Both the position numbers and the translations under genes were made by a program. Source: Haloferula sp. BvORR071 (GTDB lineage Bacteria > Verrucomicrobiota > Verrucomicrobiia > Verrucomicrobiales > Akkermansiaceae). From it: a DNA stretch of 64,000 bases. Positions 1-64,000 of the stretch are shown here, piece by piece. The notes beneath the pieces are model-generated. The model was not told the DNA's origin. It saw only the letters and a program-made list of their open reading frames with translations, and made no database searches. The stretch's first letter is position 1. Each line of letters begins with the position of its first letter. Location of the stretch: NCBI RefSeq assembly GCF_000739615.1, contig NZ_BATP01000005.1, positions 124,001 to 188,000 on the forward strand, in the 5' to 3' direction.

Positions 1-93
1 CCCGGAACTGTCGCGGGCACGGTAGACCCGGCCGCAGGCCCCTGCCCCGACGGGGCCGAAAACCTCCAGCGAGTTGACCTCGGGGGATTGCAT
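1..93 (-). CDS. Ser/Thr protein kinase, N-terminal fragment cut by window edge
   Basis: The minus strand is open from an ATG at 93 to the left edge, giving 31 codons. The fragment contains GAGACGRVYRARD, which matches the glycine-rich ATP-binding loop (GxGxxGxV) and the following VYRARD of Hanks-type Ser/Thr kinases. The kinase begins almost at the N-terminus, so any sensor or membrane part would lie downstream, outside the window. It is divergent from the DUF1501 gene with a 124-bp gap. The catalytic lysine and later motifs are not in view, so activity cannot be judged. Confidence 0.7.
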   Translation of the reverse strand, partial: MQSPEVNSLEVFGPVGAGACGRVYRARDSSG

Positions 94-217
94 GCCAAGA
101 GGATGCAGAAATCCGGAGGGATCGCCAACCCTTCGTTCTCCCGGAATTTCGTTTCGCTGCGATGAAATATTCCTCACGGACTCCGTCGTAGATCCTCCCG
201 ATAACCGCCTTCCATCC

Positions 218-1549
218 ATGAAACTGTTCTGCCCGGGCAATCCCCTGCATCGCTATGCTTCCCGCCGCGAGTTCCTGCATGTCGGCCTCGTCGGCGGCTT
301 GGGACTGACCCTGCCGCAATTCCTCCTGCAGCAGGCGAAGGCCGAGCAGAAATTCTACGAGACCAAGGAAGGCGTAGCAAAGGGCATCATTCACATCTTC
401 CTGCCGGGCGGGATGGCGCACCAGGAATCCTTCGACCCCAAGCCCTTTGCTCCGGCCGAGTACCGCGGCCCCTTTGGCGCGATCGATACCAAGATCCCCG
501 GCGTCCAATTCGGCGAGAAGCTGCCGGAGCTGGCGCAGCTCGCGGACAAGATGACGATCATACGCTCGATGTCGCACGGTGAGGCGGCGCACGAGCGCGG
601 CACGCACAACATGTTCACCGGCTACCGCCCGTCCCCGGCGCTGGAGTATCCCTCCTATGGCTCGGTGATTTCGCACGAGCTGGGCTCGCAGAACAACCTG
701 CCGCCCTACGTGTGCGTGCCGAACATGCCGAACGAGTACGCGGGCTCCGGCTACCTGTCTTCCGCCTACGGGCCCTTCGCGCTGGGCGCGGATCCCTCTA
801 ACAAGAATTTCCAAGTGCGGGACCTGAACCTGCCCAATGGCTGTGATGAGTTCCGCTTCAGCCGCCGGCGCTCCTTGTTAGAGACGGTGGACTCACACTT
901 CAGGGCGCTTGAGAAGAGCGACGCGATCGATGCGATGGATGCCTTCTACCAGCACGCCTACAAGCTGATCTCCTCCGAGTCCGCACGCGAGGCCTTCAAC
1001 CTGGCGAAGGAAGACGACAAGCTGAAAGACGAGTACGGCCGCACCGATGCCGGGCAACGGATGCTGCTGGCACGGCGTTTGATTGAGGCGGGCACGCGCT
1101 TCGTCTCACTGACGGTCGGTGGCTGGGATCACCACGACAACATCAAGGGCCAGTTCGAGAACAACATGCCGAAGGTCGACAAGGCGATCGCGGCACTGAT
1201 CCGCGACCTCGACCGCCGCGGGATGCTCGATTCCACCCTGGTGATGGTGACCTCTGAGTTCGGCCGCACGCCTAAGATCAACCCGACCGGCGGCCGCGAC
1301 CACTGGCCGAGCGTCTTCTCGGTGGCGATGATCGGCGGCGGCTTCAAGCAAGGCTACGTCCACGGCTCCTCCGACGCCCTTGGCGGCGGGGTGGATACCG
1401 ATGGCGTGACCGTGGAGGATCTCTCGGCGACAATCTACAACCAGATCGGGATCACCGGCGACAAGGAGCTGATGGCTCCGGGCGGACGGCCTATCGAGAT
1501 TGTGGCGGACGGGCACGTGCTGGATGTGCTGCTCGCGAAGAAGGCCTAG
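218..1549 (+). CDS. DUF1501 family exported protein
   Basis: The 443-aa protein has an N-terminal SRREFLHVGLVGGLGLTLP segment, a twin-arginine-like export signal ending near residue 45, so export by Tat is likely. DUF1501 hallmarks follow: a GGMAHQESFDPK segment, the GWDHHDNI histidine motif, TSEFGRTP and GRDHWP. The family is related to sulfatase/alkaline-phosphatase-fold proteins and is expanded in Planctomycetes and Verrucomicrobia, usually with DUF1549/DUF1553 cytochromes. Its biochemical role is not established. I chose the ATG at 218 because an upstream in-frame ATG at 74 would add a signal-less leader that overlaps the divergent kinase. It probably forms an operon with the PPC protein 34 bp downstream. 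Confidence 0.9.
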   Translation: MKLFCPGNPLHRYASRREFLHVGLVGGLGLTLPQFLLQQAKAEQKFYETKEGVAKGIIHIFLPGGMAHQESFDPKPFAPAEYRGPFGAIDTKIPGVQFGEKLPELAQLADKMTIIRSMSHGEAAHERGTHNMFTGYRPSPALEYPSYGSVISHELGSQNNLPPYVCVPNMPNEYAGSGYLSSAYGPFALGADPSNKNFQVRDLNLPNGCDEFRFSRRRSLLETVDSHFRALEKSDAIDAMDAFYQHAYKLISSESAREAFNLAKEDDKLKDEYGRTDAGQRMLLARRLIEAGTRFVSLTVGGWDHHDNIKGQFENNMPKVDKAIAALIRDLDRRGMLDSTLVMVTSEFGRTPKINPTGGRDHWPSVFSVAMIGGGFKQGYVHGSSDALGGGVDTDGVTVEDLSATIYNQIGITGDKELMAPGGRPIEIVADGHVLDVLLAKKA

Positions 1550-1583
1550 CCGGAATGACGAATTCCGAATTTCCGACTGACGA

Positions 1584-3998
1584 ATGAAGTCTTTAAGCGG
1601 AATCGCGTTGGTGTTGTTAGGCGGATCCGCGATGGCGGGTTTCACGCCGACCCTGAACTTGATCGAGCCACGGGGCGGGCAGCGCGGGGTGGAACTGGAG
1701 ATGCAGTTCTACGGCGAAAGGCTCGACGGGATCCAGGAGGTGCTGGCCTACGATCCGGGAATCGAGTTCCGCAGCTTCACGGTGGAAAATGACAAGCACG
1801 CCTCCGCCAAAATTTTCATCAAGCCGGATGCCCCCTTGGGCGAGCACGGACTGCGGGTGCGGACCAGCGGCGGGGTGAGCTTCCTCCGCTCCTTCTTCGT
1901 CGGGCAGTTCCCGGTGGTCAATGAGGTGGATCCCAATGACAAGCCGGAACAGGCGCAGCGGGTGGAACTGAACACCACGGTGCAGGGTGTGGCGAAGCAG
2001 GAGGATGTGGACTACTATGTGTGTAGTCTCAAGAAGGGCCAGCGCTTCACCGCCGAGGTGGAGGCGATGCGACTGGGCCGGACGATGTTCGACTCTTACG
2101 TGGCGATCGTCGACCCCAAGGGCTTCGAGATCGCTTCCTGTGATGATGCGGCGCTGCTGCGTACGGACCCTTTTGTTTCCACGATCATCCCCGAGGACGG
2201 CGACTACTGCGTGCTAGTCCGGGAAGCGGCGTACGAAGGAAACGACAACTGCGAGTATCGCGTGAACATCGGGACCTTCCCGCGGCCGAAGGCAGTCTTC
2301 CCGACCGGCGCGAAGGCGGGCGAGACCGTGGAATTCAAGTTCATTGGCGATCCGGCCGGCGACTTCACCGAGAAGGTCACCATTCCGGCGGACGCGGGTG
2401 AGAGGTTCCCGCTCTTCCCGACGCGCGATGGCTTGCAAGCACCCTCTCCACACTGGATCAAGATTTCTCCCGCAGCCTCCGTGGTGGAGGCGGAGCCTAA
2501 CAACGGCGCAAAGGAATCCACTCCCCTGCCCGACCAACCCTGCGTGGGCTATGGCATCATCGGCCAGAATGACGATGTGGACTTCTTCAGATTCAAGGCA
2601 GCAAAAGACGAGGAATTCACGATCCGGGTGCTAGCCCGCGAGCTGCGTTCGCCGCTGGATGCGGTGCTCTCGGTGCGCAACGAAAAGGGCGAGAATCTCG
2701 CGAACAACGACGACCAGGGCGGACTCGATCCGAAGATGCCGCTGTGGAAGGCACCGGCGGACGGAGAATATCACCTGGTGATCCGCGACCAACTGCGGCG
2801 CGGCGGACCGGACTATACCTACCGCGTGGAACTGGAGAAACGCAATGTAGGCATCAGCGCCTCGCTTCCAGTAGTCGAGCGGGACAATTCCCAGAAGTGG
2901 AAAATGATCACGGTGCCGCGCGGCAACCGTTACGCGGCGATGGTGAACATCGCCCGCGACAACATCGGCTGTGATGTCAGCCTGGAAGCGGAGAGCTTGC
3001 CAGCGGGCGTGACGATGAATGCGCCGGTGGTGAAGCGCTCGGTTACGGCGGTGCCGGTGATCTTCGAGGCCGCGGCTGACGCGCCGGTGGCAGGGAGCCT
3101 GTATCGCTTCAAGGTGAAGGCGCTGGAAGATCCGCGGAACATTGCGGGAATCCTGGAGGAGACCATCCACCACGTGGAGATCAATAACCAGGGTCCCTAT
3201 CACTCGGCCAGCGCCGAGCGAATCCCGGTGGCGGTGATCGATGAGGCGCCCTACAAGCTGGAACTGGAGACGCCCGCGGTGCCGATCGTGAAGAACGGCA
3301 CGATGCAGCTCAAGGTAAAGGCGCAGCGCAAGGAAGGTTATGCGGAGGCCATCACGCTGAGATTTTTGTGGAACCCACCGGGAATCGGTTCACCGGCGAC
3401 GGTGACGATGAACGGCGATCAGAGCGAGGCTTTGTACGAGATCAACGCAAACGGCGATGCTCCTCCCGCCGAATGGCAGGTCTGCGTGCTTGGCGAGGCC
3501 AATACCCCGCAAGGACCGGTATTGGCCTCGACCTCACTGGTGCCGCTGCGGGTGGCCGATCCCTATCTAACGATGGCGATGGACATGGCCGCCACCGAGC
3601 AAGGCAAGGCAACGACCTTGATTTGCAAGATGGACTACCCGGCGAAGTTCGAGGGCAACGCGACGGCCGAGGTGTTCGGCCTCCCGCATGGCGCGACGAC
3701 CGCGCCGGTGAGTTTCCCCCGTGGCCAGGCGCAGGTGAATTTCCCGGTGGAAATCGCCGGGGATGCCACGGTGGGCAAGCACACGGCGCTGTTCTGCCGG
3801 GTGACAGTGCCGGAGAAGGGCACAACGATTCTGCACCAGGTGGGGCAAGGCGGGACACTGCGGATCGATAAGCCGGCGGAGAATGCACCGGCTCCTCCGC
3901 CTCAACCGGTGGCGGTAGCTCAGGCTGCACCTGCAGCGCCAGCGGCTCCGGTGGAGAAGCCACTGTCGCGCTTGGAGCAGCTGAGACAGAAGAAGTAG
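1584..3998 (+). CDS. Exported PPC-domain protein paired with DUF1501
   Basis: The 804-aa protein has a signal peptide (MKSLSGIALVLLGGSAMAG). It carries two bacterial pre-peptidase C-terminal (PPC)-like beta domains at about residues 111-230 (EVDPNDKPEQAQ, then DVDYYVCSLKKGQ) and 300-418 (EAEPNNGAKES, then DVDFFRFKA). More beta-rich segments follow, and the C-terminal tail is rich in Pro and Ala. PPC domains usually act as binding or accessory modules in secreted proteins, and no peptidase domain is visible here. Pairing with DUF1501 is common in Planctomycetes and Verrucomicrobia, where the upstream partner is often a DUF1549/DUF1553 protein. Here a kinase lies upstream instead. Function unknown. 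Confidence 0.8.
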   Translation: MKSLSGIALVLLGGSAMAGFTPTLNLIEPRGGQRGVELEMQFYGERLDGIQEVLAYDPGIEFRSFTVENDKHASAKIFIKPDAPLGEHGLRVRTSGGVSFLRSFFVGQFPVVNEVDPNDKPEQAQRVELNTTVQGVAKQEDVDYYVCSLKKGQRFTAEVEAMRLGRTMFDSYVAIVDPKGFEIASCDDAALLRTDPFVSTIIPEDGDYCVLVREAAYEGNDNCEYRVNIGTFPRPKAVFPTGAKAGETVEFKFIGDPAGDFTEKVTIPADAGERFPLFPTRDGLQAPSPHWIKISPAASVVEAEPNNGAKESTPLPDQPCVGYGIIGQNDDVDFFRFKAAKDEEFTIRVLARELRSPLDAVLSVRNEKGENLANNDDQGGLDPKMPLWKAPADGEYHLVIRDQLRRGGPDYTYRVELEKRNVGISASLPVVERDNSQKWKMITVPRGNRYAAMVNIARDNIGCDVSLEAESLPAGVTMNAPVVKRSVTAVPVIFEAAADAPVAGSLYRFKVKALEDPRNIAGILEETIHHVEINNQGPYHSASAERIPVAVIDEAPYKLELETPAVPIVKNGTMQLKVKAQRKEGYAEAITLRFLWNPPGIGSPATVTMNGDQSEALYEINANGDAPPAEWQVCVLGEANTPQGPVLASTSLVPLRVADPYLTMAMDMAATEQGKATTLICKMDYPAKFEGNATAEVFGLPHGATTAPVSFPRGQAQVNFPVEIAGDATVGKHTALFCRVTVPEKGTTILHQVGQGGTLRIDKPAENAPAPPPQPVAVAQAAPAAPAAPVEKPLSRLEQLRQKK

Positions 3999-4008
3999 GC
4001 GCTGCGTG

Positions 4009-4035
4009 GAGCGAGCTGCCAGAATGGCTTCGCTC
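4009..4035. repeat. Hairpin in convergent intergenic gap
   Basis: GAGCGA (4009-4014) pairs with TCGCTC (4030-4035), and TGCCA/TGGC pairs further inside. The hairpin sits between two converging genes (stops at 3998 and 4173). It has no T-tract, so it is a weak terminator or a REP-like element. Confidence 0.4.
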
Positions 4036-4172
4036 TTCAGTCCAAGCCGGGCGGTGCCACGGCGGCCCCAAGGAGGCTACTCTTAGGGTCCGCGCGCAAA
4101 CCCACCCGGGAAGCTTGGGGTGGAGTCAGTCGCTAGAACTGCTTCGTCCGCACACCGCCTGGGCAGACCGCC

Positions 4173-5738
4173 TTAGAACGCGCTGCGGAAGGCGATCTGG
4201 TAAGTCACAGCGCTAAGGTCGCTGTTGCGGGTGCTGAGCTCGTCGTAGGAGACGCCGCCCATGACCTTGAGCACATCCTTGCAGAAGTGGTAGTTCAGGC
4301 CGGCGTAGACGTAGTGGTGCTCGTTGCCGCGGCCGTTATCGACATCGACGGCGGGGTTCTCGTGATCGGCGCGGATGTAGCGGACCGGGAGTTGCAGGCC
4401 CTGGGATTCCGGCGCGCTCCAATACTCGAGTTGGACGACGGCTTGAAGCTTGTCCTCGATGATCCATACCCAGGGCATGACCACGAAGGAATGGAAGTCG
4501 CCGGCGCGGCGGGTGATCAGGAGGTTCGCTCCGCCGTTGTCGCCGTAGATGGCTTCCGCCATCACGCCCCAGCGCTTCTTCTCATAGACGGCCGAGAGCG
4601 ATGCGGCCCAGCCGTAGCCGAGGGCATCGTCGGTGGGGTAAACGAAATCCTCGTCGAGATTGTTCTGGGCGTAGTCCAGATACATTGTGAAGTCCTTGTC
4701 CGGCTTCCACTCGAGGCTGCCGTAGAAGAATTGGCCGTCGTTCCAGCCACCGATGAAATCAGCGTCATCCTCCGCACTGAAGAGGCCGAGGGTGAATTCA
4801 AAGTCGCCCTTGTCCAGCTCGAGGGTCACACCGGTGGGGCGGCTCTGCGAGCCACCGAGCTTCTCGGCGATGGCGCTGCGCTCGATGGTGTAAGTATCGT
4901 CCGAGGACATGTGCTGCTCTTGGGACATTTTCAGCTTCATCCGCCCGTACTTGAGCTTGATGCCGTCGAGAGGGCCGGTGCCGAAGGCCTTGCCGATGTC
5001 GAATTGGAGTGAAGCCTCGTCGAAGCGGTCGTAGCCCCACTCCAAGTCGGTGAAGAGATCATTGCGGAAGCGATCATCCGCCACCAGGTTCACATTGATC
5101 TCCGCCTTGAAGTATTTGAGGAACTCGGTCTTAGTCTCCAAGCGAAGCCTACGGAATTCGTCGTAGTTGTCGTTGAACTCAAGGCCATTGACGTCCTCCC
5201 CTTCGACGTGGACGGCCTGGTAGTGGAAACGCCCGCCGATCTCGAAGGACTGGAACCAAGGGTTCTCCTCGTTGTGATAGAGACGCCCGGGGTGATCCTG
5301 CAGCCAGCTGCACCAATCACCCTCGTTCGAATGCTTGGGAGCCTCGGACTCCACGATCGCGCCCTTGGCGTCGGTCGTGGTCATCACCGGCTCGACACCA
5401 GCACCAGCGGCGACACCGGACTCCGCAGTGACGAACTCGTGGGGCTCGCCCTTGTGCTTGTCCTTATGCTTCTTGCCGTCCTTGTCCTTCTTCTTCCCGT
5501 CTTTGTGCTTATCCTTCTTTTCCCCGTCCTTGTACTTCTCGCCGTCCTTGTGCTTGTCCTTCTTTTCCCCGTCCTTCTTCTTTCCGTCTTTGTCCTTATC
5601 CTTCTTTTTCTTCTCGCCCTTCTCCTCTTTCTTGGGAGCGGCATCCGGGGCGGCCGCGGCCTCCTCCGCCGCGCGGGCGGCAGGCAGGATGGCGAGACTC
5701 AGGCAGGAACAAACGGCAAGGCGGGCAAGGGCTTTCAT
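4173..5738 (-). CDS. OprO/OprP-like phosphate-selective porin with Lys/His-rich linker
   Basis: The 521-aa outer-membrane beta-barrel is preceded by a signal peptide (residues 1-23). The barrel part (from about residue 125) has alternating aromatic strands, ends in a C-terminal Phe (AFRSAF) as expected for BAM-inserted barrels, and resembles Phosphate-selective porin O/P. Between signal and barrel, residues about 36-98 are almost only Lys, Asp, His, Glu and Gly in KKDKHKDGEK-type repeats, which OprP-type porins normally lack. I used the ATG at 5738; an upstream in-frame ATG at 5774 overlaps the preceding gene and would bury the signal peptide. It is last in the VTC-DUF4956-porin operon, 32 bp after DUF4956. 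Phosphate or polyphosphate selectivity is inferred from the family and its neighbours. Confidence 0.8.
   Translation of the reverse strand: MKALARLAVCSCLSLAILPAARAAEEAAAAPDAAPKKEEKGEKKKKDKDKDGKKKDGEKKDKHKDGEKYKDGEKKDKHKDGKKKDKDGKKHKDKHKGEPHEFVTAESGVAAGAGVEPVMTTTDAKGAIVESEAPKHSNEGDWCSWLQDHPGRLYHNEENPWFQSFEIGGRFHYQAVHVEGEDVNGLEFNDNYDEFRRLRLETKTEFLKYFKAEINVNLVADDRFRNDLFTDLEWGYDRFDEASLQFDIGKAFGTGPLDGIKLKYGRMKLKMSQEQHMSSDDTYTIERSAIAEKLGGSQSRPTGVTLELDKGDFEFTLGLFSAEDDADFIGGWNDGQFFYGSLEWKPDKDFTMYLDYAQNNLDEDFVYPTDDALGYGWAASLSAVYEKKRWGVMAEAIYGDNGGANLLITRRAGDFHSFVVMPWVWIIEDKLQAVVQLEYWSAPESQGLQLPVRYIRADHENPAVDVDNGRGNEHHYVYAGLNYHFCKDVLKVMGGVSYDELSTRNSDLSAVTYQIAFRSAF
5444..5633 (-). repeat. Imperfect tandem repeat encoding the Lys/Asp/His linker
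   Basis: The DNA encoding porin residues about 36-98 consists of imperfect repeats of a purine-rich unit (minus strand) coding for KDKHKDGEK-like blocks. Expansion or contraction would change linker length without a frameshift when units are lost in multiples of three. Confidence 0.7.
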
Positions 5739-5770
5739 GGGGTTTTCGGGCAGCAGGCTGCGATGGCCGA

Positions 5771-6538
5771 TCACATATCCAGCTCGTTGCCGGTCGGGGT
5801 CAGGATCACGCGGTTGTTGCCGCAGACATGGTGCAGGGCGTCCAGCAGCTTCGGCGTGCTGACACCGAGCTTGAGCTGCATGCCGTAGCGCAGCTCGGTC
5901 ATCATGCCGGCTTGGGCCGAGGAGACGCTGACAAGCTGCACGCGGTCCGTGTGTTCATCAAAGACCGGCTTGAGCAGCTTTTCGAAATCCATGTCGCTGG
6001 TCATGCGCAGGGTCAGCATGTGCGAGGCGCGGCGGGGCGCGAAGGCATCCGTCTTGGTGAGGATCACCACTGCGGCACCGACAATGACGGTGATCACGAT
6101 CGCCATGTCATACATGCGGGCACCGACCACCATGCCGATGGCCATGGCGAAGAAGACGAAGGCAAGGTCTCGCGACTGGCCGAGGGTTCGGCGGAAGCGG
6201 ATTACCGAGAAGGCGGCGAACATACCGAAGGCGATCGCCTGGTTGCCCGCCACCACCATGATCAGAATCGTCGTGACGACGCCAATCATGACCAGGGTCT
6301 GGACGTAGTCTTGGGAATAGCGGGTACCCTTGTAGGTCTTCCGGTAGATCGTCGCGATCAGCAGGTTCAGCACGAGGCTGATCGCCATCGCGAAAGCGAC
6401 CTCTTCGAAACCGGGCTTGGTCGGCACCCCGTCCTTCATCGTAGGACCGAAGAAGTTATCGAAAACGTGAAGTGCTTGAGGGGCGGTGTCGGCGGCAAGG
6501 CTAACAACAGAATCGGCTAGGGCGGCAAACGGGTACAT
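5771..6538 (-). CDS. DUF4956 membrane protein, partner of VTC polymerase
   Basis: The 255-aa protein has about five membrane helices in its first 165 residues, including AFAMAISLVLNLLIATIY, a VMIGVVTTILIMVVAG helix and FAVFFAMAIGMVVG-like segments. It contains the conserved FSVIRFRRTLGQSRDL loop and ends in a soluble alpha/beta domain of about 85 residues. This matches DUF4956, a bacterial family often encoded beside VTC-domain proteins. By analogy with eukaryotic VTC, where the catalytic domain is tied to a membrane channel, it could anchor the polymerase or conduct phosphate/polyphosphate. That role is inferred. It lies 44 bp after the VTC gene and 32 bp before the porin. Confidence 0.85.
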   Translation of the reverse strand: MYPFAALADSVVSLAADTAPQALHVFDNFFGPTMKDGVPTKPGFEEVAFAMAISLVLNLLIATIYRKTYKGTRYSQDYVQTLVMIGVVTTILIMVVAGNQAIAFGMFAAFSVIRFRRTLGQSRDLAFVFFAMAIGMVVGARMYDMAIVITVIVGAAVVILTKTDAFAPRRASHMLTLRMTSDMDFEKLLKPVFDEHTDRVQLVSVSSAQAGMMTELRYGMQLKLGVSTPKLLDALHHVCGNNRVILTPTGNELDM

Positions 6539-6582
6539 GCGGATACTCGGAGAAGAAAAAGCAAACGATTACGAAGCTACGC

Positions 6583-7518
6583 CTAGCGTGCTTTCGCCGG
6601 GTGCAGGAGCGCGAGGAATTTCAGCGCCAGCACGCGGAAGATGCCGCCGGTCTTGGCCGGCTCCGGAATGCGGGCACGGCGCGGCAGCGCGGAAGTGGAA
6701 GGAGGCAATGGCCGGCCCTTGTCATCCACGGGATTCGGATTGTTTCGCACGATCCGCTCTGTGGGTGCCGGATTAGGGCGGGGCAATCTGCCCGTTTTGC
6801 CCTGAAATTCATACATTTCCAGCGCGGCGGTGTACTTGCTGAAACCCCGGGGCACCAAGTTATATTCGCCGATCAGGTTACGAAACCAGAAGGGCACGGG
6901 ACCGATGGTCTTGACCTCCATGACCGCCGAGCCGGGCTCCAGCAGGGGCAGCTCGAAGTCAGGATCGTCCGGCGTGAGCGGGATCAGGCGGAAGCGGCAG
7001 CGGGGATCGATATCGAAGGTGATGCGGATAGTCCCGCTCGGACCGCTGTCGAAGGCGTAGCGGTGATAGCGGATCTGGACGACCGGCTTGCCACCGCGGA
7101 CGTTCAAAAGATCGTTGATTTCGGCCCGCACGCGCTCATCGATCGCGCTGGGAGTGCCTTGCTGCGCGGGGATGTGGCCGGCGGAGAGCTGGGGCAGATC
7201 CTCGAGGCTAACCGGGATGCGGCGCTTGACGGTCACGCCGTCGAGCTTGTGCTTCACCTCGACAAAGGCGCTGGGCGGGATGGCACCGTCAGTACGGCCG
7301 TAGAGCCGGCTGCGGACGCGGCGGCGATTCGGCACGTCGAGCTGCTTCTGCCAGTAGCTGGTGCGCTCGTCGGTGTCGAAATACTCGGAAAGAATGGGAT
7401 AGCCGTCCTCGGCACCGCGGTCGGCGACCATCAACTCGCCCACGCGGGCGCGAAGAACCCCCGCCAGATGGGGGGGCAGCACGAACTTGAATTCCCTGCG
7501 ATTTTGATTGGCGTCCAT
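6583..7518 (-). CDS. VTC-domain polyphosphate polymerase
   Basis: The 311-aa protein matches the VTC catalytic fold. It has an N-terminal RREFKFVLPP basic strand, SEYFDTDERTSYW, FVEVKHKLDGVTVKRR, VVQIRYHRYAF, IRITFDIDP, VMEVKTIGPVPFW and a C-terminal FSKYTAALEMY. These supply the Arg/Lys residues and the Glu residues on beta-strands that line the triphosphate tunnel in VTC/TTM enzymes. The family makes polyphosphate from nucleoside triphosphate. There is no SPX domain and no membrane helix, so the DUF4956 partner probably supplies membrane attachment. The last 60 residues are Pro/Arg-rich and poorly structured. It is first in the operon, 193 bp downstream of a Pho-box-like site. Confidence 0.85.
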   Translation of the reverse strand: MDANQNRREFKFVLPPHLAGVLRARVGELMVADRGAEDGYPILSEYFDTDERTSYWQKQLDVPNRRRVRSRLYGRTDGAIPPSAFVEVKHKLDGVTVKRRIPVSLEDLPQLSAGHIPAQQGTPSAIDERVRAEINDLLNVRGGKPVVQIRYHRYAFDSGPSGTIRITFDIDPRCRFRLIPLTPDDPDFELPLLEPGSAVMEVKTIGPVPFWFRNLIGEYNLVPRGFSKYTAALEMYEFQGKTGRLPRPNPAPTERIVRNNPNPVDDKGRPLPPSTSALPRRARIPEPAKTGGIFRVLALKFLALLHPAKAR

Positions 7519-7619
7519 TGCCGTGGGTGGAAACCGGACCGGGGTTTAGCGGACGCCGGGGAGCGTTTGCGCTGGGTGAAGGGTCGGCTTCATCGGTTTT
7601 GGGGAGAATAAACGAGGCG

Positions 7620-7637
7620 AGATTAACTGAAGATTAA
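7620..7637 (-). promoter_or_regulatory. Exact 7-4-7 direct repeat, candidate response-regulator box
   Basis: AGATTAA-CTGA-AGATTAA (minus strand TTAATCT-TCAG-TTAATCT) is a perfect 7-bp direct repeat with an 11-bp period, 102 bp before the VTC start. This is the geometry used by OmpR/PhoB-family regulators. The sequence does not match a known box. Confidence 0.4.
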
Positions 7638-7675
7638 GAACATAGAGCAGTGAGAGAATGAACGGACTAGGTTTC

Positions 7676-7688
7676 CGTAGGGGCAATC
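7676..7688 (-). promoter_or_regulatory. GATTGCCCCTACG element, copy 1
   Basis: This 13-mer reads toward the VTC gene and lies 22 bp downstream of the Pho-box-like site. The identical 13-mer occurs at 23424-23436 and an 11/13 match at 8095-8107. Function unknown. Confidence 0.35.
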
Positions 7689-7710
7689 CCGCACGAGCAC
7701 TGCAATAAAC

Positions 7711-7728
7711 GTGACAATTTCGTTACAA
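7711..7728 (-). promoter_or_regulatory. Pho-box-like site upstream of VTC-DUF4956-porin operon
   Basis: The minus strand reads TTGTAAC-GAAA-TTGTCAC. The PhoB consensus is two 7-bp repeats near CTGTCAT/CTGTCAC around a 4-bp AT-rich spacer, so architecture and bases agree well. It points toward the polyphosphate/porin operon, which fits induction under phosphate starvation. No clear -10 box follows at the classical distance. Confidence 0.6.
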
Positions 7729-8094
7729 CTTAGGCCCGTCGATCAAAAATCATTCCAGACCGAGGCCAAAATTGCATTTTTTTGCCGGATGTATGGACAG
7801 GGTGAATCGGCCGGTCCATTTGACGCTTGGACGGCGCACCCGGGGGGAAGATCCGGGGGCACGGTGCGCGGCGCTCCAAAAGGGATCGCTGCGAGGGCTT
7901 CGGGAGACGCAGACAACAGGGTGCCTGCGCCAGACGGCGGGGGGAGGATTCTCATGCGCGGGGGAACGACGAGAGATTGGGGAACTCAGGAGGGAAAGCG
8001 CCGTGCGACCAGAAACGGACTAACGACGGGAGGCAACATATCCTGAAGGCGCGTTAGAACACAACTCCCGAAACGCCAGCCGGATACGATTCGG

Positions 8095-8107
8095 GATTTC
8101 CCCTACA
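8095..8107 (+). promoter_or_regulatory. GATTTCCCCTACA element, copy 2
   Basis: It matches copy 1 at 11 of 13 positions, and over a longer stretch the two agree at 14 of 15 (CGGGATTxCCCCTAC). It is in the opposite orientation, about 410 bp away in the same intergenic region. No gene starts nearby in its direction. Confidence 0.35.
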
Positions 8108-8181
8108 AGCCGTAGGGCGAGGACCAAGCCGTGGCAGCGATAGCCAAGGAGTCCCTGCCCACGCCGCCAGGGCCCTCCCTG

Positions 8182-10062
8182 CTAGTGGCGCTGCATCTCC
8201 AGCAGCGCGCGGAACATCTCGTGCTTGGCCTCCAGTTCCTGGAAGGTGCCATCCCCCACAATCCGGCCCTGCTCGAAGACCAGGATACGGTCCGCGATGC
8301 GGATGGTGCTGAAGCGGTGCGCGATGATGAAGGTGGTCCGGCCCTTGGTCAGGTCCGCCAGTTCCTGCTGGATGAACGACTCCGCCTCGGAATCGAGGGC
8401 GGAGGTCGCCTCGTCCAGGATCAGGACCGGGGCGTTCTTCAGGAAGGCGCGGGCGATCGAGATGCGCTGCTTCTGGCCGCCGGAGAGCTGGGCCCCGCGC
8501 TCGCCGACTTGGGTGTCGTAGCCCTGCGGCTGCTGCATGATGAATTCGTGCGCATGCGCCTGGCGGGCGGCTTCCTTCACTTCTTCCTCGGTCGCATTCC
8601 TGCGGCCCAGGCGGATGTTCTCGAAGATGCTGGCGGCGAAGAGGACGGCCTCCTGCGGCACGATGGTGATGTGATCGCGCAGGTCCTTCAGCCGCAGCTC
8701 ACGCAGGTCCACCCCATCCAGATGGATGGAGCCTTCGGAGGGATCGTAGAAACGCGGCAACAGGCTGGCGAAGGTGGTCTTGCCCGCCCCGGAGCGACCG
8801 ACAAGCGCCACCACTTGGCCGGCGGGCACATCCAGGGAGATCTCGTGCAGGGCCGGCGTATCGCCATAGGCGAAGGAGACCTTCTCAAAGCGGACGGCCC
8901 CGCTCACCTTGTCGATCTGCACCGGATTCGGCGGATCGGTCGCTCCTTCGTCCGCATTCAGGATGGTCTCCAGGCGGTCCAGCGAGGCTTCGCCCTGCTT
9001 CATGCGGTTGTGGATTTCGCCGAGCTTCTTGAGCGGGTCGTAGCTCATGTAGAGCGCCATCACCAGCGGCAGGAATTGCTCCAGGCTGAAGCCACGAGTG
9101 GCCGCGTAGCCGAGTGCCGCCGCCACCACCGCCGCCGAGATCATCTCGATCGCCGGCGGGGACATGTAGCGGTATTTGATGACCTTCAGGTGGAACTTCG
9201 TCCAGCGGCCGATGCCATCCAGGAAGCGCTTGCCCATCATCTGCTCCAGATTGAAGGCGCGGATCTCGCGAGTGGCGCCCAGCGTCTCGGCCAGCACCGC
9301 GGAGTTGTCCCCGGCCTCGCGCTGCATGGCGGCGGCCTTGCGCATCAGGCGCTTGCCCAGCAGTCGCACCGGCAGCGCCGCCACCGGGATGCTGAGCAGG
9401 CAGATCAGCAGGAAGAAGGACTCCTTGTTCTTGTAGCTCTGGATGCCCAGGTAGGTAAGCGCGCCGATTAGGGTGAAGGGCTGCTTGATCAGGTCATTCG
9501 AGATGGTGGTGACCACGCCCTGAAGCATGTTCGAGTCCGAGATCACACGGCTGATCAGCTCGCCCGTGCGGCGCTGGGTGAAGAAGCTCAGCGGCAGCCG
9601 CTGCAATTTATCGAAGACCGATTGTTGGATCTCCCGCAGGACGTGCAAGCCTGCCGCGGTGACCAAGTAAGTATTCATGAACCCGGCGATGCCGCGCAGC
9701 AGGGCCACGATGGGAATAAGCGCGCAGGCAATCACCAGCGTGGCCATCCAGGCATGCTCCTTGCCGACATGCTCTTCCACCCAGAGCCGGGTCTTGTTGG
9801 TCCGCTCGAATTTCTCGATCGACTTCGGGAAGGCAGCCTCCATGAGCTTGTCCCCTTCCTCCTGGCTGCCCTTGGCCTCGCCCAGGACTTGTCGGACCTC
9901 CTCCACCCTCGGGCTGCCGAAGATCAGCGGGAAGACCTTCTCCACCAGCGCTGGCATGCCGTAGCCGCTGATGATGGCGAACAAAATGCCGGAAAGCACC
10001 CCCGCCAGGAAGGTGCCTTTCACTTGCGCGAGGTAGCCGAAATAGGGATAGAATCGCTTCAT
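8182..10062 (-). CDS. MsbA-like ABC exporter (fused membrane and ATPase domains)
   Basis: The 626-aa half-transporter has an N-terminal six-helix ABC exporter domain (about residues 10-370) and a C-terminal nucleotide-binding domain. Walker A is GRSGAGKTT (near 418), the signature LSGGQKQR (near 525), Walker B VLILDEATSALD (near 546) and the switch histidine is in IIAHRFSTI (near 578). All ATPase motifs are intact, so it should act as a homodimer. Lipid A/lipid export is the usual role of close homologues, but substrate cannot be read from sequence. An extra charged loop (about 45-95) follows the first helix. I chose the ATG at 10062 because it starts MKRFYPYFGYL directly before the first helix. 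Confidence 0.88.
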   Translation of the reverse strand: MKRFYPYFGYLAQVKGTFLAGVLSGILFAIISGYGMPALVEKVFPLIFGSPRVEEVRQVLGEAKGSQEEGDKLMEAAFPKSIEKFERTNKTRLWVEEHVGKEHAWMATLVIACALIPIVALLRGIAGFMNTYLVTAAGLHVLREIQQSVFDKLQRLPLSFFTQRRTGELISRVISDSNMLQGVVTTISNDLIKQPFTLIGALTYLGIQSYKNKESFFLLICLLSIPVAALPVRLLGKRLMRKAAAMQREAGDNSAVLAETLGATREIRAFNLEQMMGKRFLDGIGRWTKFHLKVIKYRYMSPPAIEMISAAVVAAALGYAATRGFSLEQFLPLVMALYMSYDPLKKLGEIHNRMKQGEASLDRLETILNADEGATDPPNPVQIDKVSGAVRFEKVSFAYGDTPALHEISLDVPAGQVVALVGRSGAGKTTFASLLPRFYDPSEGSIHLDGVDLRELRLKDLRDHITIVPQEAVLFAASIFENIRLGRRNATEEEVKEAARQAHAHEFIMQQPQGYDTQVGERGAQLSGGQKQRISIARAFLKNAPVLILDEATSALDSEAESFIQQELADLTKGRTTFIIAHRFSTIRIADRILVFEQGRIVGDGTFQELEAKHEMFRALLEMQRH

Positions 10063-10073
10063 CCGTGGCGGCG

Positions 10074-10103
10074 GACATAGCCCCCACCCGGCCTGCCCGG
10101 CAA
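10074..10103 (-). promoter_or_regulatory. Promoter of the ABC exporter gene
   Basis: The minus strand shows TTGCCG (10103-10098), an 18-bp spacer and TATGTC (10079-10074). The -10-like box ends 11 nt before the ATG, which implies a leader of only a few nucleotides. No Shine-Dalgarno sequence is seen. Confidence 0.45.
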
Positions 10104-10300
10104 GCGCGGAACTATCCGCCGGCGGAGCGATTAAGCTTGCAAGCCAGGCGATTGCTGTCGGGGGACTGCGACCCGATGAAGACCACGAGGCCACCGAAAA
10201 CCTGGCTGGCGATCAAGATGCCGCCCCTGCTCGAGTTCGAAAGTGAACCCGCTTGGTAGAGCCAAATTGGCGATGGCGCTATGGCGCGGGAGACGGGCGG

Positions 10301-10329
10301 TTGCCCTGCCCGGTGGGTGCCGCTAGATT
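10301..10329 (+). promoter_or_regulatory. Leaderless-type promoter of the DUF2721 gene
   Basis: TTGCCC (10301-10306), a 17-bp spacer and TAGATT (10324-10329) lie only 6 nt before the GTG at 10336. The transcript should begin at or next to the start codon. Confidence 0.5.
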
Positions 10330-10335
10330 GTCGCG

Positions 10336-10737
10336 GTGACGCTCGAAGTCTCCACCCCTGCCCTGCTGTTTCCGGCGATCAGCTTGCTATTCCTATCCTT
10401 CACCAACCGCTTCCTGCACCTGTCCGCACTGATCCGGCAGCTTCACAAGGACTGGCTGGAGCGGAGGGAGGATCTGCTGCGGGCACAGATCGATAACCTG
10501 AAGCGACGCCTGACCCTGATCCGATTGATGCAGTTGTTCGGGGCCTTCAGTCTATTCCTCTGTGTGAGCTCGATGGTGGCAGTGACCGCGGCAATGCAAG
10601 AAGTGGCGGTGCCGACCTTCACCGTGGCGCTGCTGCTGATGGGCTGTTCGCTGGCCTGCCTGTGCTACGAGGTCTGGATCTCGGGCGGGGCCTTGCGGAT
10701 TCTGCTGAACGCGGTGGAGAAGGAAGAGGGCAAATGA
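10336..10737 (+). CDS. DUF2721 family membrane protein
   Basis: The 133-aa protein has an N-terminal hydrophobic segment (LLFPAISLLFLSFTNRFL), a basic amphipathic middle (IRQLHKDWLERREDLL) and two more membrane helices (LMQLFGAFSLFLCVSSM and VALLLMGCSLACLCYEVW). This pattern and the length match DUF2721, a small integral membrane family of unknown function. Translation starts at GTG 10336. It stands alone between the divergent ABC exporter and the convergent GH16 gene. The stretch 10063-10335 upstream holds only the two promoters described. Confidence 0.75.
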   Translation: MTLEVSTPALLFPAISLLFLSFTNRFLHLSALIRQLHKDWLERREDLLRAQIDNLKRRLTLIRLMQLFGAFSLFLCVSSMVAVTAAMQEVAVPTFTVALLLMGCSLACLCYEVWISGGALRILLNAVEKEEGK

Positions 10738-10808
10738 AGAAGTGTCGCATGATCAGGGATCGATGGGCAGCGTGAGAACCACCATGATTGCCAGACCGAC
10801 CTGGGATT

Positions 10809-11948
10809 TCACTTTTTAAGCGCTGAGCCGTCAGCAGCGTAGTTATCGGTGATGTTCTCGGTGATGACGCCGCGGACATCGCCTTCGTCATTGTATTGCC
10901 AGATCTTCACGGAGGCAAAGGAGGCGCTGGATTGCTTCCACGGCGCGGGACCACCCCAGCCGGGGAGCCAGATGCCGAGGTTCAATTGGGCGGCCATGGA
11001 GGGCACGAAGGTGGGGTTCTCACCGACTTTCTTGCCATCGAGGTAGTGAGTGGCGCGGTCGCCCGAGTAGATCGCGTAGCGGTCCTTGCCGAGGCGCTTG
11101 AGCGGATTGCCGAGGTAGCGGTTGAAGGGGATGGCCTTGTCTTGCACCCAGTGGAAGCCGTCCTTTTCGGCCACCTGCGCATCGGTTACGCCATCGATCG
11201 GGACGAGCTTGGTCCGCCACTCGGTGGTCAAGGTGTGGTACTGGCCATCGATCATCGGCTTCACCTCGAAGGTCCGGGGCTGATGCTTGTTTTGGAGGAA
11301 GGTATTGTACATCGCCTTGTCGAAGTCGCCGCCCTTGCCGAACTCGGGGAAGTCGAGTTCCGACCAGTATTCGTTCGCGCCTTCGCCGTAGGCCTTCAGG
11401 TTGGGATTGTAGAGCGGCTCGGTGGCATGGAAGGCATCCATGCCCTCCTTCGGCACGGAGACGTAGCGGTAGCCGTAGGTCCACACCGCCGGCACTGCGC
11501 CCTTCGGGCGGGTGGGATCTTCGGGACCGCCCTCGGCCTTGGCAGCGCCGCCGATCTTCATGATCACCTCGAAGCGGCCGGAGGCGAAGAACTCCCGGCT
11601 AACGACGAGGCCACCGACCCGGCTGCGTTCACCCTCGTAGCCCTGGAGCGGCCCATCGTAGAGGTCGCCGTGGGCCGTGCAGACCAGCACCGGCTGCTCC
11701 TTGCCGTTCACCCGGTCGCGGGCGATGGCCACGTTCTCCGGCGCGACGCCGTTGTTCCCCTGCCCCCATTTCTTGCGCGGGAGATACCAGCGGGCGGGAT
11801 CGATCTTGCCGCTGCTCCAGTCCTCTTCGAGCGCCAGCTTGGCCCCCGCGGGCAGTGGCGGGAGCTGGGTTTCCTGCGCGGCGGCGGAGCAGGCCAGCAG
11901 GAGCAGAAAGAGGGCGGACTTGGGAACTTGCGGAAGAGAAGAGTTCAT
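10809..11948 (-). CDS. Secreted glycoside hydrolase family 16-like enzyme
   Basis: The 379-aa protein has a signal peptide (SALFLLLLACSAAAQ). The GH16 catalytic signature E-x-D-x-x-E is visible as SELDFPEFG near residues 196-201, with the two Glu as expected nucleophile and acid/base. Flanking strands include GGLVVSREFFASGRFEVIMKI upstream and an AQLNLGIWLPGWGGPAPW strand near the end, typical of the concanavalin-like fold. GH16 enzymes cut beta-glucans or galactans such as laminarin, agar or carrageenan; the exact substrate is unclear. The ATG at 11948 puts the signal peptide at the N-terminus. It is divergent from the TIM-barrel epimerase gene, so both may serve sugar catabolism. Confidence 0.75.
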   Translation of the reverse strand: MNSSLPQVPKSALFLLLLACSAAAQETQLPPLPAGAKLALEEDWSSGKIDPARWYLPRKKWGQGNNGVAPENVAIARDRVNGKEQPVLVCTAHGDLYDGPLQGYEGERSRVGGLVVSREFFASGRFEVIMKIGGAAKAEGGPEDPTRPKGAVPAVWTYGYRYVSVPKEGMDAFHATEPLYNPNLKAYGEGANEYWSELDFPEFGKGGDFDKAMYNTFLQNKHQPRTFEVKPMIDGQYHTLTTEWRTKLVPIDGVTDAQVAEKDGFHWVQDKAIPFNRYLGNPLKRLGKDRYAIYSGDRATHYLDGKKVGENPTFVPSMAAQLNLGIWLPGWGGPAPWKQSSASFASVKIWQYNDEGDVRGVITENITDNYAADGSALKK

Positions 11949-12075
11949 CGGGTATCGCAGACCATCTAGCAACACGGGGGCGGCCTGCCGCGCCACGGCA
12001 AGTGGTCGCTTCAGCCTACCGGTTTTTCCCGCCTTGGCACTTGGAACTTCGGACCCGGCCCGCCAACTTCCCCGC

Positions 12076-13002
12076 GTGCTCGCCTTCTCGACCTGCTGGA
12101 ACAACTCGCGCCACCTGGATGGCGAGGAGATGATCGATGAGATCAACGAGCTCGGTTTCAACTGCCTGGAGCTGTCGCACGGGATGACCGTGACCAAACT
12201 CCCGGGGATCCGGAAGGCCTATGCTGCGGGCAAGTTCACCTGCTCCGGGGTGCACAACTACTTCCCCTCCCCGGTGGAGGTGATGATCGATGCGCCGGAC
12301 GCTTACGAGTTCACCTCACACCGGCCCTTCGACCGGCAACGGGCGATGGAGATGACCTTCAAGACCCTGGAACTGGCAGCGGAGTTCAAGGCACACTACC
12401 TGGTGCTGCACATGGGCTCGGTGCCACTGGACACCAGGAAGTGGACCAAGCGGCTGACGGCGATGGTCGCGGAGCAGGGCCGGAATGGCGCGGACTACGC
12501 GGCAGAGAAAATCGCCTTCGTGAAGAAACGCGAGAAGATCGCGCCTCTCTACTATCACCGCGCGATCGAAGCGCTGGAGAAGATCGCGGAGAAGGCGGCC
12601 GAATATGGCGTGAAGCTGGCGGTGGAATCCCGCTCACGCTACGAGGACATGCCGAGCGAGCGCGAGATGGTGCTGCTTCAGACCCACTTCGCGGACAATC
12701 CCTGGGTGGGCTACTGGCACGACTTCGGGCACGTGCAGCTCAAGCACAACCTCGGCCTGCTGGACCACCCGGAATGGCTGCGGCGGATCTCGCCCCACCT
12801 GATCGGCGGCCACCTCCACGATGTGCAGTGGCCGCAGCGCGACCACCGCACCCCCTTCACCGGTGAGCTGGTTTACAAGGATCTCCTGCCCTATTTCCCG
12901 GCGGACTGCCCGATCGTCTGGGAGCTGAGCCCGACGCGGAAGACAGAGGAAATCCGCGACGCACTGGCGGTGTGGAAGCACACCTTCCCTGACAGGCTCT
13001 AA
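12076..13002 (+). CDS. Sugar phosphate isomerase/epimerase-like TIM-barrel protein
   Basis: The 308-aa AP-endonuclease-2/xylose-isomerase-like TIM barrel starts at GTG with VLAFSTCWNNSRH on strand 1. Metal-ligand-type residues lie on later strands: YLVLHMGS, LAVESRSRYED, VGYWHDFGHVQL, HLIGGHLHDVQ and CPIVWELSPTR, consistent with a His/Glu/Asp divalent-metal site. The family isomerises or epimerises sugars and inositols. I preferred GTG 12076 because the frame upstream overlaps the GH16 gene antisense and looks non-coding. A TTGGAA-N17-CAACTT pair ends 6 nt before this GTG. The neighbours suggest carbohydrate use, but the substrate is unknown. Confidence 0.75.
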   Translation: MLAFSTCWNNSRHLDGEEMIDEINELGFNCLELSHGMTVTKLPGIRKAYAAGKFTCSGVHNYFPSPVEVMIDAPDAYEFTSHRPFDRQRAMEMTFKTLELAAEFKAHYLVLHMGSVPLDTRKWTKRLTAMVAEQGRNGADYAAEKIAFVKKREKIAPLYYHRAIEALEKIAEKAAEYGVKLAVESRSRYEDMPSEREMVLLQTHFADNPWVGYWHDFGHVQLKHNLGLLDHPEWLRRISPHLIGGHLHDVQWPQRDHRTPFTGELVYKDLLPYFPADCPIVWELSPTRKTEEIRDALAVWKHTFPDRL

Positions 13003-13068
13003 GTTGACCGGATATATTTCGGTTTAGTTGACTTTTTCAGGTTGATTAGTTCGGCAGAATGCCGTTTC

Positions 13069-13087
13069 TAGGGGCAACTTCCCCTAA
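13069..13087. promoter_or_regulatory. Inverted repeat overlapping the PEP-CTERM gene leader
   Basis: TAGGGG (13069-13074) pairs with CCCCTA (13081-13086) around CAACTT, ending 6 nt before the ATG at 13093. The arm TTGCCCCTA (minus strand) matches part of the GATTGCCCCTACG element. A second hairpin, CGGCA/TGCCG, lies just upstream (13052-13064). It could be an operator or an RNA hairpin hiding the start. Confidence 0.4.
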
Positions 13088-13092
13088 AGTTC

Positions 13093-13938
13093 ATGCACAT
13101 CCCGCCACGTGTCGCCTGCGTGGTCGCGATCCTCCTCCCCGCGGCCCCTGCCTTCGGCCAAACCTACGATCTGGTCTTCAACGACCCGGTCCAGCAGACC
13201 AATGCCACGCATGCGGTGCTGGGCGATTATTATACCGGCACCACCTTCGACTTCCTCAACGTCGCTCCGGACTCGGGACAGTGGGTGGACATGCGGCTCA
13301 CGATCACGGACATCACGACGCCGCGGTATGGCTACATGGGGAGCGTGCCCGACTACAGCGGAACCCCCGGCGTCTCAGGTGGAGACCTTGGGCTTGTCTA
13401 TTCCTATCAAGGCGGCTCCGGCGGCGCTGGCAACTTTGGCCCCGGTAGTGCGACCTACAATCTGGAGTTCTTCCAAGGCGGCAGCAATTTCTCCAATCCC
13501 TTCGCGATTCCCGACTTCCGGATCATGCTCTACGAGGTGGACGGTGAGCCCACGCAGGACGAGGGAGTCATGGTCTTCGCCAATGATGGGCTGGTCAGCT
13601 ACCAGCTCCCGACCTCCACGCAGATCTCGGCGACGGACCAAGGCGGCGGGCAGCTCCTCTTCAGCGCGCCGGGGATCGACACCCCGTTTACGGATCCGAG
13701 CGCCGCGTTCCTCCTCCGCTACCAAAACACGAGCGCGATCAGCTTGCAGGTGATCGCCAATACCTATAGCGGCAGCCCGAACAACAATGGTGTCCTCGTC
13801 GCCATCGATGGCGATCTGAGCACGATCCTTGGCGGCTCGCTCTCCGCCCCGGTTTTCGTGCCGGAACCCTCGGTAGCCGGTCTTGCCGTGCTGACAGCGG
13901 CGGGCGCGCTCTTCAGGCGCCGGCGTCAACGGCCTTGA
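13093..13938 (+). CDS. PEP-CTERM sorted exported protein
   Basis: The 281-aa protein has an N-terminal signal peptide (ACVVAILLPAAPAFGQ). The C-terminus is a complete PEP-CTERM signal: VPEPS, a hydrophobic helix AGLAVLTAAGALF, then RRRRQRP. Such tails are processed by exosortase (EpsH/XrtA type) in exopolysaccharide-producing bacteria. The body is Gly/Ser/Thr-rich and beta-predicted, with a Gly-rich loop (YQGGSGGAGNFGPGS), and shows no known enzyme motif. No exosortase gene is in the window. Likely a surface or matrix protein. Confidence 0.85.
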   Translation: MHIPPRVACVVAILLPAAPAFGQTYDLVFNDPVQQTNATHAVLGDYYTGTTFDFLNVAPDSGQWVDMRLTITDITTPRYGYMGSVPDYSGTPGVSGGDLGLVYSYQGGSGGAGNFGPGSATYNLEFFQGGSNFSNPFAIPDFRIMLYEVDGEPTQDEGVMVFANDGLVSYQLPTSTQISATDQGGGQLLFSAPGIDTPFTDPSAAFLLRYQNTSAISLQVIANTYSGSPNNNGVLVAIDGDLSTILGGSLSAPVFVPEPSVAGLAVLTAAGALFRRRRQRP

Positions 13939-13980
13939 AAAAGAGCCCCCAATCGTGTCGCGCACGAAAGTTCTAGCGGA

Positions 13981-14008
13981 TTGCATCCGGTATCCGGGTC
14001 GCTAGATT
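13981..14008 (+). promoter_or_regulatory. Leaderless-type promoter of the PQQ dehydrogenase gene
   Basis: TTGCAT (13981-13986), a 16-bp spacer and TAGATT (14003-14008) end 8 nt before the ATG at 14017. No Shine-Dalgarno sequence fits between. Confidence 0.5.
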
Positions 14009-14016
14009 CCCACACC

Positions 14017-15180
14017 ATGCGCCACACGCTTCTCGCAGCCGCTACTTTCCTGTCCGTCGTCTCCCCCGCCCTCGCCAAGCCCGGCGTGGAGGTGGTGGCT
14101 ACCGGTTTCAACCGCCCGCTGTGGGTGGGAGCTCCCAATCACGTAAAGGACCGGCTGTGGGTGATTGAGCAGGACGGGCGGATCTGGATCGTCAATTCCA
14201 AGACTGGCGAGAAACAGGCCGAGCCCTTCCTGGACATCACCGAGCAGGTGCGCCGCAAGGGCAACGAGGAGGGTCTGCTGGGCTTGGCCTTCGCACCGGA
14301 CTTCGAGAAGTCGGGGCGCTTTTACGTGAACTTCGTGGACAAGCAGCAGAACACCCGGATCTCGCGCTTCACCTCCAAGGGTCCGGATTTCAAGACTGCG
14401 GACAAGGAGAGCCAGGAAGTGCTGCTGTCCTTCAAGCAGCCCTACGACAATCACAACGGCGGCTGCGTGATCTTCGGGCCGGATGGCATGCTCTACGTCG
14501 GCACGGGTGACGGTGGCGCGGGCGACGATCCGCAGGGCAACGGCCAGAAGACCGACACCTACCTCGGCAAGATGCTGCGCCTCGATGTTTCAGGCAAGAG
14601 CGGCTACGAGGTACCCAAGGACAATCCCTTCGTCGGCAAGAGCGAATACAAGCCGGAGATCTGGGCGGTGGGTCTGCGCAATCCCTGGCGCTTCTCCTTC
14701 GACCGCAAGACCGGCGACCTGTGGATCGGCGATGTGGGCCAGAACAAGTGGGAGGAAATCGACTTTGTGGCCAAGGGCAAGGGCGCGGCCTCGAACTTCG
14801 GCTGGCGCCTGCGCGAGGCGGACAAGCCGAATCCCAACAAGGGCATCGCCGGCGACAAGCCGGACAACAACGTGGAGCCGGTGTATGTCTATCAGCACGG
14901 CGGCGGCCCCAAGGACGGCCTCTCGGTCACCGGGGGCTATGTCTATCGCGGCCCGGTGAAGGAGTTGGAGGGTCGCTACATCTTCGCCGACTACCAGAAC
15001 CGCCACGTCTGGTCCTTCGTTCTCAAGGGCGACAATGCGACCGACTTCCAGGATCACTCGGACGATTTCAAGACCGACAAGGTCAAGGTGGGCATGGTCT
15101 CGTCCTTTGGGGAAGATCCGGAAGGCAATCTCTACATCGTGGATCAGGCCGGGCCGATCTTCCGGGTCGTGGACAAGTAA
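14017..15180 (+). CDS. PQQ-dependent soluble sugar dehydrogenase
   Basis: The 387-aa protein has a signal peptide (LLAAATFLSVVSPALA). It is a six-bladed propeller of the glucose/sorbosone dehydrogenase family. Diagnostic segments are GFNRPLWVGAP, EEGLLGLAFAPDF, the DNHNGGCVIFGPDGMLYVGT strand, GDGGAGDDPQGNGQ, LGKMLRLDVSG, GLRNPWRFSFDR, LWIGDVGQNKWEEIDF and VTGGYVYRG. These include the histidine and arginine positions used for PQQ contact and substrate oxidation in soluble aldose dehydrogenases. It should oxidise aldoses in the periplasm and pass electrons to the respiratory chain. No heme-binding CxxCH is present. PQQ biosynthesis genes are not in the window. Confidence 0.85.
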   Translation: MRHTLLAAATFLSVVSPALAKPGVEVVATGFNRPLWVGAPNHVKDRLWVIEQDGRIWIVNSKTGEKQAEPFLDITEQVRRKGNEEGLLGLAFAPDFEKSGRFYVNFVDKQQNTRISRFTSKGPDFKTADKESQEVLLSFKQPYDNHNGGCVIFGPDGMLYVGTGDGGAGDDPQGNGQKTDTYLGKMLRLDVSGKSGYEVPKDNPFVGKSEYKPEIWAVGLRNPWRFSFDRKTGDLWIGDVGQNKWEEIDFVAKGKGAASNFGWRLREADKPNPNKGIAGDKPDNNVEPVYVYQHGGGPKDGLSVTGGYVYRGPVKELEGRYIFADYQNRHVWSFVLKGDNATDFQDHSDDFKTDKVKVGMVSSFGEDPEGNLYIVDQAGPIFRVVDK

Positions 15181-15226
15181 GGCCAGCACAGCCTAACCAG
15201 GCTATCGCTCCGCGAAAACAAGCTTC

Positions 15227-15254
15227 AAAGCCCGCACCCAGTGCGGGCTTTTTC
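15227..15254 (+). terminator. Intrinsic terminator after PQQ dehydrogenase
   Basis: AAAGCCCGCAC and GTGCGGGCTTT form an 11-bp perfect stem around a CCA loop and run into a T-tract (TTTTT). Confidence 0.9.
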
Positions 15255-15388
15255 GTTTCTGGCGCGTGACAGCCCACCTAACAGAATTGTCACGTGGCAA
15301 TGTCCTCACGGGATGCCGGTTTGCAGGATCCCGAGCCCCCGCCAAGATCGACAAACGCGCCCAAATATGAATGCAACCCGTTTAAAAT

Positions 15389-15407
15389 AGGTTACTTAAA
15401 TGTAACC
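15389..15407 (+). promoter_or_regulatory. Pho-like box/palindrome upstream of phoA
   Basis: AGGTTAC-TTAA-ATGTAAC has the 7-4-7 spacing of a Pho box; the second repeat is close to the VTC site (TTGTAAC). The same bases form an inverted repeat GGTTAC-TTAAAT-GTAACC. It lies 88 bp before the phoA start. Confidence 0.4.
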
Positions 15408-15494
15408 GAAGGATGATTCCCGGAGGCATCATCCGGACCTGAGTTCGTGGGTGAACGGTCGCACAAAGACCGGATCCCAAACCATCGAACTCGC

Positions 15495-17261
15495 ATGAAA
15501 AAACAACTGCTCGCACTCGCCTGCCTGACGGCCATCGCGCCGCTTCAGGCTGCTCCCGAAGTGAACATTGCCCTCCCCGAGCGTTTCCGCCTGCTCACCC
15601 GCCAGCTCTTCGACCTGCGTGTCGAGGCCAGCAATCTTGGCAACATCAATGCCACGCTGAAGCTGCGCGACGAACGCGGCAATGACATCACCAGCCAGTT
15701 CGGCACGCCGGAGGTCACGACCGACAACAACAACAACGCCGGCGATCTGGACAAGGCCTGGGTCTTCCGCGCGCAGACCTTCTCCTCTCTCGGCATCAAG
15801 ACCATCGTTGCCGAAGTCAGCGACAGCAGCGGCCAAGGCAGCTTCACCCAGAAGATCGGGGTGCAGGAGTTCAAGAACAAGATCAACACCAAGGAGAACA
15901 TCATCCTCTTCATCGGTGACGCGATGGGTGCCACCTACCGCGACGTGGGCCGGATCGTGGCGAAGAGCACCGGCGACGGCTTCCGCGAAGGCTTCTTCGA
16001 CGAGAAGCAACAGATGGACCAGATGCCTTACAGCGGCATGGTGATGACCTACGCGCAGGATGCGGTCGTGCCGGATTCCGCCAACACCGGCACCGCCTGG
16101 GCCACCGGCAACAAGACGATCAATGGCGCGCTCAACACCTTCCCCGACAACAACGACTGGAAGACCGGCAATGCCTCCAAGCTCGACAATCCGCGCTATG
16201 AAACGCTGTGGAGCTACCTCAAGCGCCTGCACGGCTACAAGACCGGCATCGTCACCACCGCGGAAGTGACCGACGCGACCCCGGCTGCTGAAGGCGGCTA
16301 CTCGATCCAGCGTGCCCTCAAGAAGGACATCGCGAAGCAGTATGTGGACGGCACTTTCTTCAGCGGCCCGTCCTTCGACGTGATCCTCGGCGGTGCCAAG
16401 GGTGACTTCGACGCGCGCACCGCGGCCAATGCCGGCGACACCCGCAACCTGATCAACGATCTCGTCGCGAAGGGCTTCACCCGCGTGGATGACCGCACCC
16501 AGCTCAATGCGCTAAGCACCCCGCCGGACAAGCTGATCGGCCTCTTCTCCACCGGTAACATGACGGTGACCTATGACAAGCTGGGCTACACCCGCCCGGC
16601 TGGTGAGACCTCGACGGTCAATGCCGCCTTCCCGAACCAGCCCTTCCTCGAGGAGATGACCGCGAAGGCGATCGCCACCCTGAGCAAGGACGACTCGCCC
16701 TTCATCCTGATGGTCGAGGGTGCCTCGATCGACAAGCAATCCCACGCCAACGATGCCGCCGGCACCCTGTGGGACGTGATCGAATTCGACAAGGCGATCG
16801 GCGTGGGCCGCGCATGGGCCAAGGCCAATCCGAAGCGCAAGACGCTGACGCTGGTCAGCGCTGACCACGACCAGTCGATGCACATCATCGGCGTGGTGGA
16901 CACCAACGTACCGAATGCGACCCAAAACGTGCGCTCGGGCCAAGCCTACACTGGCCTGACCGGCGGCGTGACCGGCTTCCCGGACTACGCGCTCAACCCG
17001 GCCACCGGCTACCCGCTCAACACCAACCGCTACCGCGTGGCGGTCGGCTTCCGCACTGGAGATCACACCGGCTCGACGGTGCCGATCACGGCGGAAGGTG
17101 CCGGCGCGGCGCTCTTCAGTGGCGTATTCGACCAGACGGACATCTTCTTCAAGATGGCCAAGATGGTCGACAGCGACACCACCGAGATCGACAAGATCGA
17201 GAAGGAGAAGGCCAAGCTCCTCAACGAGATCATCGACCAGAACTACATCCTCGAGCATTGA
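15495..17261 (+). CDS. phoA: Secreted PhoA-type alkaline phosphatase
   Basis: The 588-aa protein has a signal peptide (residues 1-20). Residues about 25-120 form an extra Ig-like beta domain before the catalytic fold. Catalytic motifs are complete: IILFIGDAMG (metal Asp 142), VPDSANTGTAWATG (nucleophile Ser 195), LVSADHDQS near 456 and TGDHTGSTVPITAEG near 522 with the last metal His, followed by FSGVFDQTDIF. It hydrolyses phosphomonoesters outside the cytoplasm to free phosphate. I chose the ATG at 15495 because it begins the signal peptide. A Pho-like box upstream and a terminator downstream suggest a single-gene, phosphate-regulated unit. Confidence 0.92.
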   Translation: MKKQLLALACLTAIAPLQAAPEVNIALPERFRLLTRQLFDLRVEASNLGNINATLKLRDERGNDITSQFGTPEVTTDNNNNAGDLDKAWVFRAQTFSSLGIKTIVAEVSDSSGQGSFTQKIGVQEFKNKINTKENIILFIGDAMGATYRDVGRIVAKSTGDGFREGFFDEKQQMDQMPYSGMVMTYAQDAVVPDSANTGTAWATGNKTINGALNTFPDNNDWKTGNASKLDNPRYETLWSYLKRLHGYKTGIVTTAEVTDATPAAEGGYSIQRALKKDIAKQYVDGTFFSGPSFDVILGGAKGDFDARTAANAGDTRNLINDLVAKGFTRVDDRTQLNALSTPPDKLIGLFSTGNMTVTYDKLGYTRPAGETSTVNAAFPNQPFLEEMTAKAIATLSKDDSPFILMVEGASIDKQSHANDAAGTLWDVIEFDKAIGVGRAWAKANPKRKTLTLVSADHDQSMHIIGVVDTNVPNATQNVRSGQAYTGLTGGVTGFPDYALNPATGYPLNTNRYRVAVGFRTGDHTGSTVPITAEGAGAALFSGVFDQTDIFFKMAKMVDSDTTEIDKIEKEKAKLLNEIIDQNYILEH

Positions 17262-17315
17262 AGAGCGCGAAAGTCCGGCACAGACCGGACTGACAGCCCC
17301 AATTACTCATCCATC

Positions 17316-17342
17316 GCCCCGCGGCCCCCAGGGTCGCGGGGC
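17316..17342. terminator. Hairpin terminator between phoA and DUF1508 gene
   Basis: GCCCCGCG (17316-17323) and CGCGGGGC (17335-17342) form a GC-rich stem followed by ATTTCATTTG. A smaller hairpin AGTCCGG/CCGGACT precedes it (17271-17291). It can serve the two converging genes. Confidence 0.7.
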
Positions 17343-17355
17343 ATTTCATTTGATG

Positions 17356-17694
17356 TCAGCCGGTAGTGTCCTTGATGGTGGTACTCGGGCTGTTCGTTTG
17401 CACCGAGGCGATCCCATTGTCCCGCGCGGCTTCCGAGGAATACATCTCGCTGGTGCCAATGATCTGGCCGTTTGAAGACTTGAGCACGAAGTAAGGCTGG
17501 GAGGAGGACGAACTCTTCTTCTCGTAGTTCTTGGCGTCGGGCCCGTTCTTTTGAACCGAGGCGATGCCGCCCTCCGCGCCGGATTTGGCGTCGTAGGACT
17601 GACTGACGAGGATCACCTCGTGGTTGCCGGCTTTCAGAGCAAAACTGAACTTCCCGGAGCTGCCCTTTTTCAACTCGTAATATCCAGAGGCCAT
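17356..17694 (-). CDS. DUF1508 (YegP-like) protein
   Basis: The 112-aa protein has two tandem DUF1508 repeats: GYYELKKGSSGKFSFALKAG with GIASVQKN, then PYFVLKSSNGQIIGTSEMY with GIASVQTN. Each repeat has the family pattern of two strands, SExY/SxSYxSK, then xGIxSVxxN. YegP-like proteins are small, cytoplasmic and of unknown function. A Ser-rich linker joins the repeats. The start ATG at 17694 follows a -10-like TATAAA by 8 nt. Confidence 0.9.
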   Translation of the reverse strand: MASGYYELKKGSSGKFSFALKAGNHEVILVSQSYDAKSGAEGGIASVQKNGPDAKNYEKKSSSSSQPYFVLKSSNGQIIGTSEMYSSEAARDNGIASVQTNSPSTTIKDTTG

Positions 17695-17702
17695 CCTCCG
17701 CG

Positions 17703-17729
17703 TTTATACGGTTTCCTGGAGGGGCGCAA
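17703..17729 (-). promoter_or_regulatory. Near-leaderless promoter of the DUF1508 gene
   Basis: The minus strand shows TTGCGC (17729-17724), a 15-bp spacer and TATAAA (17708-17703), ending 8 nt before the ATG. GGAGG touches the ATG directly, too close to work as a normal ribosome-binding site. Confidence 0.5.
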
Positions 17730-17872
17730 GGTTTTGTAAGGCGAGAAAGGGGGGGCCAAGGGTGTTCGGAAAATCACCGGCATTCCAAGAAAGCGGCGGA
17801 TTTTTCATGGCAACTTCATGCGGTTTTCCGCTAGATCGCTGACGGTTGCTATCGATCGACCCCTGACTGCCC

Positions 17873-18889
17873 ATGGAATACGCCTCCGAAACCGAAGTCG
17901 GCTCCGCCGGAAAGCACATCCGCTCGCTTTCCACTGCGCTCAATCAAGTGCTCTTCGGACAGGAAGAGCTCATTGATCTAGTGCTGACGGGGGTGCTGGC
18001 GCGTGGCCACATCCTGCTGGAAGGCCTGCCGGGCCTGGGCAAGACCGAGCTAGTGAAGGGCCTCTCGAAGAGCCTGCGCCTGGGCACCAAGCGGGTGCAA
18101 TTTACTCCGGACCTGCTGCCGGGTGATATCACCGGCAACCCGGTCCTCCAGGAAGTGGACGGCCGCCGGGCCTTCGTCTTCCAGCCGGGACCGCTATTCA
18201 CCAACATCGTGCTGGCGGACGAAATCAACCGCGCCTCGCCCAAGACCCAATCGGCCCTGCTGGAAGCGATGCAGGAGCGGCGGGTCACGGTGCTGGGCGA
18301 GACCCACGAGCTTCCCCGTCCCTTCTTCGTGCTGGCGACCCAGAACCCGATCGAACTGGAGGGCACCTACCCGCTACCGGAGGCACAGCTCGACCGTTTC
18401 CTGTTCAAGCTGGAAGTCACCCGCAACAGCGTGGAGACGCTGGAGCGGATCGTGAACCAGCGCGAACTCGGCACCGAGCCGGTGGTTGAGCCAATCATGG
18501 ACGGTGCCACCCTGGATGAAGTGCTCGCCCTGGTGCGCCGGATTTACCTGCCGGACGTGGTGGGGAACTACATTGCGCGGCTGGTGGATGGCACGCATCC
18601 CGGGCAGAGCAATTCGGCCCGCGGGATCCGCTACGGCGCGAGTCCGCGCGCGGCGCTCTCGCTGGCCTCCGCGGCCAAGGCCCGGGCTCTGATGAACGAG
18701 CGCACGCATGCCTCCTTCGAGGACGTGCGTTTCGTGGCACCCTCGGTGCTGCGCCACCGAATCGTGCTGGAATACAACGCGCGGGTGGAAGGACTGACGA
18801 ACAACGACATCGTGCGCAGTCTGATCGAAGAGATTCCCTTCCAAGGCGGAGCCACGCCCAAGACCCTGAAGCCGGTGACCACCGCTTGA
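17873..18889 (+). CDS. MoxR-family AAA+ ATPase
   Basis: The 338-aa protein has Walker A GLPGLGKT (near 51-58), the MoxR-specific FTPDLLPGDITG, Walker B IVLADEINRASPKTQ, sensor 1 in FFVLATQNPIE, EGTYPLPEAQLDRF, and a C-terminal lid with SPRAALSLASAAKA. MoxR ATPases act as chaperones that work with VWA-domain proteins in metal insertion, complex assembly or envelope stress. It heads an operon running to 29236, with a 9-bp gap to the next gene. The 178-bp upstream gap has a TAGATC -10-like box at 17832-17837, which would give an ordinary leader. Confidence 0.93.
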   Translation: MEYASETEVGSAGKHIRSLSTALNQVLFGQEELIDLVLTGVLARGHILLEGLPGLGKTELVKGLSKSLRLGTKRVQFTPDLLPGDITGNPVLQEVDGRRAFVFQPGPLFTNIVLADEINRASPKTQSALLEAMQERRVTVLGETHELPRPFFVLATQNPIELEGTYPLPEAQLDRFLFKLEVTRNSVETLERIVNQRELGTEPVVEPIMDGATLDEVLALVRRIYLPDVVGNYIARLVDGTHPGQSNSARGIRYGASPRAALSLASAAKARALMNERTHASFEDVRFVAPSVLRHRIVLEYNARVEGLTNNDIVRSLIEEIPFQGGATPKTLKPVTTA

Positions 18890-18898
18890 TTTCCGCTC

Positions 18899-20716
18899 AT
18901 GCTCCCGCGTGCCCTTGCCCTCCTCTGTCTGTTAGCTGCGCCGCTGGCAGCCCAGGAAAACCTCTTCGGCCACCAGCCTGATCCCAAGTCAAAGACCCGG
19001 ATCGAGGCCGAGGCCCTCTTCAGCCGGCCCGCGCCGGGAGGCTTCCTGCCGGTCCGGATCACGATCACGAATGCCAACGAGGCCGAAGGCAGCATCGAGC
19101 TGCGCTGCACTTCCTCCGATAGCGACTTCCGTGGGCAGGGCAGCGAGATGACTTCCTCCTTCAAGCTCTCCGCGCCGGCTGGCAAGACAACGCAGCAGGA
19201 CGTACTGGTGCCCTGCAACACGCTGCTGAACTATAGCTCCGGGTCCAACGGCACCATCAATGTGGTGGTGAACATGTCCGGCTCCTTCGGCAGCTCCACG
19301 GGCAACCTTTCAGGCAACTACCAAGAGTCACAGGCGGCGCTGCTGATCAGTTCCACGCTCTTCTCCCCGAATGCATCGATGCTGGATTCGGAGGTCCAGA
19401 AGAGGATCCACGGTTACTCCGGCAGCTTCACCTTCGCAGGCAAGTTCGATCCGGGCAAGATGCCGGAAGACTGGCGGGCCTTCTCGGGCTACGACGGGGT
19501 GGCGCTGACCGACACCGACTGGAAGACGCTGAGCCCGGGCGCGCGGACCGCAATCCTTCGCTGGAACCGGCTCGGAGGCCGCCTGGTGATCCTGGCGGGC
19601 TCGGCAAACTCCGATCTCGGGACACTCGGGATCAGCACCAGCGGGGCTGGCTTACGCGGAGAGAACCGCAGCTTTGGCAGCGTGGTGATCGACCGGCTCG
19701 ATAGCCCGACCGCCACCTTGGATGTTGCCGGCGCGAATGCGCTGATCGACCGCTTCAGCAACAAGGATGACAACCTGGATCCGGTGAACCACGCGATCCT
19801 GGATAACTTCAGTAAAAAGTGGGCACTGCACGAGGATTTCGATCCGAAGAGCTACAACTACGGGCTTTTCATTGTGATCCTGATCGCCTTCGGGATTCTG
19901 GTCGGACCGGTGAATCTTTTCGTCTTCGCAAAGTCCGGACGGCGGCACCGCCTGTTCATCACCACGCCGTTGATCGCGCTCGCTACCAGCGTGCTACTGG
20001 TGGCCCTGATCATCCTGATCGACGGATTCGGGGGACGCGGCATCCGGGTGGCGCTGATGGAGGTGCGGCCGGATGACGGCGAGAATTCCGCCTACATCTA
20101 CCAAGAGCAGGTCAGCCGCACGGGTGTCCTGTTAGGCAGCAGCTTCACGTTGAACGAACCGGCGGCCATCACGCCGGTCCCCCTGAGCTCCCAATCGCAA
20201 TGGAGCCGGCTGACGCCAGACAACAACGGCGGGGGGATGCGCTTCGAATCCAATTCCGGCGACGGCAAGCTGGAGGTGGAGGGTGACTGGTTCCAGAGCC
20301 GCTCCGAGCAGGGCCAGTACCTGCGGGCGGTCGTGCCGACGCGCGGCCGGCTGGAATTGAGGAATGGCAGCGGCAGCCCACCCTCGCTGGTCTCAACCTT
20401 CGACTTCAAGGTGGACAAGCTCTACTACACGGACAGTAGCGGGACAATTTGGTTTGGCGAGGGCATCGAGCCCGGCAAGCCCTTCACCTGCCGGGAGGTC
20501 CCGGTCACGGAGCTCAGATCCTTCGAGGCCTATGCCGGCACCAAGCTTTCTGTCCGCAGCAAGCAGGCGCTGGCAAAGCTGTCCCCGGATCCGGACAAGC
20601 GCGGCAACCGCCGCTTCATCGCCGTCACCGAAAGCGCGCCCGGCCTGGAGACCTTCAAGGGGATTACCTGGACCCGGACCTCGACCATCATCACCGGCCC
20701 TATCGCCACGCCCTGA
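18899..20716 (+). CDS. Membrane protein of the MoxR operon
   Basis: The 605-aa protein has a signal peptide (ALALLCLLAAPLAAQ) and a beta-rich, Ser/Gly-rich extracytoplasmic part to about residue 310. Two membrane helices follow, near 319-340 (GLFIVILIAFGILVGPVNLF) and 350-374 (FITTPLIALATSVLLVALII), and then a second beta-rich domain to the end. It is not clearly assignable to a named family. A similar signal-beta-2TM-beta protein in MoxR operons points to a periplasmic scaffold. It sits between moxR and the ABC ATPase gene. Confidence 0.7.
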   Translation: MLPRALALLCLLAAPLAAQENLFGHQPDPKSKTRIEAEALFSRPAPGGFLPVRITITNANEAEGSIELRCTSSDSDFRGQGSEMTSSFKLSAPAGKTTQQDVLVPCNTLLNYSSGSNGTINVVVNMSGSFGSSTGNLSGNYQESQAALLISSTLFSPNASMLDSEVQKRIHGYSGSFTFAGKFDPGKMPEDWRAFSGYDGVALTDTDWKTLSPGARTAILRWNRLGGRLVILAGSANSDLGTLGISTSGAGLRGENRSFGSVVIDRLDSPTATLDVAGANALIDRFSNKDDNLDPVNHAILDNFSKKWALHEDFDPKSYNYGLFIVILIAFGILVGPVNLFVFAKSGRRHRLFITTPLIALATSVLLVALIILIDGFGGRGIRVALMEVRPDDGENSAYIYQEQVSRTGVLLGSSFTLNEPAAITPVPLSSQSQWSRLTPDNNGGGMRFESNSGDGKLEVEGDWFQSRSEQGQYLRAVVPTRGRLELRNGSGSPPSLVSTFDFKVDKLYYTDSSGTIWFGEGIEPGKPFTCREVPVTELRSFEAYAGTKLSVRSKQALAKLSPDPDKRGNRRFIAVTESAPGLETFKGITWTRTSTIITGPIATP

Positions 20717-20747
20717 GGCCCCTTTCCCATCCTTCCTCCGGCATCTC

Positions 20748-21788
20748 ATGTCGCATCCCATGACTCCCAAGCCACCCGCCATCAAGGTTCACAACCTTTA
20801 CCGATACTTCGGCCAGCTCAAGGCGGTGAACGGCATCAGCTTCGAGATCCCGCACGGCTCGGTCTGCGGCTTCGTGGGTGCCAACGGTGCCGGCAAGACA
20901 ACGACCATGCGGATCCTGGCCTCTCTGGACTACCCGACGATGGGCGTGGCGGAGATCTGCGGGATCAACGTGGTGCATCACCCGGAGGAAGTCCGGCGGA
21001 TGATCGGCTGGATGCCCGATCACTTCGGCAACTACGAGCACATGACCGTGCTTGAGTATCTGGACTTCTATGCCCGCGCCTTCGGCTACAAGGGCAAGGA
21101 GCGCAAGACGCGGGTGCAGGAGGTGATGGAATTCACCGATCTGGTGCCGCTGGCGGAGCGCTTCTCCAACAAGCTTTCCAAGGGCATGACCCAGCGGCTC
21201 TGCCTGGGCCGTGCCCTGCTGCACGACCCGCAGGTACTGATCATGGACGAGCCCGCGGCAGGTCTCGACCCCAAGGCACGGGTGGAACTCAAGCACCTGA
21301 TCCGGGTGCTCGCGCAGGAGGGCAAGACCATCTTCATCTCCTCCCACATCCTTTCGGAGCTGGGCGAGATGTGCGATTCGCTGCTCTTCGTGAACGGCGG
21401 GCGGATCGTCCACCACGGCGATGCGGAGACACTCAAGCAGGGCACCGATGCGCATGGCGGGATGCTCTATGACATCCAGGTAATCGGTGATCCGCAAGCG
21501 GTGGCCGACTGGTGCGTGATCAACCCACACGTCGAGTTCCTGGAGTCACGCAAGGCTGGCGGCCGGATCCGCATCGAGGCCGACGATCCGGCGAAGGCGG
21601 CGGATGTGCTGCAGCGGATGATCAAGGACGGCCTGAAGGTGGTGGAATTCCACAAGGAGCAGCGCAACCTCGAGGACGCATTCATCGACATGCTCGGGCG
21701 GATCGACCGCGGTGAGGGTGCCCTGCCCACAGCTGCGGCGAAGCCACAGCAGATGCCAGCCTTCACTCCCAGCGAAAGCCCGAACTGA
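20748..21788 (+). CDS. ABC transporter ATP-binding protein of the MoxR operon
   Basis: The 346-aa protein has Walker A GANGAGKTTT (near 45), the Q-loop region MIGWMPDHFGNYEHM, signature LSKGMTQRL (near 143) and Walker B VLIMDEPAAGLDP (near 163) with switch FISSHILSELGE. It belongs to the ABC-2 exporter class. Residues after about 235 form an extra regulatory domain (IQVIGDPQAVADWCV, then LKVVEFHKEQRNLEDAF), common in CcmA/GldA-like ATPases. The start is ATG 20748 (MSHPMTPKP) or ATG 20760. It should pair with the permease encoded 3 bp downstream. Confidence 0.9.
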   Translation: MSHPMTPKPPAIKVHNLYRYFGQLKAVNGISFEIPHGSVCGFVGANGAGKTTTMRILASLDYPTMGVAEICGINVVHHPEEVRRMIGWMPDHFGNYEHMTVLEYLDFYARAFGYKGKERKTRVQEVMEFTDLVPLAERFSNKLSKGMTQRLCLGRALLHDPQVLIMDEPAAGLDPKARVELKHLIRVLAQEGKTIFISSHILSELGEMCDSLLFVNGGRIVHHGDAETLKQGTDAHGGMLYDIQVIGDPQAVADWCVINPHVEFLESRKAGGRIRIEADDPAKAADVLQRMIKDGLKVVEFHKEQRNLEDAFIDMLGRIDRGEGALPTAAAKPQQMPAFTPSESPN

Positions 21789-21791
21789 ACC

Positions 21792-23366
21792 ATGAGCACC
21801 GCTGCCGCCGTCTCCCCTGCTGCTCCGCCGCCGATGGACTCGCATGCCGCGGGCCGCTTCGACGACTTCAGCGACAGCCTCTCGCCGATGCTCGTGAAGG
21901 AGCTGCGGCAGGGGCTCCGGGCCAAGACCTTCGTGATCGTCTTCCTGGCACTGCAGGCCCTGCTGGCGGTAGTGCTGCTGACGGCGGTGGGGGCAGCCTC
22001 GCCGGAACGCGCCGGACAGAGCGTCAGCAGTACGATCTTCTTTTTCTTCTCCCTAGCGGTGCTGGTGGTCCAACCGCTGCGCGGCGTGGGTGCGCTGCAC
22101 AATGAAATCAAGGGCAACACGATCGACCTGATGGTGCTGACCCGCTTGGGAGCCTGGCGCATCGTGCTGGGCAAGTGGGTGGCGATCGTCAGCCAGTCGG
22201 GGCTATTGCTCACGGCCATCGTGCCGTATTTGATTCTGCGCTACTTCTTCGGCGGGATGAATCTCTTCGCGGAGCTGCTCTTGCTGGCGCTAGTGTTCAT
22301 GGGTTCCGCTGCCTTCACGGCCCTCACCGTCGGGCTCTCAGCGATCGGACCGATCCTGATCCGGGGCTTGGTACCCTTGGGCATTGCGGTAGGGGTCACC
22401 ATCGGGATTTTCGAAATCATTTTCGACAGCGGTCTGCACGAATTGATCGAGTTCTGCAGCCTGCAGCGCACCGGCTCGATGTGGGTCTTGATGGCCGCCG
22501 TCCTCACCGGCAGCTACATCGGCTGGATCGCATTGGCCATGGGGACTGCCATGATTGCGCCGATGGCAGAGAATCACAGCACTCCGCGACGGGTGGTGGC
22601 GATAGCAGCGGTGGTGCTTCTCGGCTTGTTCGCATGGCGCGGCAAATTCGAGGACGAAGAGATCTGCAGCTTGCTGGCCCTGTATTGCGTGCCGGCGATT
22701 GCCGCCGCGCTCACGGAACGCTTGGAGCTTCTGCCGCCGATCTGCCGTCCCTTCTTGAAGTATGGCGCGGTCGGCAAGCTCGCCGGCCGGGTGTTCTATC
22801 CAGGCTGGCCCTCGGGGGTGCTGTTCACCGTCTTGCTGCTGGGAATCTCTGCCTGCGTCTATCTCTGGGTCCCGAGCGCACGTCCCGTCAGTTCCATCGA
22901 TCCCTACCGGATCATGTCGCAGGACATCATGATGCTGGCAGTCGTCGGCACGATGCTACTGCCTGCCGTGGTACTGCGGATCTTCTCGAAGAAGGTGAAG
23001 CAGGACTTTGCCTTCTATCTACTGATCGCGGTGATCCTCGGCGCGATCACGCTGGGACTGGGGATGATCTCCGACGCCACGGACAAGGACAGCTATCTAT
23101 GGCTGTTTTGCTGGGTGCCGCCGGTGAAGATGCTGCTGATCGAACTAGTCAAACACGACTACAAGGGCGGCTACGGCGCCGGAGCCGGCCCCAACTTCAC
23201 CCCGGTGCTGATGACCGGACTCATCACCACGGGGATCTACCTCTTCCTGCTGCTGCTTTGCGCTTTCCGCCAGTTCCCGGTGCTGCGGGAGGTCGAGGAC
23301 GAAGCCGAAGGGCTATCCTCGCCACGCTCCAATGACGAGGATTCCGCCGAGCCCATGACGCCATGA
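21792..23366 (+). CDS. ABC-2 type transporter permease of the MoxR operon
   Basis: The 524-aa polytopic protein has about ten membrane helices after a cytoplasmic N-terminus (FSDSLSPMLVKELRQGLRAK, typical of ABC-2 permeases). The family-like motif EIKGNTIDLMVLTRL follows the second helix, where ABC-2 permeases have their elbow. It forms the transmembrane part of the exporter with the preceding ATPase. Its stop overlaps the DUF58 start by 4 bp (ATGA), so translation is coupled. No substrate clue is present. Confidence 0.85.
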   Translation: MSTAAAVSPAAPPPMDSHAAGRFDDFSDSLSPMLVKELRQGLRAKTFVIVFLALQALLAVVLLTAVGAASPERAGQSVSSTIFFFFSLAVLVVQPLRGVGALHNEIKGNTIDLMVLTRLGAWRIVLGKWVAIVSQSGLLLTAIVPYLILRYFFGGMNLFAELLLLALVFMGSAAFTALTVGLSAIGPILIRGLVPLGIAVGVTIGIFEIIFDSGLHELIEFCSLQRTGSMWVLMAAVLTGSYIGWIALAMGTAMIAPMAENHSTPRRVVAIAAVVLLGLFAWRGKFEDEEICSLLALYCVPAIAAALTERLELLPPICRPFLKYGAVGKLAGRVFYPGWPSGVLFTVLLLGISACVYLWVPSARPVSSIDPYRIMSQDIMMLAVVGTMLLPAVVLRIFSKKVKQDFAFYLLIAVILGAITLGLGMISDATDKDSYLWLFCWVPPVKMLLIELVKHDYKGGYGAGAGPNFTPVLMTGLITTGIYLFLLLLCAFRQFPVLREVEDEAEGLSSPRSNDEDSAEPMTP

Positions 23367-24244
23367 CCCGCGACGAACTTTCCCGCTGTCACGCCCGGGC
23401 GCTTGCCGCCGCGGGACGCTTGAGATTGCCCCTACGTTCCCGGGTCTGGAAGGGCCAGGCCGGTGAGTTCCAGGGAGCTGGTGTGGGTTCCTCACTCGAT
23501 TTCCAGGATCACCGCAACTACGTGCCCGGCGATGACCCGCGCCACATCAACTGGCAGGCCTATGCGCGCACCGGGCAGTATACGATGAAGCTCTACCGCG
23601 AAGAGGTGCGCCCGGTGGTGGATGTGGTGCTGGATGCTTCCGAGTCGATGTTCTTCGATCCGAAGAAGGCGGAACGTGCAGCCGAGTTGTTTTGCTTCGT
23701 GGTGGAGTCCGCGCGGCGATCCGGCGCGGCGACTTCCGTGCACCTGGTCCGCGGGGATGCAGTGCGGCCGATTCCATCCGAGACCGTAGCCGCCCATCGC
23801 TGGTTGGACGATGCGCGCTCGCTGAAGGGTAGCGATCCCTCCCTGCCGCCGGACCTTTCGCGGATCCCCTTCCGCGGCAATGCGATCCGGGTCCTGGTGT
23901 CCGACTTGCTCTTCCCGGGCGATCCTGACCCGGCGATCCGTCTGCTGTGCGCGCGCCAAGGCAGCCCGATCCTGCTGGTGCCCTTCCTTCAGTCCGAGGC
24001 CACTCCGGAGTGGACGGGCAACTACGAGTTCATCGATTCCGAGCGGAACTCGCGGCATCACCATCGAATCGAGCCTTCCGTGCTGCGCCGCTACAAGGAA
24101 AGCTACGCGAACCATTTCGCTCTGTGGAAGAACGCGGCGCGGCGACTGCAATGCAAGATGGCACGGGTGGCCTGTGATGCAGACTTGCAGACTTCGCTGT
24201 TTGCAGAGGCTCTACCGAGCGGAGCGCTGGAGACAGTGAATTGA
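23363..24244 (+). CDS. DUF58 protein
   Basis: The 293-aa protein contains the DUF58 signature: GVGSSLDFQDHRNYVPGDD followed by RHINWQAYARTG and KLYREEVRP. A VWA-like core follows (VDVVLDASESMFFD), giving a D-x-S-x-S metal-site motif. DUF58 proteins are cytoplasmic partners of MoxR ATPases. It overlaps the permease gene by 4 bp and precedes the BatA-like gene by 18 bp. The segment encoding LRLPLRS (23418-23438) uses unusual AGA and CTA codons and contains GATTGCCCCTACG. Confidence 0.9.
   Translation: MTRDELSRCHARALAAAGRLRLPLRSRVWKGQAGEFQGAGVGSSLDFQDHRNYVPGDDPRHINWQAYARTGQYTMKLYREEVRPVVDVVLDASESMFFDPKKAERAAELFCFVVESARRSGAATSVHLVRGDAVRPIPSETVAAHRWLDDARSLKGSDPSLPPDLSRIPFRGNAIRVLVSDLLFPGDPDPAIRLLCARQGSPILLVPFLQSEATPEWTGNYEFIDSERNSRHHHRIEPSVLRRYKESYANHFALWKNAARRLQCKMARVACDADLQTSLFAEALPSGALETVN
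23424..23436 (+). promoter_or_regulatory. GATTGCCCCTACG element inside DUF58 gene
   Basis: The 13-mer is identical to the one at 7676-7688 (minus). It lies early in the DUF58 coding region, where it forces rare AGA and CTA codons. It could be coincidence or an intragenic site. Confidence 0.25.
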
Positions 24245-24262
24245 AACGACTTTGATATCCCC

Positions 24263-26101
24263 GTGCTGACTCTAGCCAACCCTGCCGGCCTCTGGGCGCT
24301 CCTCGGGATTCCCGCGGTGCTGGCGATCCATTTCCTGCAACGCCAGGCAGTAATCCTGCCGATCTCCACGCTATTCCTGTTAGAAAAGACCCAGCGGGAG
24401 TCGGCGAGCGGCCGACGCTTCGACCGACTGATGAATTCGGTGCCGCTGTGGATGCAGTTACTGGGGGTGCTGCTGCTGACCTGGCTGCTGGCGGAGCCGC
24501 GCTACCAGAAGCCGCGCAGCACCCAGCGGGTGGCGATCGTGCTCGATTCCTCCGCCTCGATGGCGGTGGGCAAGGACAAGCTCAAGGAGAAGCTGGTGGC
24601 CACCCTGCCGGAGTTGCAGGGGCCCGCCGCCGCCCTGGAAATGACCGTGCTGGAAAGCACGCCGGGCAAGCCGCGGCTCTACGCTGGATCATCTCCGGAG
24701 GAATTCGCGCTGGTGCTTGACGGTTGGCAGCCGCGGGCTGGTCTGACCGATCCTTCTTACGCGTTGCGGCTCGCACGCTCGCTGGTCTCGCGCGAGGGCA
24801 TCGTGGTCTATGTGACCGACACGCCGATGGAGACGCCGCCCTTCGACGCACGCATCCTCTCGCTGGGGAAGAAGATCGAGAATGTCGGCTTCACCGGCCT
24901 GAGCATCGGGGAAAAGGAAGGGGCCAAGGTCTGGCAGGCGGTCGTGCGCAACTACGGTTCGCAGCGTACTTCGCGAAGCTGGCAAATGGAGCTGCCGGAT
25001 GGATCCAAGACCGAGCCGCACTCCTTCGAGATGGAGCCTGGCGGGATGATGACCCTGCAGTCCTCCTTCCCGGCCAATGCGGAACGGGTCCGCCTGATCC
25101 TCTCGCCCGACGAGTTCACGCTGGATGACAGCCTGCCAATGGTGGTGCCGAAGCCGAAGGCGCTGGCACTCTTCGCCGCGACGGGAGAGGCCTACGACGC
25201 GCTTTCCAAGAAACTGCAACGCTCGCTGGATGCGACCAGCGTGGTCAATGACACCGCCAGCGCGGACCTGACGATCCTCTCCTACGATCCGCTCGATCCG
25301 GTGACCGCCGCGGGCAACGCGATCGTCTTTGTGCGGGACGACACCCAAGGCGGCGCCTACCTCAAAGGCGGGATCGTTGCGGAGAAGCACCCGCTGATCG
25401 ACGGGCTGAACTGGCAGTCCCTGCTGGTGCGCGAGACCATCCAGATCGAGTTCCGCGAGAGCGACACGCCGCTACTGACCCAAGGCAAGCGCAAGCTGAT
25501 CTTCCTGCGTGAGATTCCCGCGACCGAGACCACGCCGGCCTCACGGCAACTCTGCTTCAACTTCGATCTACGGCTCTCCAACGCCGCGACCCAGCCAGCC
25601 TTCATCGTGATGCTGCACCGCTTCGCCGAGGAGCTGAGGGCCGCCAAGGTCGCACCGGCCAGCGACAATCTGGAAACCGGACAGGCAGTCCTCATCGCGG
25701 CCAAAACCGGTAGCGACGCAAAAGGCATCGAGATCCAGAAACTCGATCTGGCTGGCAAGGTGGTGTCCGCGGAGACCAAGGACAAGACCGCCCGGATCAA
25801 CGTGAGCGCGCCGCTGGACGCCGGCTTCCTGCGGGTCCAGCAAGGAGAGATGGAGCTGATGGACGCGGCGGTTCACTTCGCGGACACGCGCGAGGCGGAT
25901 TTCACCGCCTGTGCTGCGGCGAACACGATCGACAAGGGCTCCTCGGCGGCGATCGAACGCCACACCGATGAGGACCAGTGGTGGCGGGCTTGGTTCCTGT
26001 TGCTGCTGGCAGCACTGTTGATTTCCTGGCATTTCACGCGTGAACGGGAGGCGCGCAAGGCTCAGTCTTCCCCTGCCCCGCCGCAGGCGAACCCCGCATG
26101 A
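24263..26101 (+). CDS. BatA-like VWA membrane protein
   Basis: The 612-aa protein starts at GTG. Its N-terminus is the aerotolerance-regulator BatA region with two helices (LWALLGIPAVLAIHFL and VPLWMQLLGVLLLTWLL). A VWA domain follows with an intact MIDAS motif (VAIVLDSSASM, D-x-S-x-S). Beta-rich domains follow, and a C-terminal helix (WFLLLLAALLISWHF) anchors the end. Such proteins sit in the membrane with the VWA domain as the partner of MoxR. A GTG start and an 18-bp gap suggest modest coupling to DUF58. Its stop overlaps the next start (ATGA). Confidence 0.85.
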   Translation: MLTLANPAGLWALLGIPAVLAIHFLQRQAVILPISTLFLLEKTQRESASGRRFDRLMNSVPLWMQLLGVLLLTWLLAEPRYQKPRSTQRVAIVLDSSASMAVGKDKLKEKLVATLPELQGPAAALEMTVLESTPGKPRLYAGSSPEEFALVLDGWQPRAGLTDPSYALRLARSLVSREGIVVYVTDTPMETPPFDARILSLGKKIENVGFTGLSIGEKEGAKVWQAVVRNYGSQRTSRSWQMELPDGSKTEPHSFEMEPGGMMTLQSSFPANAERVRLILSPDEFTLDDSLPMVVPKPKALALFAATGEAYDALSKKLQRSLDATSVVNDTASADLTILSYDPLDPVTAAGNAIVFVRDDTQGGAYLKGGIVAEKHPLIDGLNWQSLLVRETIQIEFRESDTPLLTQGKRKLIFLREIPATETTPASRQLCFNFDLRLSNAATQPAFIVMLHRFAEELRAAKVAPASDNLETGQAVLIAAKTGSDAKGIEIQKLDLAGKVVSAETKDKTARINVSAPLDAGFLRVQQGEMELMDAAVHFADTREADFTACAAANTIDKGSSAAIERHTDEDQWWRAWFLLLLAALLISWHFTREREARKAQSSPAPPQANPA

Positions 26102-26508
26102 AGATTCCACCTGTCATCCGCTCCGGTCCGATCCTGCTCTGCCTGCTGCCTTTGCTGGCCAGCAGTTGCGCGGACACCAGGGCATGGCGCCACAAGGACC
26201 AGACGGTGACCGTGGCCAAGCGCTCCGGTCTCCGGGGCGGTGCGGCGATGAGCTACTGGCTGGTGGGCGCCAAGCCCGGGCAAGTGACCAATGCCGAGGA
26301 TGTCTCGGTCTACCGCAAGACCAACGGTGCCGGTGCCACCCTAGTAAAATGCTCCGGCTTCGTCGATACCACCCGGCCATCACGGATCGAGCTGCGGCTG
26401 GCCGAGAAGCGTGGCGGACATTGGGAGCAGGCCTGGGTGAATGGCAGCCATAAGCTGAGCGACGAGAATGCGCCGCCGAAGCCCTTCTACCATTGGTTGA
26501 TTCTCTGA
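26098..26508 (+). CDS. Small lipoprotein within the MoxR operon
   Basis: The 136-aa protein has a type II signal peptide with lipobox LASSC (Cys 23). The mature part is short and rich in basic and Trp residues (GGHWEQAWVNGSHKL) and has no recognised domain. It overlaps the BatA-like gene by 4 bp and lies 10 bp before the dual-VWA gene, so it should be co-translated with the complex. Likely an outer-membrane or periplasmic tether. Confidence 0.75.
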   Translation: MKIPPVIRSGPILLCLLPLLASSCADTRAWRHKDQTVTVAKRSGLRGGAAMSYWLVGAKPGQVTNAEDVSVYRKTNGAGATLVKCSGFVDTTRPSRIELRLAEKRGGHWEQAWVNGSHKLSDENAPPKPFYHWLIL

Positions 26509-26518
26509 CTGACCTGAC

Positions 26519-29236
26519 ATGACTTTCGGTTCTCCAGAGTGGTTCCTGATCATCCCGGTCTGCATCTTCGCAGGGTGGTTCTGGAAGAGCCTGCGCCTGT
26601 GGTCGCCACTGCGCGCCTTGCTGATCCTCTTGGCCGCGTTCGGGTTGTCCGACCCGAAGATCAACGTCCAGGAAGACTCGATGGATCTGTGGGTCCTGCT
26701 CGATCGCTCTGAGTCGACCGAGGATCTGGTGGACAAAGGTCTGGAGGAGTGGAAGCGACTGCTGGAAGACGCCAAGCCCAACCGCAACGACAAGATCCAC
26801 TACTTCGACTACGGCGGCGAGATCGTGGAGCAGGGCGGACAGGGCGTGAGCTTCAACCGCAAGCTCACGCGCACCGGCCTGGCGATCTCACACGTGGCCG
26901 CGCTGGCGAACTCGAAGCGGCCCTCGCGAGTGCTCGCCTTCACCGACGGCTATGCCACCGAGCCGCTGAATGAAGCGGCGGAGGAGCTCCAGGCGCGCGG
27001 CATCCCGCTCGACTTCCGCTTGGTGCGGGATGAGCAGGAGGACGACTTCCGCGTGGCACGACTCGAACTCCCTGAGCGGGTCCAGGCGGGGGAACCCTTC
27101 CTGATTTCAGCAACGGTCCGCGGCTCCTCGGATACCGAGGTGAAGCTGACCCTGCGGCGCAGCAAGCAGACCCTAACCGAGACCACGGTGAAGCTGCTCA
27201 ATGGAGTCGGCCGGGTGGAATTCACCGACCGGATCCCGCGCGCGGGTGCCTTCCAGTATGAGGCGGAAGTTGGCCTCCTCAGCGGATCAACCTTCAAGGA
27301 TGCCCATGCCGGGAATGACCGGGCTTCCCGCTGGATCGAGATCGCCGGCGGCCCCCGCGTACTGCTGGTCACGAAGTATACCGACGATCCGGTAGCCAAG
27401 GTGCTGGCCACGCAAGATTTCACGGTGGACGTGGCGACGCCCCAGGAACTCCAGCCGGGCCGCCTGAGCGGAGCACGGGCAGTGATCTTCAACAATGTGC
27501 CGGCCTTCGAGGTCCCGCAGGATTTCCTCAATGCCCTGGACTTCTTCGTGCGCGAGCAGGGCGGTGGCTTCCTGATGGCAGGTGGGAAGCAGTCCTTCGG
27601 TTCGGGCGGCTATTTCCAATCGTCGATCGATCCTCTGCTCCCCATCTCGATGGAACTGAAGACCGAGCACCGCAAGCTTGCGGTGGCGCTGGCGATCGTG
27701 CTGGACCGCTCGGGATCGATGGCGGTGAGTGTGACCGGTGGCGTGGGCGGCAAGGACTTGAAGAAGATGGATCTGGCGGATTCAGGTGCTGCCGCGGCAA
27801 TCGGTCTGCTCGGGTCCCAGGACCGCGTCTGCGTGTTCGCCGTGGACAGCCAGCCGGAGAAGGTTGTGCCGATGACCCAGGTGAAAGCGAATGCGCCGAA
27901 GCTGCAGGCGACGGTGCGCAAGGTGCAATCGCAGGGTGGTGGTATCTTTGTTTATGAGGGCCTCAAGGCCGCTTGGGATGAACTGAAGGGCGTGGATGTG
28001 GGCACGCGCCACGTGATTCTTTTCAGCGACGCGAACGACTCCGAGGAACCCGGCGACTACAAGCGCTTGCTGACGGAGATGCAGAAGGAAGGAGCCACCG
28101 TTTCGGTGATCGGCCTGGGCACGCCGAAGGACCAGGATTCTGCCTTGCTCGAGGACATTGCGAAGCGTGGCGGCGGGCGTATCTTCTTCACTGACCGGCC
28201 GGTGGATATCCCGAAGATCTTCGCGCAGGAGACGGTGACGATCGCGCGCTCCGCCTTCATCGAAGAAGCGGTGGCAGCACAGCCAAGCGGACGGTGGGCG
28301 GAGATTTCGCCGAAGCCATTGCAGTGGCTGCCTCAGGTCGACGGCTATAATCTCTCCTACGCCCGCGAAGACGCCACGACCTCGCTGGTCAGCAAGGACG
28401 AGTATGTCGCACCACTGGTCGCCCATGCCCGCCGTGGACTGGGGCGCAGCGCGGCGGTTTCCTTCCCGCTCGGCGGTGAGTTCTCCCAGCAGATCCGCGA
28501 CTGGAAGAGCTATGGCGACTTCGTGCAGACAATGACCCGATGGCTGATGGGCACGGACCTGCCACCGGGGATCGGGCTCAAGCATCGACTCGATGGGACG
28601 CGCCTGACGCTCGATCTACTCTACGATACAGAGGAGTGGTCGCAGCGGCTGACCGCAGCGCCACCAAAGCTGCGGATGATGGAGAGCAGCCCCGGTGCGG
28701 AACCATACGACGTTCCGTGGAAGCGGATCGCCCCCGGTCACTTCACCGTAACCCGCGATCTTGATGAAGGTGCCGTGGTGCGCGGTGCCATTCAAGTGGG
28801 CGAGCATGCCTTGCCCTTCGGCCCGATTACGGTGGGGTCATCGATCGAGTGGGCCTTCGAGCCGGAGCGGCTCGCCGAGCTGCGGACCGTCGCGGCCCAG
28901 ACCAGTGGCCGCGAGCTGATCGATCTCTCGAAGGCGTGGCTGCGCCCACCGACCCGGCAGGATGTCTCCCTGCGGATGTGGATCACGCTGGCCATGCTGG
29001 TCTTCCTGGTGACAGAAGCGCTGATGACCCGCACCGGCTGGAAGCTGCCACTACCTGCCCTGCCCGCCTTCAAGGCGCGCGAGAAGGTGGTGAAGCCGAA
29101 AAAGGTGAAGGCGGTGAAGGCCGCCGAGCCTATGCCGGTCCACAAGGAAGACCAGCCGCTGGTAAGCGCGAAGCAGGAGGAACCGGAAGATACCGAGCGG
29201 CGTTCCCGCTACCAACGGGCGAAGGACCGGAAGTAG
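26519..29236 (+). CDS. Dual-VWA membrane protein with glutamine-amidotransferase-like domain
   Basis: The 905-aa protein has an N-terminal helix pair, then a first VWA-like domain (LWVLLDRSEST, D-x-S-x-S). A class-I-glutamine-amidotransferase-like segment follows (PRVLLVTKYTDD, then FFVREQGGGFLMAGG). The second, complete VWA domain has MIDAS VLDRSGSM near residue 399. A C-terminal helix (WITLAMLVFLVTEALM) is followed by a Lys-rich tail. This matches the VWA-containing CoxE/GATase-like proteins of MoxR operons, where the GATase domain usually lacks the catalytic Cys; no Cys is seen here. It is the last gene of the operon. Confidence 0.85.
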   Translation: MTFGSPEWFLIIPVCIFAGWFWKSLRLWSPLRALLILLAAFGLSDPKINVQEDSMDLWVLLDRSESTEDLVDKGLEEWKRLLEDAKPNRNDKIHYFDYGGEIVEQGGQGVSFNRKLTRTGLAISHVAALANSKRPSRVLAFTDGYATEPLNEAAEELQARGIPLDFRLVRDEQEDDFRVARLELPERVQAGEPFLISATVRGSSDTEVKLTLRRSKQTLTETTVKLLNGVGRVEFTDRIPRAGAFQYEAEVGLLSGSTFKDAHAGNDRASRWIEIAGGPRVLLVTKYTDDPVAKVLATQDFTVDVATPQELQPGRLSGARAVIFNNVPAFEVPQDFLNALDFFVREQGGGFLMAGGKQSFGSGGYFQSSIDPLLPISMELKTEHRKLAVALAIVLDRSGSMAVSVTGGVGGKDLKKMDLADSGAAAAIGLLGSQDRVCVFAVDSQPEKVVPMTQVKANAPKLQATVRKVQSQGGGIFVYEGLKAAWDELKGVDVGTRHVILFSDANDSEEPGDYKRLLTEMQKEGATVSVIGLGTPKDQDSALLEDIAKRGGGRIFFTDRPVDIPKIFAQETVTIARSAFIEEAVAAQPSGRWAEISPKPLQWLPQVDGYNLSYAREDATTSLVSKDEYVAPLVAHARRGLGRSAAVSFPLGGEFSQQIRDWKSYGDFVQTMTRWLMGTDLPPGIGLKHRLDGTRLTLDLLYDTEEWSQRLTAAPPKLRMMESSPGAEPYDVPWKRIAPGHFTVTRDLDEGAVVRGAIQVGEHALPFGPITVGSSIEWAFEPERLAELRTVAAQTSGRELIDLSKAWLRPPTRQDVSLRMWITLAMLVFLVTEALMTRTGWKLPLPALPAFKAREKVVKPKKVKAVKAAEPMPVHKEDQPLVSAKQEEPEDTERRSRYQRAKDRK

Positions 29237-29260
29237 AGCGGAGTTCCGTTAGCACCAAAG

Positions 29261-30154
29261 CTAGCTTGCCACGGGAATGCTGACGGCACCGGGATGCATG
29301 CAGACCGAGGCAGCGGTCTCACAGGCGCGCCGGGCGATGTTCGTCAGGGGCTCGGCAGCCAACAGGCCGGTGATCAGAACTGCCGCAAAGGCATCCCCCG
29401 CCCCGACGGTATCTTGGACCACAACTGAAATGCCCGCTTGATCCACAGTCTCATCGCGCGTGACCAGAAGAGCCCCCTGCGCTCCGCGCGTCATGGCGAT
29501 GCAAGCGAGGCCATAGTGATCCAACAATCCGGTCAGGATCACGCGGGGATCGGCCGTGGCCTTGATGCCGCACGCCATCGCCACTGCGGGTAGCTCCTCA
29601 TCGCTGAGCTTAAGGACGCTGCACAGGGCGATGGATTCACGGATCAGCGCCTGATCAAAGAAAGGCGCGCGCAGGTTCACATCGAGCACGCGGGGAATCC
29701 CTCGGTCCTTGGCGATCGAGAGCAAGCGGCGGATCGCACCTCGCGAGATCTCTCCGCGCTGAGCGAGAGTCCCGAAGTAAATCGCATCCGCTTCCGCCAC
29801 TGCTGATGCCAGTGGCTCTCCCCATTCAATGCCGTCCCATGCTACATTCTCGCAGATGGTGAGGGAGGGGCTACCGCTGGCATCGAGGCTGACGCCTACG
29901 GAGCCGGTAGGCAGTTGCGGATGTTCTTGAAGCAAGGCGGTGCTGACGCCTAACAGGGCTAGGATCTCCGCGGCCTCCCGGCCATTGGCATCGCGCCCGA
30001 TCGCGCTGACGACATCGGCATGGGCACCAGCCGCCACGGCATGGCAGGCAAAATTCGCAGCCGCGCCACCGAAGCGTGGGCCGGTCTCGAAGAGATCCCA
30101 GAGGACCTCGCCCACGCTAAGTATCCGGCGCGCGGACTTGGCAGGAGTTTTCAT
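29261..30154 (-). CDS. PfkB-family carbohydrate kinase
   Basis: The 297-aa protein has RILSVGEVLWDLFE at the N-terminus, FGGAAANFACHAVAAG (substrate-binding GG loop) and the C-terminal signature DTVGAGDAFAAVLI with the catalytic Asp. This is the ribokinase/PfkB fold, closest in style to fructokinases. It phosphorylates a sugar with ATP. The start ATG 30154 was preferred over an upstream frame start at 30220 because it begins just before the first strand. It converges with the MoxR operon (24-bp gap) and follows the large beta-repeat gene on the same strand (113-bp gap). Confidence 0.88.
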   Translation of the reverse strand: MKTPAKSARRILSVGEVLWDLFETGPRFGGAAANFACHAVAAGAHADVVSAIGRDANGREAAEILALLGVSTALLQEHPQLPTGSVGVSLDASGSPSLTICENVAWDGIEWGEPLASAVAEADAIYFGTLAQRGEISRGAIRRLLSIAKDRGIPRVLDVNLRAPFFDQALIRESIALCSVLKLSDEELPAVAMACGIKATADPRVILTGLLDHYGLACIAMTRGAQGALLVTRDETVDQAGISVVVQDTVGAGDAFAAVLITGLLAAEPLTNIARRACETAASVCMHPGAVSIPVAS

Positions 30155-30267
30155 GTAAGGGAAAAAATTCCCCGGGACGCTCTCGCGGACCGGGGAAGAA
30201 AGGCCCATCGCCATTCGCATCCGGCTGCAGTGGGACCGCAGCGACTGACGATGGGCCCAGACGCGAT

Positions 30268-33200
30268 TCAGGGCATCGTCGCCTTCAGGCGGGCGAACAG
30301 CTTGCCGCCGCTTGCATTGGACGCGGGGATGTGGACGGTGACGGCATCGGGAGTGTTCTCCTCGCTGACCGAAACCGTGACTCCATTCGGATAGGAGCCA
30401 CCGGCTTGGGTCACCGGGACGTCATTCCAGGTGGCACCCAGATTGGCCGACCATTGTGCCACCAGCGTGGTGGCCCCGATCGAGGCTTCCGCGCGATGGA
30501 AGTTCAAGGTCAGGCCATCGCCGGCACTGGCGCTCGTGGTGACGAGCGAAGATGGATCGCTTGCCAAGGGATCACCGCCAAGGATCCACTCGAGGCCATT
30601 GGAGATGCCGTCATGCTCCGGATCATCACTGAAGCCGGCTTCCTTGCCGGGTGAACCGTCGAGTCCCTTGGAGGAGGCCCAGGTCAGATAGGGGCTGCCG
30701 GAGACCATGGTGAGCTGTACCTGGGTGCTGGTGTAGTGGATGCTATAGGTGCTGCCACCCGCCACGACCGAGGCACCTTCGGGCAGACCGGCGAAGGTAC
30801 CGGTCACCGAGCCGCCTTCTACGATCAACAGTTGATTGCCAATTGGGATCGCGCCAACGGTAGTCTCCGCGAGGTTGAGCGAGGCACCGCCGAGATTGAT
30901 CGCGCCCAGTGAACTGAGCTGATCGACAAACTCCGCATCGCTATCGATCCCGATATTGAGCGCAGAGCCAGCGGCAAATGTCACGGAGGAGCCATACATC
31001 GTGCCGATGCTATTGTCCCCCGGCTCCAAGGCAGCTCCAGCCGCCACGGTGATAGCGGATTGGTCGTTGCCGACACCCGCCACCGTGCCTGCGCTCACCG
31101 TGGTCGTGCCGCTGTAGCTATTGAAGCCACCGAGGACCAGAGTGCCTGTGCCCGTCTTGCTCAGGCTGCCGGTTCCGCTGAGTTCACCGGAGAGGCCCAC
31201 GCGATTGGCCGCGGTGTCGAAGGTCACGTTGCCAGCGCTGAGTTCCATCGCCAGCGACGAGTTCCAATTCGCCGACGCGTGGACCGAGCCACCGGCAAGC
31301 TTGATCTCATAGAGCAAGCTCTGGGAGGTGATGCCGCCCGCGCCGATGGTCAGATCCCCGGCCGTCAGGTGATAGATCCCGGTGCCATTTCCTTGCGATA
31401 GGTTCGCACCCAAATGCAACTGACCCAGGTTCACGGTGCCGCCGTTCTGATCGAACTGGCTTGTCACTGGACCGAGTGCGAGGGTTAGCCGCTTGCCGCT
31501 CATCTCCAGGGTTCCACCCGAAATGGTATAGCTGCCTGAGGTAGCCGGCGAGGTGCTGGCTCCAAGGTAGGCCTCGCCCCGATTCGGAGGATTGTAGGTG
31601 ATGGTGCCACCGGTTTGGACAATTGCGCCCACGCCACCGTCACGACCGACAACCCAGGAATCCCCAAGCGATCCGGACACGGTCAGCGAGCCACCGGCCT
31701 GCATCGTCAGCGTCGAGTTCGCGCCGGGGAAATTTCCAACCCAGACGAAGGGACCCGTCCCAGTAATGGTGGTGGGCCCGGTAATCGTGAGGTTGCCATT
31801 GGTGCTCACCAAGCCGACCAGAGAATTCGTGCCGGAGAGATTGGTGGTGCCGCCGTTCGCATTCAGGCCGCCGCCCACGGAGACAGTACCGCTCAAGGCT
31901 AGCGTGCCATCGCTGATGGCCACTGCCGAGCTGAAGTTGGCCTTGCCTGCCAAGGTCAACGAGCCGGTGCCGGACTTGGTGAGGCCACCGGAGCACTGGA
32001 TCGTGCCTGCGCCGCCCAAGGTGTAGTTCTTGGTGCCACTGTTCACGATCACCGTCCCGGTCGAGACGTTCACCGGAATGTTCACCGCGGGCGTGTCGGA
32101 GCCGGTATCGCTGAAGGTCACTGGATCGCCGTCCACGAAGGTGGTCGCACCGCTACCCGCGCTCCAGTTCGCAGTGGTCGTGTTCCAGTTGTTAGAGACT
32201 CCATCGCCGACCCAGGTCAGGTCGCGGCGACTGGTGCCGAAGACGACATCCGACCAGCTCTTGCCGACGCGGATCTCATCGTGCTTCACGGTGCGGCCGT
32301 TGTCGAAGGCCGCGATCGACAGGCCATCGAAGGACATGTCGGAAGCGGCAAGCTTCACAAAGGTGGGCGTACCCGGCTCGGTCGCCGAGATCGGATTCTG
32401 ATAGACATACACGTCGTCGTTGCCCGGTTTGAAGTCGATACGCACGACGTAGAAGTTCACCCCGGTGCTGCCAGGACCGAATACCGACTGAGTCCCACCG
32501 GTGCGCAAGGCCACGGTCGGATTGCCGGTATCATTGCCCACACCGCCGATGCGTCCCGGGTCACCCAGGTCGTCGCGGTGGAACTCGAATTCGTAGAACT
32601 TCGTGGTGCCATCCGGCTGCTGCAGGAAGCTGATGTAGACCGTCTTGCCATCGGCTCCGATGTTGCCGCTGCCATCGATATAGCCGGCGGTGCCAAAGGG
32701 GCCACTGGGAGACACGTCCAGGGAACGTCCTTCGCGACGGCCATTGGTGGTAAAGGCGCTGTTCGCCAGCGATTGGGCATCGTAGCCGTTCGGAGCATTC
32801 GTGCCTGCCACCAGACTTCCGCTGACAACCGTGGTTCCCGCGCCATTCACGGCGGTCCACGGTGCGCCCCAGCCAAGGCCGCCAGCCTTAGTGGGCAGAT
32901 TCGCCGGGCCCGCGTCATAGTCGAAGCCTTCATAGGCCATCAGCCCTGCGGTAGGCGCGACCACAGTGATCTGCGCATCACTGCTCGGCACCGAGCCCTG
33001 GCTGTTCGTCGCGACGACGTGATAGGCGCCGGCATCGCCGGCCTGGATATTGCTCAGGGTCAAGGTGGAGCCAGTTTGGCCGGAAAGCGGCGTCACGCCA
33101 TGATACCACTGGTAGGTCGGCAAGGGCTGGCCGGTGGCGTCAGCCTGAAGCGTAACCGTTCCGCCGGTGAAGCTCTTGGAAGCAGCACGCGGCTGCTGCG

Positions 33201-34014
33201 TGATCACCGGCTGAGCGTTCGAAGGAACCACGACATCTGCCCAGCTTTCCCCGAGGCGCACTTCGTCGTGCGCGATGGTCCGGCCGTTGTTGAAGGCACC
33301 GAAGGAAATCCCATCGAAGGACATGTCCGCGGCACCGAGCTTCGTCAAGGTAGGCACACCGGGCTCAGTGAGCGAGATCGGGTTGCGATAGACATAGACG
33401 TCATCGTTGCCCGCCTTGAAGTCGATTCGCATCACATAGAAGTTCACGCCGGTATTGCCGGCACCGATCACGGTGTGCGTGCCGTTCGGCGCGCGCAGGT
33501 TCACGTTGTCACCGCCTTGGTCATTGCCGATTCCCCCGATGCGGCCGCCATCACCGAGGTCACCACGATGTAGCTCGAACTCATAGTAGGCACTGGTCCC
33601 GTTCGCTTGCTGGACGAAGCTGATATAGACGGTCTTGCCATCCGCGCCGATGCGGCCATTGGCATCCCGGTAGCCACGGGAGCCGAAAGGACCGGTGGCC
33701 GAGACATCAAGGGCACGGCCTACGCGGCGCTGGTTCGGCAGGAGGCAGGAATTGCCGATCGAGCGCACATCGTAGCCTGCCGGGGCGTTTGCTCCCGCGA
33801 CCATGCTGCCCAAGGTAACATCGGCACTGCCGTTGTTCACGGTGGCCCAGGTGCCATTCCATCCCGAGCCGCCATACGAGGCGCTCAAGTTCGAGGTGCC
33901 GGTGGGATAGTTGAAGCCCTCATAGGCCATCTGGGCAGCCTGCAAGGAAACCGGAAGGAGGAGGCCGGCATAGACGACGGCAGCCCTGCCCCGCAAAGGA
34001 GACAATCGGATCAT
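30268..34014 (-). CDS. Giant exported protein with duplicated lectin-like modules and autotransporter-associated beta-strand repeats
   Basis: The 1248-aa protein has a signal peptide (AAVVYAGLLLPVSLQA). Order: module A (about 28-265, starting MAYEGFNY), an Ig-like domain (about 270-355, with TLQADATGQPLPTYQWYHG), module B (about 358-595, MAYEGFDY, strongly similar to A), then beta-strand repeats with LTKSGTGSLTLAG and LSKTGTGTLVLGG (about 600-1090), and a C-terminal region with FSDDPEHDGISNGLEWILGG. The repeats match autotransporter-associated beta strands (PATR). The C-terminal type is common in verrucomicrobial exported proteins. No barrel domain follows, so secretion is not classical type V. 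Start is ATG 34014, or 34053 with a longer leader. Function unknown, perhaps polysaccharide binding. Confidence 0.8.
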   Translation of the reverse strand: MIRLSPLRGRAAVVYAGLLLPVSLQAAQMAYEGFNYPTGTSNLSASYGGSGWNGTWATVNNGSADVTLGSMVAGANAPAGYDVRSIGNSCLLPNQRRVGRALDVSATGPFGSRGYRDANGRIGADGKTVYISFVQQANGTSAYYEFELHRGDLGDGGRIGGIGNDQGGDNVNLRAPNGTHTVIGAGNTGVNFYVMRIDFKAGNDDVYVYRNPISLTEPGVPTLTKLGAADMSFDGISFGAFNNGRTIAHDEVRLGESWADVVVPSNAQPVITQQPRAASKSFTGGTVTLQADATGQPLPTYQWYHGVTPLSGQTGSTLTLSNIQAGDAGAYHVVATNSQGSVPSSDAQITVVAPTAGLMAYEGFDYDAGPANLPTKAGGLGWGAPWTAVNGAGTTVVSGSLVAGTNAPNGYDAQSLANSAFTTNGRREGRSLDVSPSGPFGTAGYIDGSGNIGADGKTVYISFLQQPDGTTKFYEFEFHRDDLGDPGRIGGVGNDTGNPTVALRTGGTQSVFGPGSTGVNFYVVRIDFKPGNDDVYVYQNPISATEPGTPTFVKLAASDMSFDGLSIAAFDNGRTVKHDEIRVGKSWSDVVFGTSRRDLTWVGDGVSNNWNTTTANWSAGSGATTFVDGDPVTFSDTGSDTPAVNIPVNVSTGTVIVNSGTKNYTLGGAGTIQCSGGLTKSGTGSLTLAGKANFSSAVAISDGTLALSGTVSVGGGLNANGGTTNLSGTNSLVGLVSTNGNLTITGPTTITGTGPFVWVGNFPGANSTLTMQAGGSLTVSGSLGDSWVVGRDGGVGAIVQTGGTITYNPPNRGEAYLGASTSPATSGSYTISGGTLEMSGKRLTLALGPVTSQFDQNGGTVNLGQLHLGANLSQGNGTGIYHLTAGDLTIGAGGITSQSLLYEIKLAGGSVHASANWNSSLAMELSAGNVTFDTAANRVGLSGELSGTGSLSKTGTGTLVLGGFNSYSGTTTVSAGTVAGVGNDQSAITVAAGAALEPGDNSIGTMYGSSVTFAAGSALNIGIDSDAEFVDQLSSLGAINLGGASLNLAETTVGAIPIGNQLLIVEGGSVTGTFAGLPEGASVVAGGSTYSIHYTSTQVQLTMVSGSPYLTWASSKGLDGSPGKEAGFSDDPEHDGISNGLEWILGGDPLASDPSSLVTTSASAGDGLTLNFHRAEASIGATTLVAQWSANLGATWNDVPVTQAGGSYPNGVTVSVSEENTPDAVTVHIPASNASGGKLFARLKATMP
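32238..32943 (-). repeat. Module B of the duplicated AYEGF unit
   Basis: This encodes the second copy (MAYEGFDY to SWSDVVFG). It shares IGADGKTVYISF, GNDDVYVY, NPIS and DMSFDG with module A. Confidence 0.8.
33225..33933 (-). repeat. Module A of the duplicated AYEGF unit
   Basis: This encodes the first copy (MAYEGFNY to SWADVVVP). The shared segments are clear at protein level, so the duplication is old enough for DNA divergence but keeps many identical codons. Confidence 0.8.
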
Positions 34015-34220
34015 GGGTTCGGGAGTTGTAGTTGGGAGACGGGTTTCCGACATGGCTGGATCCCGGGGTTTGCGGGATCCATCACGCCAATCGGCTTCCT
34101 TCCACAAACGCGACCGCCTTCCCCGGCAACAACGCGAAAATGACAAGCCCGGAAGGGAGCTGTCATATCAGGTTGGCCAGCGATCATTACAGATCCTGAC
34201 ACCTCCCACACAGCGGTGCC

Positions 34221-34236
34221 GGGGCTTTCTAGCCCC
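34221..34236 (-). terminator. Hairpin downstream of the pyrophosphatase gene
   Basis: GGGGCT/AGCCCC is a 6-bp perfect stem with a TTCT (minus AGAA) loop, 14 bp past the stop at 34250. There is no T-tract on the minus strand, so it is a weak terminator. The rest of the 235-bp gap (34015-34249) shows nothing clear. Confidence 0.4.
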
Positions 34237-34249
34237 TTGCCGCGGGTGT

Positions 34250-35941
34250 CTAACCTGCTCTCCGGAGTGCTTGGCAAACCGCCGGGAAGATCTGCTTCTT
34301 GCGGCTCACCACCCCCGGAGCATCATACAAGCTGGCATCGATGCGGGCATAGGGAATGTTCGAAACGAACTTCGGATCGCCCGCCGCGAGGACCAAGCTG
34401 TGGTGCTCCGCGATGTCGGTAATCACCAGCACGGCCAGTTCATAGCTATGGTCCTTTGCCAAATCGCGCAGGGCCTTTTCCAGCTCCTCGCGCCGTGGCT
34501 CGAAGCCTTGCAGGCCAAGCTCTTCCACCTGTGCAATGGTGACCTTGACGCCTTCGTCCACGAACTCCTTGCGGTCAGCATTCAGAATCGCATCCGGGGT
34601 GCCAGTCGCCAGCAGTGAGCCGACGGCGAAGAACTCTTTCTTGAAAGTCGCGGGGTCGATGCCCGCGAGGCCGCTGAGCCAGCCGAGCATCTCATGATCG
34701 AGCTCAGCGGTCGTCGGCGAGGTGAGGCAAAGCGTATCCGCAATGATACCGGCGCAGAGACAAAGCGCGGTGCCCTTGTCAGGCTCCAGGTAGCGATGGC
34801 GGAACTTGCGGGCGACCAAGGTGGAGGTCGAGCCCACCGGCTCATTGAGGAAGCGGATCGGCTCGCGCGAGACCAAGTCGCCTGCCAAGCGGTGATGGTC
34901 GATCACCTCCACGATCTCGGACTCTTCCACGCCGGTGACGGCTTGAGCGAATTCGTTGTGATCGACGAGCGCAAGACGGGTGCGTGGCGGATCGATGAGA
35001 TCCGATTTGGAGAGCACACCGATCATGTTCTTGGAGATCGGATCCTCCACCGGGAAGAGATCCTGCTCCAAGTGAGCGAGGTTCTTGCGCAAGCGGCTCA
35101 CCGGTTCATGCGCGGATACACTGCTGAAATTCTTCTCCATCACGTTGTGCACGGTGCGCGAGCAACGGATGAGAGTCGAGGAACTGGCGGTATCCTGCGA
35201 GCAGAGCAAGACGATGACGCCGCGCTTCTTCGCGAGCTCGCGCAGCGATGGCTCCACGCCGTTGCCGCCGGTCACTAGCAGCGCTCGGGCGCCATTCTCG
35301 ATCGCGTAGTGCTGGACCACCGGACGATCGCCGCAGATCACGAGGAAGCGATTCACGTTGCCTTCCCTGCCCGCCTGCTTGAGGCGACGCTCGACGGTCG
35401 ACTGCGAGGAAGCTCCGACCAAGAGGATCAATTCCTCTTCCTCATCGCCGACTGGCATCTCCGCGCCGACGCTCTCGGCCTGCAAGGTCACCGCGATTTT
35501 GGAAAGCGCGACATTCACGGTGCGGACCTGGATGCCGCTGGCATCGCCCGGCACCAGCAGCTCCAACAAATCGAGGTAGCGTAGGATGCCGTGGACATGA
35601 CCATCGCCATCCACCACCGGCACGCAACGCACACCACTGGCCAACATGCGCCGGTAGGCAATGAAGAAGGTATCCGAAGGCGCGACCTGCACGACATCGC
35701 GCCGACAGATCATGCCAGCACTGGCCCTCACATCGGTGACCAAGGGCGGAGACTCGATGCCCGCCTGCTCCAGCACCCAGGCAGTGCGTGCCGGCACCTC
35801 GCCGCAGCGTGCGGCGATCGCGGCGGTTTCACCGGTGGCCCGCAGCAAGGCCGCATTCCCGATCGCGGAGCAGATCGCGTCCGTGTCGGGATTCTTGTGA
35901 CCGATGACGTAGAAGGGCAGGCTGAAGCGAGTGGGTTCCAT
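34250..35941 (-). CDS. Family II manganese-dependent inorganic pyrophosphatase with CBS and DRTGG-type insert
   Basis: The 563-aa DHH-superfamily enzyme starts with YVIGHKNPDTDAICSAI (metal ligands). A regulatory insert of about 230 residues contains CBS-like sequence (CRRDVVQVAPSDTFFIAYRR) and a DRTGG-like segment, followed by a second CBS part. The core resumes with LALVDHNEF, VEVIDHHR (DHH motif) and a C-terminal domain ending in VSRKKQIFP, the SRKKQ substrate-binding motif. It splits pyrophosphate to phosphate. CBS-containing family II enzymes are inhibited or activated by adenine nucleotides. The enzyme also links to the phosphate theme of the window. Confidence 0.92.
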   Translation of the reverse strand: MEPTRFSLPFYVIGHKNPDTDAICSAIGNAALLRATGETAAIAARCGEVPARTAWVLEQAGIESPPLVTDVRASAGMICRRDVVQVAPSDTFFIAYRRMLASGVRCVPVVDGDGHVHGILRYLDLLELLVPGDASGIQVRTVNVALSKIAVTLQAESVGAEMPVGDEEEELILLVGASSQSTVERRLKQAGREGNVNRFLVICGDRPVVQHYAIENGARALLVTGGNGVEPSLRELAKKRGVIVLLCSQDTASSSTLIRCSRTVHNVMEKNFSSVSAHEPVSRLRKNLAHLEQDLFPVEDPISKNMIGVLSKSDLIDPPRTRLALVDHNEFAQAVTGVEESEIVEVIDHHRLAGDLVSREPIRFLNEPVGSTSTLVARKFRHRYLEPDKGTALCLCAGIIADTLCLTSPTTAELDHEMLGWLSGLAGIDPATFKKEFFAVGSLLATGTPDAILNADRKEFVDEGVKVTIAQVEELGLQGFEPRREELEKALRDLAKDHSYELAVLVITDIAEHHSLVLAAGDPKFVSNIPYARIDASLYDAPGVVSRKKQIFPAVCQALRRAG

Positions 35942-35974
35942 GGGCGACAGGGAGGGGAAGCAGAGATTAACCAG

Positions 35975-37726
35975 TTACATTTTTTCCGGGCAACGGATGC
36001 CGAGCAGGCCAAGGCCGTGAGTGAGGACTCGACTGGTCAGTTCACAAAGCACCAAGCGGCTGTTACGCACGGCAATCTCCGACTTCAGCACGGGACAAGC
36101 CTCGAAGAACGAGTGGTAGGCCCTGGCAAGCTCTAGCAGATAGGTCGCCAGCAGGTTCGGCCGATGGTCATCCAAGATCGTCGGCACCAACTCACCGTAG
36201 CGAGCAAGGTAGCGGGCGAGATGGATCTCGGCTTCTTCCACCAGAACAGGCTCTACTGCAGAGAGATCCACGTCGTCTTCCAATTTCCGGAAAATTGAGC
36301 GGCACCTCACAACGCTGTTCTGGATGTAAGGTGCGGTGTCGCCGTTCAAAGCCAGCATCTTCTGCAAGTCGAAGACATAGTCCGACAAGCGATGGTGTGA
36401 GAGCTCGGTGAACTTCACGGCGCTGATGCCAATGAGTTCCGACAACTCAGCCCGCTCTGCATCCGTGTCCACCCGGCTGCGCTCCGCCACGGCAGTGGCA
36501 GCAGCGGCGACAGCTTCGTCTAACACATCCGCAAGCTGCGGCAGATCCCCTGCCCTCGTCTTGAGTGGCTTGCCATCGGTGCCGAGGATGGTGCCGAAGG
36601 CAACGTGGCAGAGATCCATCTCGCCGTAGCCAAGACGCCCCGCGACAGCGAAGAGCTGGTTGAAATGCCCGGACTGGCGGTGATCGACCACATACCATGC
36701 CGCATCGGCATTCCATTCCTTGCGGCGGAACTCGAAGGTGGCGATGTCCGTTGTGGCGTAGTTGAAGGCGCCGTCGCTCTTGCGGACAATCATCGGGAAG
36801 TCAGTCCACTCGCCATCCTTGCGGATCAGGAAGGGATCCTTCGCTTGGTCGGCGGGCTCGCCGTTCGAGAAGATGCACAGCGCGCCCTCGCTCTCGCGGG
36901 CTACCCCGCTTTCCACCAAGCGATCCACCAGCGGTGCTAGAGCGTCATTGTAGGCGCTCTCACCAAGCCAATGATCGAAGCTGACATCGAGCCTATCGTA
37001 AATCTTATCCAGCCCCGTGCGGGAGAGCTCGATGCAGCGCTGCCAGATGGCGAAGTTCTCTTCATCGCCCTGTTGGAGCTTCACCAGCTCCTGGCGGCAG
37101 GCCTCGCGGATGCTTTCGTCCGCCTTGGAGGAATCGCTGGCGTGGCGATAGAGCCGCAGGAGTTCCTGCAAGGGATTCGCCAGCAGCGCCTGCTCATCGA
37201 GGCATTGCTTCCAAGCCCAAGTCACCATGCCGAACTGGGTACCCCAGTCGCCAATGTGGTTGTCGGTGATGACATGGTGGCCGAGGAAGCGCGCAATCCG
37301 GGAGAGCGCGTCGCCAATGATGGTCGAGCGGATGTGGCCGATGTGCATCGGCTTGGCGACATTCGGCGCGGAGAAGTCCACGACGATGGTCTTCGGCGCG
37401 TCTGTCTGCGGCACGCCGAGACGCGGGTCCGCCAGCTGGGCCTTGGCCTTCGCTGCGAAGGTTTCCGGAGAAATGCGGAAGTTGATGAATCCGGGACCGG
37501 CAATATCGGCCGCGCCGAGGCCGCCGAGGTCGAGGGCGGCGATGACCTGCTCCGCCAGCGCGCGCGGGTTGGTCTTGCGCTGCTTGGCCAGCGCCATGGC
37601 GGCGTTGCTCTGATAGTCGCCGAACCGCAGGTCGGCAGCCGCCACCACCGGGGCGGACACGGCTTCGCCGAGCACGGTCTGGAAGGCCGTGGCGAGCCGG
37701 GATTCAAGGTCCTGAATGAGAGTCAT
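35975..37726 (-). CDS. argS: Arginyl-tRNA synthetase
   Basis: The 583-aa class I synthetase has an N-terminal Add-1 domain (LRFGDYQSNAAMALAKQ). The HIGH motif is in KPMHIGHIRSTIIGDALSR, followed by DNHIGDWGTQFG. The KMSK region appears as GKPLKTRAGD, the degenerate form common in ArgRS. The C-terminal DALR domain has ELSHHRLSDYVFD and YHSFFEACPVL. It charges tRNA-Arg. Upstream on the minus strand, TTGACG (37757-37752) and GAATTT (37735-37730) 16 bp apart lie 3 nt before the ATG, a possible promoter. It precedes the pyrophosphatase gene by 33 bp, which makes functional sense because charging releases pyrophosphate. Confidence 0.97.
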   Translation of the reverse strand: MTLIQDLESRLATAFQTVLGEAVSAPVVAAADLRFGDYQSNAAMALAKQRKTNPRALAEQVIAALDLGGLGAADIAGPGFINFRISPETFAAKAKAQLADPRLGVPQTDAPKTIVVDFSAPNVAKPMHIGHIRSTIIGDALSRIARFLGHHVITDNHIGDWGTQFGMVTWAWKQCLDEQALLANPLQELLRLYRHASDSSKADESIREACRQELVKLQQGDEENFAIWQRCIELSRTGLDKIYDRLDVSFDHWLGESAYNDALAPLVDRLVESGVARESEGALCIFSNGEPADQAKDPFLIRKDGEWTDFPMIVRKSDGAFNYATTDIATFEFRRKEWNADAAWYVVDHRQSGHFNQLFAVAGRLGYGEMDLCHVAFGTILGTDGKPLKTRAGDLPQLADVLDEAVAAAATAVAERSRVDTDAERAELSELIGISAVKFTELSHHRLSDYVFDLQKMLALNGDTAPYIQNSVVRCRSIFRKLEDDVDLSAVEPVLVEEAEIHLARYLARYGELVPTILDDHRPNLLATYLLELARAYHSFFEACPVLKSEIAVRNSRLVLCELTSRVLTHGLGLLGIRCPEKM

Positions 37727-37825
37727 GGGAAATTCGTCGGGCGGGATTCACCGTCAAGTCGCTTGAAAGGCCAAGCGGGAAAGCCAAAAGAAAGAAAGAC
37801 AGGGGGCCGGGGGCAACACGCCGCC

Positions 37826-38311
37826 TCAGGCAGTCCCGTTCGCCGCGGCCTTGGAAGGCTTGCCAGCGAAGATATCCAGGATCTCCTGATGCTGCGTGGC
37901 CTCGGCCAAACGTCGTCGCACCTCGACATTGGTGAACATCTTGGCGATGGCAGCAAGTGTCTGGAGATGAAGGTGATAGTCCTTCTTGGGAACCAGGAAG
38001 AGGATCACGAAATGAACCGGCTTCTGGTCAAGCGCCTCGAAGTCGATACCCGCCTGAGAGCGGCCAAAGACCGCCACCACCTTGTCCAACTGGTCCGAGA
38101 AGGCATGCGGGATCGCGACCCCGTGGCCGACCCCGGTACTGACCTGCTCCTCCCGGATCCGCAGGGCCTCCAGCACCTCGTCACGGAGGCTGGCATCCAA
38201 GGAAGTTGAGGCGACCAGATGATCGATGAGCTCGACGATGGCCGGCCAATGCTCCCCGGCGGTCATCTCAAGGATGATCCTGTCAGGAGTAAGGAGGTTC
38301 GCTAGCTTCAT
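37826..38311 (-). CDS. PtsN-like EIIA phosphotransferase protein
   Basis: The 161-aa protein has the PTS EIIA type-2 fold with the active-site histidine in GVGHGVAIPHAF (His 69). The strand HFVILFLVPKKDYHLH matches the conserved VHFVFLLxxPxxxHL of fructose/nitrogen EIIA. It is likely a regulatory EIIA(Ntr) rather than a transport component, because no EIIB/EIIC gene is nearby. It lies 99 bp upstream of argS on the same strand and may share transcription. Confidence 0.88.
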   Translation of the reverse strand: MKLANLLTPDRIILEMTAGEHWPAIVELIDHLVASTSLDASLRDEVLEALRIREEQVSTGVGHGVAIPHAFSDQLDKVVAVFGRSQAGIDFEALDQKPVHFVILFLVPKKDYHLHLQTLAAIAKMFTNVEVRRRLAEATQHQEILDIFAGKPSKAAANGTA

Positions 38312-38411
38312 GTTTCAGGTGAAAGAATGCGCCCTTCGTAATCGGCGCGGGGGCCGGAGGTACTCATCGGTGTACTAATTTGCAAGTGGTTTTCCCAACC
38401 GGGATTGGCAC

Positions 38412-38441
38412 TTGCGGACCAGGGCGCTGCCTCCTTAGCTT
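38412..38441 (+). promoter_or_regulatory. Leaderless-type promoter of the gene at 38450
   Basis: TTGCGG (38412-38417), an 18-bp spacer and TAGCTT (38436-38441) end 8 nt before the ATG at 38450. No Shine-Dalgarno sequence is present. Confidence 0.5.
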
Positions 38442-38449
38442 CGCCGCCT

Positions 38450-38944
38450 ATGCGCTTGATCTCGCGCGGTTTCGTAATTTTGGGAGCGACGGTCCTCTGC
38501 CAATGCGGAGGAGTAAGCGGCAGCGGCAACATGGGAGGACCCACCGTGGAGGCGCGGAAGGCGGCGATCGCCTCCGAGCCGACGGGCGATTTCTTCTACG
38601 GTCGCCGCTATTATATCCAAAAGACCCGCTTCTGGGGCTACGTCCGCCGCCCCGGGCAGTCTTGGGACAAGTCGAAGCTGGTCATCATCAAGGAGGACCG
38701 GAAGAGGCAGCCGGACCGCCTCAATGAAAACGGCCCGGAGGGTCAGCGCTACGGCTACGACAACAACTACGAGTACAAGCTGCAGGGCTATTTCACCGGA
38801 GCTGAGAGCTACGACCCCAACAGCAACCAGTTCCTGCAAACCTTCATGCTGACCGGTTATGAGGTGGTGAACCGCAATCCGGGCTGGCTCTTCCGGCCGG
38901 ATGACCGCTATGATCCCTATCGGATCACGGTTTACCCGCGCTGA
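38450..38944 (+). CDS. Hypothetical envelope lipoprotein
   Basis: The 164-aa protein has an N-terminal export signal (RGFVILGATVLCQCGG) with two Cys. The lipobox is imperfect (VLCQC) but the Gly-rich sequence after it is typical of lipoproteins. The mature part is rich in Tyr, Arg and Asn, with YGRRYYIQKTRFWGYVRRPGQ and YDNNYEYKLQGYF, and has no known domain. It reads as a small beta-rich periplasmic protein. The next gene starts 21 bp after its stop. Confidence 0.65.
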   Translation: MRLISRGFVILGATVLCQCGGVSGSGNMGGPTVEARKAAIASEPTGDFFYGRRYYIQKTRFWGYVRRPGQSWDKSKLVIIKEDRKRQPDRLNENGPEGQRYGYDNNYEYKLQGYFTGAESYDPNSNQFLQTFMLTGYEVVNRNPGWLFRPDDRYDPYRITVYPR

Positions 38945-38964
38945 GGAGCCTCCCCTGAAAACCC

Positions 38965-39984
38965 ATGAGTTCACCTGACGAAGCGCCCCGCCCACCCTCG
39001 TCCCAATCTTCGCGAGGAATGGGCGACGCCCCCTCGCTGGGCCGGGTCTCACGGATGCGGCGTGACAGCCGCGCCCCCGAGGATCGCGCCAAGCCGGTGC
39101 CGAAAGCCGGTTCGATGCACAACTTCAAGATCACCCTGGCGATGGGGTTGACGGTGTTCCTCGTCTTCTGCGGCTTGGTCATGGCCGGTCTGGCAATCTA
39201 CGGAGCCGTGGCTAGCAAGAAACCGGGCGCGAGCGCCGCCAGCCCGGCTGGCGGCCCCGCTGGGGCAGCAAAGATCTCCGCACCTCCGCCCGCCGAATTG
39301 GTCGACCGGGTTCGAGCGTTCTTGAGTGCCCGCACTCCGGAAGCACTGGCCCCGCTGATTCGCAAGAGCGATCAGGAACCCGCCGCAATCCTCGCCAAGC
39401 TCGCAAGGCTTGAAGAGGTGGACGGCAAGGTGGCGCGGGTGACCTACCTTCAACAAATCCGCAGCCGCTGCGCGCCGATCGAGGCGGTGCTGGTCCAGTT
39501 CGTCGGCATCCGCAACCGGCTGGCCCTGCTTTCTCCCGACGAGGAAGGCCATTGGCGGATCGACTTCGATGCCTTCGACCGCTACGCCAGTGCCCCGTGG
39601 GAGAAGATCGCATCCAAGGAGCCCGGGGAGTACAAGGTCCGGGTGGTCGTTTCCTACGACGCCTACTACAACGGCTTTTTCCGCGACGATAGCAAGTGGG
39701 TCTGCTTCCAGATGCAGTCGTCCGATTTGGAGGCCTCGATGTTTTGCTACGCGGCGCGCGGCAGCGATCAGCTGAAGGCCATGGAAGCTGTGCTGACCAC
39801 CGTGGCGGAGGTCCCCAATGAAAGGGCCGGACGCACGGCGCAGCAGCGCATGGTGCTCCAAGTCCGCCATCCCGCGGATGCCAGCCCGAAACAATTCGAG
39901 ATCGTGCAGGTGCTTTCCGACGAATGGGCGGAAGGAACCAAGGCTCTGGAGGAGATCATCCTGGAGCAGCCTGCCGCGGAGTGA
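38965..39984 (+). CDS. Hypothetical single-pass membrane protein
   Basis: The 339-aa protein has a Pro/Arg-rich cytoplasmic N-terminus of about 50 residues, one membrane helix (MGLTVFLVFCGLVMAGLAIYG) and an Ala/Gly/Pro linker. A periplasmic domain of about 240 residues follows, with alternating strands such as YLQQIRSRCAPIEAVLVQFVG and HWRIDFDAFDRYAS. No family is recognised. It is probably transcribed with the lipoprotein upstream. The next gene, ligA, starts 95 bp later. Confidence 0.7.
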   Translation: MSSPDEAPRPPSSQSSRGMGDAPSLGRVSRMRRDSRAPEDRAKPVPKAGSMHNFKITLAMGLTVFLVFCGLVMAGLAIYGAVASKKPGASAASPAGGPAGAAKISAPPPAELVDRVRAFLSARTPEALAPLIRKSDQEPAAILAKLARLEEVDGKVARVTYLQQIRSRCAPIEAVLVQFVGIRNRLALLSPDEEGHWRIDFDAFDRYASAPWEKIASKEPGEYKVRVVVSYDAYYNGFFRDDSKWVCFQMQSSDLEASMFCYAARGSDQLKAMEAVLTTVAEVPNERAGRTAQQRMVLQVRHPADASPKQFEIVQVLSDEWAEGTKALEEIILEQPAAE

Positions 39985-39998
39985 GGGCGGCGGATTGA

Positions 39999-42356
<2,358 letters not shown>

Positions 42357-42659
42357 TCAGGGCCGCTTCCGCTTACCTCTGAAACGGACACCTTCCAAGA
42401 CCAGCTTGCCGACAAGAGCGCCGTCCGGGTCCTTGGAGCGGACTTGGACGGCCGCCTCCACCCCGAGAACCGTCTGATTCAGGGAGGCCATCCGCTCCTC
42501 CTCCGGAACCCCTGTCAGATAGGGTGGAACCAGTTCGGCGATTCGGACCTCTACCAGATCGGTGTAGTCCTGCCGGTTGTATTTCCCGACGTAAACGGGC
42601 TCCAGCAGGACGCGGTCCGCCCCGAGAACTTCAGCGATGCGTCCCCGGAGCCGGTCCAT
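42357..42659 (-). CDS. Hypothetical 100-aa protein coupled to the cytochrome gene
   Basis: This small soluble protein (MDRLRGRIAEVLGADRV at the start) has Val/Leu/Glu-rich strands and a basic C-terminus (RFRGKRKRP). No domain is recognised. Its ATG overlaps the stop of the upstream DUF2231/cytochrome gene by one base (TAATG), so it should be made together with it. Its own stop abuts the ligA stop. An accessory role for the cytochrome protein is inferred only from coupling. Confidence 0.6.
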   Translation of the reverse strand: MDRLRGRIAEVLGADRVLLEPVYVGKYNRQDYTDLVEVRIAELVPPYLTGVPEEERMASLNQTVLGVEAAVQVRSKDPDGALVGKLVLEGVRFRGKRKRP

Positions 42660-44320
42660 TACAGCCCCATCACCACCTCGCAGCCGGGCAGCTTCGCCTT
42701 GAGGGCATCCACACCCGCTTGGTCGACCTTGGTCTGCCAGAGGTAGAGCTTCTTGAGGTTCTTGAGGCCGGCCAGCTTGGCCACGCCGGTGTTGGTCACC
42801 TGGGTGCCGTAAAGGTTCAGGGACTCAAGGTTCGGCAGGCTCACGATCGCATCCAGACCCGCGTCGGTGACGGCGGTTTCAGACAAGCGCAGCGACTTCA
42901 GATCGACCGCATCCTTCAGGAGCTTCGCTCCGTTGTCGGTGACCGTGGAGGCGGACAGATCGAGCGAAACCAACGCGGGCACTACGGGTCCGAGCTTGGC
43001 GAGGTCGGCATCGCCGAATTCCTTGCGCATGCTCACCGCGGTGAAGGTCACGCCGCTGGAGGCCTGGGATTCGAAATTCAGGGCGGCGGGGAACTCCTTG
43101 CGCAGGCGCTCCACTTCGACCTTCACGGATTCGCGCTTGTTGGCCTCAGCCTTGACCTCGGCCTCGGCAGCCGCCTTCTGCTTGGCCAGATCCTCAGCCG
43201 GAACTACCTTGGCCAAGGCGGACTTGATTTCGTCGGTCGCCTGGAGATCCGCCAGCTTGGCGTCCTTGGAGGCACCGCCGTCGATCCACCACTTGATCAG
43301 CGCCACTTCGTGGGCTTCGAGACCCTTCTTGCCTTCGGGCGGCATGTGCTCGTCGTCATCGGCAGGAAGGTCGACGCGGACGATGATGTTGCTCTCCTTG
43401 GACTTGCCGTGGATGAGGCCTTCGCCCTCCTTGCCGCCCTTCACGAGCAGCTCATACTCGTCCATGCGGAACTTGCCCTTCTGCTTCTCGGCATTGTGGC
43501 AGGAATAGCACTTCTGCTCGAGAATCGGCGCGATGATGTCGGTGTAAACCACCTGCTCACCGGGTGCCTTCTTCACGGAGACGGAGACGGGAGTCGTAGC
43601 CGCCTTGTCGGGAGCCGGATCAGAGCCCTTCGCTGGAGCGCCCTTGCTGGCACCAGCATCCGCCACGACCGGAGCCGCCGCGTCATCATCCTTGTCGTCG
43701 GAAGACTTCGGCTTCTTCTCCTTCTTGATCGGCAGGCCAAGAGCTTCACGCACCGGATTCGGGGCGTATTGGGTCAGGTAGTCCTTGCCGTGGGTCAGCG
43801 AGGCGCCGTCATGGCTCGCGATGCCCATCACGACCGAACTGCCGAGCAGGACGGTCAGGTAGAGCCAATTCCCCTTCCCGCCCGCGACGTCCACCCAGAC
43901 CTTCACGATGAAGGCGGCGACGGCACCACAGGCGAAGACGATGCCGCCGGTCAGGTGGTTCTGGCCCAGCTTTTCGTCATATTCGCCGGGCATGCTGTAG
44001 TAGAGGACAAAGCCGAGCAGCACCGCGACCACTGCGGAAGCGGCCGCAAAAAACACCGCCACCTGCGTCGAGGAAGTCTTCTTCTTGGAGAACAAACGGC
44101 CGATCTCCAGCGCGATCACCAGCAGCAGCATGCCGATCGGCAAATGCAGCACCACCGGGTGGAAGCGGCCGAAGAATTTGGCCATGTCAGGCAGGCCATC
44201 CGTAGGCGGCGAACCTGCCCAAGACGGGAGCATGGCGAGGGCCACAATCACCGCTACCCCCATGAGGGTGAGGAAGATAGGTCCGATAATGGAGCGTTCG
44301 GAAGAGTCAGTATGGGTCAT
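42659..44320 (-). CDS. DUF2231 membrane / planctomycete-type cytochrome c / LRR fusion protein
   Basis: The 553-aa protein has about five N-terminal helices including FHPVVLHLPIGMLLLVIALEIG, typical of DUF2231. An Ala/Pro/Lys linker follows, then a PSCyt1-type domain with one heme site CYSCH near residue 270 and HMPPEGKKGLEAHEVALIKWW. A coiled region with AKQKAAAEAEVKAEANK comes next, and 4-5 leucine-rich repeats close the protein (LVSLDLSASTVTD, LKSLRLSETAVTD, LESLNLYGTQVTN, LKKLYLWQTKVDQ). It combines a membrane base, an electron-carrying heme and a binding surface, likely facing the periplasm. This architecture is typical of Planctomycetes and Verrucomicrobia. Confidence 0.85.
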   Translation of the reverse strand: MTHTDSSERSIIGPIFLTLMGVAVIVALAMLPSWAGSPPTDGLPDMAKFFGRFHPVVLHLPIGMLLLVIALEIGRLFSKKKTSSTQVAVFFAAASAVVAVLLGFVLYYSMPGEYDEKLGQNHLTGGIVFACGAVAAFIVKVWVDVAGGKGNWLYLTVLLGSSVVMGIASHDGASLTHGKDYLTQYAPNPVREALGLPIKKEKKPKSSDDKDDDAAAPVVADAGASKGAPAKGSDPAPDKAATTPVSVSVKKAPGEQVVYTDIIAPILEQKCYSCHNAEKQKGKFRMDEYELLVKGGKEGEGLIHGKSKESNIIVRVDLPADDDEHMPPEGKKGLEAHEVALIKWWIDGGASKDAKLADLQATDEIKSALAKVVPAEDLAKQKAAAEAEVKAEANKRESVKVEVERLRKEFPAALNFESQASSGVTFTAVSMRKEFGDADLAKLGPVVPALVSLDLSASTVTDNGAKLLKDAVDLKSLRLSETAVTDAGLDAIVSLPNLESLNLYGTQVTNTGVAKLAGLKNLKKLYLWQTKVDQAGVDALKAKLPGCEVVMGL

Positions 44321-44377
44321 CGGCGCGGGTCTTTACGCGGGTGCGGGGCGGTTTTTTCGTCAAAATTTCCCTGAATA

Positions 44378-44602
44378 TCAAACATCAACAACCGGACCGG
44401 CCGGTTTTGGCTCGGTCTTGTACTTCTTGGGCAGGAAGGGAATGAAGCGGGTAAGATCCACCCCCAGCACCTGCATGGACTTGATGAAAACGATCAGTGC
44501 GGTCGCCTCATCCACAAAGGGTAGTGGATCCGGTAGCCACCCCAGAGCAATGAAGTAGACGCCCGAAGCGAGGGCAAAAAGGAAAGCGATCAGCTTTTTC
44601 AC
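44378..44602 (-). CDS. Small membrane protein, possibly DUF1232/YkvA-like
   Basis: The 74-aa protein has one N-terminal helix (LIAFLFALASGVYFIALG), then LPDPLPFVDEATALIVF. That segment resembles the PIDLIPDxxPxxGxxDD pattern of DUF1232, though shorter. The C-terminus is Lys/Pro-rich. It lies alone between two same-strand genes. Family assignment is tentative. Confidence 0.5.
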   Translation of the reverse strand: MKKLIAFLFALASGVYFIALGWLPDPLPFVDEATALIVFIKSMQVLGVDLTRFIPFLPKKYKTEPKPAGPVVDV

Positions 44603-44677
44603 GTCCGGATCATACGCGAAAAGTCCGCGATTTCTACCAGCGTTAGAGGGCCGTGGGCTGTCCCCCTTTCTGCCTAG

Positions 44678-45673
44678 TCAGGGCGCCTTGGCCTTGGCGT
44701 TCACCTCCCACTTGTCCTCCGGCTTCAGCACGGACTTCGAGCCCTCTCCATTGAGCCATGCCTTGGCCGTGCTGTCGCCCTTGAGCTCCGCATCCCAAAA
44801 GGCGGTGGTCAGGGCGAGAATAGCGCGGTGGTAGCGCGGATCCGGAGTCGCTTCGCCCTTCAGCGGACGTTCGCCGAAGCTCATGTGGGTCGCCTTGTCG
44901 AAGACCACTTGCCATGCGGGGGCATTCACGATGGCAGGGAAAACCTTCAGCCGGTCCTCCGCCTTGCTATTACCGATCGGGCTATCATCGAGCGTGCCGG
45001 TCATCAGCAGGCAAGGAATCTTGATCGACGCAAAGGCCGTTGCCGGATCCCCCATCGTCGGCGGGCTGGGGCTCATCATCACCGCGGCATCGATCCGCTT
45101 TTCCTCGAAGGAGAAACGCCCTCGAGCGAGGCTCTGGCCAGCCACCGCCTGAGTGGTCTGGGCGCCAAAGGAGTGGCCGGACATCCCCAGGTGATCCAAG
45201 TCCAGGCGACCCTTGAGCGCGTGACCTTCAGAATCGTTCCAAGTGGCAAGGGCATCGATCACCACCGGGATATCCTTGCCGCGATCCATGTAATTCTCGA
45301 GCGAGGCGGCCTTCTTCAAATCGCCCATCTTCTCGGCCAGCGGAGCATCCTTCCAAACGCTCTCATCGCTGCCCGGATGCTGGACGAATACAACCGCATA
45401 GCCACGCTTCGCCCAATGGTTGCCGAGGTAGGGGTTATTATCCCGCGACCCGCCGAGGCCGTGGGAGAAGATCACCACCGGTGCCGGCTTCTCGCTGGCA
45501 GGCAGGTAGACGCGAATCGGCAAGGTGCGCTCGCGCTTGGCATCCTTCACCTCGAAGGTCTGCGACTCGATCTTGTCATCCGGAACCTTGAGCGGATCAT
45601 AGGGCGCGGGATCCGCGGCAAAGAGCGTGCTCCCTGCGATGAGCACGCAGAGGAAGAGCGAGGAAAGCTTCAT
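44678..45673 (-). CDS. Secreted alpha/beta hydrolase (dienelactone hydrolase/PAF-acetylhydrolase-like)
   Basis: The 331-aa protein has a signal peptide (LFLCVLIAGSTLFAA). The oxyanion region VVIFSHGLGGSRDNN, the nucleophile elbow GHSFGAQTT (Ser near 168), the strand IPCLLMTGTLDDSPIG (candidate Asp) and THMSFGE (candidate His) give a plausible catalytic triad. It is an esterase or lipase-like enzyme acting in the periplasm or outside. Upstream on the same strand, 37 bp away, is the macro-domain gene. Confidence 0.8.
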   Translation of the reverse strand: MKLSSLFLCVLIAGSTLFAADPAPYDPLKVPDDKIESQTFEVKDAKRERTLPIRVYLPASEKPAPVVIFSHGLGGSRDNNPYLGNHWAKRGYAVVFVQHPGSDESVWKDAPLAEKMGDLKKAASLENYMDRGKDIPVVIDALATWNDSEGHALKGRLDLDHLGMSGHSFGAQTTQAVAGQSLARGRFSFEEKRIDAAVMMSPSPPTMGDPATAFASIKIPCLLMTGTLDDSPIGNSKAEDRLKVFPAIVNAPAWQVVFDKATHMSFGERPLKGEATPDPRYHRAILALTTAFWDAELKGDSTAKAWLNGEGSKSVLKPEDKWEVNAKAKAP

Positions 45674-45710
45674 GCAGTCGCGAACCCCTGGCAGCCACGG
45701 AGGTTGCGCT

Positions 45711-46268
45711 CTAGGGCACCTCCAGCCTCGTCGAATCGCGATCCGGGCCGATCAAATTTGCATCGTGATGATCGCGATAGGCTCGGGCCATTTCTGACGC
45801 GGCGTCGCCAGCACCCACCGCACCGACACCCGTCCCCAAGCCGGGGCAATAGACCTGCCCAATCCGGCCACACTCAGCCCATGCCATACGGAGCACTGCC
45901 CGCATAGCCCGATAGGCATGCAGGGCAGTGACCTCTCCGGGCAAGGTCATGGTGGGAGCCACGAGCAGAAAGGGAATCCGATGGTGGCCCGTCGGCACCA
46001 ACATGGCGGCACCAACCGGCAAGAGCCCTTCGGGACGGCCGCTAATCGCGTCCTGCACGATAACCTGGATCTGCGGCCCGAAGAAGCCGTAGAGCACGCT
46101 GTCAAAACCGCCGTCCATGAAGCCGTAGGAGTTTGCCGGCGAGACCACGCATTCCTCGGCGTGCGTCAAGAGATTCCCACAGCGAACCTCCACCTCACCG
46201 AAAGCCGCGAACGCCGTCTTCAAAGCAGCGGCGACATCGGGGTTGGAATCAATCAAGTGGAACTTCAC
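45711..46268 (-). CDS. Macro-domain protein
   Basis: The 185-aa protein starts at GTG. GNLLTHAEECVVSPANSYGFMDGG matches the macro-domain ADP-ribose loop (GDIT...D..VNAAN...GGG) in the variant seen in phage-tail-like or TARG-type macro domains, and VYCPGLGTGVGAVG is the second ligand loop. The family binds or removes ADP-ribose; its role here is unknown. It is divergent from the small gene at 46349. Confidence 0.8.
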   Translation of the reverse strand: MKFHLIDSNPDVAAALKTAFAAFGEVEVRCGNLLTHAEECVVSPANSYGFMDGGFDSVLYGFFGPQIQVIVQDAISGRPEGLLPVGAAMLVPTGHHRIPFLLVAPTMTLPGEVTALHAYRAMRAVLRMAWAECGRIGQVYCPGLGTGVGAVGAGDAASEMARAYRDHHDANLIGPDRDSTRLEVP

Positions 46269-46348
46269 GGAGAAGTGGATTCGGTCCCGGATTCATGCCC
46301 CAACAGCTTCCACTTGAAAAGCCACCTTACGCGCTTACCGGGCCTAGC

Positions 46349-46627
46349 ATGCCCCAAACTGACGACAGCCGCATCCCCATCCGTGAAGGATACTACTTCC
46401 TCATCATCGTGCAGGGAGAAGAGGTGACGCACTACACCCCGGACTTCGGTCTATCTCATGCCGAGTTCGTGAAGCGTTCCACCGGCACACTGCCTGAAGG
46501 AGCTTGGGTCGGCTCGGCAACGAAGAACGACGGCCTACTCTCGGCGGTGAATTCCTTCACCTTCTACCACAACCAGCTCCCCGCACCGGAAGGCATGCAG
46601 CGGGCAGTATTGAAGAAGTTCCGTTGA
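46349..46627 (+). CDS. Hypothetical small protein
   Basis: The 92-aa protein (MPQTDDSRIPIREGYYFLII at the start) has alternating strands and no recognised domain. I used ATG 46349; ATG 46295 in frame would add 18 residues beginning MPQQLPLEK. The later start is preferred because conserved-looking sequence begins at GYYF. It is convergent with the VOC gene (14-bp gap). Confidence 0.5.
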   Translation: MPQTDDSRIPIREGYYFLIIVQGEEVTHYTPDFGLSHAEFVKRSTGTLPEGAWVGSATKNDGLLSAVNSFTFYHNQLPAPEGMQRAVLKKFR

Positions 46628-46641
46628 GGCCTAACATAGGA

Positions 46642-47004
46642 TTACTGCTTCATCGCAAAGCACAGCACATTGCCATCCGGATCGCGCACATGTAGCTCAC
46701 GTGTCCCCCATGTCTGATCGGTAGGAGGCAACTGAACTACAGCGCCGCGAGCGGCGATCTCCTGATAGAGTTGATCGACGTCTTCGACCCAGAAGAAGGC
46801 CCCGGTCAGTCCGGCACGTTCGGGCTTGAAGGACTCTAGGTGGATCGACACGCCATCCCGCACCATACCGAGATAACAGGGATCCGCTCGCTGTGGATCG
46901 GGGCGATGAACAAAGCTCCGGGTGAAGCCAAGCACACGAGTGTAGTAATCCTCTGCCCTGCCGGAGTCAGTGATGGCAATCGTTGGGACGACGGAGCGAA
47001 GCAT
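46642..47004 (-). CDS. VOC superfamily (glyoxalase/bleomycin-resistance-like) protein
   Basis: The 120-aa protein has paired beta-alpha-beta-beta-beta modules: VVPTIAITDSGRAEDYYTRVLGF, then GAFFWVEDVDQLYQEIAARGA and RELHVRDPDGNVLCFA. The RDPDGN segment is the hallmark of the second half, with the nearby Glu/His region as metal or substrate ligands. I used ATG 47004; TTG 47019 would add five residues. Substrate unknown. Confidence 0.85.
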   Translation of the reverse strand: MLRSVVPTIAITDSGRAEDYYTRVLGFTRSFVHRPDPQRADPCYLGMVRDGVSIHLESFKPERAGLTGAFFWVEDVDQLYQEIAARGAVVQLPPTDQTWGTRELHVRDPDGNVLCFAMKQ

Positions 47005-47080
47005 GGCGAACTGAACCAAGGACTATCATTCACAGGCGGCCGCCCTCCGCAAAGATCTGATCGATCACCCGGATACACAA

Positions 47081-47107
47081 AAGGCGCATCCTTTCAGGAA
47101 GCGCCTT
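47081..47107 (-). terminator. Terminator downstream of tRNA-Asn
   Basis: On the minus strand AAGGCGC (47107-47101) and GCGCCTT (47087-47081) pair, extended by TCCT/AGGA around GAA, and the stem runs into TTTTG. It lies 16 nt past the tRNA end. Confidence 0.75.
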
Positions 47108-47122
47108 CTTCGATCTTTGGTT

Positions 47123-47197
47123 TGGCTCCGGCGCTAGGGATCGAACCTAGGACCTAGTGGTTAACAGCCACCCGCTCTACCGCTGAGCTACGCCGGA
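47123..47197 (-). tRNA. tRNA-Asn (GTT)
   Basis: The 75-nt minus-strand gene includes an encoded CCA end (47125-47123). The acceptor arm TCCGGCG pairs with CGCCGGA, the anticodon loop is CTGTTAA with GTT at 47165-47163, and the T-arm contains GGTTCGATCC. It is isolated between protein genes. Confidence 0.97.
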
Positions 47198-47312
47198 TTT
47201 TTAAAACCAACCCCGGGGACCGGGGCGGGCGGAAGATGGGACCAGTAGCGCGAAACGTGCAAGGGAAAAATGTCTCGTTTCGCCGAGGAATTTTCCTGAG
47301 CCCCGCAAGCAC

Positions 47313-49097
47313 TCACTCCCTGCCGTAGCGCTCGCGGAATTGGCGCAGCAAGTCATCGATGCGATCCCCACCGGAATGAGCGGCTACCGGCTCGGGAGTT
47401 TCGGTGTCAGGTTCAGGATCGGAGTTTGGCCAAGACAGCGGTGGCGGCCCGGAACTTTCCGCGGCGGGTGCATCCACCGGTGTCAGTGCGGGCGGCTGCG
47501 GCGGCGTGGCATTGTTGGGAGCTTGGGCCATCTGCGGGTGCGCGGGAGTCGCTTCGTCGAGGTCATAGTCCAAGACCGTCGAGAAGGGCGAAACCCCGGG
47601 ACGGCGGGCGGGCGGGCGGGCAGCGGCCGATACGGTTTCCGACGAGCTGAAATGGGAAGCCTCAGCAGCCAGACTCACTTCAGCGATCGGCTCCGCATGA
47701 AAAGCCGTAGCAGGAACCGAGAGGACAGGTTCAGGTGCAATTTCCGGCTCAAAAGTGGGGTCCACCATCGTGAACGGGCTCGCGGCGCCTCCTAGAGACG
47801 GCGGTGGATCGTTCACCGGGGGAACCGCGGTAGCCGCAAATACCTCGGCAGGTGCAGGCACCGATTCAGCGTGGGCTGGAGGAGCCACCGGCACCGTGGC
47901 TTCAGGCGGAGCCACCGGGGCTGGCCGTGGTGTTTCAACCTCCGAGGCACCGGCAGGAGCTTCCACCGGCACCACCGCAGGAACTGCCACTAGTAAAGGA
48001 GTCGCGGAAACTCCGGCATCTTCCTCCAGCTCTGCAGCGCGGCGCAGCACGCGGCGGGCATAGAATTCTCCGGGACTCAGGCTCAGGCGATGACCCAGCG
48101 CTCCCGCGCGACCGGGCATACGCGACTCCAGCAGTGCCACCGCAGCGGCCTGATCGAGCGGCTCCAGGCGGATCTCCACCTCGCCCAAGCGGTCCTGCAG
48201 ACCGCCGCTGAGTGCCGGGCGGAAAGCACTCTCCCAAATATCGTCGTTCACCGAAACGACCACATCCACCCGCGGAGCATCCTGACGGACGGAGGCGAGG
48301 AAACTGGCAAAGCGCAGGGCAGCGGAAGTGTCCGCGTGCATTCCTTCCAAATCATCTGCCGCCACGACCACCCGGCCGATCAGCGAGAGCAGGGCCAGCA
48401 GGGCCCCGTAGCGCTCCACTCCGGCCTCCGAAGTCGAGGACTGGATGATCATCCCGGTGCGGCCGGGATGCTCCGGCACGGCGATCGAAAAGCGGAACAG
48501 CGAGGCCAGCCAAAAGGAGGACTCATTCAGCGAAGTGCCGGTACGGCGGCTGAGCTCGAGCGCGAGGCGCGGGCCCAACACTTCGAAATTCTCCTTCGTC
48601 CAGTGGGCGGTGACGGCTTGGGAATGGTGGAAATCGAAAGTTTCCACCGGCCGCTGGCGCAGTGCGGTCAGCGCCGCCTCGCGGTCTTGGCAGGGCACCT
48701 CGCCGGAACTCACCAGCGGCTGGAGCGCCAGCGAGAAGAGCCGCCGCGCTTGAAGATCCAGCGCAGTGAGCCCCCCACCCGCCGGAAGCTGCCGGGTCAG
48801 GCGGCGCAATGCGGCCTCGATCGCCGAGGGCGCATCCGTGCGGGAGCCATCCAAAGGATTGAGCGGCAGGAACTCATGGGTCGTCCCTAGACTCTGCTGG
48901 ACCTGGGAGAGCAGATGCGTCTTGCCGAAGCCGGCGCGCGGCGCGCGCAGCAGGATACCGCGTCCCGGCGCATCCACCGGCGACTTCAGGATCCGCTCCA
49001 TGCGGGCGGTGGCGGCCGCATTGACCGCGACGGCGTGCGGGGAGGACGGTTGACCGAGGGAATCGAAAAAAGGCTGGAGCGTGAGTTGATCTACCAT
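47313..49097 (-). CDS. P-loop ATPase with long Pro/Ala-rich tail
   Basis: The 594-aa protein has an ATPase part to about residue 350: Walker A RAGFGKTHLL (near 54-63), a Walker B-like VVVAADDLEG and an arginine-containing VSVNDDIWESAFRP strand typical of AAA/STAND ATPases. Residues about 350-575 are a low-complexity tail rich in Pro, Ala, Glu and Val. The end is a charged amphipathic helix (RIDDLLRQFRERYGRE) that could bind a partner. There is no membrane segment. It is divergent from rplM (264-bp gap). The exact family is not recognised. Confidence 0.75.
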   Translation of the reverse strand: MVDQLTLQPFFDSLGQPSSPHAVAVNAAATARMERILKSPVDAPGRGILLRAPRAGFGKTHLLSQVQQSLGTTHEFLPLNPLDGSRTDAPSAIEAALRRLTRQLPAGGGLTALDLQARRLFSLALQPLVSSGEVPCQDREAALTALRQRPVETFDFHHSQAVTAHWTKENFEVLGPRLALELSRRTGTSLNESSFWLASLFRFSIAVPEHPGRTGMIIQSSTSEAGVERYGALLALLSLIGRVVVAADDLEGMHADTSAALRFASFLASVRQDAPRVDVVVSVNDDIWESAFRPALSGGLQDRLGEVEIRLEPLDQAAAVALLESRMPGRAGALGHRLSLSPGEFYARRVLRRAAELEEDAGVSATPLLVAVPAVVPVEAPAGASEVETPRPAPVAPPEATVPVAPPAHAESVPAPAEVFAATAVPPVNDPPPSLGGAASPFTMVDPTFEPEIAPEPVLSVPATAFHAEPIAEVSLAAEASHFSSSETVSAAARPPARRPGVSPFSTVLDYDLDEATPAHPQMAQAPNNATPPQPPALTPVDAPAAESSGPPPLSWPNSDPEPDTETPEPVAAHSGGDRIDDLLRQFRERYGRE

Positions 49098-49268
49098 TGG
49101 GGGATGACCGGATGTCGGAATGTTGAGTGGATCGGGACCCCCTCACAAGGAAAGAAAGGCAGGCGGCACCATGTACTTAGCAACTGGCGTGCCTCCCTTC
49201 TGGCATGACACCAGCACGACCGAAAACACCCCGGCAAAAAAAGGTCCGCAGTTCCGTCGGATTTCCGA

Positions 49269-49297
49269 TTGACACCGTTTGGAGCGATCACTAGCTT
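49269..49297 (+). promoter_or_regulatory. Sigma70-like promoter of rplM-rpsI
   Basis: TTGACA (49269-49274), a 17-bp spacer and TAGCTT (49292-49297) lie 64 nt before the rplM ATG, leaving an ordinary leader. The -35 is a perfect consensus, fitting strong ribosomal protein expression. Confidence 0.65.
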
Positions 49298-49361
49298 GCG
49301 CGCCCCTCCGCCGCGAGACGCCGCACTGCGTGCCGTGGAGGGAGATTCCGGTTCAATTCTC

Positions 49362-49793
49362 ATGAAGACGTTTTCCGCCAAGCCGACCGACATCGAGCGC
49401 AAATGGTATGTGATCGACGCCAAGGACAAGGTCCTGGGCCAAGTCGCGGTCGAAGCTGCCCGCCTCCTGCGCGGCAAGCACAAGCCGATTTTCACCCCGC
49501 ACATCGACACCGGTGACTTCGTCATCGTGATCAATGCGGACAAAGTGGTGCTGACCGGCACCAAGGAAAACGACAAGATCTACTCCCGCTTCTCCGGCTA
49601 CGTCGGTGGCCAGAAGGTGGAAACCCCGCGCATGGTCCGCAAGCGTCGCCCGGTGCTGCTGGTGGAATACGCCGTGTGGGGCATGATCCCGAAGAACCGC
49701 CTCGGCCGCGCCCAGTATGGCAAGCTGAAGGTTTACGCCGGTGACGAGCACCCGCACGAAGCCCAGCAGCCCGCTGCCTACGAAATCGCCTGA
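49362..49793 (+). CDS. rplM: 50S ribosomal protein L13
   Basis: The 143-aa protein has the L13 segments [51 protein letters not shown] and [23 protein letters not shown] 49362 starts MKTFSAKP, the usual N-terminus. It is followed 33 bp later by rpsI, the classical L13-S9 order. L13 is an early assembly protein of the large subunit. Confidence 0.98.
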
Positions 49794-49826
49794 ACCTTGG
49801 AAGGCTAGCCAGAACCCTCTCTTAAA

Positions 49827-50222
49827 ATGAGCGAAGTCAAGAACCTCAGCGCTACCGGCCGTCGCAAGAACGCCGTCGCCCGCGTCCGCCTGACCGAAGG
49901 CAGCGGACAGATCGTGATCAATGGCCGTTCCTTTGAGGAATACCTGCCCACGCTGCCCCTCCAGAACACCGTTCTGGCGCCCTTCCAGCACGCCAATCTG
50001 CTCAACAAGTTCGACGTGGTCGTCACCGCTTCCGGCGGCGGCATCCACGGCCAGGCCGGCGCCATCCGCCTCGCGGTGGCCCGTGCGCTGACGATCTTCG
50101 AACCGGAGCTCCGCAAGGTGATCAAGCCACACGGCCTGCTCCGCCGCGACCCGCGCATGAAGGAACGCAAGAAGCCCGGCCGCCCCGGCGCCCGCAAGCG
50201 CTTCCAGTTCTCCAAGCGCTAA
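49827..50222 (+). CDS. rpsI: 30S ribosomal protein S9
   Basis: The 131-aa protein has ATGRRKNAVARVRLTEGSGQ, GGGIHGQAGAIRLAVARAL and the conserved basic C-terminus with RDPRMKERKKPGRPGARKRF ending FSKR. The C-terminal Lys-Arg reaches the P-site tRNA. It ends the rplM-rpsI operon with a strong terminator. Confidence 0.98.
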   Translation: MSEVKNLSATGRRKNAVARVRLTEGSGQIVINGRSFEEYLPTLPLQNTVLAPFQHANLLNKFDVVVTASGGGIHGQAGAIRLAVARALTIFEPELRKVIKPHGLLRRDPRMKERKKPGRPGARKRFQFSKR

Positions 50223-50241
50223 TCGCTGCACTGGATTCTCC

Positions 50242-50275
50242 AAAAGCCGCACTCCGATCGGGGTGCGGCTTTTTT
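50242..50275 (+). terminator. Intrinsic terminator of rplM-rpsI
   Basis: AAAAGCCGCACTCC and GGGGTGCGGCTTTT form a stem of about 14 bp (one G-T pair) around GATC and continue into TTTTTT. Confidence 0.95.
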
Positions 50276-50286
50276 CGTTTGAGGTA

Positions 50287-50310
50287 GTCCGCTCAGTCCT
50301 CTGAGCGGAC
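50287..50310. repeat. Perfect 10-bp hairpin upstream of xth
   Basis: GTCCGCTCAG (50287-50296) and CTGAGCGGAC (50301-50310) are perfect inverted copies with a TCCT loop. No T-tract follows. Confidence 0.6.
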
Positions 50311-50350
50311 GAAGCAGTTGTGGTGGCGGAACTCATCTTGCGCCCCCCCC

Positions 50351-50380
50351 GGGTTACTCCCCTTCAAGAAAGGGTGACCC
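50351..50380. repeat. Second hairpin upstream of xth
   Basis: GGGTTAC/GTGACCC (one mismatch) with inner CCCTT/AAGGG around CAAG forms an imperfect hairpin. Function unknown. Confidence 0.45.
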
Positions 50381-50453
50381 TCAAAGCCCCCCTGTTCGGA
50401 CCAGCTTTTACTCACCACCAGAATTGCTCGCGCCGCTTGGACGAAGGCAGGGG

Positions 50454-50482
50454 TTGATATCCCCCGCCCTCTCCGTTTTGCT
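50454..50482 (+). promoter_or_regulatory. Leaderless-type promoter of xth
   Basis: TTGATA (50454-50459), a 17-bp spacer and TTTGCT (50477-50482) end 7 nt before the ATG at 50490. Confidence 0.4.
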
Positions 50483-50489
50483 CTCCGGC

Positions 50490-51251
50490 ATGAAGCTGAT
50501 CTCTTGGAACGTGAATGGCATCCGCTCCGCACTGGGCAAGGGCCTCCCGGAATTCCTCGCCACCGAAAAGCCGGAGATCCTGGCGTTGCAGGAGACCAAG
50601 GCCCGGCCCGAACAGGTCAGCCTGCCGCTCGAATTCGGCGGCTACAAGTCGTTCTGGAACTCCGCGGAGAAGCCAGGCTACTCCGGCACCGTGGTCTTCA
50701 CGCGGGATGAACCGCTGAATGTCCGCATCGGCATGGGCATAGACATCCACGACAAGGAAGGCCGCGTGCTGACCTTGGAGTATCCGGACTTCTTCCTGGT
50801 GAACGTCTACACGCCGAACTCACAGGACGAACTACGACGTTTGCCGTACCGGATGACTTGGGACGAAGCCTTCCGCCTCTACCTCGCTGCGCTGGAAAAG
50901 AGCGGCAAGCCGGTGATCTTCTGCGGTGACCTGAACGTGGCGCACCAGGAAATCGACATCGCACGGCCAAAGGACAACCGCAAGAGCGCCGGCTTCAGCG
51001 ATGAGGAGCGCGCGGGCTTCGGGCTGCTGTTAGGCAGCGGCTTCAGCGATACCTTCCGGCATTTCTATCCGGACAAGAAGGATGCTTACTCTTGGTGGAG
51101 CATGCGTGGTGGGGCGCGGCAAAGGAATGTGGGCTGGAGGATCGACTACTTCGGGAGTTCGAAGGGGATCCAGGGACGGCTCAAGGATGCCTCGATCATG
51201 CCGCATGTGACGGGGTCCGATCATTGTCCGGTGGTGCTGACTTTGGGGTAG
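50490..51251 (+). CDS. xth: Exodeoxyribonuclease III (AP endonuclease)
   Basis: The 253-aa protein has the ExoIII motifs: MKLISWNVNGIRSA, EILALQETKA (metal Glu), YTPNSQDELRRL with RMTWDEAF, VIFCGDLNVAH (Asp/Asn), NRKSAGFSDEERAGF, WWSMRGGARQRNVGWRIDYF, and the terminal SDHCPV (Asp-His pair). It cuts at AP sites and degrades DNA 3' to 5'. Length matches the family. I used ATG 50490; the frame start upstream adds non-conserved residues. Confidence 0.96.
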   Translation: MKLISWNVNGIRSALGKGLPEFLATEKPEILALQETKARPEQVSLPLEFGGYKSFWNSAEKPGYSGTVVFTRDEPLNVRIGMGIDIHDKEGRVLTLEYPDFFLVNVYTPNSQDELRRLPYRMTWDEAFRLYLAALEKSGKPVIFCGDLNVAHQEIDIARPKDNRKSAGFSDEERAGFGLLLGSGFSDTFRHFYPDKKDAYSWWSMRGGARQRNVGWRIDYFGSSKGIQGRLKDASIMPHVTGSDHCPVVLTLG

Positions 51252-51319
51252 CCCCACTCCAATCACCTTGCCCGATTCCCATCGGCTCCACGGGGTCCCT
51301 TTGATAGGCTTCAGGTTGC

Positions 51320-51664
51320 ATGCCGAGGGACTTTGAAGACTTGGCCCATCCGCCGGATGGAGGCGGCAAAGTGAAGTTGGTGCTGCTCGGGATTCTGCTG
51401 CCACTGGCCGCGGCCCTCTATGCTTGGCACGGCTGGCAATCCGGCAAGGTCTGGATGCCTGGCAAAAATGGCGGAGCGATCATCAGCGGCCCGGGCGCGC
51501 AGTGGCTGGCTCTGTCCTATCTCGGCGCTGGCTTGGCCGCTCACTTCCGCTGGTTCTGGGGCCTCCTTTGGATTTACCGCGTCTTCGAGTGGGGCACCAC
51601 TGCCGCCATGATCCTGTGGATCGGCGGCTGTAGCGGGATGCTCTACCACGAGTTCTTTTACTGA
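51320..51664 (+). CDS. Hypothetical membrane protein
   Basis: The 114-aa protein has about four short hydrophobic segments: VLLGILLPLAAALYAW, WLALSYLGAGLAAHF, WFWGLLWIYRVFEWG and AMILWIGGCSGMLYH. No family is recognised. A TAGGCT -10-like box (51305-51310) ends 9 nt before the ATG. It lies between xth and the GntR operon and has no obvious partner. Confidence 0.6.
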   Translation: MPRDFEDLAHPPDGGGKVKLVLLGILLPLAAALYAWHGWQSGKVWMPGKNGGAIISGPGAQWLALSYLGAGLAAHFRWFWGLLWIYRVFEWGTTAAMILWIGGCSGMLYHEFFY

Positions 51665-51704
51665 TCTCGCCGGTCCCGAAAAATTTCCCCTTGCCATCGC
51701 GCCA

Positions 51705-51733
51705 CAACTGTATCAGTCATACTGATACAGTTG
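51705..51733. promoter_or_regulatory. Perfect 29-bp palindromic operator of the GntR-ABC operon
   Basis: The arms CAACTGTATCAGT (51705-51717) and ACTGATACAGTTG (51721-51733) are exact inverted copies around CAT. It lies 19 bp before the regulator ATG. A dimeric HTH repressor is the expected ligand, most simply autoregulation by the adjacent YtrA-type GntR protein. Confidence 0.8.
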
Positions 51734-51752
51734 ACACTGTGACGTGAACGCG

Positions 51753-52127
51753 ATGCTTCCTTTCCGATTCCATCTGCTCGACGGCGTGCCGGTCTCTGAC
51801 CAACTGGTCAAGGCGGTGCAGCGGGCAGTCCTCACCGGGGAGATGGGCCCGGGCGAACGCTTCCCCTCCGTGCGCGTGATCGCACAGGAGCTGAAGATCT
51901 CCCCCACCACCGCCCACAAGGCAGTGCTGGAACTGCGCGACGCCGGCTTCCTGGCCACCCGCCCGGGTGCCGGGATGGTGGTGGTGAAGCCGAGCGGTGC
52001 CACCCGTGACCAACTGCTGGCCCAACTTGCCCCGGCCTGCCGTGACCTGATCCGCCAGGCCTCCCTGCTCGGGCTGGGCCAAGACGAAACCCTTGAAGCG
52101 CTACGGCGCACATTCTCCGAACCATGA
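51753..52127 (+). CDS. GntR-family (YtrA subfamily) transcriptional regulator
   Basis: The 124-aa protein has a winged-helix GntR domain: GVPVSDQLVKAVQRAVLTGE, ERFPSVRVIAQELKISPTTAHKAVLEL, then the wing LRDAGFLATRPGAGMVV. The tail after residue 75 is too short for a ligand-binding domain, which defines the YtrA subfamily, usually found with ABC transporters induced by envelope-active antibiotics. ATG 51753 was chosen; GTG 51744 is an in-frame alternative. It overlaps the ABC ATPase gene by 4 bp (ATGA). Confidence 0.88.
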   Translation: MLPFRFHLLDGVPVSDQLVKAVQRAVLTGEMGPGERFPSVRVIAQELKISPTTAHKAVLELRDAGFLATRPGAGMVVVKPSGATRDQLLAQLAPACRDLIRQASLLGLGQDETLEALRRTFSEP

Positions 52128-53035
52128 ACTCCTTGTTAGAATTCCACGAGGTCAGCCGGAAGTACGGCCGGTCGAAGGCACTGGATGGCGCAAGCTTCCG
52201 GGTGCCCGCCGGTTCGATCACCGCCTTGCTCGGCCCGAACGGCGCGGGGAAATCCACCGCCCTCAAGATTGCCCTGAACCTGCTGCGCCCCTCCTCCGGC
52301 ACGGTGCGGGTGCTCGGCGCCGATTCGCGCAAGCTCGGCCCTGCGGAGCTGGCGCGGATCGGCTACGTCGCGGACGGCATGGAACTCCCCGAGTGGATGA
52401 CCGTGACGCAGTTCCTCGATTGGTGCCGGCCGCTCTATCCGAAGTGGGACAAGGATTTCGAGAGCGCGCTGTGCAAGCAGTTCGCCCTGCCCACCGACCG
52501 CAAGCTGCGCCACCTCTCACGCGGGCAGAAGATGAAGGCGGCGCTGGCCTCGGTGCTGTCCTACCGGCCCGAGCTGCTGGTGCTGGATGAGCCCTTCTCC
52601 GGGCTCGATCCACTGGTGCGGGATGAGTTCATCAGCGGCCTGTTAGAGCTGGCGGGCGACGAAGGTTTCTCGGTCGTGCTCTCCTCCCACGACATCGAGG
52701 AAGTCGACCGCCTGGCCGACCACGTGGTGATGATGAACCACGGCAAGGTGCTGCTCGACGAGAGCACGGAATCCCTGCTCGCCCGCCATCGCCGCGTGGA
52801 GGTGGTGCTGCCGGAGAGCTTCGGCGATCTGCCGGCGCTGCCGCCCACTTGGATCGCGGCGCAATCTTCCGGCCGGGTTCTGCGCTTCGCGGATACCGCG
52901 CATGAAGCCGCAAGCTTCGAGCAAGCGGCCGCCAAGGCCTTCCCCGGCTGCCCGCCTCCGGATGTGCAGCCTTACAGCCTGCGCGAGCTCTTCGTCACAC
53001 TGGTCCGCGCAGGCAAGGCGGATGTGGGAATCTAA
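52124..53035 (+). CDS. ABC transporter ATP-binding protein of the GntR operon
   Basis: The 303-aa protein has Walker A LLGPNGAGKSTAL (near 36), the GYVADGMELPEWMTV Q-loop region, signature LSRGQKMKAAL and Walker B LLVLDEPFSGLDP with VLSSHDIEEVDRLAD. All ATPase motifs are intact. The last 80 residues form a small extra domain. It should energise the two large membrane proteins encoded downstream, the first starting 12 bp later. Confidence 0.92.
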   Translation: MNSLLEFHEVSRKYGRSKALDGASFRVPAGSITALLGPNGAGKSTALKIALNLLRPSSGTVRVLGADSRKLGPAELARIGYVADGMELPEWMTVTQFLDWCRPLYPKWDKDFESALCKQFALPTDRKLRHLSRGQKMKAALASVLSYRPELLVLDEPFSGLDPLVRDEFISGLLELAGDEGFSVVLSSHDIEEVDRLADHVVMMNHGKVLLDESTESLLARHRRVEVVLPESFGDLPALPPTWIAAQSSGRVLRFADTAHEAASFEQAAAKAFPGCPPPDVQPYSLRELFVTLVRAGKADVGI

Positions 53036-53047
53036 CAAGATCGTATC

Positions 53048-55627
53048 ATGAACTTCTGCATCGTGACCCACTTGTTGAAGACCGACCTGCGGCGCCTGCG
53101 CTGGCTGCTGCTCGTCTGCTGGGGCCTTCTGTTGCTGGCTTCCTGGCCCGCCTTGAGCTTCTCCGCGGCGCACTTCGACATGCCAATCTCGCCACGGGAC
53201 CTGCTCCATGGCGGCAGCGGGGACAGCTCCATCACCGGGCTCCTGGAGAAACAAGGATTCTTCTCCACGGGGACGATCTGGGCATTCATCACCTTGGACC
53301 GGGTGGCCAGCTACTCGGCGCTGATCTTGGCCGGTTGTCTGGGCTTCCACAGTCGCGTGTGGTCGGAGGGCCGGCCGGTGCGGCGGCGGGAGAGCTTGCT
53401 GGCCAAGACTTGCGGCCTCCTGTTCTTTCTGATCCTGCCGCTCGCCCTTCTGGCCACCACGGTAGGGCTCCTGCAGGGCGTGCCCTGGACCCAGGCGCTG
53501 GCCATGGGGGCCACCCGTGCAAGCGTGAACCTGCCCGCCCTGCTTGGCGTCATGCTGTTCGGTGCCTACTGCGGGCGCTGGTGGACGTGGCTGGCTGGTA
53601 TGTTCGGCATGTTCCTCATCTGCACGACACTCCCCATCGTCTTGCGGCTCAGCGCGGGGCCGGACTGGTTCTGGAGCCCGCTCCAGGAGATCCCCGCTTA
53701 TGGGCTCCTCTATAGCCTCAAACCGTGGATCGCGGTGGCCGTGCTGACGATCCTGCTGCTGTGGGTGCGGAGGGACCTGCCCGGCTCGCGGAAGCTGGGC
53801 ATCGCCCTGGCCGCTATCCTCGCTGCCAGCCAGCTCGCACTGTTCTTCCTACCTTCCAGCCCATACCCCGGCTACTACGGATTCAGTAATCCTCTCTCCC
53901 AATTGCCGGATTGGAGCAGGCAGCTACATCCGGAATTGGATGGCAAGAGCCTCGAAGCCTCAATTGACCAGGGTGTAAAGGGCCGCGGTAGTTATAGCAA
54001 CTCGCTCCACAGCTTCAACGGCGAGTCTTACATGAACCTGCTGCTGCCCTGGAAAACGGGCGGCTTGCCGGCAGGCAGCTTTATCAACTGGAAGCCGGTG
54101 GGAAGCTCCGCCCTCAAGGTGGGTGACACGGTGGTAAGCCGCACCCCGGGCAATCGCGTGGCTGAGTTCTACCAAGGCGATACCGACGAGGCCGCCCTGA
54201 ACGCCATGCTAAAGCCGGAGGGCGGCAAGCTCCGCTGGGACAGCCCCTCAAATCTGGTGGATAGCCGCCTTCTGGCAGAGGTTCTGACTCCAGTCGGAGA
54301 CGGCATGGTTCCGGAGGCGAGCCTGGAGATGAATCTTGAGGGGACCGTCGTCCAGCTTGAGAAGATCGTCGACGTGCCTTTCGGCAGCCCCGTGACCGTG
54401 AAGGCAGATGGTGTGGAGCTCCACATCCGGCGTCTGGATATCGGGGCCTATATGCCCGTGGCCGACATTTGCTATGTCGCGCCCGGCGGTCAGAACGCGT
54501 GGGACTTGGCCATGCGCACGAATGAGTGGATCCCGGTCATCTACTTCCCCAAGCAGGCGATGGCGCGCCTGCCATGGTCCGCGCAATTCAGCACCATGCC
54601 CCTGACACCAGGTCTCACAGCCTTCCGGCAACTGTATCACACCGGGCAGACCTCGAGTAAAGGCCCCGATCTCAAAGGCTACGATGAAGCGCGCTTCATC
54701 CTGGTGAAGCGGCGTTATGTCGCCACGGCGAAGGCGGAGGTCCGCACGCCAACCTTGCCCTTCGTCCTGGAGGCAAACCACTACAACGATCCCGAAGCCC
54801 GCGACAGCTCCGATCCGCCGGCCTTCGACCGCCGCCCGGATCCTGCGACCACGACTGCCGCTCAATTCGAGCAATGGATGAAGGTGTCCTATTCGGACTT
54901 CGATCGAGATTGGGGCGGCAGAAACATCGCCGATTACGTGCCGCGCTACCTGGACCGTATTTTGCACCGCCGTTCTGGTGTCAGTCCGCCGTCCACTCCG
55001 GAAGGCCGTGCCATCGAACTCGCCTGCCCGGAAAGCCGCAAGCGCGAGGTCATCGACGCCCTGCTTGCGACGAATCGACGCAATGACGCGAACTGGATTC
55101 CCGATGTCCTGATCCGCCGCGGCTGGGTGACTGAGGCGAAGCCGGAGATCCTCCAAATGCTGGCCGATGGGCAAATGGAGCAAAACCTCTTCGCCCAACT
55201 CATGGTCGCAAATCTGGAGGATCCCCAGACCTATCCCGCGCTGTTGGGGGAGAGACAGTGGTTTGAGACTTATGAGAAGCTCCGCCTCTTGCCTGGCATC
55301 GAGCCGCTCCTGACCGAGACCGTGGCGAAGGCCTACCGCGAAGTGGACGAAGTGTATGCGGGCCGGCCGGCTGACGAGAGGTTCTACGGCTACCTTACCC
55401 CGGCGGCCCACGGCATGTCCGAGGCACTCGACCATCTGATCCAGGAGTGGGAGAAGATCGAACCAATCTACCGCCGGACCCGTGCCGATTACTTGCGCCA
55501 AGTGATCCAGCTTCCGGGCGAGCCGGACGACTGGCGATCCGTTCTGGGAGCTCTAACCGGCCGGAAGGCCGCTGACTTCCGCTATGATCCGCTGGCCCGC
55601 ATGTGGATCCCCATCACCGCTCCCTGA
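53048..55627 (+). CDS. Very large ABC-2-like membrane protein A
   Basis: The 859-aa protein has about seven N-terminal helices within the first 280 residues (LLLVCWGLLLLASWPAL, then VASYSALILAGCLGF and further segments), starting with HLLKTDLRRLRW typical of ABC-2 permeases. A soluble part of about 570 residues follows, with strand- and repeat-rich sequence, which ordinary permeases lack. It ends with ADFRYDPLARMWIP. The end of the second membrane protein is similar (MKYDAATKTWSG). It is expected to be the permease of the YtrA-type operon. Function of the long part unknown. Confidence 0.7.
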   Translation: MNFCIVTHLLKTDLRRLRWLLLVCWGLLLLASWPALSFSAAHFDMPISPRDLLHGGSGDSSITGLLEKQGFFSTGTIWAFITLDRVASYSALILAGCLGFHSRVWSEGRPVRRRESLLAKTCGLLFFLILPLALLATTVGLLQGVPWTQALAMGATRASVNLPALLGVMLFGAYCGRWWTWLAGMFGMFLICTTLPIVLRLSAGPDWFWSPLQEIPAYGLLYSLKPWIAVAVLTILLLWVRRDLPGSRKLGIALAAILAASQLALFFLPSSPYPGYYGFSNPLSQLPDWSRQLHPELDGKSLEASIDQGVKGRGSYSNSLHSFNGESYMNLLLPWKTGGLPAGSFINWKPVGSSALKVGDTVVSRTPGNRVAEFYQGDTDEAALNAMLKPEGGKLRWDSPSNLVDSRLLAEVLTPVGDGMVPEASLEMNLEGTVVQLEKIVDVPFGSPVTVKADGVELHIRRLDIGAYMPVADICYVAPGGQNAWDLAMRTNEWIPVIYFPKQAMARLPWSAQFSTMPLTPGLTAFRQLYHTGQTSSKGPDLKGYDEARFILVKRRYVATAKAEVRTPTLPFVLEANHYNDPEARDSSDPPAFDRRPDPATTTAAQFEQWMKVSYSDFDRDWGGRNIADYVPRYLDRILHRRSGVSPPSTPEGRAIELACPESRKREVIDALLATNRRNDANWIPDVLIRRGWVTEAKPEILQMLADGQMEQNLFAQLMVANLEDPQTYPALLGERQWFETYEKLRLLPGIEPLLTETVAKAYREVDEVYAGRPADERFYGYLTPAAHGMSEALDHLIQEWEKIEPIYRRTRADYLRQVIQLPGEPDDWRSVLGALTGRKAADFRYDPLARMWIPITAP

Positions 55628-55658
55628 GCGCCGCGACTCAAAGCCCACACCTCATGCC

Positions 55659-57581
55659 ATGCCTGTCATGAAATCCTTCCTTCACGCCTTTCGCCTTACC
55701 TTTCGCCGCTTCCGCTGGGAGATCCTCGCGTTCTGGATTCTCAGCGCCTGGCTGGTGACCATGGCCATCACTCACCCGCCCTCTCTCGACATCCGGGCAA
55801 GAGGGCCGAGGATGATACCGCCGGACTTCGCCAAACTGGAAGTCCTCGCCGCTTGCTGGCTCGTCATCCGCCTCGCGCTGTCCGAGCCGGTCTTCCTGAC
55901 CCAAGGCGGCTGGCGCACCCGGCCGATCTCGCGTTGGGTGGCTTGGGGAGCCTCCTTTGCGGTACTGGCCTTGGCCCTCTTGCCCGCGCTGCTGGTACGG
56001 GTGATTGCTCTCGTGGACTTGATCAAACCCGACGCCGCGGTGTGGAAGGATCTGTTCCAAGGCACCTTCCTCTGGGGCGCGCTGATCCCCGCGCTGGCAG
56101 CGATCGTGGTGCGACTGGCGGGCGGCTTGCTCTGGGGCCGTCAACCGGGACCCGCACGCCGCGTCGTCTGCGGCATCTTCGCAGTACTGGCCGTAGCGGC
56201 GTGGTTTCACCCGGCCACGGCGCGCTTCCTCTATGTCGGCGGAGATCGCGGCATCAGCTGGAGTGGCGGTGGAGGCATCATGAACTATTCCCCGGTGCTG
56301 CAGGGCTTGCGGGAGAAGCTACCCGCCGACGCGAAATTCCAAGGCTATGCCCATATGGGCTTGTGGGGGAAGGAGTCGGATGTTCCGCGTATGCGTGAGC
56401 TCTTCCGCGTGGCACCGGTCGTCGGCACCGTGATCCGGAGCAATGGCTTGGCGCTTGAGATCCTCCGGGTCGAACCGAAGGGCAAGGAAGTGGCAATCGA
56501 TATCGAATTCACCGTGGCGCAAAGCGATCGCCGCAATCCAAAGGTTCCCATCCTGCTCCTGCACTTCCCCGGGAACAACTACTCTCTCCGCCAGAAGGTC
56601 GCTTCCGCCCAAGGCTCCTACTCGCTCTATGCCCTGCCCCTGATGAAGGCGCGCGCCGACGGCAGCTACGAGTCGCCTGAAGATTCTCCGGATTGGGACA
56701 AGCTCCTGCCGCAACTGGAACTGGTCGCCTTCAGCCCGGACGAGTCCCTGCCACGCATGCCCTACAAGATCAGTGAAGAGGATATCAAGGCCTCGAAACC
56801 CAGCTCCCCGCAGCGCCCGAAGAAGGAACTGCCGCCGGTGCAACCAGGTCTCGCCGGAGCGGTGACCGAGGTCTTCAACGGCCTGGATCACGAAGCCAGG
56901 CGGACGGGGCCGGAGCCCTTCGAGGAGAAGGCCAAGGCCATTCCCCGCGAGGGCATGCCGCATGTGCTGGCGCGCCACCCATGGTCGGATGCCTCCTGGG
57001 AATTCTTCGTCCAACCTTTCCTCCTCAAGCACGCGGACGAATCCGACAAGCCGGTCCTGTTGGAGCGCATGACAACCGAGCCGCGGCTTGGGGAGATCTT
57101 CATCGCCAAGTGCTGGAAGGCGGAGGCACTGCCCCTGCTCAAGCGCTTCGCCCATGACCGGCTGCCACTGGATACCGTATCCGTGACTGCCTTGTTAGAA
57201 GAGAAGGATCCGGCGCTGGCAGCGGATCTCGCGGCGCTGGCGCAGTGGCTGCCGGGCGACCTGAGCCCTCTCGAAGCGCGCCTGCGCGAGTATCCCGGCT
57301 TGGATTGGCCGGCCTTTGTCCGGCAAGGCTGGAAACTCCGGAAGTATGCCTATCGCATGAAAGTGGAGATCCCACCCTTCGACCTGTGGGCTGCGCAGGT
57401 GGGTGATGCCACCGCCTTCCAGTACGTCGCGGAGAAGGCGGCGCGCCATGAGAGCGGCTACGAGGAACGCCTGCGGAGCCTAGTCGCGGGACAGCCGCAG
57501 GATGCCGTCGCCTACGTGCGGACGAACCTCGGGAAGATGAAGTACGACGCAGCGACGAAGACTTGGAGCGGCGTGCCATAA
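55659..57581 (+). CDS. Very large ABC-2-like membrane protein B
   Basis: The 640-aa protein starts MPVMKSFLHAFRLTFRRFRW, like its neighbour. About four helices follow (EILAFWILSAWLVTMAI, then FAVLALALLPALLVRVIALV and others) and a long soluble part with Lys/Pro-rich stretches. The C-terminus MKYDAATKTWSG resembles the end of protein A, suggesting the two are paralogues. Start ATG 55659 was chosen over the longer frame at 55584, which overlaps gene A. Together with the ATPase it probably forms a heteromeric ABC complex. Confidence 0.65.
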   Translation: MPVMKSFLHAFRLTFRRFRWEILAFWILSAWLVTMAITHPPSLDIRARGPRMIPPDFAKLEVLAACWLVIRLALSEPVFLTQGGWRTRPISRWVAWGASFAVLALALLPALLVRVIALVDLIKPDAAVWKDLFQGTFLWGALIPALAAIVVRLAGGLLWGRQPGPARRVVCGIFAVLAVAAWFHPATARFLYVGGDRGISWSGGGGIMNYSPVLQGLREKLPADAKFQGYAHMGLWGKESDVPRMRELFRVAPVVGTVIRSNGLALEILRVEPKGKEVAIDIEFTVAQSDRRNPKVPILLLHFPGNNYSLRQKVASAQGSYSLYALPLMKARADGSYESPEDSPDWDKLLPQLELVAFSPDESLPRMPYKISEEDIKASKPSSPQRPKKELPPVQPGLAGAVTEVFNGLDHEARRTGPEPFEEKAKAIPREGMPHVLARHPWSDASWEFFVQPFLLKHADESDKPVLLERMTTEPRLGEIFIAKCWKAEALPLLKRFAHDRLPLDTVSVTALLEEKDPALAADLAALAQWLPGDLSPLEARLREYPGLDWPAFVRQGWKLRKYAYRMKVEIPPFDLWAAQVGDATAFQYVAEKAARHESGYEERLRSLVAGQPQDAVAYVRTNLGKMKYDAATKTWSGVP

Positions 57582-57585
57582 GGAG

Positions 57586-57605
57586 CGGGGACATTCCTGT
57601 CCCCG
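57586..57605. repeat. REP-like hairpin between ABC operon and frr
   Basis: CGGGGACA and TGTCCCCG are perfect 8-bp arms around TTCC. It occupies the 59-bp gap between converging genes and may serve as a terminator or a dispersed repeat. Confidence 0.6.
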
Positions 57606-57640
57606 GGCAGTCCCCGAGAGCGGCTTCCCTTACCAAAGGC

Positions 57641-58207
57641 TTACACCTTCATCACTTCCTTCTCCTTCGCCGCGGTCACCTCATCGATGACCTTGACGAA
57701 CTTGTCGGTCAGCTTCTGGACCTCAGTCTCGTGGTCCTTCTGGCCGTCTTCGGTGAGCAGGTTGTCGTTCTTGAGCTTCTTGGCCATGTCCATGCCGTCC
57801 TTGCGGGCGGAGCGGACGCGGACCTTGGCTTCCTCGGCGAGCTGCTTGACCAGCTTCACCATCTGGATGCGGCGCTCTTCGGAAAGTTCGGGAATCGGGA
57901 CGCGCAGCGAGATGCCAGCCGCGGCAGGATTCAGACCCAGGCGGGACTCGCGGATCGCGCGCTCCACGTCTTGCGTAGTGGCGGGGTCGAAGACCTTCAC
58001 TTCCAGCAGGCGGGCCTCCGGCGCGGTGATCATCGCCAGCTGCTTGAGCTTCATCGTGCTGTCGTAGCTGCGCACATGCACGTCGATGTTCTCGATCAGG
58101 GCGGGAGTCGCCTTGCCGGTCCGCACGGTGGCGAACTCATGCTGGAGATACTCCACGGCTTTCTCCATGGAGTCTTCAGTTTCGAGAATAGCGGTTTCCG
58201 GGTCCAT
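57641..58207 (-). CDS. frr: Ribosome recycling factor
   Basis: The 188-aa protein has the RRF core: MEKAVEYLQHEFATVRTGKATPAL, VKVFDPATTQDVERAIRESRLGLNP, IPELSEERRIQMVKLVKQLAEEAKVRVRSAR and the C-terminal coiled coil. It splits post-termination ribosomes with EF-G. ATG 58207 is preferred (MDPETAILE). It lies 49 bp after pyrH, the conserved pyrH-frr order, without rpsB-tsf in front. Confidence 0.97.
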   Translation of the reverse strand: MDPETAILETEDSMEKAVEYLQHEFATVRTGKATPALIENIDVHVRSYDSTMKLKQLAMITAPEARLLEVKVFDPATTQDVERAIRESRLGLNPAAAGISLRVPIPELSEERRIQMVKLVKQLAEEAKVRVRSARKDGMDMAKKLKNDNLLTEDGQKDHETEVQKLTDKFVKVIDEVTAAKEKEVMKV

Positions 58208-58256
58208 GGCGGGAGTGTCTGTGCGGGGAAAAGGGAAAGAAAAAGGAAAATCGCGA

Positions 58257-59012
58257 TTAGGCCACGACAGTCTCGTCACCGGAGACCACGGTGCCGATCG
58301 GCTCGCCGCGCAGGGCCTTGGTGATATTCCCCGGAGGTGCGAGATCGAAGACCACGATCGGGATGTGGTTGTCCATGCACAGGCTGAAGGCCGTAGAATC
58401 CATCACCTTGAGCTGCTTGGTGATGCAGTCGTGGAAGCCGACGCGGGCGTAGCGCTTCGCATCCGGATTCTTCTTCGGGTCGGAGTCATAGACGCCGTCC
58501 ACCATGGTTGCCTTGAAGACGACGTCCGCCCCCATCTCGCTCGCACGCAGGGCGGCGGTAGTATCGGTGGAGAAGAAGGGGCTGCCGGTGCCGGCGGCGA
58601 AGATCACCACCCGGCCATCCGCCAGGTGACGCTCGGCCTTCCGGCGGATGAAGGTCTCCGCGACGTTCTTCATCTCGATCGCGGACTGGACCACGCAGGT
58701 CACGCCGTGGTGCTCGAGAGAACCTTGGATTGCCAGCGAGTTCATCACCGTGGCCAGCATGCCCATGTAGTCCGCCGTGGCGCGGTCCATGCCGCGGGCG
58801 CTGGCTGCGGCTCCGCGCCAGAAATTCCCGCCGCCGACGACGATGCCGAGCTGCAAGTCGCCCGGTGCCAATGCTTCGCGGACTTCGCAGGCAATGCGCT
58901 CGACGATTTCCGGGGAAATATTGTCGGTGCTGCCGGGTTCCCGCAGGGCCTCCCCGCTGAGTTTGAGGATGGCTCTCTTGAAACTGCGGGCGGAAGACTC
59001 GGGGAAACTCAT
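58257..59012 (-). CDS. pyrH: Uridylate kinase
   Basis: The 251-aa protein has the bacterial UMP kinase motifs: [69 protein letters not shown], and [13 protein letters not shown] near the end. It makes UDP from UMP with ATP and is a hexamer. Start ATG 59012 ([11 protein letters not shown]). It is first of the pyrH-frr pair. Confidence 0.97.
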
Positions 59013-59123
59013 TCGATGCGTCGCGTTGCGCGATCCAAACAAGCGCGCACGGGGTTTGGAAAGGGAAAAGGCGGCATTTCGCTCAACCCCCGCCAGGCAT
59101 TGCAGAAAGCCGCCTGCGGGACC

Positions 59124-59663
59124 TCAGCCTTCCCCTAGCGTATAGGTGGTCTCCAGCTCCTTGAGCGAGGCCGTGCCGTCGTTCACCCCTTCCAGCGTGA
59201 TGGCGACCTTCAGGGCCTGCGACTGGGGCTTCTGGTACTCCTCCACGGTCTTGCGGATCGCCACCAGAGCCAGCTTCAGCACCTGCCGGGCGGTCAAGTC
59301 CACGCCCTCCGGGACCGCCAGATGGGCCACATTCAGGCGGACCTTCAAGCCCTCCTCCACCATCTCCGCGGTGATGCCGATGTTGCAGAGGACGAGCAGA
59401 TTCACCTCGTCCACCTTGTAGCTCGGATTATTGCTGGGGAACTTGTGCGGCGAGCGGATCGCCTCCACCAGCACCTCGGGGAAAGCCCCGGTCAGGGCCA
59501 TTGGGCGGCTCGCCACGGTCGCCTGCAGGGCCTCGCCGGTATCGGTGATGCCGTCGTCCACGTCCGTGCCGTGCATGCTCAGCGGCTCGAAGACCGGCAC
59601 TACGGAAATCGTCGTCGCGGCAAGCGGCAGGCTCAGGGCCAGAAGGGCGAACAGCAGCTTCAT
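59124..59663 (-). CDS. Hypothetical secreted protein
   Basis: The 179-aa protein has a signal peptide (MKLLFALLALSLPLAA). The rest alternates short strands and helices, with SNNPSYKVDEVNLLVLCNIG and LTARQVLKLALVAIRKTVEEY, and has one Cys. No domain is recognised. ATG 59663 was chosen for the signal peptide. It lies upstream of pyrH on the same strand with a 111-bp gap. Confidence 0.65.
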   Translation of the reverse strand: MKLLFALLALSLPLAATTISVVPVFEPLSMHGTDVDDGITDTGEALQATVASRPMALTGAFPEVLVEAIRSPHKFPSNNPSYKVDEVNLLVLCNIGITAEMVEEGLKVRLNVAHLAVPEGVDLTARQVLKLALVAIRKTVEEYQKPQSQALKVAITLEGVNDGTASLKELETTYTLGEG

Positions 59664-59769
59664 GGGCAGGATACTCGCCGAAAACCCGGAGATATCGAGA
59701 CCAAAGGGAAAACCCTTACGTAGATCCCTCCACAAGTGATGGCGTAATGGCGGGGGCCCGGCGGGGGGC

Positions 59770-59775
59770 TAAATT
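59770..59775 (+). promoter_or_regulatory. -10-like box, leaderless-type, before the lipoprotein gene
   Basis: TAAATT ends 6 nt before the ATG at 59782. No good -35 hexamer is seen at the right distance. Confidence 0.35.
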
Positions 59776-59781
59776 CAAGCC

Positions 59782-60033
59782 ATGAGATCCCCCCACCTCA
59801 TGCTAATTGTCGTGCCGCTGTGCCTCGCGCTCAGCAGTTGTAGTAAATCCCCCGGAGAAGCCTGCGATGAGCTGGGCAAGTCACTCGGCGAGGCCGCCGC
59901 GAAGGCCTCCGGCCGCGTGGTGAAGTCCGCGCAGGAAGCGAAGAAAAAAGCCGGTATCCCTTCCAGCGAAAGCGATTGGGACCCGGAGACCCAGCCCCTG
60001 CCGCCGGGGATGAAGGCGGTGCACCAGAAGTAG
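59782..60033 (+). CDS. Small lipoprotein
   Basis: The 83-aa protein has a type II signal peptide (LMLIVVPLCLALSSC) with lipobox LSSC. The mature part of about 63 residues begins SKSPGEACDELGKSLGEAAAKA, a helix with regular spacing, and ends in a Pro-rich tail. No family is recognised. Confidence 0.7.
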   Translation: MRSPHLMLIVVPLCLALSSCSKSPGEACDELGKSLGEAAAKASGRVVKSAQEAKKKAGIPSSESDWDPETQPLPPGMKAVHQK

Positions 60034-60076
60034 CGGCTCCTTCGTATGGAGGCGCGTTCGTGAGAACGCGGAGCTA
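60030..60076. repeat. Nested hairpin element after the lipoprotein gene
   Basis: An inner perfect stem CGCGTTC/GAACGCG (60053-60059, 60064-60070) with GTGA loop is enclosed by GTAGC/GCTAC (60030-60034, 60072-60076). It resembles REP-type palindromes. It may end transcription of the lipoprotein gene. Confidence 0.5.
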
Positions 60077-60138
60077 CGGGTGTCTTCCGCATCCTGGATT
60101 CCTTCCGCCCTGTCACCAGCGCGCCTACCTCTCCTTCG

Positions 60139-60498
60139 TCATTTCCCTCCCAGCTTCGCCTCCCACTCGGCTTCCTTGAAGCCGGCGAGGACCACACCAT
60201 CGCCGATGACGAAGGGGCGCTTGACCAGGTTGCCATTGCCGGTGAGCAGCTCCACGGCCTCGCGGGTGCTCATGGCGGAGAGCTTGTCCTTCAGGCCGAG
60301 TTCGCGGTAGTCGCCGCCGGCGGTGTTGAAGAGCGGGCGGAGTTCGCCCTTGAAGGCATTCACGGCCATCAGGATCTCCTCCGCAGTCGGCGGAGTCTCG
60401 CGGATGGCCTTCACCTCGTGGGGCACGCCGCGGTTCTTGAGCCACTTGAGGGCCTTCTGGCAGGTATCGCAGCCCTTGTAGGCGTAAACGGTGAGCAT
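60139..60498 (-). CDS. Spx/ArsC-like thioredoxin-fold protein
   Basis: The 119-aa protein starts MLTVYAYKGCDTCQKALKWL with a CxxC motif at the N-terminus of the first helix. LKDKLSAMSTREAVELLTGNG, then VKRPFVIGDGVVLAGFKEAEW match the ArsC/Spx/YffB family. The PFVI segment carries the cis-Pro. It could reduce disulfides or arsenate or act as a regulator. ATG 60498 was chosen; the longer frame adds sequence antisense to the neighbour. Confidence 0.88.
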   Translation of the reverse strand: MLTVYAYKGCDTCQKALKWLKNRGVPHEVKAIRETPPTAEEILMAVNAFKGELRPLFNTAGGDYRELGLKDKLSAMSTREAVELLTGNGNLVKRPFVIGDGVVLAGFKEAEWEAKLGGK

Positions 60499-60553
60499 GA
60501 TGAAGGGATCTTGCCTCCCCCGCCCCGCCGCGCAAGGCTCGCCGCCCGATCCG

Positions 60554-61021
60554 ATGATGAATGCGAAGCAGCGATTGCTGGAAACGGTGCAGACGGAGAT
60601 CCGCAGCCGCTTGGACCGCCTGAGCCGCGCCGCCCGCGAGGCCCACGCCGCGGCCACCGATCCCGGCAGCAAGGCGGAAAGCAAGTACGACACCCGCAGT
60701 CTGGAAGCCTCCTACCTGGCCGCCGGGCAGGCCCGCCAGGTGGAGGACATGGCGCGCGATGCGGAGATCTTCGAGCAGCTCACGCTCCCGGAATTCGGCG
60801 TGGAAGATGAGATCGCCGCCGGTGCCCTGGTGGAGGTCGATATCGACGGCGAAAGCGCCTGGTACCTGCTCGTCCCCGGCGGCGGCGGCCTGACGGTGGA
60901 ATGGGAGGACCGCGAGGTCACCCTGCTCACCCCTTCCAGCGCGCTCTACCGGACCCTGCTAGGCATGCGCATGGGCGAGAGCTCGGAGGATCCGGAGCTC
61001 TTCGTGAGCGAGGTGATGTAA
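60554..61021 (+). CDS. GreA/GreB-family elongation factor-like protein
   Basis: The 155-aa protein has an N-terminal coiled coil with AESKYDTRSLEASYLAAGQARQVE, the subfamily motif of the short GreA/B-type factors. The C-terminal FKBP-like domain has VTLLTPSSALYRTLLGMRMGE. These proteins bind the RNA polymerase secondary channel; cleavage stimulation is not assured because the acidic tip differs from GreA. Two adjacent ATG codons (60554, 60557) can start it. It is divergent from the Spx-like gene (55-bp gap). Confidence 0.85.
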   Translation: MMNAKQRLLETVQTEIRSRLDRLSRAAREAHAAATDPGSKAESKYDTRSLEASYLAAGQARQVEDMARDAEIFEQLTLPEFGVEDEIAAGALVEVDIDGESAWYLLVPGGGGLTVEWEDREVTLLTPSSALYRTLLGMRMGESSEDPELFVSEVM

Positions 61022-61101
61022 GGAAAAGTCGGATTCTCGCCCGAGAGCTATCTTGTGCCCGAGCGCTTTCACAGCGCGTCGGAGTTGGGCGTTTGTGGAT
61101 C

Positions 61102-61127
61102 CTCCATGGAGCCTGAGCTTCATGGAG
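61102..61127. repeat. Hairpin in intergenic region
   Basis: CTCCATG (61102-61108) pairs with CATGGAG (61121-61127), with AGC/GCT inside. It lies in the 224-bp gap between the Gre-like gene and the gene at 61246. Confidence 0.55.
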
Positions 61128-61169
61128 GGGATGGATCAATTTCAGCATTGAATCCGCGCGTTGCAGCCT

Positions 61170-61220
61170 GTCGCATATGGGGTGCATCCAGTCCCACCCA
61201 CATTGCGGGTCGGATGCGAC
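61170..61220. repeat. Second inverted repeat in intergenic region
   Basis: GTCGCAT (61170-61176) pairs with ATGCGAC (61214-61220) across 37 nt. It ends 25 bp before the ATG at 61246. Confidence 0.4.
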
Positions 61221-61245
61221 GATTCCGGAAAGACCTCTCTCCACG

Positions 61246-61704
61246 ATGAAGAAGAATCCCTATACCCAGTGGCAGATCCTGTGGCTGAGCGCGGGAATCT
61301 TCGCAATCCTATCGCTGCTGTGGGCGTGGACGGATTCCGTGAAGTATCAGCGCACGGCATTCTGGAGGTGCACGGGGAGCCGGTCCGTGGTGCTGATGCA
61401 CCGCAACGGCGAGATCCGCATGGTATGGCCCGACTCAGCTTACCTGAACGGCGTGTCACCAGGCAGCGTGGGCGTCCAAAGCATCGAACTCTTCTCCTCA
61501 AATTACTGGGGCGGCGGTGGAATGTGGACCTTCGCGACCGGTCCCCGCTCCGAACGAGGCACCTCTCTCACCCCGGGTCTCCGCTTGCCATATTGGCTGC
61601 TGGTGAGTGGAGCTACGGCGATCGCACTGATGCTGCCATGGTGGTGGCGGCGGAAGTGGCAGACTGGGAACTTGCAAGAAGGCGAAGCCGTGCATCTCGC
61701 CTGA
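61246..61704 (+). CDS. Hypothetical membrane protein
   Basis: The 152-aa protein has an N-terminal helix (ILWLSAGIFAILSLLWAW), a middle part of about 85 residues with Gly/Ser-rich turns (SSNYWGGGGMWTFATG), and a C-terminal helix (YWLLVSGATAIALMLPWWW) with a basic cytoplasmic end. No family is recognised. ATG 61246 begins just before the first helix. It converges with the L,D-transpeptidase gene. Confidence 0.65.
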   Translation: MKKNPYTQWQILWLSAGIFAILSLLWAWTDSVKYQRTAFWRCTGSRSVVLMHRNGEIRMVWPDSAYLNGVSPGSVGVQSIELFSSNYWGGGGMWTFATGPRSERGTSLTPGLRLPYWLLVSGATAIALMLPWWWRRKWQTGNLQEGEAVHLA

Positions 61705-61724
61705 GCCACCGTCCGTCCATCTCC

Positions 61725-62507
61725 TTACCAGCCCTCTACTCCCTGCACCAATCGTGGTTCCTTCTTCGTATCCAGCCAGCGCAGGACTTCGCCCAGTTGA
61801 TCCTCGGCCATCGCCGTGCAGCCGGAAGTCGGCACCCCCGCGCCCTTCCAGATGTGCAGGAAGATGCAGGACCCGGAACCGGCCATATTGTTAGGGTTGT
61901 GCGCCACGAAGGCCCCGCGGCGATACAGGCCCTCCTCCCTGACCATCGTCTCCGCGCTCTTCCAATCGCGGCTCACCGTGGTGGAGTCCACCACTTGGTT
62001 GTAGAACTTCGATTGCCCGTCATCGACGCCAAAGCAATCCGCCGTGAGCGGCCGGTAACTCAGCCGCAAGTCTCCAGCTGCAGGAGCATAGCCGAAGGCG
62101 AAAGGAATGCGGAATACTCCCGCCGGCGCGCAGCCATCGCCCTCCTTCTTGATCCGGAAACCAGCTGGTGGCTCGCCGCGATGCTCGCCGATTCCCCAAG
62201 CCAGCCCATTGCGCCCCACCGCCACCGGGATTGGGCCCTTCACCGTTTGCCAAGCAGCCTCTCCTCCACTCTTCCGCTCCATCAGCCACAGCTTGCCGGC
62301 AGGAGCCTTCTCCTCCGCCGTCAGCACCAGCAGCACCTGGCGGCAAGAGTCGGGCAATTCATGTGCCAGCCGCTGCGGCATCTTCACGGATGCTAAGCCT
62401 GCCGTGTCTTGCCCGTGACTCAGCTCGATCCCCCGCGCCCCCAGCAGGACCGCGAGCGACCCAAGCATCCACCAAGCGCGCTTCCGGGACATCATCGTGG
62501 AAGCCAT
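61725..62507 (-). CDS. L,D-transpeptidase (YkuD-type) with signal anchor
   Basis: The 260-aa protein has an N-terminal hydrophobic segment (WWMLGSLAVLLGARG). The C-terminal catalytic domain has FLHIWKGAGVPTSGCTAM, matching H-x(n)-S-x-G-C with the catalytic Cys near 231, and AGVFRIPFAFGYAP as the strand before. It resembles YafK-type proteins that cross-link or trim peptidoglycan-linked peptides. ATG 62507 or 62495 (MMSRKR) can start it. It is divergent from the gene at 62748. Confidence 0.82.
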   Translation of the reverse strand: MASTMMSRKRAWWMLGSLAVLLGARGIELSHGQDTAGLASVKMPQRLAHELPDSCRQVLLVLTAEEKAPAGKLWLMERKSGGEAAWQTVKGPIPVAVGRNGLAWGIGEHRGEPPAGFRIKKEGDGCAPAGVFRIPFAFGYAPAAGDLRLSYRPLTADCFGVDDGQSKFYNQVVDSTTVSRDWKSAETMVREEGLYRRGAFVAHNPNNMAGSGSCIFLHIWKGAGVPTSGCTAMAEDQLGEVLRWLDTKKEPRLVQGVEGW

Positions 62508-62747
62508 GCTGCAATGCCACCGCCCCTTGGAGAATCAGAAAAGAAGATGACGGCGGTAAAACGGGATCGACGGAGACAACACCCCAACTTGCCGATCCGC
62601 GACCGCATGAGCGGGATGCTCAAGATTTCACCTTGGGCTCTCGCCCTGCCGCCTCTTCAAGGCTTTGGAAGTGGCAAGCCGACACCTACCTTCTTCAATA
62701 CGCGAGATTCTTCGTTCTATCTTCCCCGCCTTCCGACATACTCGGCC

Positions 62748-63404
62748 GTGGTGACTATCTTCCCCGCCATCTTTCGTGACCAGCGCGGCGAGGAGCGCAT
62801 CGAATTTCAATCCGCTGGCACCTCACTGGGCACGCTCATTCGTGGCGTGACATTTGAAGGCACCGACTTCGATAACCTCTCGCCGCTCACCTCCACCGAC
62901 GGATTCGATCTCCTCCACGATTGTCTGTGCAGTTGCAGCTTTCAAGTCGAGATCCCCTTGCGCCTGCTGACGCCGGAAGGACTTCGCCATACCCGTCTCC
63001 ATGCAGAGATCATCTTGGGAACCCCTAACGAACCCGGCGGACTCGACCAAGAAGTCATCCGCATGAAGCTCACCGAGCCCGAGTTCCAACTGGTCTCCAA
63101 CGGAAGCTCCGGCTGGTTCGAGGGGGAACTGCTCCAACTGGTCGCGCAACTGCCCGCAGGCTTCAGCATCCAAGCCTGCATCACCTGCGGCCTCAGCGAT
63201 TACAGTCCCTACGGTCACAGGATGTTTGGTGACCTGGCCTGCTTCCGTGACGCCGCGGAGGCCTATCGCGAAGTCCGCAGCAAGCTGGACATTTTCGCCA
63301 TCTGGCACCGCTCAACCGAATCCGTCCAGGAAACCCACTACTGCCCCTCCTTCGAGTCCAGGCCGAAAGACCGGGGCTACCGTGGCTTGACCGATTTCCT
63401 CTAA
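62748..63404 (+). CDS. Hypothetical soluble protein
   Basis: The 218-aa protein starts VVTIFPAIFRDQRGEERIEF with a GTG codon (62748 or 62751). It has beta-strand-rich sequence with several Cys (LLHDCLCSCSFQVEI and ACITCGLSD) that could bind metal. No signal peptide or known domain is seen. The frame stays open to 62409, but that part lacks coding character, so I used the GTG. Start uncertain. Confidence 0.5.
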   Translation: MVTIFPAIFRDQRGEERIEFQSAGTSLGTLIRGVTFEGTDFDNLSPLTSTDGFDLLHDCLCSCSFQVEIPLRLLTPEGLRHTRLHAEIILGTPNEPGGLDQEVIRMKLTEPEFQLVSNGSSGWFEGELLQLVAQLPAGFSIQACITCGLSDYSPYGHRMFGDLACFRDAAEAYREVRSKLDIFAIWHRSTESVQETHYCPSFESRPKDRGYRGLTDFL

Positions 63405-63474
63405 CTCACCCACCAGCGCCATCGATTGCCGCTTTAAGATTTGGAGGGGAGATGCTAGCGGTGGAAGCGCATCC

Positions 63475-64000
63475 ATGAAACCCAGCCCTCGTCTCCTCAC
63501 GGCTCTTGCACTCGCGCTCACCCTGCCGGCAATCCAAGCCCAAGAGACACCGAAAGAGCCCCAGCGCCCGGCGATGACTTCCAAGCTCCCGGTAGTCGCC
63601 GCAGACAAGCTCGAAGCCCGCTTGGAGAAAGTCCGCTTCGACTCGAAGTCCTCCACCATCGGACTCGAATTCGTGCTGACGAATCGCTCCGAGAAGGAAG
63701 CCATCCAACTTTGCGAACGCTGGAATAGCTGGGGCAGCAAGCAATGGAGCTTCACCGCCAAGACCGCGGCAGGCCAGGAGCTGGAATTCAGCAATGCGAT
63801 CATGAATTGGTGGGCGAATTCCCCGACCTGCTTCACCATCGAGCCCGGCAAGGAGTTCCCCTGCCCCTGCACCTTGGCATTGTCGGACACCGCAGGAAAC
63901 GTGATGCGCTCGCACACCGAATCCCTCTATCTTGCGTATCACGGTCCCGCTCCAGCGCCGCCCTACAAGCCCGGCTCCACCACCGACCGAGAGTTCCCAG
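63475..64000 (+). CDS. Hypothetical secreted protein, C-terminus cut by window edge
   Basis: The open frame starts at ATG 63475 and runs to the right edge (175 codons, no stop). It has a signal peptide (LLTALALALTLPAIQAQ) and then a beta-rich domain (TIGLEFVLTNRSEKEAIQL, then QWSFTAKTAAGQELEF), like an Ig-fold or surface-associated domain, with three Cys. Not recognised as a named family. It is separated from the previous gene by 70 bp. Confidence 0.65.
   Translation, partial: MKPSPRLLTALALALTLPAIQAQETPKEPQRPAMTSKLPVVAADKLEARLEKVRFDSKSSTIGLEFVLTNRSEKEAIQLCERWNSWGSKQWSFTAKTAAGQELEFSNAIMNWWANSPTCFTIEPGKEFPCPCTLALSDTAGNVMRSHTESLYLAYHGPAPAPPYKPGSTTDREFP

Follow-up and report, generated by a model that had tools for sequence, protein, structure and literature searches.

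Why should an outer-membrane porin encoded beside a polyphosphate polymerase carry, ahead of its barrel, a long, lysine-rich periplasmic tail? The question is raised by a three-gene operon in the window, i.e., the whole stretch of 64,000 nucleotides of Haloferula sp. BvORR071 DNA analyzed here, in which genes for a VTC-domain protein, a DUF4956 protein, and an OprP-type porin follow one another in that order on one strand (Table 1). The arrangement is common to relatives; the gene downstream of the porin (1584-3998) lies on the opposite strand and is convergent with it. A PDB search with the single VTC sequence gave no match; a profile search recovered the structures of yeast Vtc4 (3g3q, E about 5e-20; 5iiq, E about 9e-20), and in the profile alignment R, K, and E residues of the protein line up with Vtc4 3g3q. 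Among relatives, R7, E9, K11, R69, R71, E87, K89, K98, R100, R153, R165, E201, K203, and K228 are invariant. By its domain and its active-site-type residues, the protein qualifies, as far as sequence can tell, as Vtc4-like. It would not be the sole source of polyphosphate, because 17 of the 18 genomes of the genus encode PPK1 as well.

Table 1. Features of the VTC-DUF4956-porin operon and of the porin N-terminus (positions in the window)
Feature	Position	Strand	Basis
VTC-domain polyphosphate polymerase, 311 aa, gene 1 of operon	6583-7518	minus	Pfam VTC 9e-31
DUF4956 protein, 255 aa, gene 2	5771-6538	minus	Pfam DUF4956 1.1e-17
Porin_O_P (OprP-type) outer-membrane porin, 521 aa, gene 3 (last)	4173-5738	minus	Pfam 9.1e-9, profile, AlphaFold model
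Signal peptide, aa 1-23, MKALARLAVCSCLSLAILPAARA, presumed cleaved	5670-5738	minus	Sequence reading; hydrophobic helix in model
Whole disordered periplasmic tail, aa 24-140, about 117 aa	5319-5669	minus	pLDDT, composition
Lys/Asp/Glu/Gly/His core, aa 36-96, net +13, of PASK composition	5451-5633	minus	Composition
45-bp repeat in tandem (about 2.9 copies), coding for GEKKDKHKDG-type repeats	5484-5608	minus	Repeat search
DWCxWL cap and 16-stranded barrel, aa 141-521	4173-5318	minus	Alignment of homologues, model

The N-terminus of the porin runs from the signal peptide MKALARLAVCSCLSLAILPAARA through AEEAAAAPDAAP, a 61-residue core KKEEKGEKKKKDKDKDGKKKDGEKKDKHKDGEKYKDGEKKDKHKDGKKKDKDGKKHKDKHK, and 44 mildly acidic residues to the cap and the barrel. 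Residues 36-134 have a pLDDT of <50 in the AlphaFold2 model. Lysine, aspartate, glutamate, glycine, and histidine make up 60 of the 61 core residues (K31 D12 E6 G7 H4 Y1), with a maximum of 12 Lys per 20 residues, much as a sequence-only reading of this DNA had described some 60 residues between signal peptide and barrel as nearly all of these five kinds. The Lys-rich stretch, in frame between the two, is a genuine feature. Other parts of that description need adjustment. The limits it gave the linker (5444-5633) fit the core and fall well short of the whole tail; the repeated KDKHKDG blocks are present in modest form, the exact motif occurring only twice, within KDGEKKDKHKDG; and the basic character holds for the core (net +13) and hardly for the whole tail (net +4), which is nearly neutral because the flanks of the core are acidic. 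Within the core itself, 18 D/E stand against 31 K, making it a polyampholyte.

Named matches among the relatives that we compared are Luteolibacter, Haloferula, and related MAGs of Akkermansiaceae, with the genus represented by 18 genomes and the porin N-termini assessed by direct inspection. VTC is present in 12 of the 18, with DUF4956 and a porin adjoining it every time (12/12), and the set is also found in some relatives. In a tree built from the barrels only, a single clade holds the VTC-linked porins and excludes all paralogues (support 100/99, and 94/94 in a later tree with one more member); L140, a VTC-adjacent porin without the tail, falls outside it. The Lys-rich tail is borne by 11 of the 20 sampled members of this clade, namely the window porin and those of G064, G101, G118, G142, G146, G149, G145, G095 (L. 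pohnpeiensis), G271, and the L215 MAG. Ten of these are recognized by density, with 9 or more Lys per 20 residues; in the eleventh, G145, an in-frame stop interrupts the tail. In this MAG (L120 upstream of 5800, also L212), the stop is a TAG shortly past the signal peptide, reflecting sequencing error or decay. Neither 9 or more Lys in 20 residues nor a PASK window (defined below) is seen in any of 77 homologues found away from VTC, a few of which lie near a contig end, where a VTC neighbor is still possible; the densest of them, L060, has a 7-Lys run.

In this sample, tails of such Lys density are thus restricted to porins of the VTC operon, as the sequence-only reading had anticipated in holding that OprP-type porins normally lack such a linker and in tying it to this operon; equal occurrence in porins unrelated to VTC, which it had named as the contrary outcome, is not seen among the porins sampled (20 versus 77). 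With 0/77 paralogues at the same density, we rejected the tail as a family-wide feature, and with 9/20 VTC-linked porins lacking it, we rejected it as a constant part of these porins as well. The tail-less clade members include Haloferula rosea (L041/L225) and, nested in the tail-bearing group, G144 (L. marinus, L121). The tail is therefore dispensable within VTC operons: it is an unusual addition to a porin of known type, and in the sample its occurrence is linked to a single operon. Tail-bearing porins fall into two separate groups inside the VTC clade, and three to four changes are needed on the tree, whether as two gains with one or two losses or as an older gain with more losses. Because the VTC clade accounts for about 6.6 of 24.9 tree-length units (about 27%), the placement of both of two gains in VTC branches is suggestive, not significant.

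Across the aligned tail-bearing porins, linker identity is 25-67% versus 53-85% for the barrel, and the linkers are 58-115 residues long. Every linker aligned retains a core that is dense in Lys and also contains D/E, at 9-14 Lys per 20 residues in nine tails and 11 in L215. Histidine occurs in the tails of the window porin, L037, L039, and L117, and once in L124; it is absent from those of L036, L038, L118, and L119. What is conserved is the density of lysine in a disordered tail, neither a motif nor histidine. Histidine, which the sequence-only reading had named as an ingredient of non-covalent phosphate or polyphosphate binding, thus fails on conservation, besides contributing just 4 of the 61 core residues here, and we rejected His-based binding as the main idea because several tails lack the residue. 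For lysine, the same idea seems reasonable.

A context for this lysine density is provided by known polyphosphate-binding sequences. PASK regions, defined as 20-residue windows that contain one or more K and reach 75% D/E/S/K, are rare in the bacteria used for polyphosphate work; polyphosphate is bound by a disordered, Lys-rich region of YihI in E. coli (PMC12345225). Of the P. aeruginosa proteins tested, EngA and SrmB, which have 9 Lys per 20 residues, bound polyphosphate, whereas those with 5-7 did not (PMC12077175). The window porin contains 46 overlapping PASK windows and its gene alone has such a window among 286 ORFs (1/286) in a 0.42-Mb sample of the genome, consisting of 18 x 20 kb plus the 64-kb window. 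The composition of the tail matches these published classes. Like the yeast PASK proteins, YihI, EngA, and SrmB, it is predicted to be disordered and reaches 75% D/E/S/K and 9 Lys per 20 residues. Unlike these intracellular proteins, the porin is a signal-peptide-bearing outer-membrane protein, and its tail includes Gly and some His. At the bench, the PASK class is recognized by a polyphosphate-dependent NuPAGE shift that is lost with a Lys-to-Arg change.

The published Lys-density yardsticks, together with the Vtc4-like neighbor, lead us to favor the reading of the tail as a putative disordered, periplasmic, lysine-rich polyphosphate-binding arm, which we put forward tentatively and at somewhat less than an even chance. 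Under this proposal, the VTC protein would polymerize phosphate at the inner membrane with the DUF4956 protein as its membrane partner, and the OprP-type porin would be the outer-membrane member of the set. The tail, hanging from the porin into the periplasm, would hold polyphosphate near the porin mouth; alternatively, its cargo might be short chains and phosphate released from polyphosphate, or it might serve to keep porin and polymer together. Three steps of the proposal are inferences: passage of polyphosphate into the periplasm, its binding by the tail, and the importance of this binding for transport. Against the binding arm stand the polyampholytic core, with a whole tail of just +4, and the existence of tail-less counterparts. 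These are the nine of 20 VTC-linked porins noted above and the examined HlyD and efflux-protein partners that other families place after VTC-DUF4956, from which a Lys-rich tail is likewise absent.

The composition of the core exceeds chance: in 10,000 shuffles of the porin, no window of 61 residues contained more than 41 K/D/E/G/H residues versus the 60 observed, and 12 Lys in 20 residues were absent from all of them. One rival, which we regard as realistic but unlikely, is that the tail is a low-complexity spacer, grown by replication slippage and left to drift with no specific ligand, so that its composition is simply what a disordered soluble tail tolerates. Consistent with such an origin, the DNA under the core contains 45-bp (2.9 copies, 82% match) and 27-bp tandem repeats, from which it follows that internal duplication built part of the core; simple charged or Gly-rich codon repeats are frequent in other genes of the genus; and tail length turns over fast, the tail having been lost in G144 and cut by the in-frame TAG in G145. 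However, Lys density is kept across 11 genomes despite diverged sequence. Lys codon use (AAG:AAA) is 27:4 in the core versus 17:3 elsewhere in the porin gene, and because it equals that of the rest of the gene, the core is not a recent pure codon run, which weakens the case for a pure codon or slippage artifact as the origin of the tail. The other repeats, moreover, are mostly Gly-, Glu-, or Asp-rich, not Lys/Asp: a DNA pattern for K/N/D/E runs (RAN x14) has one other site in the genome, and a looser RRN pattern retrieves mostly repeats of these three kinds, located in other genes. Finally, in this sample the VTC-linked porins alone have the tail, though their paralogues offer the same N-terminal site for expansion. 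Two further repeats were noted in passing. In G144, whose porin has no such tail, a KDKDKD... repeat is encoded elsewhere, by a 716-aa ORF unrelated to the porin (L210:60-2210), and L164 (G124:C1:2321636-2321787) encodes a small exported-looking protein with a long Lys-Gly repeat and then CDKCGK at its end.

A second rival takes the tail as a flexible arm that reaches or tethers the porin to peptidoglycan, its N-terminus or Lys amines being bound to the wall non-covalently or linked to it covalently by L,D-transpeptidases (LDTs), with the porin thereby serving as an outer-membrane anchor. The sequence-only reading had also mentioned the cell wall, and binding to it would be realistic; as the account of this tail, we judge tethering unlikely. 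The precedents are several: LDTs link beta-barrels with N-terminal periplasmic tails to peptidoglycan in Coxiella, Brucella, and Agrobacterium, Legionella Lpg1810 is joined to it through a Lys of its periplasmic tail (PMC11841132, PMC12729407), while OmpM combines porin and tether in one protein by way of an N-terminal stalk (PMC10628300). Species with such links tend to have LDT-rich genomes, and in the present genome (G000) 14 genes match the YkuD family of L,D-transpeptidases, a high number for a single genome. The contour length of 117 residues should also exceed the distance to the wall. The porin shares with Coxiella BbpA, Brucella Omp25, Legionella Lpg1810, and OmpM a periplasmic tail that could reach the wall and a genomic setting with many YkuD genes. 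In contrast to them, it lacks an SLH domain and a Gly-Gly start, and has a long Lys-rich core rather than a short motif; what defines the LDT-tethered class is a tail residue covalently linked to meso-DAP. At the known sites, one or two residues suffice, as against 31 lysines here, and tethering leaves unexplained why such Lys density is restricted to VTC-linked porins when the tails of their paralogues are short.

The porin scores 35.5 bits against the Porin_O_P family (PF07396; cut-off 20.9), a profile of the porin family finds OprP (2o4v, E 2e-11), and the AlphaFold2 model, built on a 50-sequence alignment, has 16 long strands with barrel pLDDT mostly >90 and OprP 2o4v as its best fold match in the PDB. 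The family cap pattern, DWCxWL...LY...NP, precedes the barrel. Given the even strand number of this architecture, both barrel ends should lie in the periplasm. The phosphate site of OprP we take to comprise RR, K121, S124, S125, and R133. The RR pair, SS, and R (SS...ER) of this pore region are kept in nearly all aligned rows, whereas a Lys at the K121 position is found in 0/50 aligned homologues, the residue being Q here and Q, A, V, and others elsewhere. Because this position is never Lys, phosphate selectivity of this porin branch is not established and appears doubtful; "phosphate-selective" is a family name for this porin, not a result. Set beside OprP of P. aeruginosa (2o4v; PF07396), then, the porin has the same 16-stranded barrel, fold, and RR and SS...ER residues. 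It differs in the K121 position, in an identity of about 15% by structure, in its long Lys-rich tail, which the OprP chain lacks, and in belonging to a VTC operon. A third alternative, that the tail binds a protein partner, docking with DUF4956/VTC of the inner membrane, or orthophosphate, which it would guide through the porin, draws on the co-occurrence of the three genes, on the conserved pore-region residues of an OprP-type barrel, and on the frequent protein contacts of disordered, charged linkers, but we consider it quite improbable, the K121 position being Q here and never Lys among the 50 homologues and a role as outside collector being excluded for a tail that lies ahead of the barrel and in the periplasm.

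The other genes found with VTC-DUF4956 place the proposed binding arm in a wider setting. In other families of the order, the gene after the pair encodes an HlyD-type adaptor and the next one an outer-membrane efflux protein (OEP), the genes sometimes overlapping. Such sets were seen in the relatives L094, L099, L103, L104, L105, L108, and L110, with HlyD_3 Pfam matches after VTC-DUF4956 in L094, L099, L104, L108, and L110 and OEP/TolC-like matches in L094, L103, L104, L105, and L110. The order VTC-DUF4956-HlyD-OEP resembles an export system that spans the envelope and is centered on a polyphosphate polymerase; in the literature searched, no paper on VTC together with HlyD turned up. In several members of the family to which the window belongs, a pilin-like N_methyl protein, bearing an N-terminal methylation motif, is encoded in third position instead (L096:2589-3344, L127:4051-4803, L138:2524-3348). 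Because the third place is frequently taken by an envelope protein, an envelope role for the VTC product is favored. Second DUF4956 copies without a VTC neighbor also exist (G000:C42, L141:3442-4134; G064:C2, L158:2776-3618). In Gram-positives, a polyphosphate polymerase and DUF4956 lie beside pel exopolysaccharide genes (PMC7112168). That CotH-polyphosphate polymerase-DUF4956 accessory set of pel operons resembles the present one in combining a VTC-type polymerase with DUF4956; it differs in that neither CotH nor pel genes were seen adjoining here, where the third gene is a porin. One could imagine that in Verrucomicrobiota VTC-DUF4956 is the inner-membrane engine of a system spanning the envelope, making polyphosphate and passing it to the periplasm, with an outer-membrane partner, HlyD-TolC-like in some families and an OprP-type porin in others, as the link to the outside and the porin tail as a polymer-catching handle, a general scheme that we regard as speculative and rather unlikely as a whole.

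The VTC-DUF4956-HlyD-OEP clusters open polyphosphate export in Gram-negative bacteria to testing. More generally, a tailed porin beside a eukaryote-type polyphosphate polymerase would offer a handle on the function of bacterial VTC enzymes and on the fate of the polymer that they would make.

Follow-up and report, generated by a model that had tools for sequence, protein, structure and literature searches.

The operon studied here raises the question of why two adjacent membrane proteins encoded beside a single ABC ATPase are so large, and what their additional regions do. It lies in the window, the whole 64,000-nucleotide stretch of contig NZ_BATP01000005.1 of Haloferula sp. BvORR071 that was analysed. 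A sequence-only reading had described the two proteins, designated here as P1 and P2, as apparently paralogous ABC-2-like permeases with outsized soluble regions, and both open reading frames were located where that reading had placed them (Table 1). The second frame spans 55584-57581 (665 aa); the likelier start of P2 within it is 55668, which gives 637 aa and matches the starts of its relatives.

On the forward strand, the order is an operator palindrome, gntR, the ABC ATPase gene, P1 and P2. The gntR and ATPase genes overlap by 4 bases, and gaps of 12 and 40 bases precede P1 and P2, respectively. Pfam matches to GntR and ABC_tran confirmed that this is a YtrA-type operon with its ATPase, as had been proposed. 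The GntR match (39.4 bits, cut-off 27) covers residues 19-80 of 127, the N-terminal winged helix, and the 47 residues behind it agree with the short C-terminal part of approximately 50 aa described for the YtrA subfamily (PMC6746942). The gene position is also that of the subfamily, with gntR as the first gene and the 29-nt palindrome just upstream. The core motifs of the ATPase (Walker A, the LSRGQ signature, Walker B and SSHD) are intact, and a separate ATPase of this kind is a feature of type V (ABC-2) exporters. Its best NCBIfam match, PmtA (NF047565), reached 157.8 bits against a cut-off of 350, which is short of membership; its close PDB sequence matches include ABCA1 and ABCA7. A scan for promoters and terminators detected no promoter; its single terminator-like site lies on the opposite strand, a yield below that of shuffled sequences.

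Table 1 Features of the operon in window coordinates.
Feature	Position	Strand	Basis or remark
Operator-like palindrome	51705..51733		13-nt perfect arms, 3-nt spacer
YtrA-type GntR regulator gene	51744..52127	+	Pfam GntR; alternative ATG start 51753
ABC ATPase gene, extension of ~75 aa past the core	52124..53035	+	Pfam ABC_tran, 85.1 bits
P1, large permease, 859 aa	53048..55627	+	ORF list
P1 membrane part, 7 predicted segments, residues 20-268	53105..53851	+	Family-averaged hydropathy
P1 C-terminal helical domain, residues 595-854	54830..55609	+	Conserved domain alignment
P2, large permease, ~637 aa	55668..57581	+	Start where relatives begin
P2 membrane part, 5 predicted segments	55722..56219	+	Family-averaged hydropathy
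P2 beta-sandwich part, residues 223-360	56334..56747	+	AlphaFold2 model, fold comparison
P2 C-terminal helical domain	56856..57569	+	Conserved domain alignment, AlphaFold2 model

The palindrome is the sole site of its kind in the 7.8 Mb of its own genome when up to 3 mismatches are allowed. Its core is identical upstream of the corresponding operon of genome G010, where the bases further upstream diverge. Among 25 related operons with readable upstream regions, 17 have perfect arms of at least 8 bases within 60 bases of the start (raw count), and the remaining eight have imperfect palindromes (L018, L037, L038, L039, L045, L076, L077 and L120). Palindromes with perfect arms are often of the form GTGTTACA-N7-TGTAACAC. 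Operators of the YtrA type are described as long palindromes, such as GGTG-N16-CACC in Xanthomonas citri, and the regulon of the archaeal YtrASa as comprising two targets (PMC6746942).

The outsized soluble regions are real by family-averaged hydropathy: membrane segments are absent past residue 300 of P1 and residue 230 of P2, which leaves soluble remainders of approximately 590 and 450 aa behind the last segment. With the N-terminus placed inside, the inner loops of P1 carry 3.6, 4.6, 0.4 and 3.2 basic residues and its outer loops 3.0 (over 41 residues), 0.6 and 1.4. The corresponding values for P2 are 4.2, 3.8 and 3.4 for the inner loops and 1.0 and 1.4 for the outer loops. The helix counts of 7 and 5 come from hydropathy alone, and such counts can err by one helix. 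Because both counts are odd and the loops follow the positive-inside pattern, the part behind the last helix is predicted to lie outside the cytoplasm. Together with the exported stand-alone relatives described below, this makes the soluble regions most likely extracytoplasmic, as had been suggested; the placement is supported rather than proven.

Type V transporters are described as having 6 + 6 membrane helices (PMC8386196), whereas hydropathy gave 7 and 5 here. The first fold matches of the P1 membrane part, among those listed, are type V proteins, namely NosY (Z 8.2, rmsd 5.3 over 201 residues), ABCA7 (8.0), ABCG25 (7.3) and CcmB (7.2), in a comparison that rests on a poor model and in a range, near Z 8, that is common among helical models. 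Close below them in the list come one type VII chain and numerous type IV chains, with Z of 5 to 7. The matches listed for the P2 membrane part include designed helical proteins (Z 7.7 and 7.2), YrbE of Mce1 (7.0), LptG (6.1) and LptF (5.6); among them, it resembles YrbE and LptG/LptF rather than ABC-2 chains. Pfam ABC-2 profiles applied to 44 relatives gave ABC2_membrane_2 in two and ABC2_membrane_4 in one, all weak. An RP-type pattern in the loop between helices 2 and 3 matched 20 of the 44 relatives and was hence set aside. A type VII (MacB-like) assignment was rejected: the 7 and 5 predicted helices do not fit a four-helix FtsX-like membrane part, and all of them lie ahead of the soluble region.

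The paralogy of P1 and P2 was examined by profile comparison, for the separate parts with one side reversed as a control. The membrane parts matched with 96.4% and E 1.1e-9 by hhalign (reversed, E 0.74), and the C-terminal domains of approximately 250 aa with E 2.4e-10 (reversed, 0.036). The whole-length comparison gave 96.6% and E 6.9e-10, with an alignment running through the beta-rich middles; the middles by themselves were not significantly related (1.3%, E 0.039; reversed, 0.31). A profile of 15 C-terminal domains from which the P2 type was excluded recovered all eight P2-type domains, among them that of the window's P2 (E 1.9e-11), and 5000 shuffled sequences gave no match at E ≤ 0.1. 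The two proteins are thus real paralogues in the membrane part and the C-terminal domain. The relation proposed for their soluble regions holds for the C-terminal domains but not for the beta-rich middles, and the resemblance noticed between their ends, FRYDPLARMW and MKYDAATKTW, is above chance and is the conserved close of the domain. In a tree of 36 domains, five P1 sequences (97/98) separate from five P2 sequences (98/98). The P1 side (94/93) includes the first-position permeases of G286, G333 and G037 and a permease from contig 37 of the window's genome, while the P2 side (97/96) includes the second-position permeases of G286 and G333; several branches of this tree are very long and the outer placements are unsure. 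The permease pair of G275 looks like a younger duplication.

The C-terminal domain is marked by a conserved GW, by a PG and by a terminus similar to YDPxxxxW, which forms a small beta hairpin in the P2 model. Searches of Pfam and NCBIfam with P1 and P2 gave no significant match, and neither did the C-terminal domain against Pfam, NCBIfam or PDB sequences, in keeping with the suggestion that the soluble parts do not belong to a known domain. AlphaFold2 (four sequences) predicted the C-terminal domain of P2 well, as a helical repeat, within a model of mean pLDDT 66, while the P1 model was poor (52.8). The repeats may be HEAT-like: HEAT_2 matched three of 23 members, with a best E of 0.12, and chains of AP2, PP2A B56 and symplekin were matched in fold with Z of 5 to 7 at an rmsd of 6 to 9 Å. 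Foldseek with the P2 model returned nothing at E ≤ 0.001. The beta part of P2 resembles small bacterial beta-sandwich proteins (3fbq, Z 6.3; YxkC, 5.9; SadB, 5.2; YjhA, 4.9), some of which we take to be exported lipoproteins.

The same four-gene operon is present in five of 18 genomes of the genus, and GntR relatives of the window type in 10 of the 18. Its genomic neighbours are identical in the window and G010, presumably a ribosome recycling factor gene on one side and an exonuclease III-like gene on the other, and different in G006, G008 and G013. These last three genus genomes also have both the ATPase gene and the GntR gene. A 114-aa membrane-like protein (51320-51664, +), for which a family search gave no match, is encoded immediately upstream of the operator; in G010 a similar 122-aa frame occupies the same place (L016 7807-8175). 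Elsewhere in the window, a putative L,D-transpeptidase (61725-62507, -) matched YkuD with E 2.3e-4 and 22.2 bits, slightly below the cut-off of 23.4.

The C-terminal domain was found in at least 28 of 387 sampled genomes of the phylum; the searches scored the first 3 or 6 candidates per genome, so that the counts are lower bounds. The search that scored 6 candidates overlooked a third, weak copy in the genome of the window, which a further search recovered. The 28 genomes comprise 11 with permease fusions (G000, G010, G286, G037, G132, G070, G078, G122, G202, G275 and G333), 13 with stand-alone proteins (G064, G104, G148, G193, G216, G282, G313, G348, G357, G364, G366, G374 and G406) and four weak or odd cases (G061, G208, G403 and G413). 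Each of the 11 fusion genomes has, next to the permease, an ATPase gene like that of the window, and a GntR gene was identified in 10 of them, the exception being G202. Plasmid records searched with P1 and with one stand-alone relative gave no match.

The stand-alone proteins bear on the location of the domain. With starts taken as the first in frame, 15 of 16 have a hydrophobic, export-type N-terminus, and the sixteenth, L079, has an uncertain start; 12 of the 16 carry a lipobox pattern, two of them doubtfully. This count omits fragments and weak or very long matches (the second frame of L084, and L092, L093, L094 and L095). The exported proteins are approximately 330-375 aa long (L041 5631-7699; L080 to L091), and in many of them a short heptad-like stretch lies between the signal or lipobox and the domain. 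They occur in tandem in G366 and G348.

The fused forms vary. In the 1282-aa permease of G275 (L042 6125-9973) the domain precedes BspA-type leucine-rich repeats (Pfam, E 5.3e-56), and the 1498-aa permease of G132 (L045 3569-8065) shows several partial, repeated domain matches, a pattern that would fit an elongated helical array. On contig 3 of G286 (L038 2407-4895) the equivalent of P1 is a 7-helix frame of 338 aa followed, 24 bases on and in another frame, by a soluble frame of 482 aa, which may reflect a frameshift or a true split; the apparent split was hence not counted as evidence. Versions with a single permease or with multiple permeases were found elsewhere in the phylum. A profile search of the genome contigs with the P2 alignment gave three loci. 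The window's own genome has two more GntR-ATPase operons. On contig 37 (L105 7138-10927) the permeases are 834 aa, with a weak copy of the domain (E 8e-8), and 566 aa long; on contig 10 (L114 3372-8129) they measure 556 and 591 aa and lack the C-terminal domain. The layout occurs in scattered members of the phylum, and the window's pair does not stand isolated: it is one form within a broader set of large-permease YtrA-type systems.

Among known systems, YtrA with YtrB2CD of Bacillus subtilis shares the GntR regulator, a single ATPase and two different permeases. A survey assigns YtrB2CD to type V and notes a regulatory domain on its ATPase (PMC11466899), whereas here both permeases, with 7 and 5 predicted helices, end in large soluble regions with helical repeats. 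For type V exporters that lack hybrid character, the same survey reports no extracellular domains of this kind. The type V/VI hybrids of B. subtilis (NatAB, YhaQP, LnrLMN and YhcHI) combine a type V-like membrane part with a large extracellular domain, described as a five-stranded sheet with helices or as a two-helix coiled coil (PMC11466899); P1 and P2 have a far larger soluble part, placed after the last helix and terminating in helical repeats. The link to NosDFY(L) is its ABC-2 type permease NosY, which gave the P1 membrane part, on a low-confidence model, its highest-scoring fold match. The NosY transporter works with the periplasmic protein NosD, which is separate, while the periplasmic part considered here would be fused to the permease, has helical repeats and stands outside a denitrification context. 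PmtRABCD of staphylococci, which answers to amphipathic peptides, and ClnRAB of C. difficile share the order of a GntR regulator followed by ATPase and permease; the large soluble permease parts set the present system apart, a contrast drawn from the descriptions of those systems only. ClnRAB is reported to answer to LL-37 (PMC6117091). A literature search, conducted largely without subscription journals, found no description of such a system.

These results incline us slightly towards a four-gene, locally autoregulated transporter of the type V-like (ABC-2) kind with built-in extracytoplasmic modules on both permeases. The GntR protein would bind the palindrome before its own gene and be released by a signal. 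Because the operon has one ATPase gene and two permease genes from two old lineages, two copies of the ATPase would pair with P1 and P2 as two different halves in an ATPase2-P1-P2 heteromer. The beta-rich part and the helical-repeat domain would sit over the membrane part, outside the cytoplasm, and by analogy would bind a periplasmic or membrane-embedded target and be moved by the ATP cycle. The machine may thereby expel or extract envelope-damaging compounds, or push mechanically on a partner. Its role is probably envelope defence by analogy with YtrA-type systems, since the literature ties these to envelope stress: wall antibiotics are described as inducers of the YtrA operons of B. subtilis (PMC7828314), and cells that overproduce the transporter as having a thicker wall (PMC8060467, PMC7828314). 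The operon layout, the tight gene spacing, the relatedness of P1 and P2, the odd helix counts with positive-inside loops, the export-type N-termini of the stand-alone relatives, the BspA repeats in G275, the type V chains at the head of the P1 fold list and the unique palindrome speak for this explanation. The helix counts of 7 and 5 rather than 6 + 6, the poor P1 model with type IV chains close behind in its list, the likeness of P2 to YrbE and LptG, and the 482-aa frame of G286, which has no export signal at its first start but may be the rear portion of a frame-shifted P1-type gene, speak against it.

It is possible, though clearly less probable, that nothing crosses the membrane and that the ATP cycle serves only to shift the periplasmic domains, which would act on a partner; wall enzymes, lipoproteins and stand-alone copies of the domain are conceivable partners. 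Both halves carry large extracytoplasmic parts, free lipoprotein copies of the domain exist, type VII systems provide a precedent, and the P1 fold resembles NosY with its partner NosD; however, the operons read contain no recurrent partner gene, and export is what ABC-2 proteins mostly do. More doubtful is a house-keeping role, in which a lipid, glycan or peptide made by the cell is exported and the periplasmic domains pass the cargo on. The lipid transporters ABCA1 and ABCA7 among the close ATPase matches are consistent with this, but the presence in five of 18 genus genomes is patchy and biosynthesis genes were not found beside the operon. Cytoplasmic soluble regions that regulate the ATPase are very improbable: ABC systems with large cytoplasmic additions exist, hydropathy may miscount by one helix, and the soluble frame of G286, perhaps part of a frame-shifted gene, shows no evident signal, but odd counts with positive-inside loops in both proteins and the export-type N-termini of the stand-alone homologues argue against them.

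The chances appear even that P1 and P2 represent a distinct ABC-2-like branch with odd helix counts and fused extracytoplasmic helical-repeat domains at the C-terminus, in which a domain family that also occurs as free exported lipoproteins joined both halves before the permease lineages split. The C-terminal domain constitutes an unnamed family of approximately 250 aa, for which neither Pfam and NCBIfam nor the PDB sequences gave a significant match. The ABC layout of the operon would be one whose permeases carry large terminal extracytoplasmic modules of their own. The occurrence of fused and free exported copies of the domain in one phylum may offer a handle on how an ABC-2-like machine transmits force or cargo to the periplasm.
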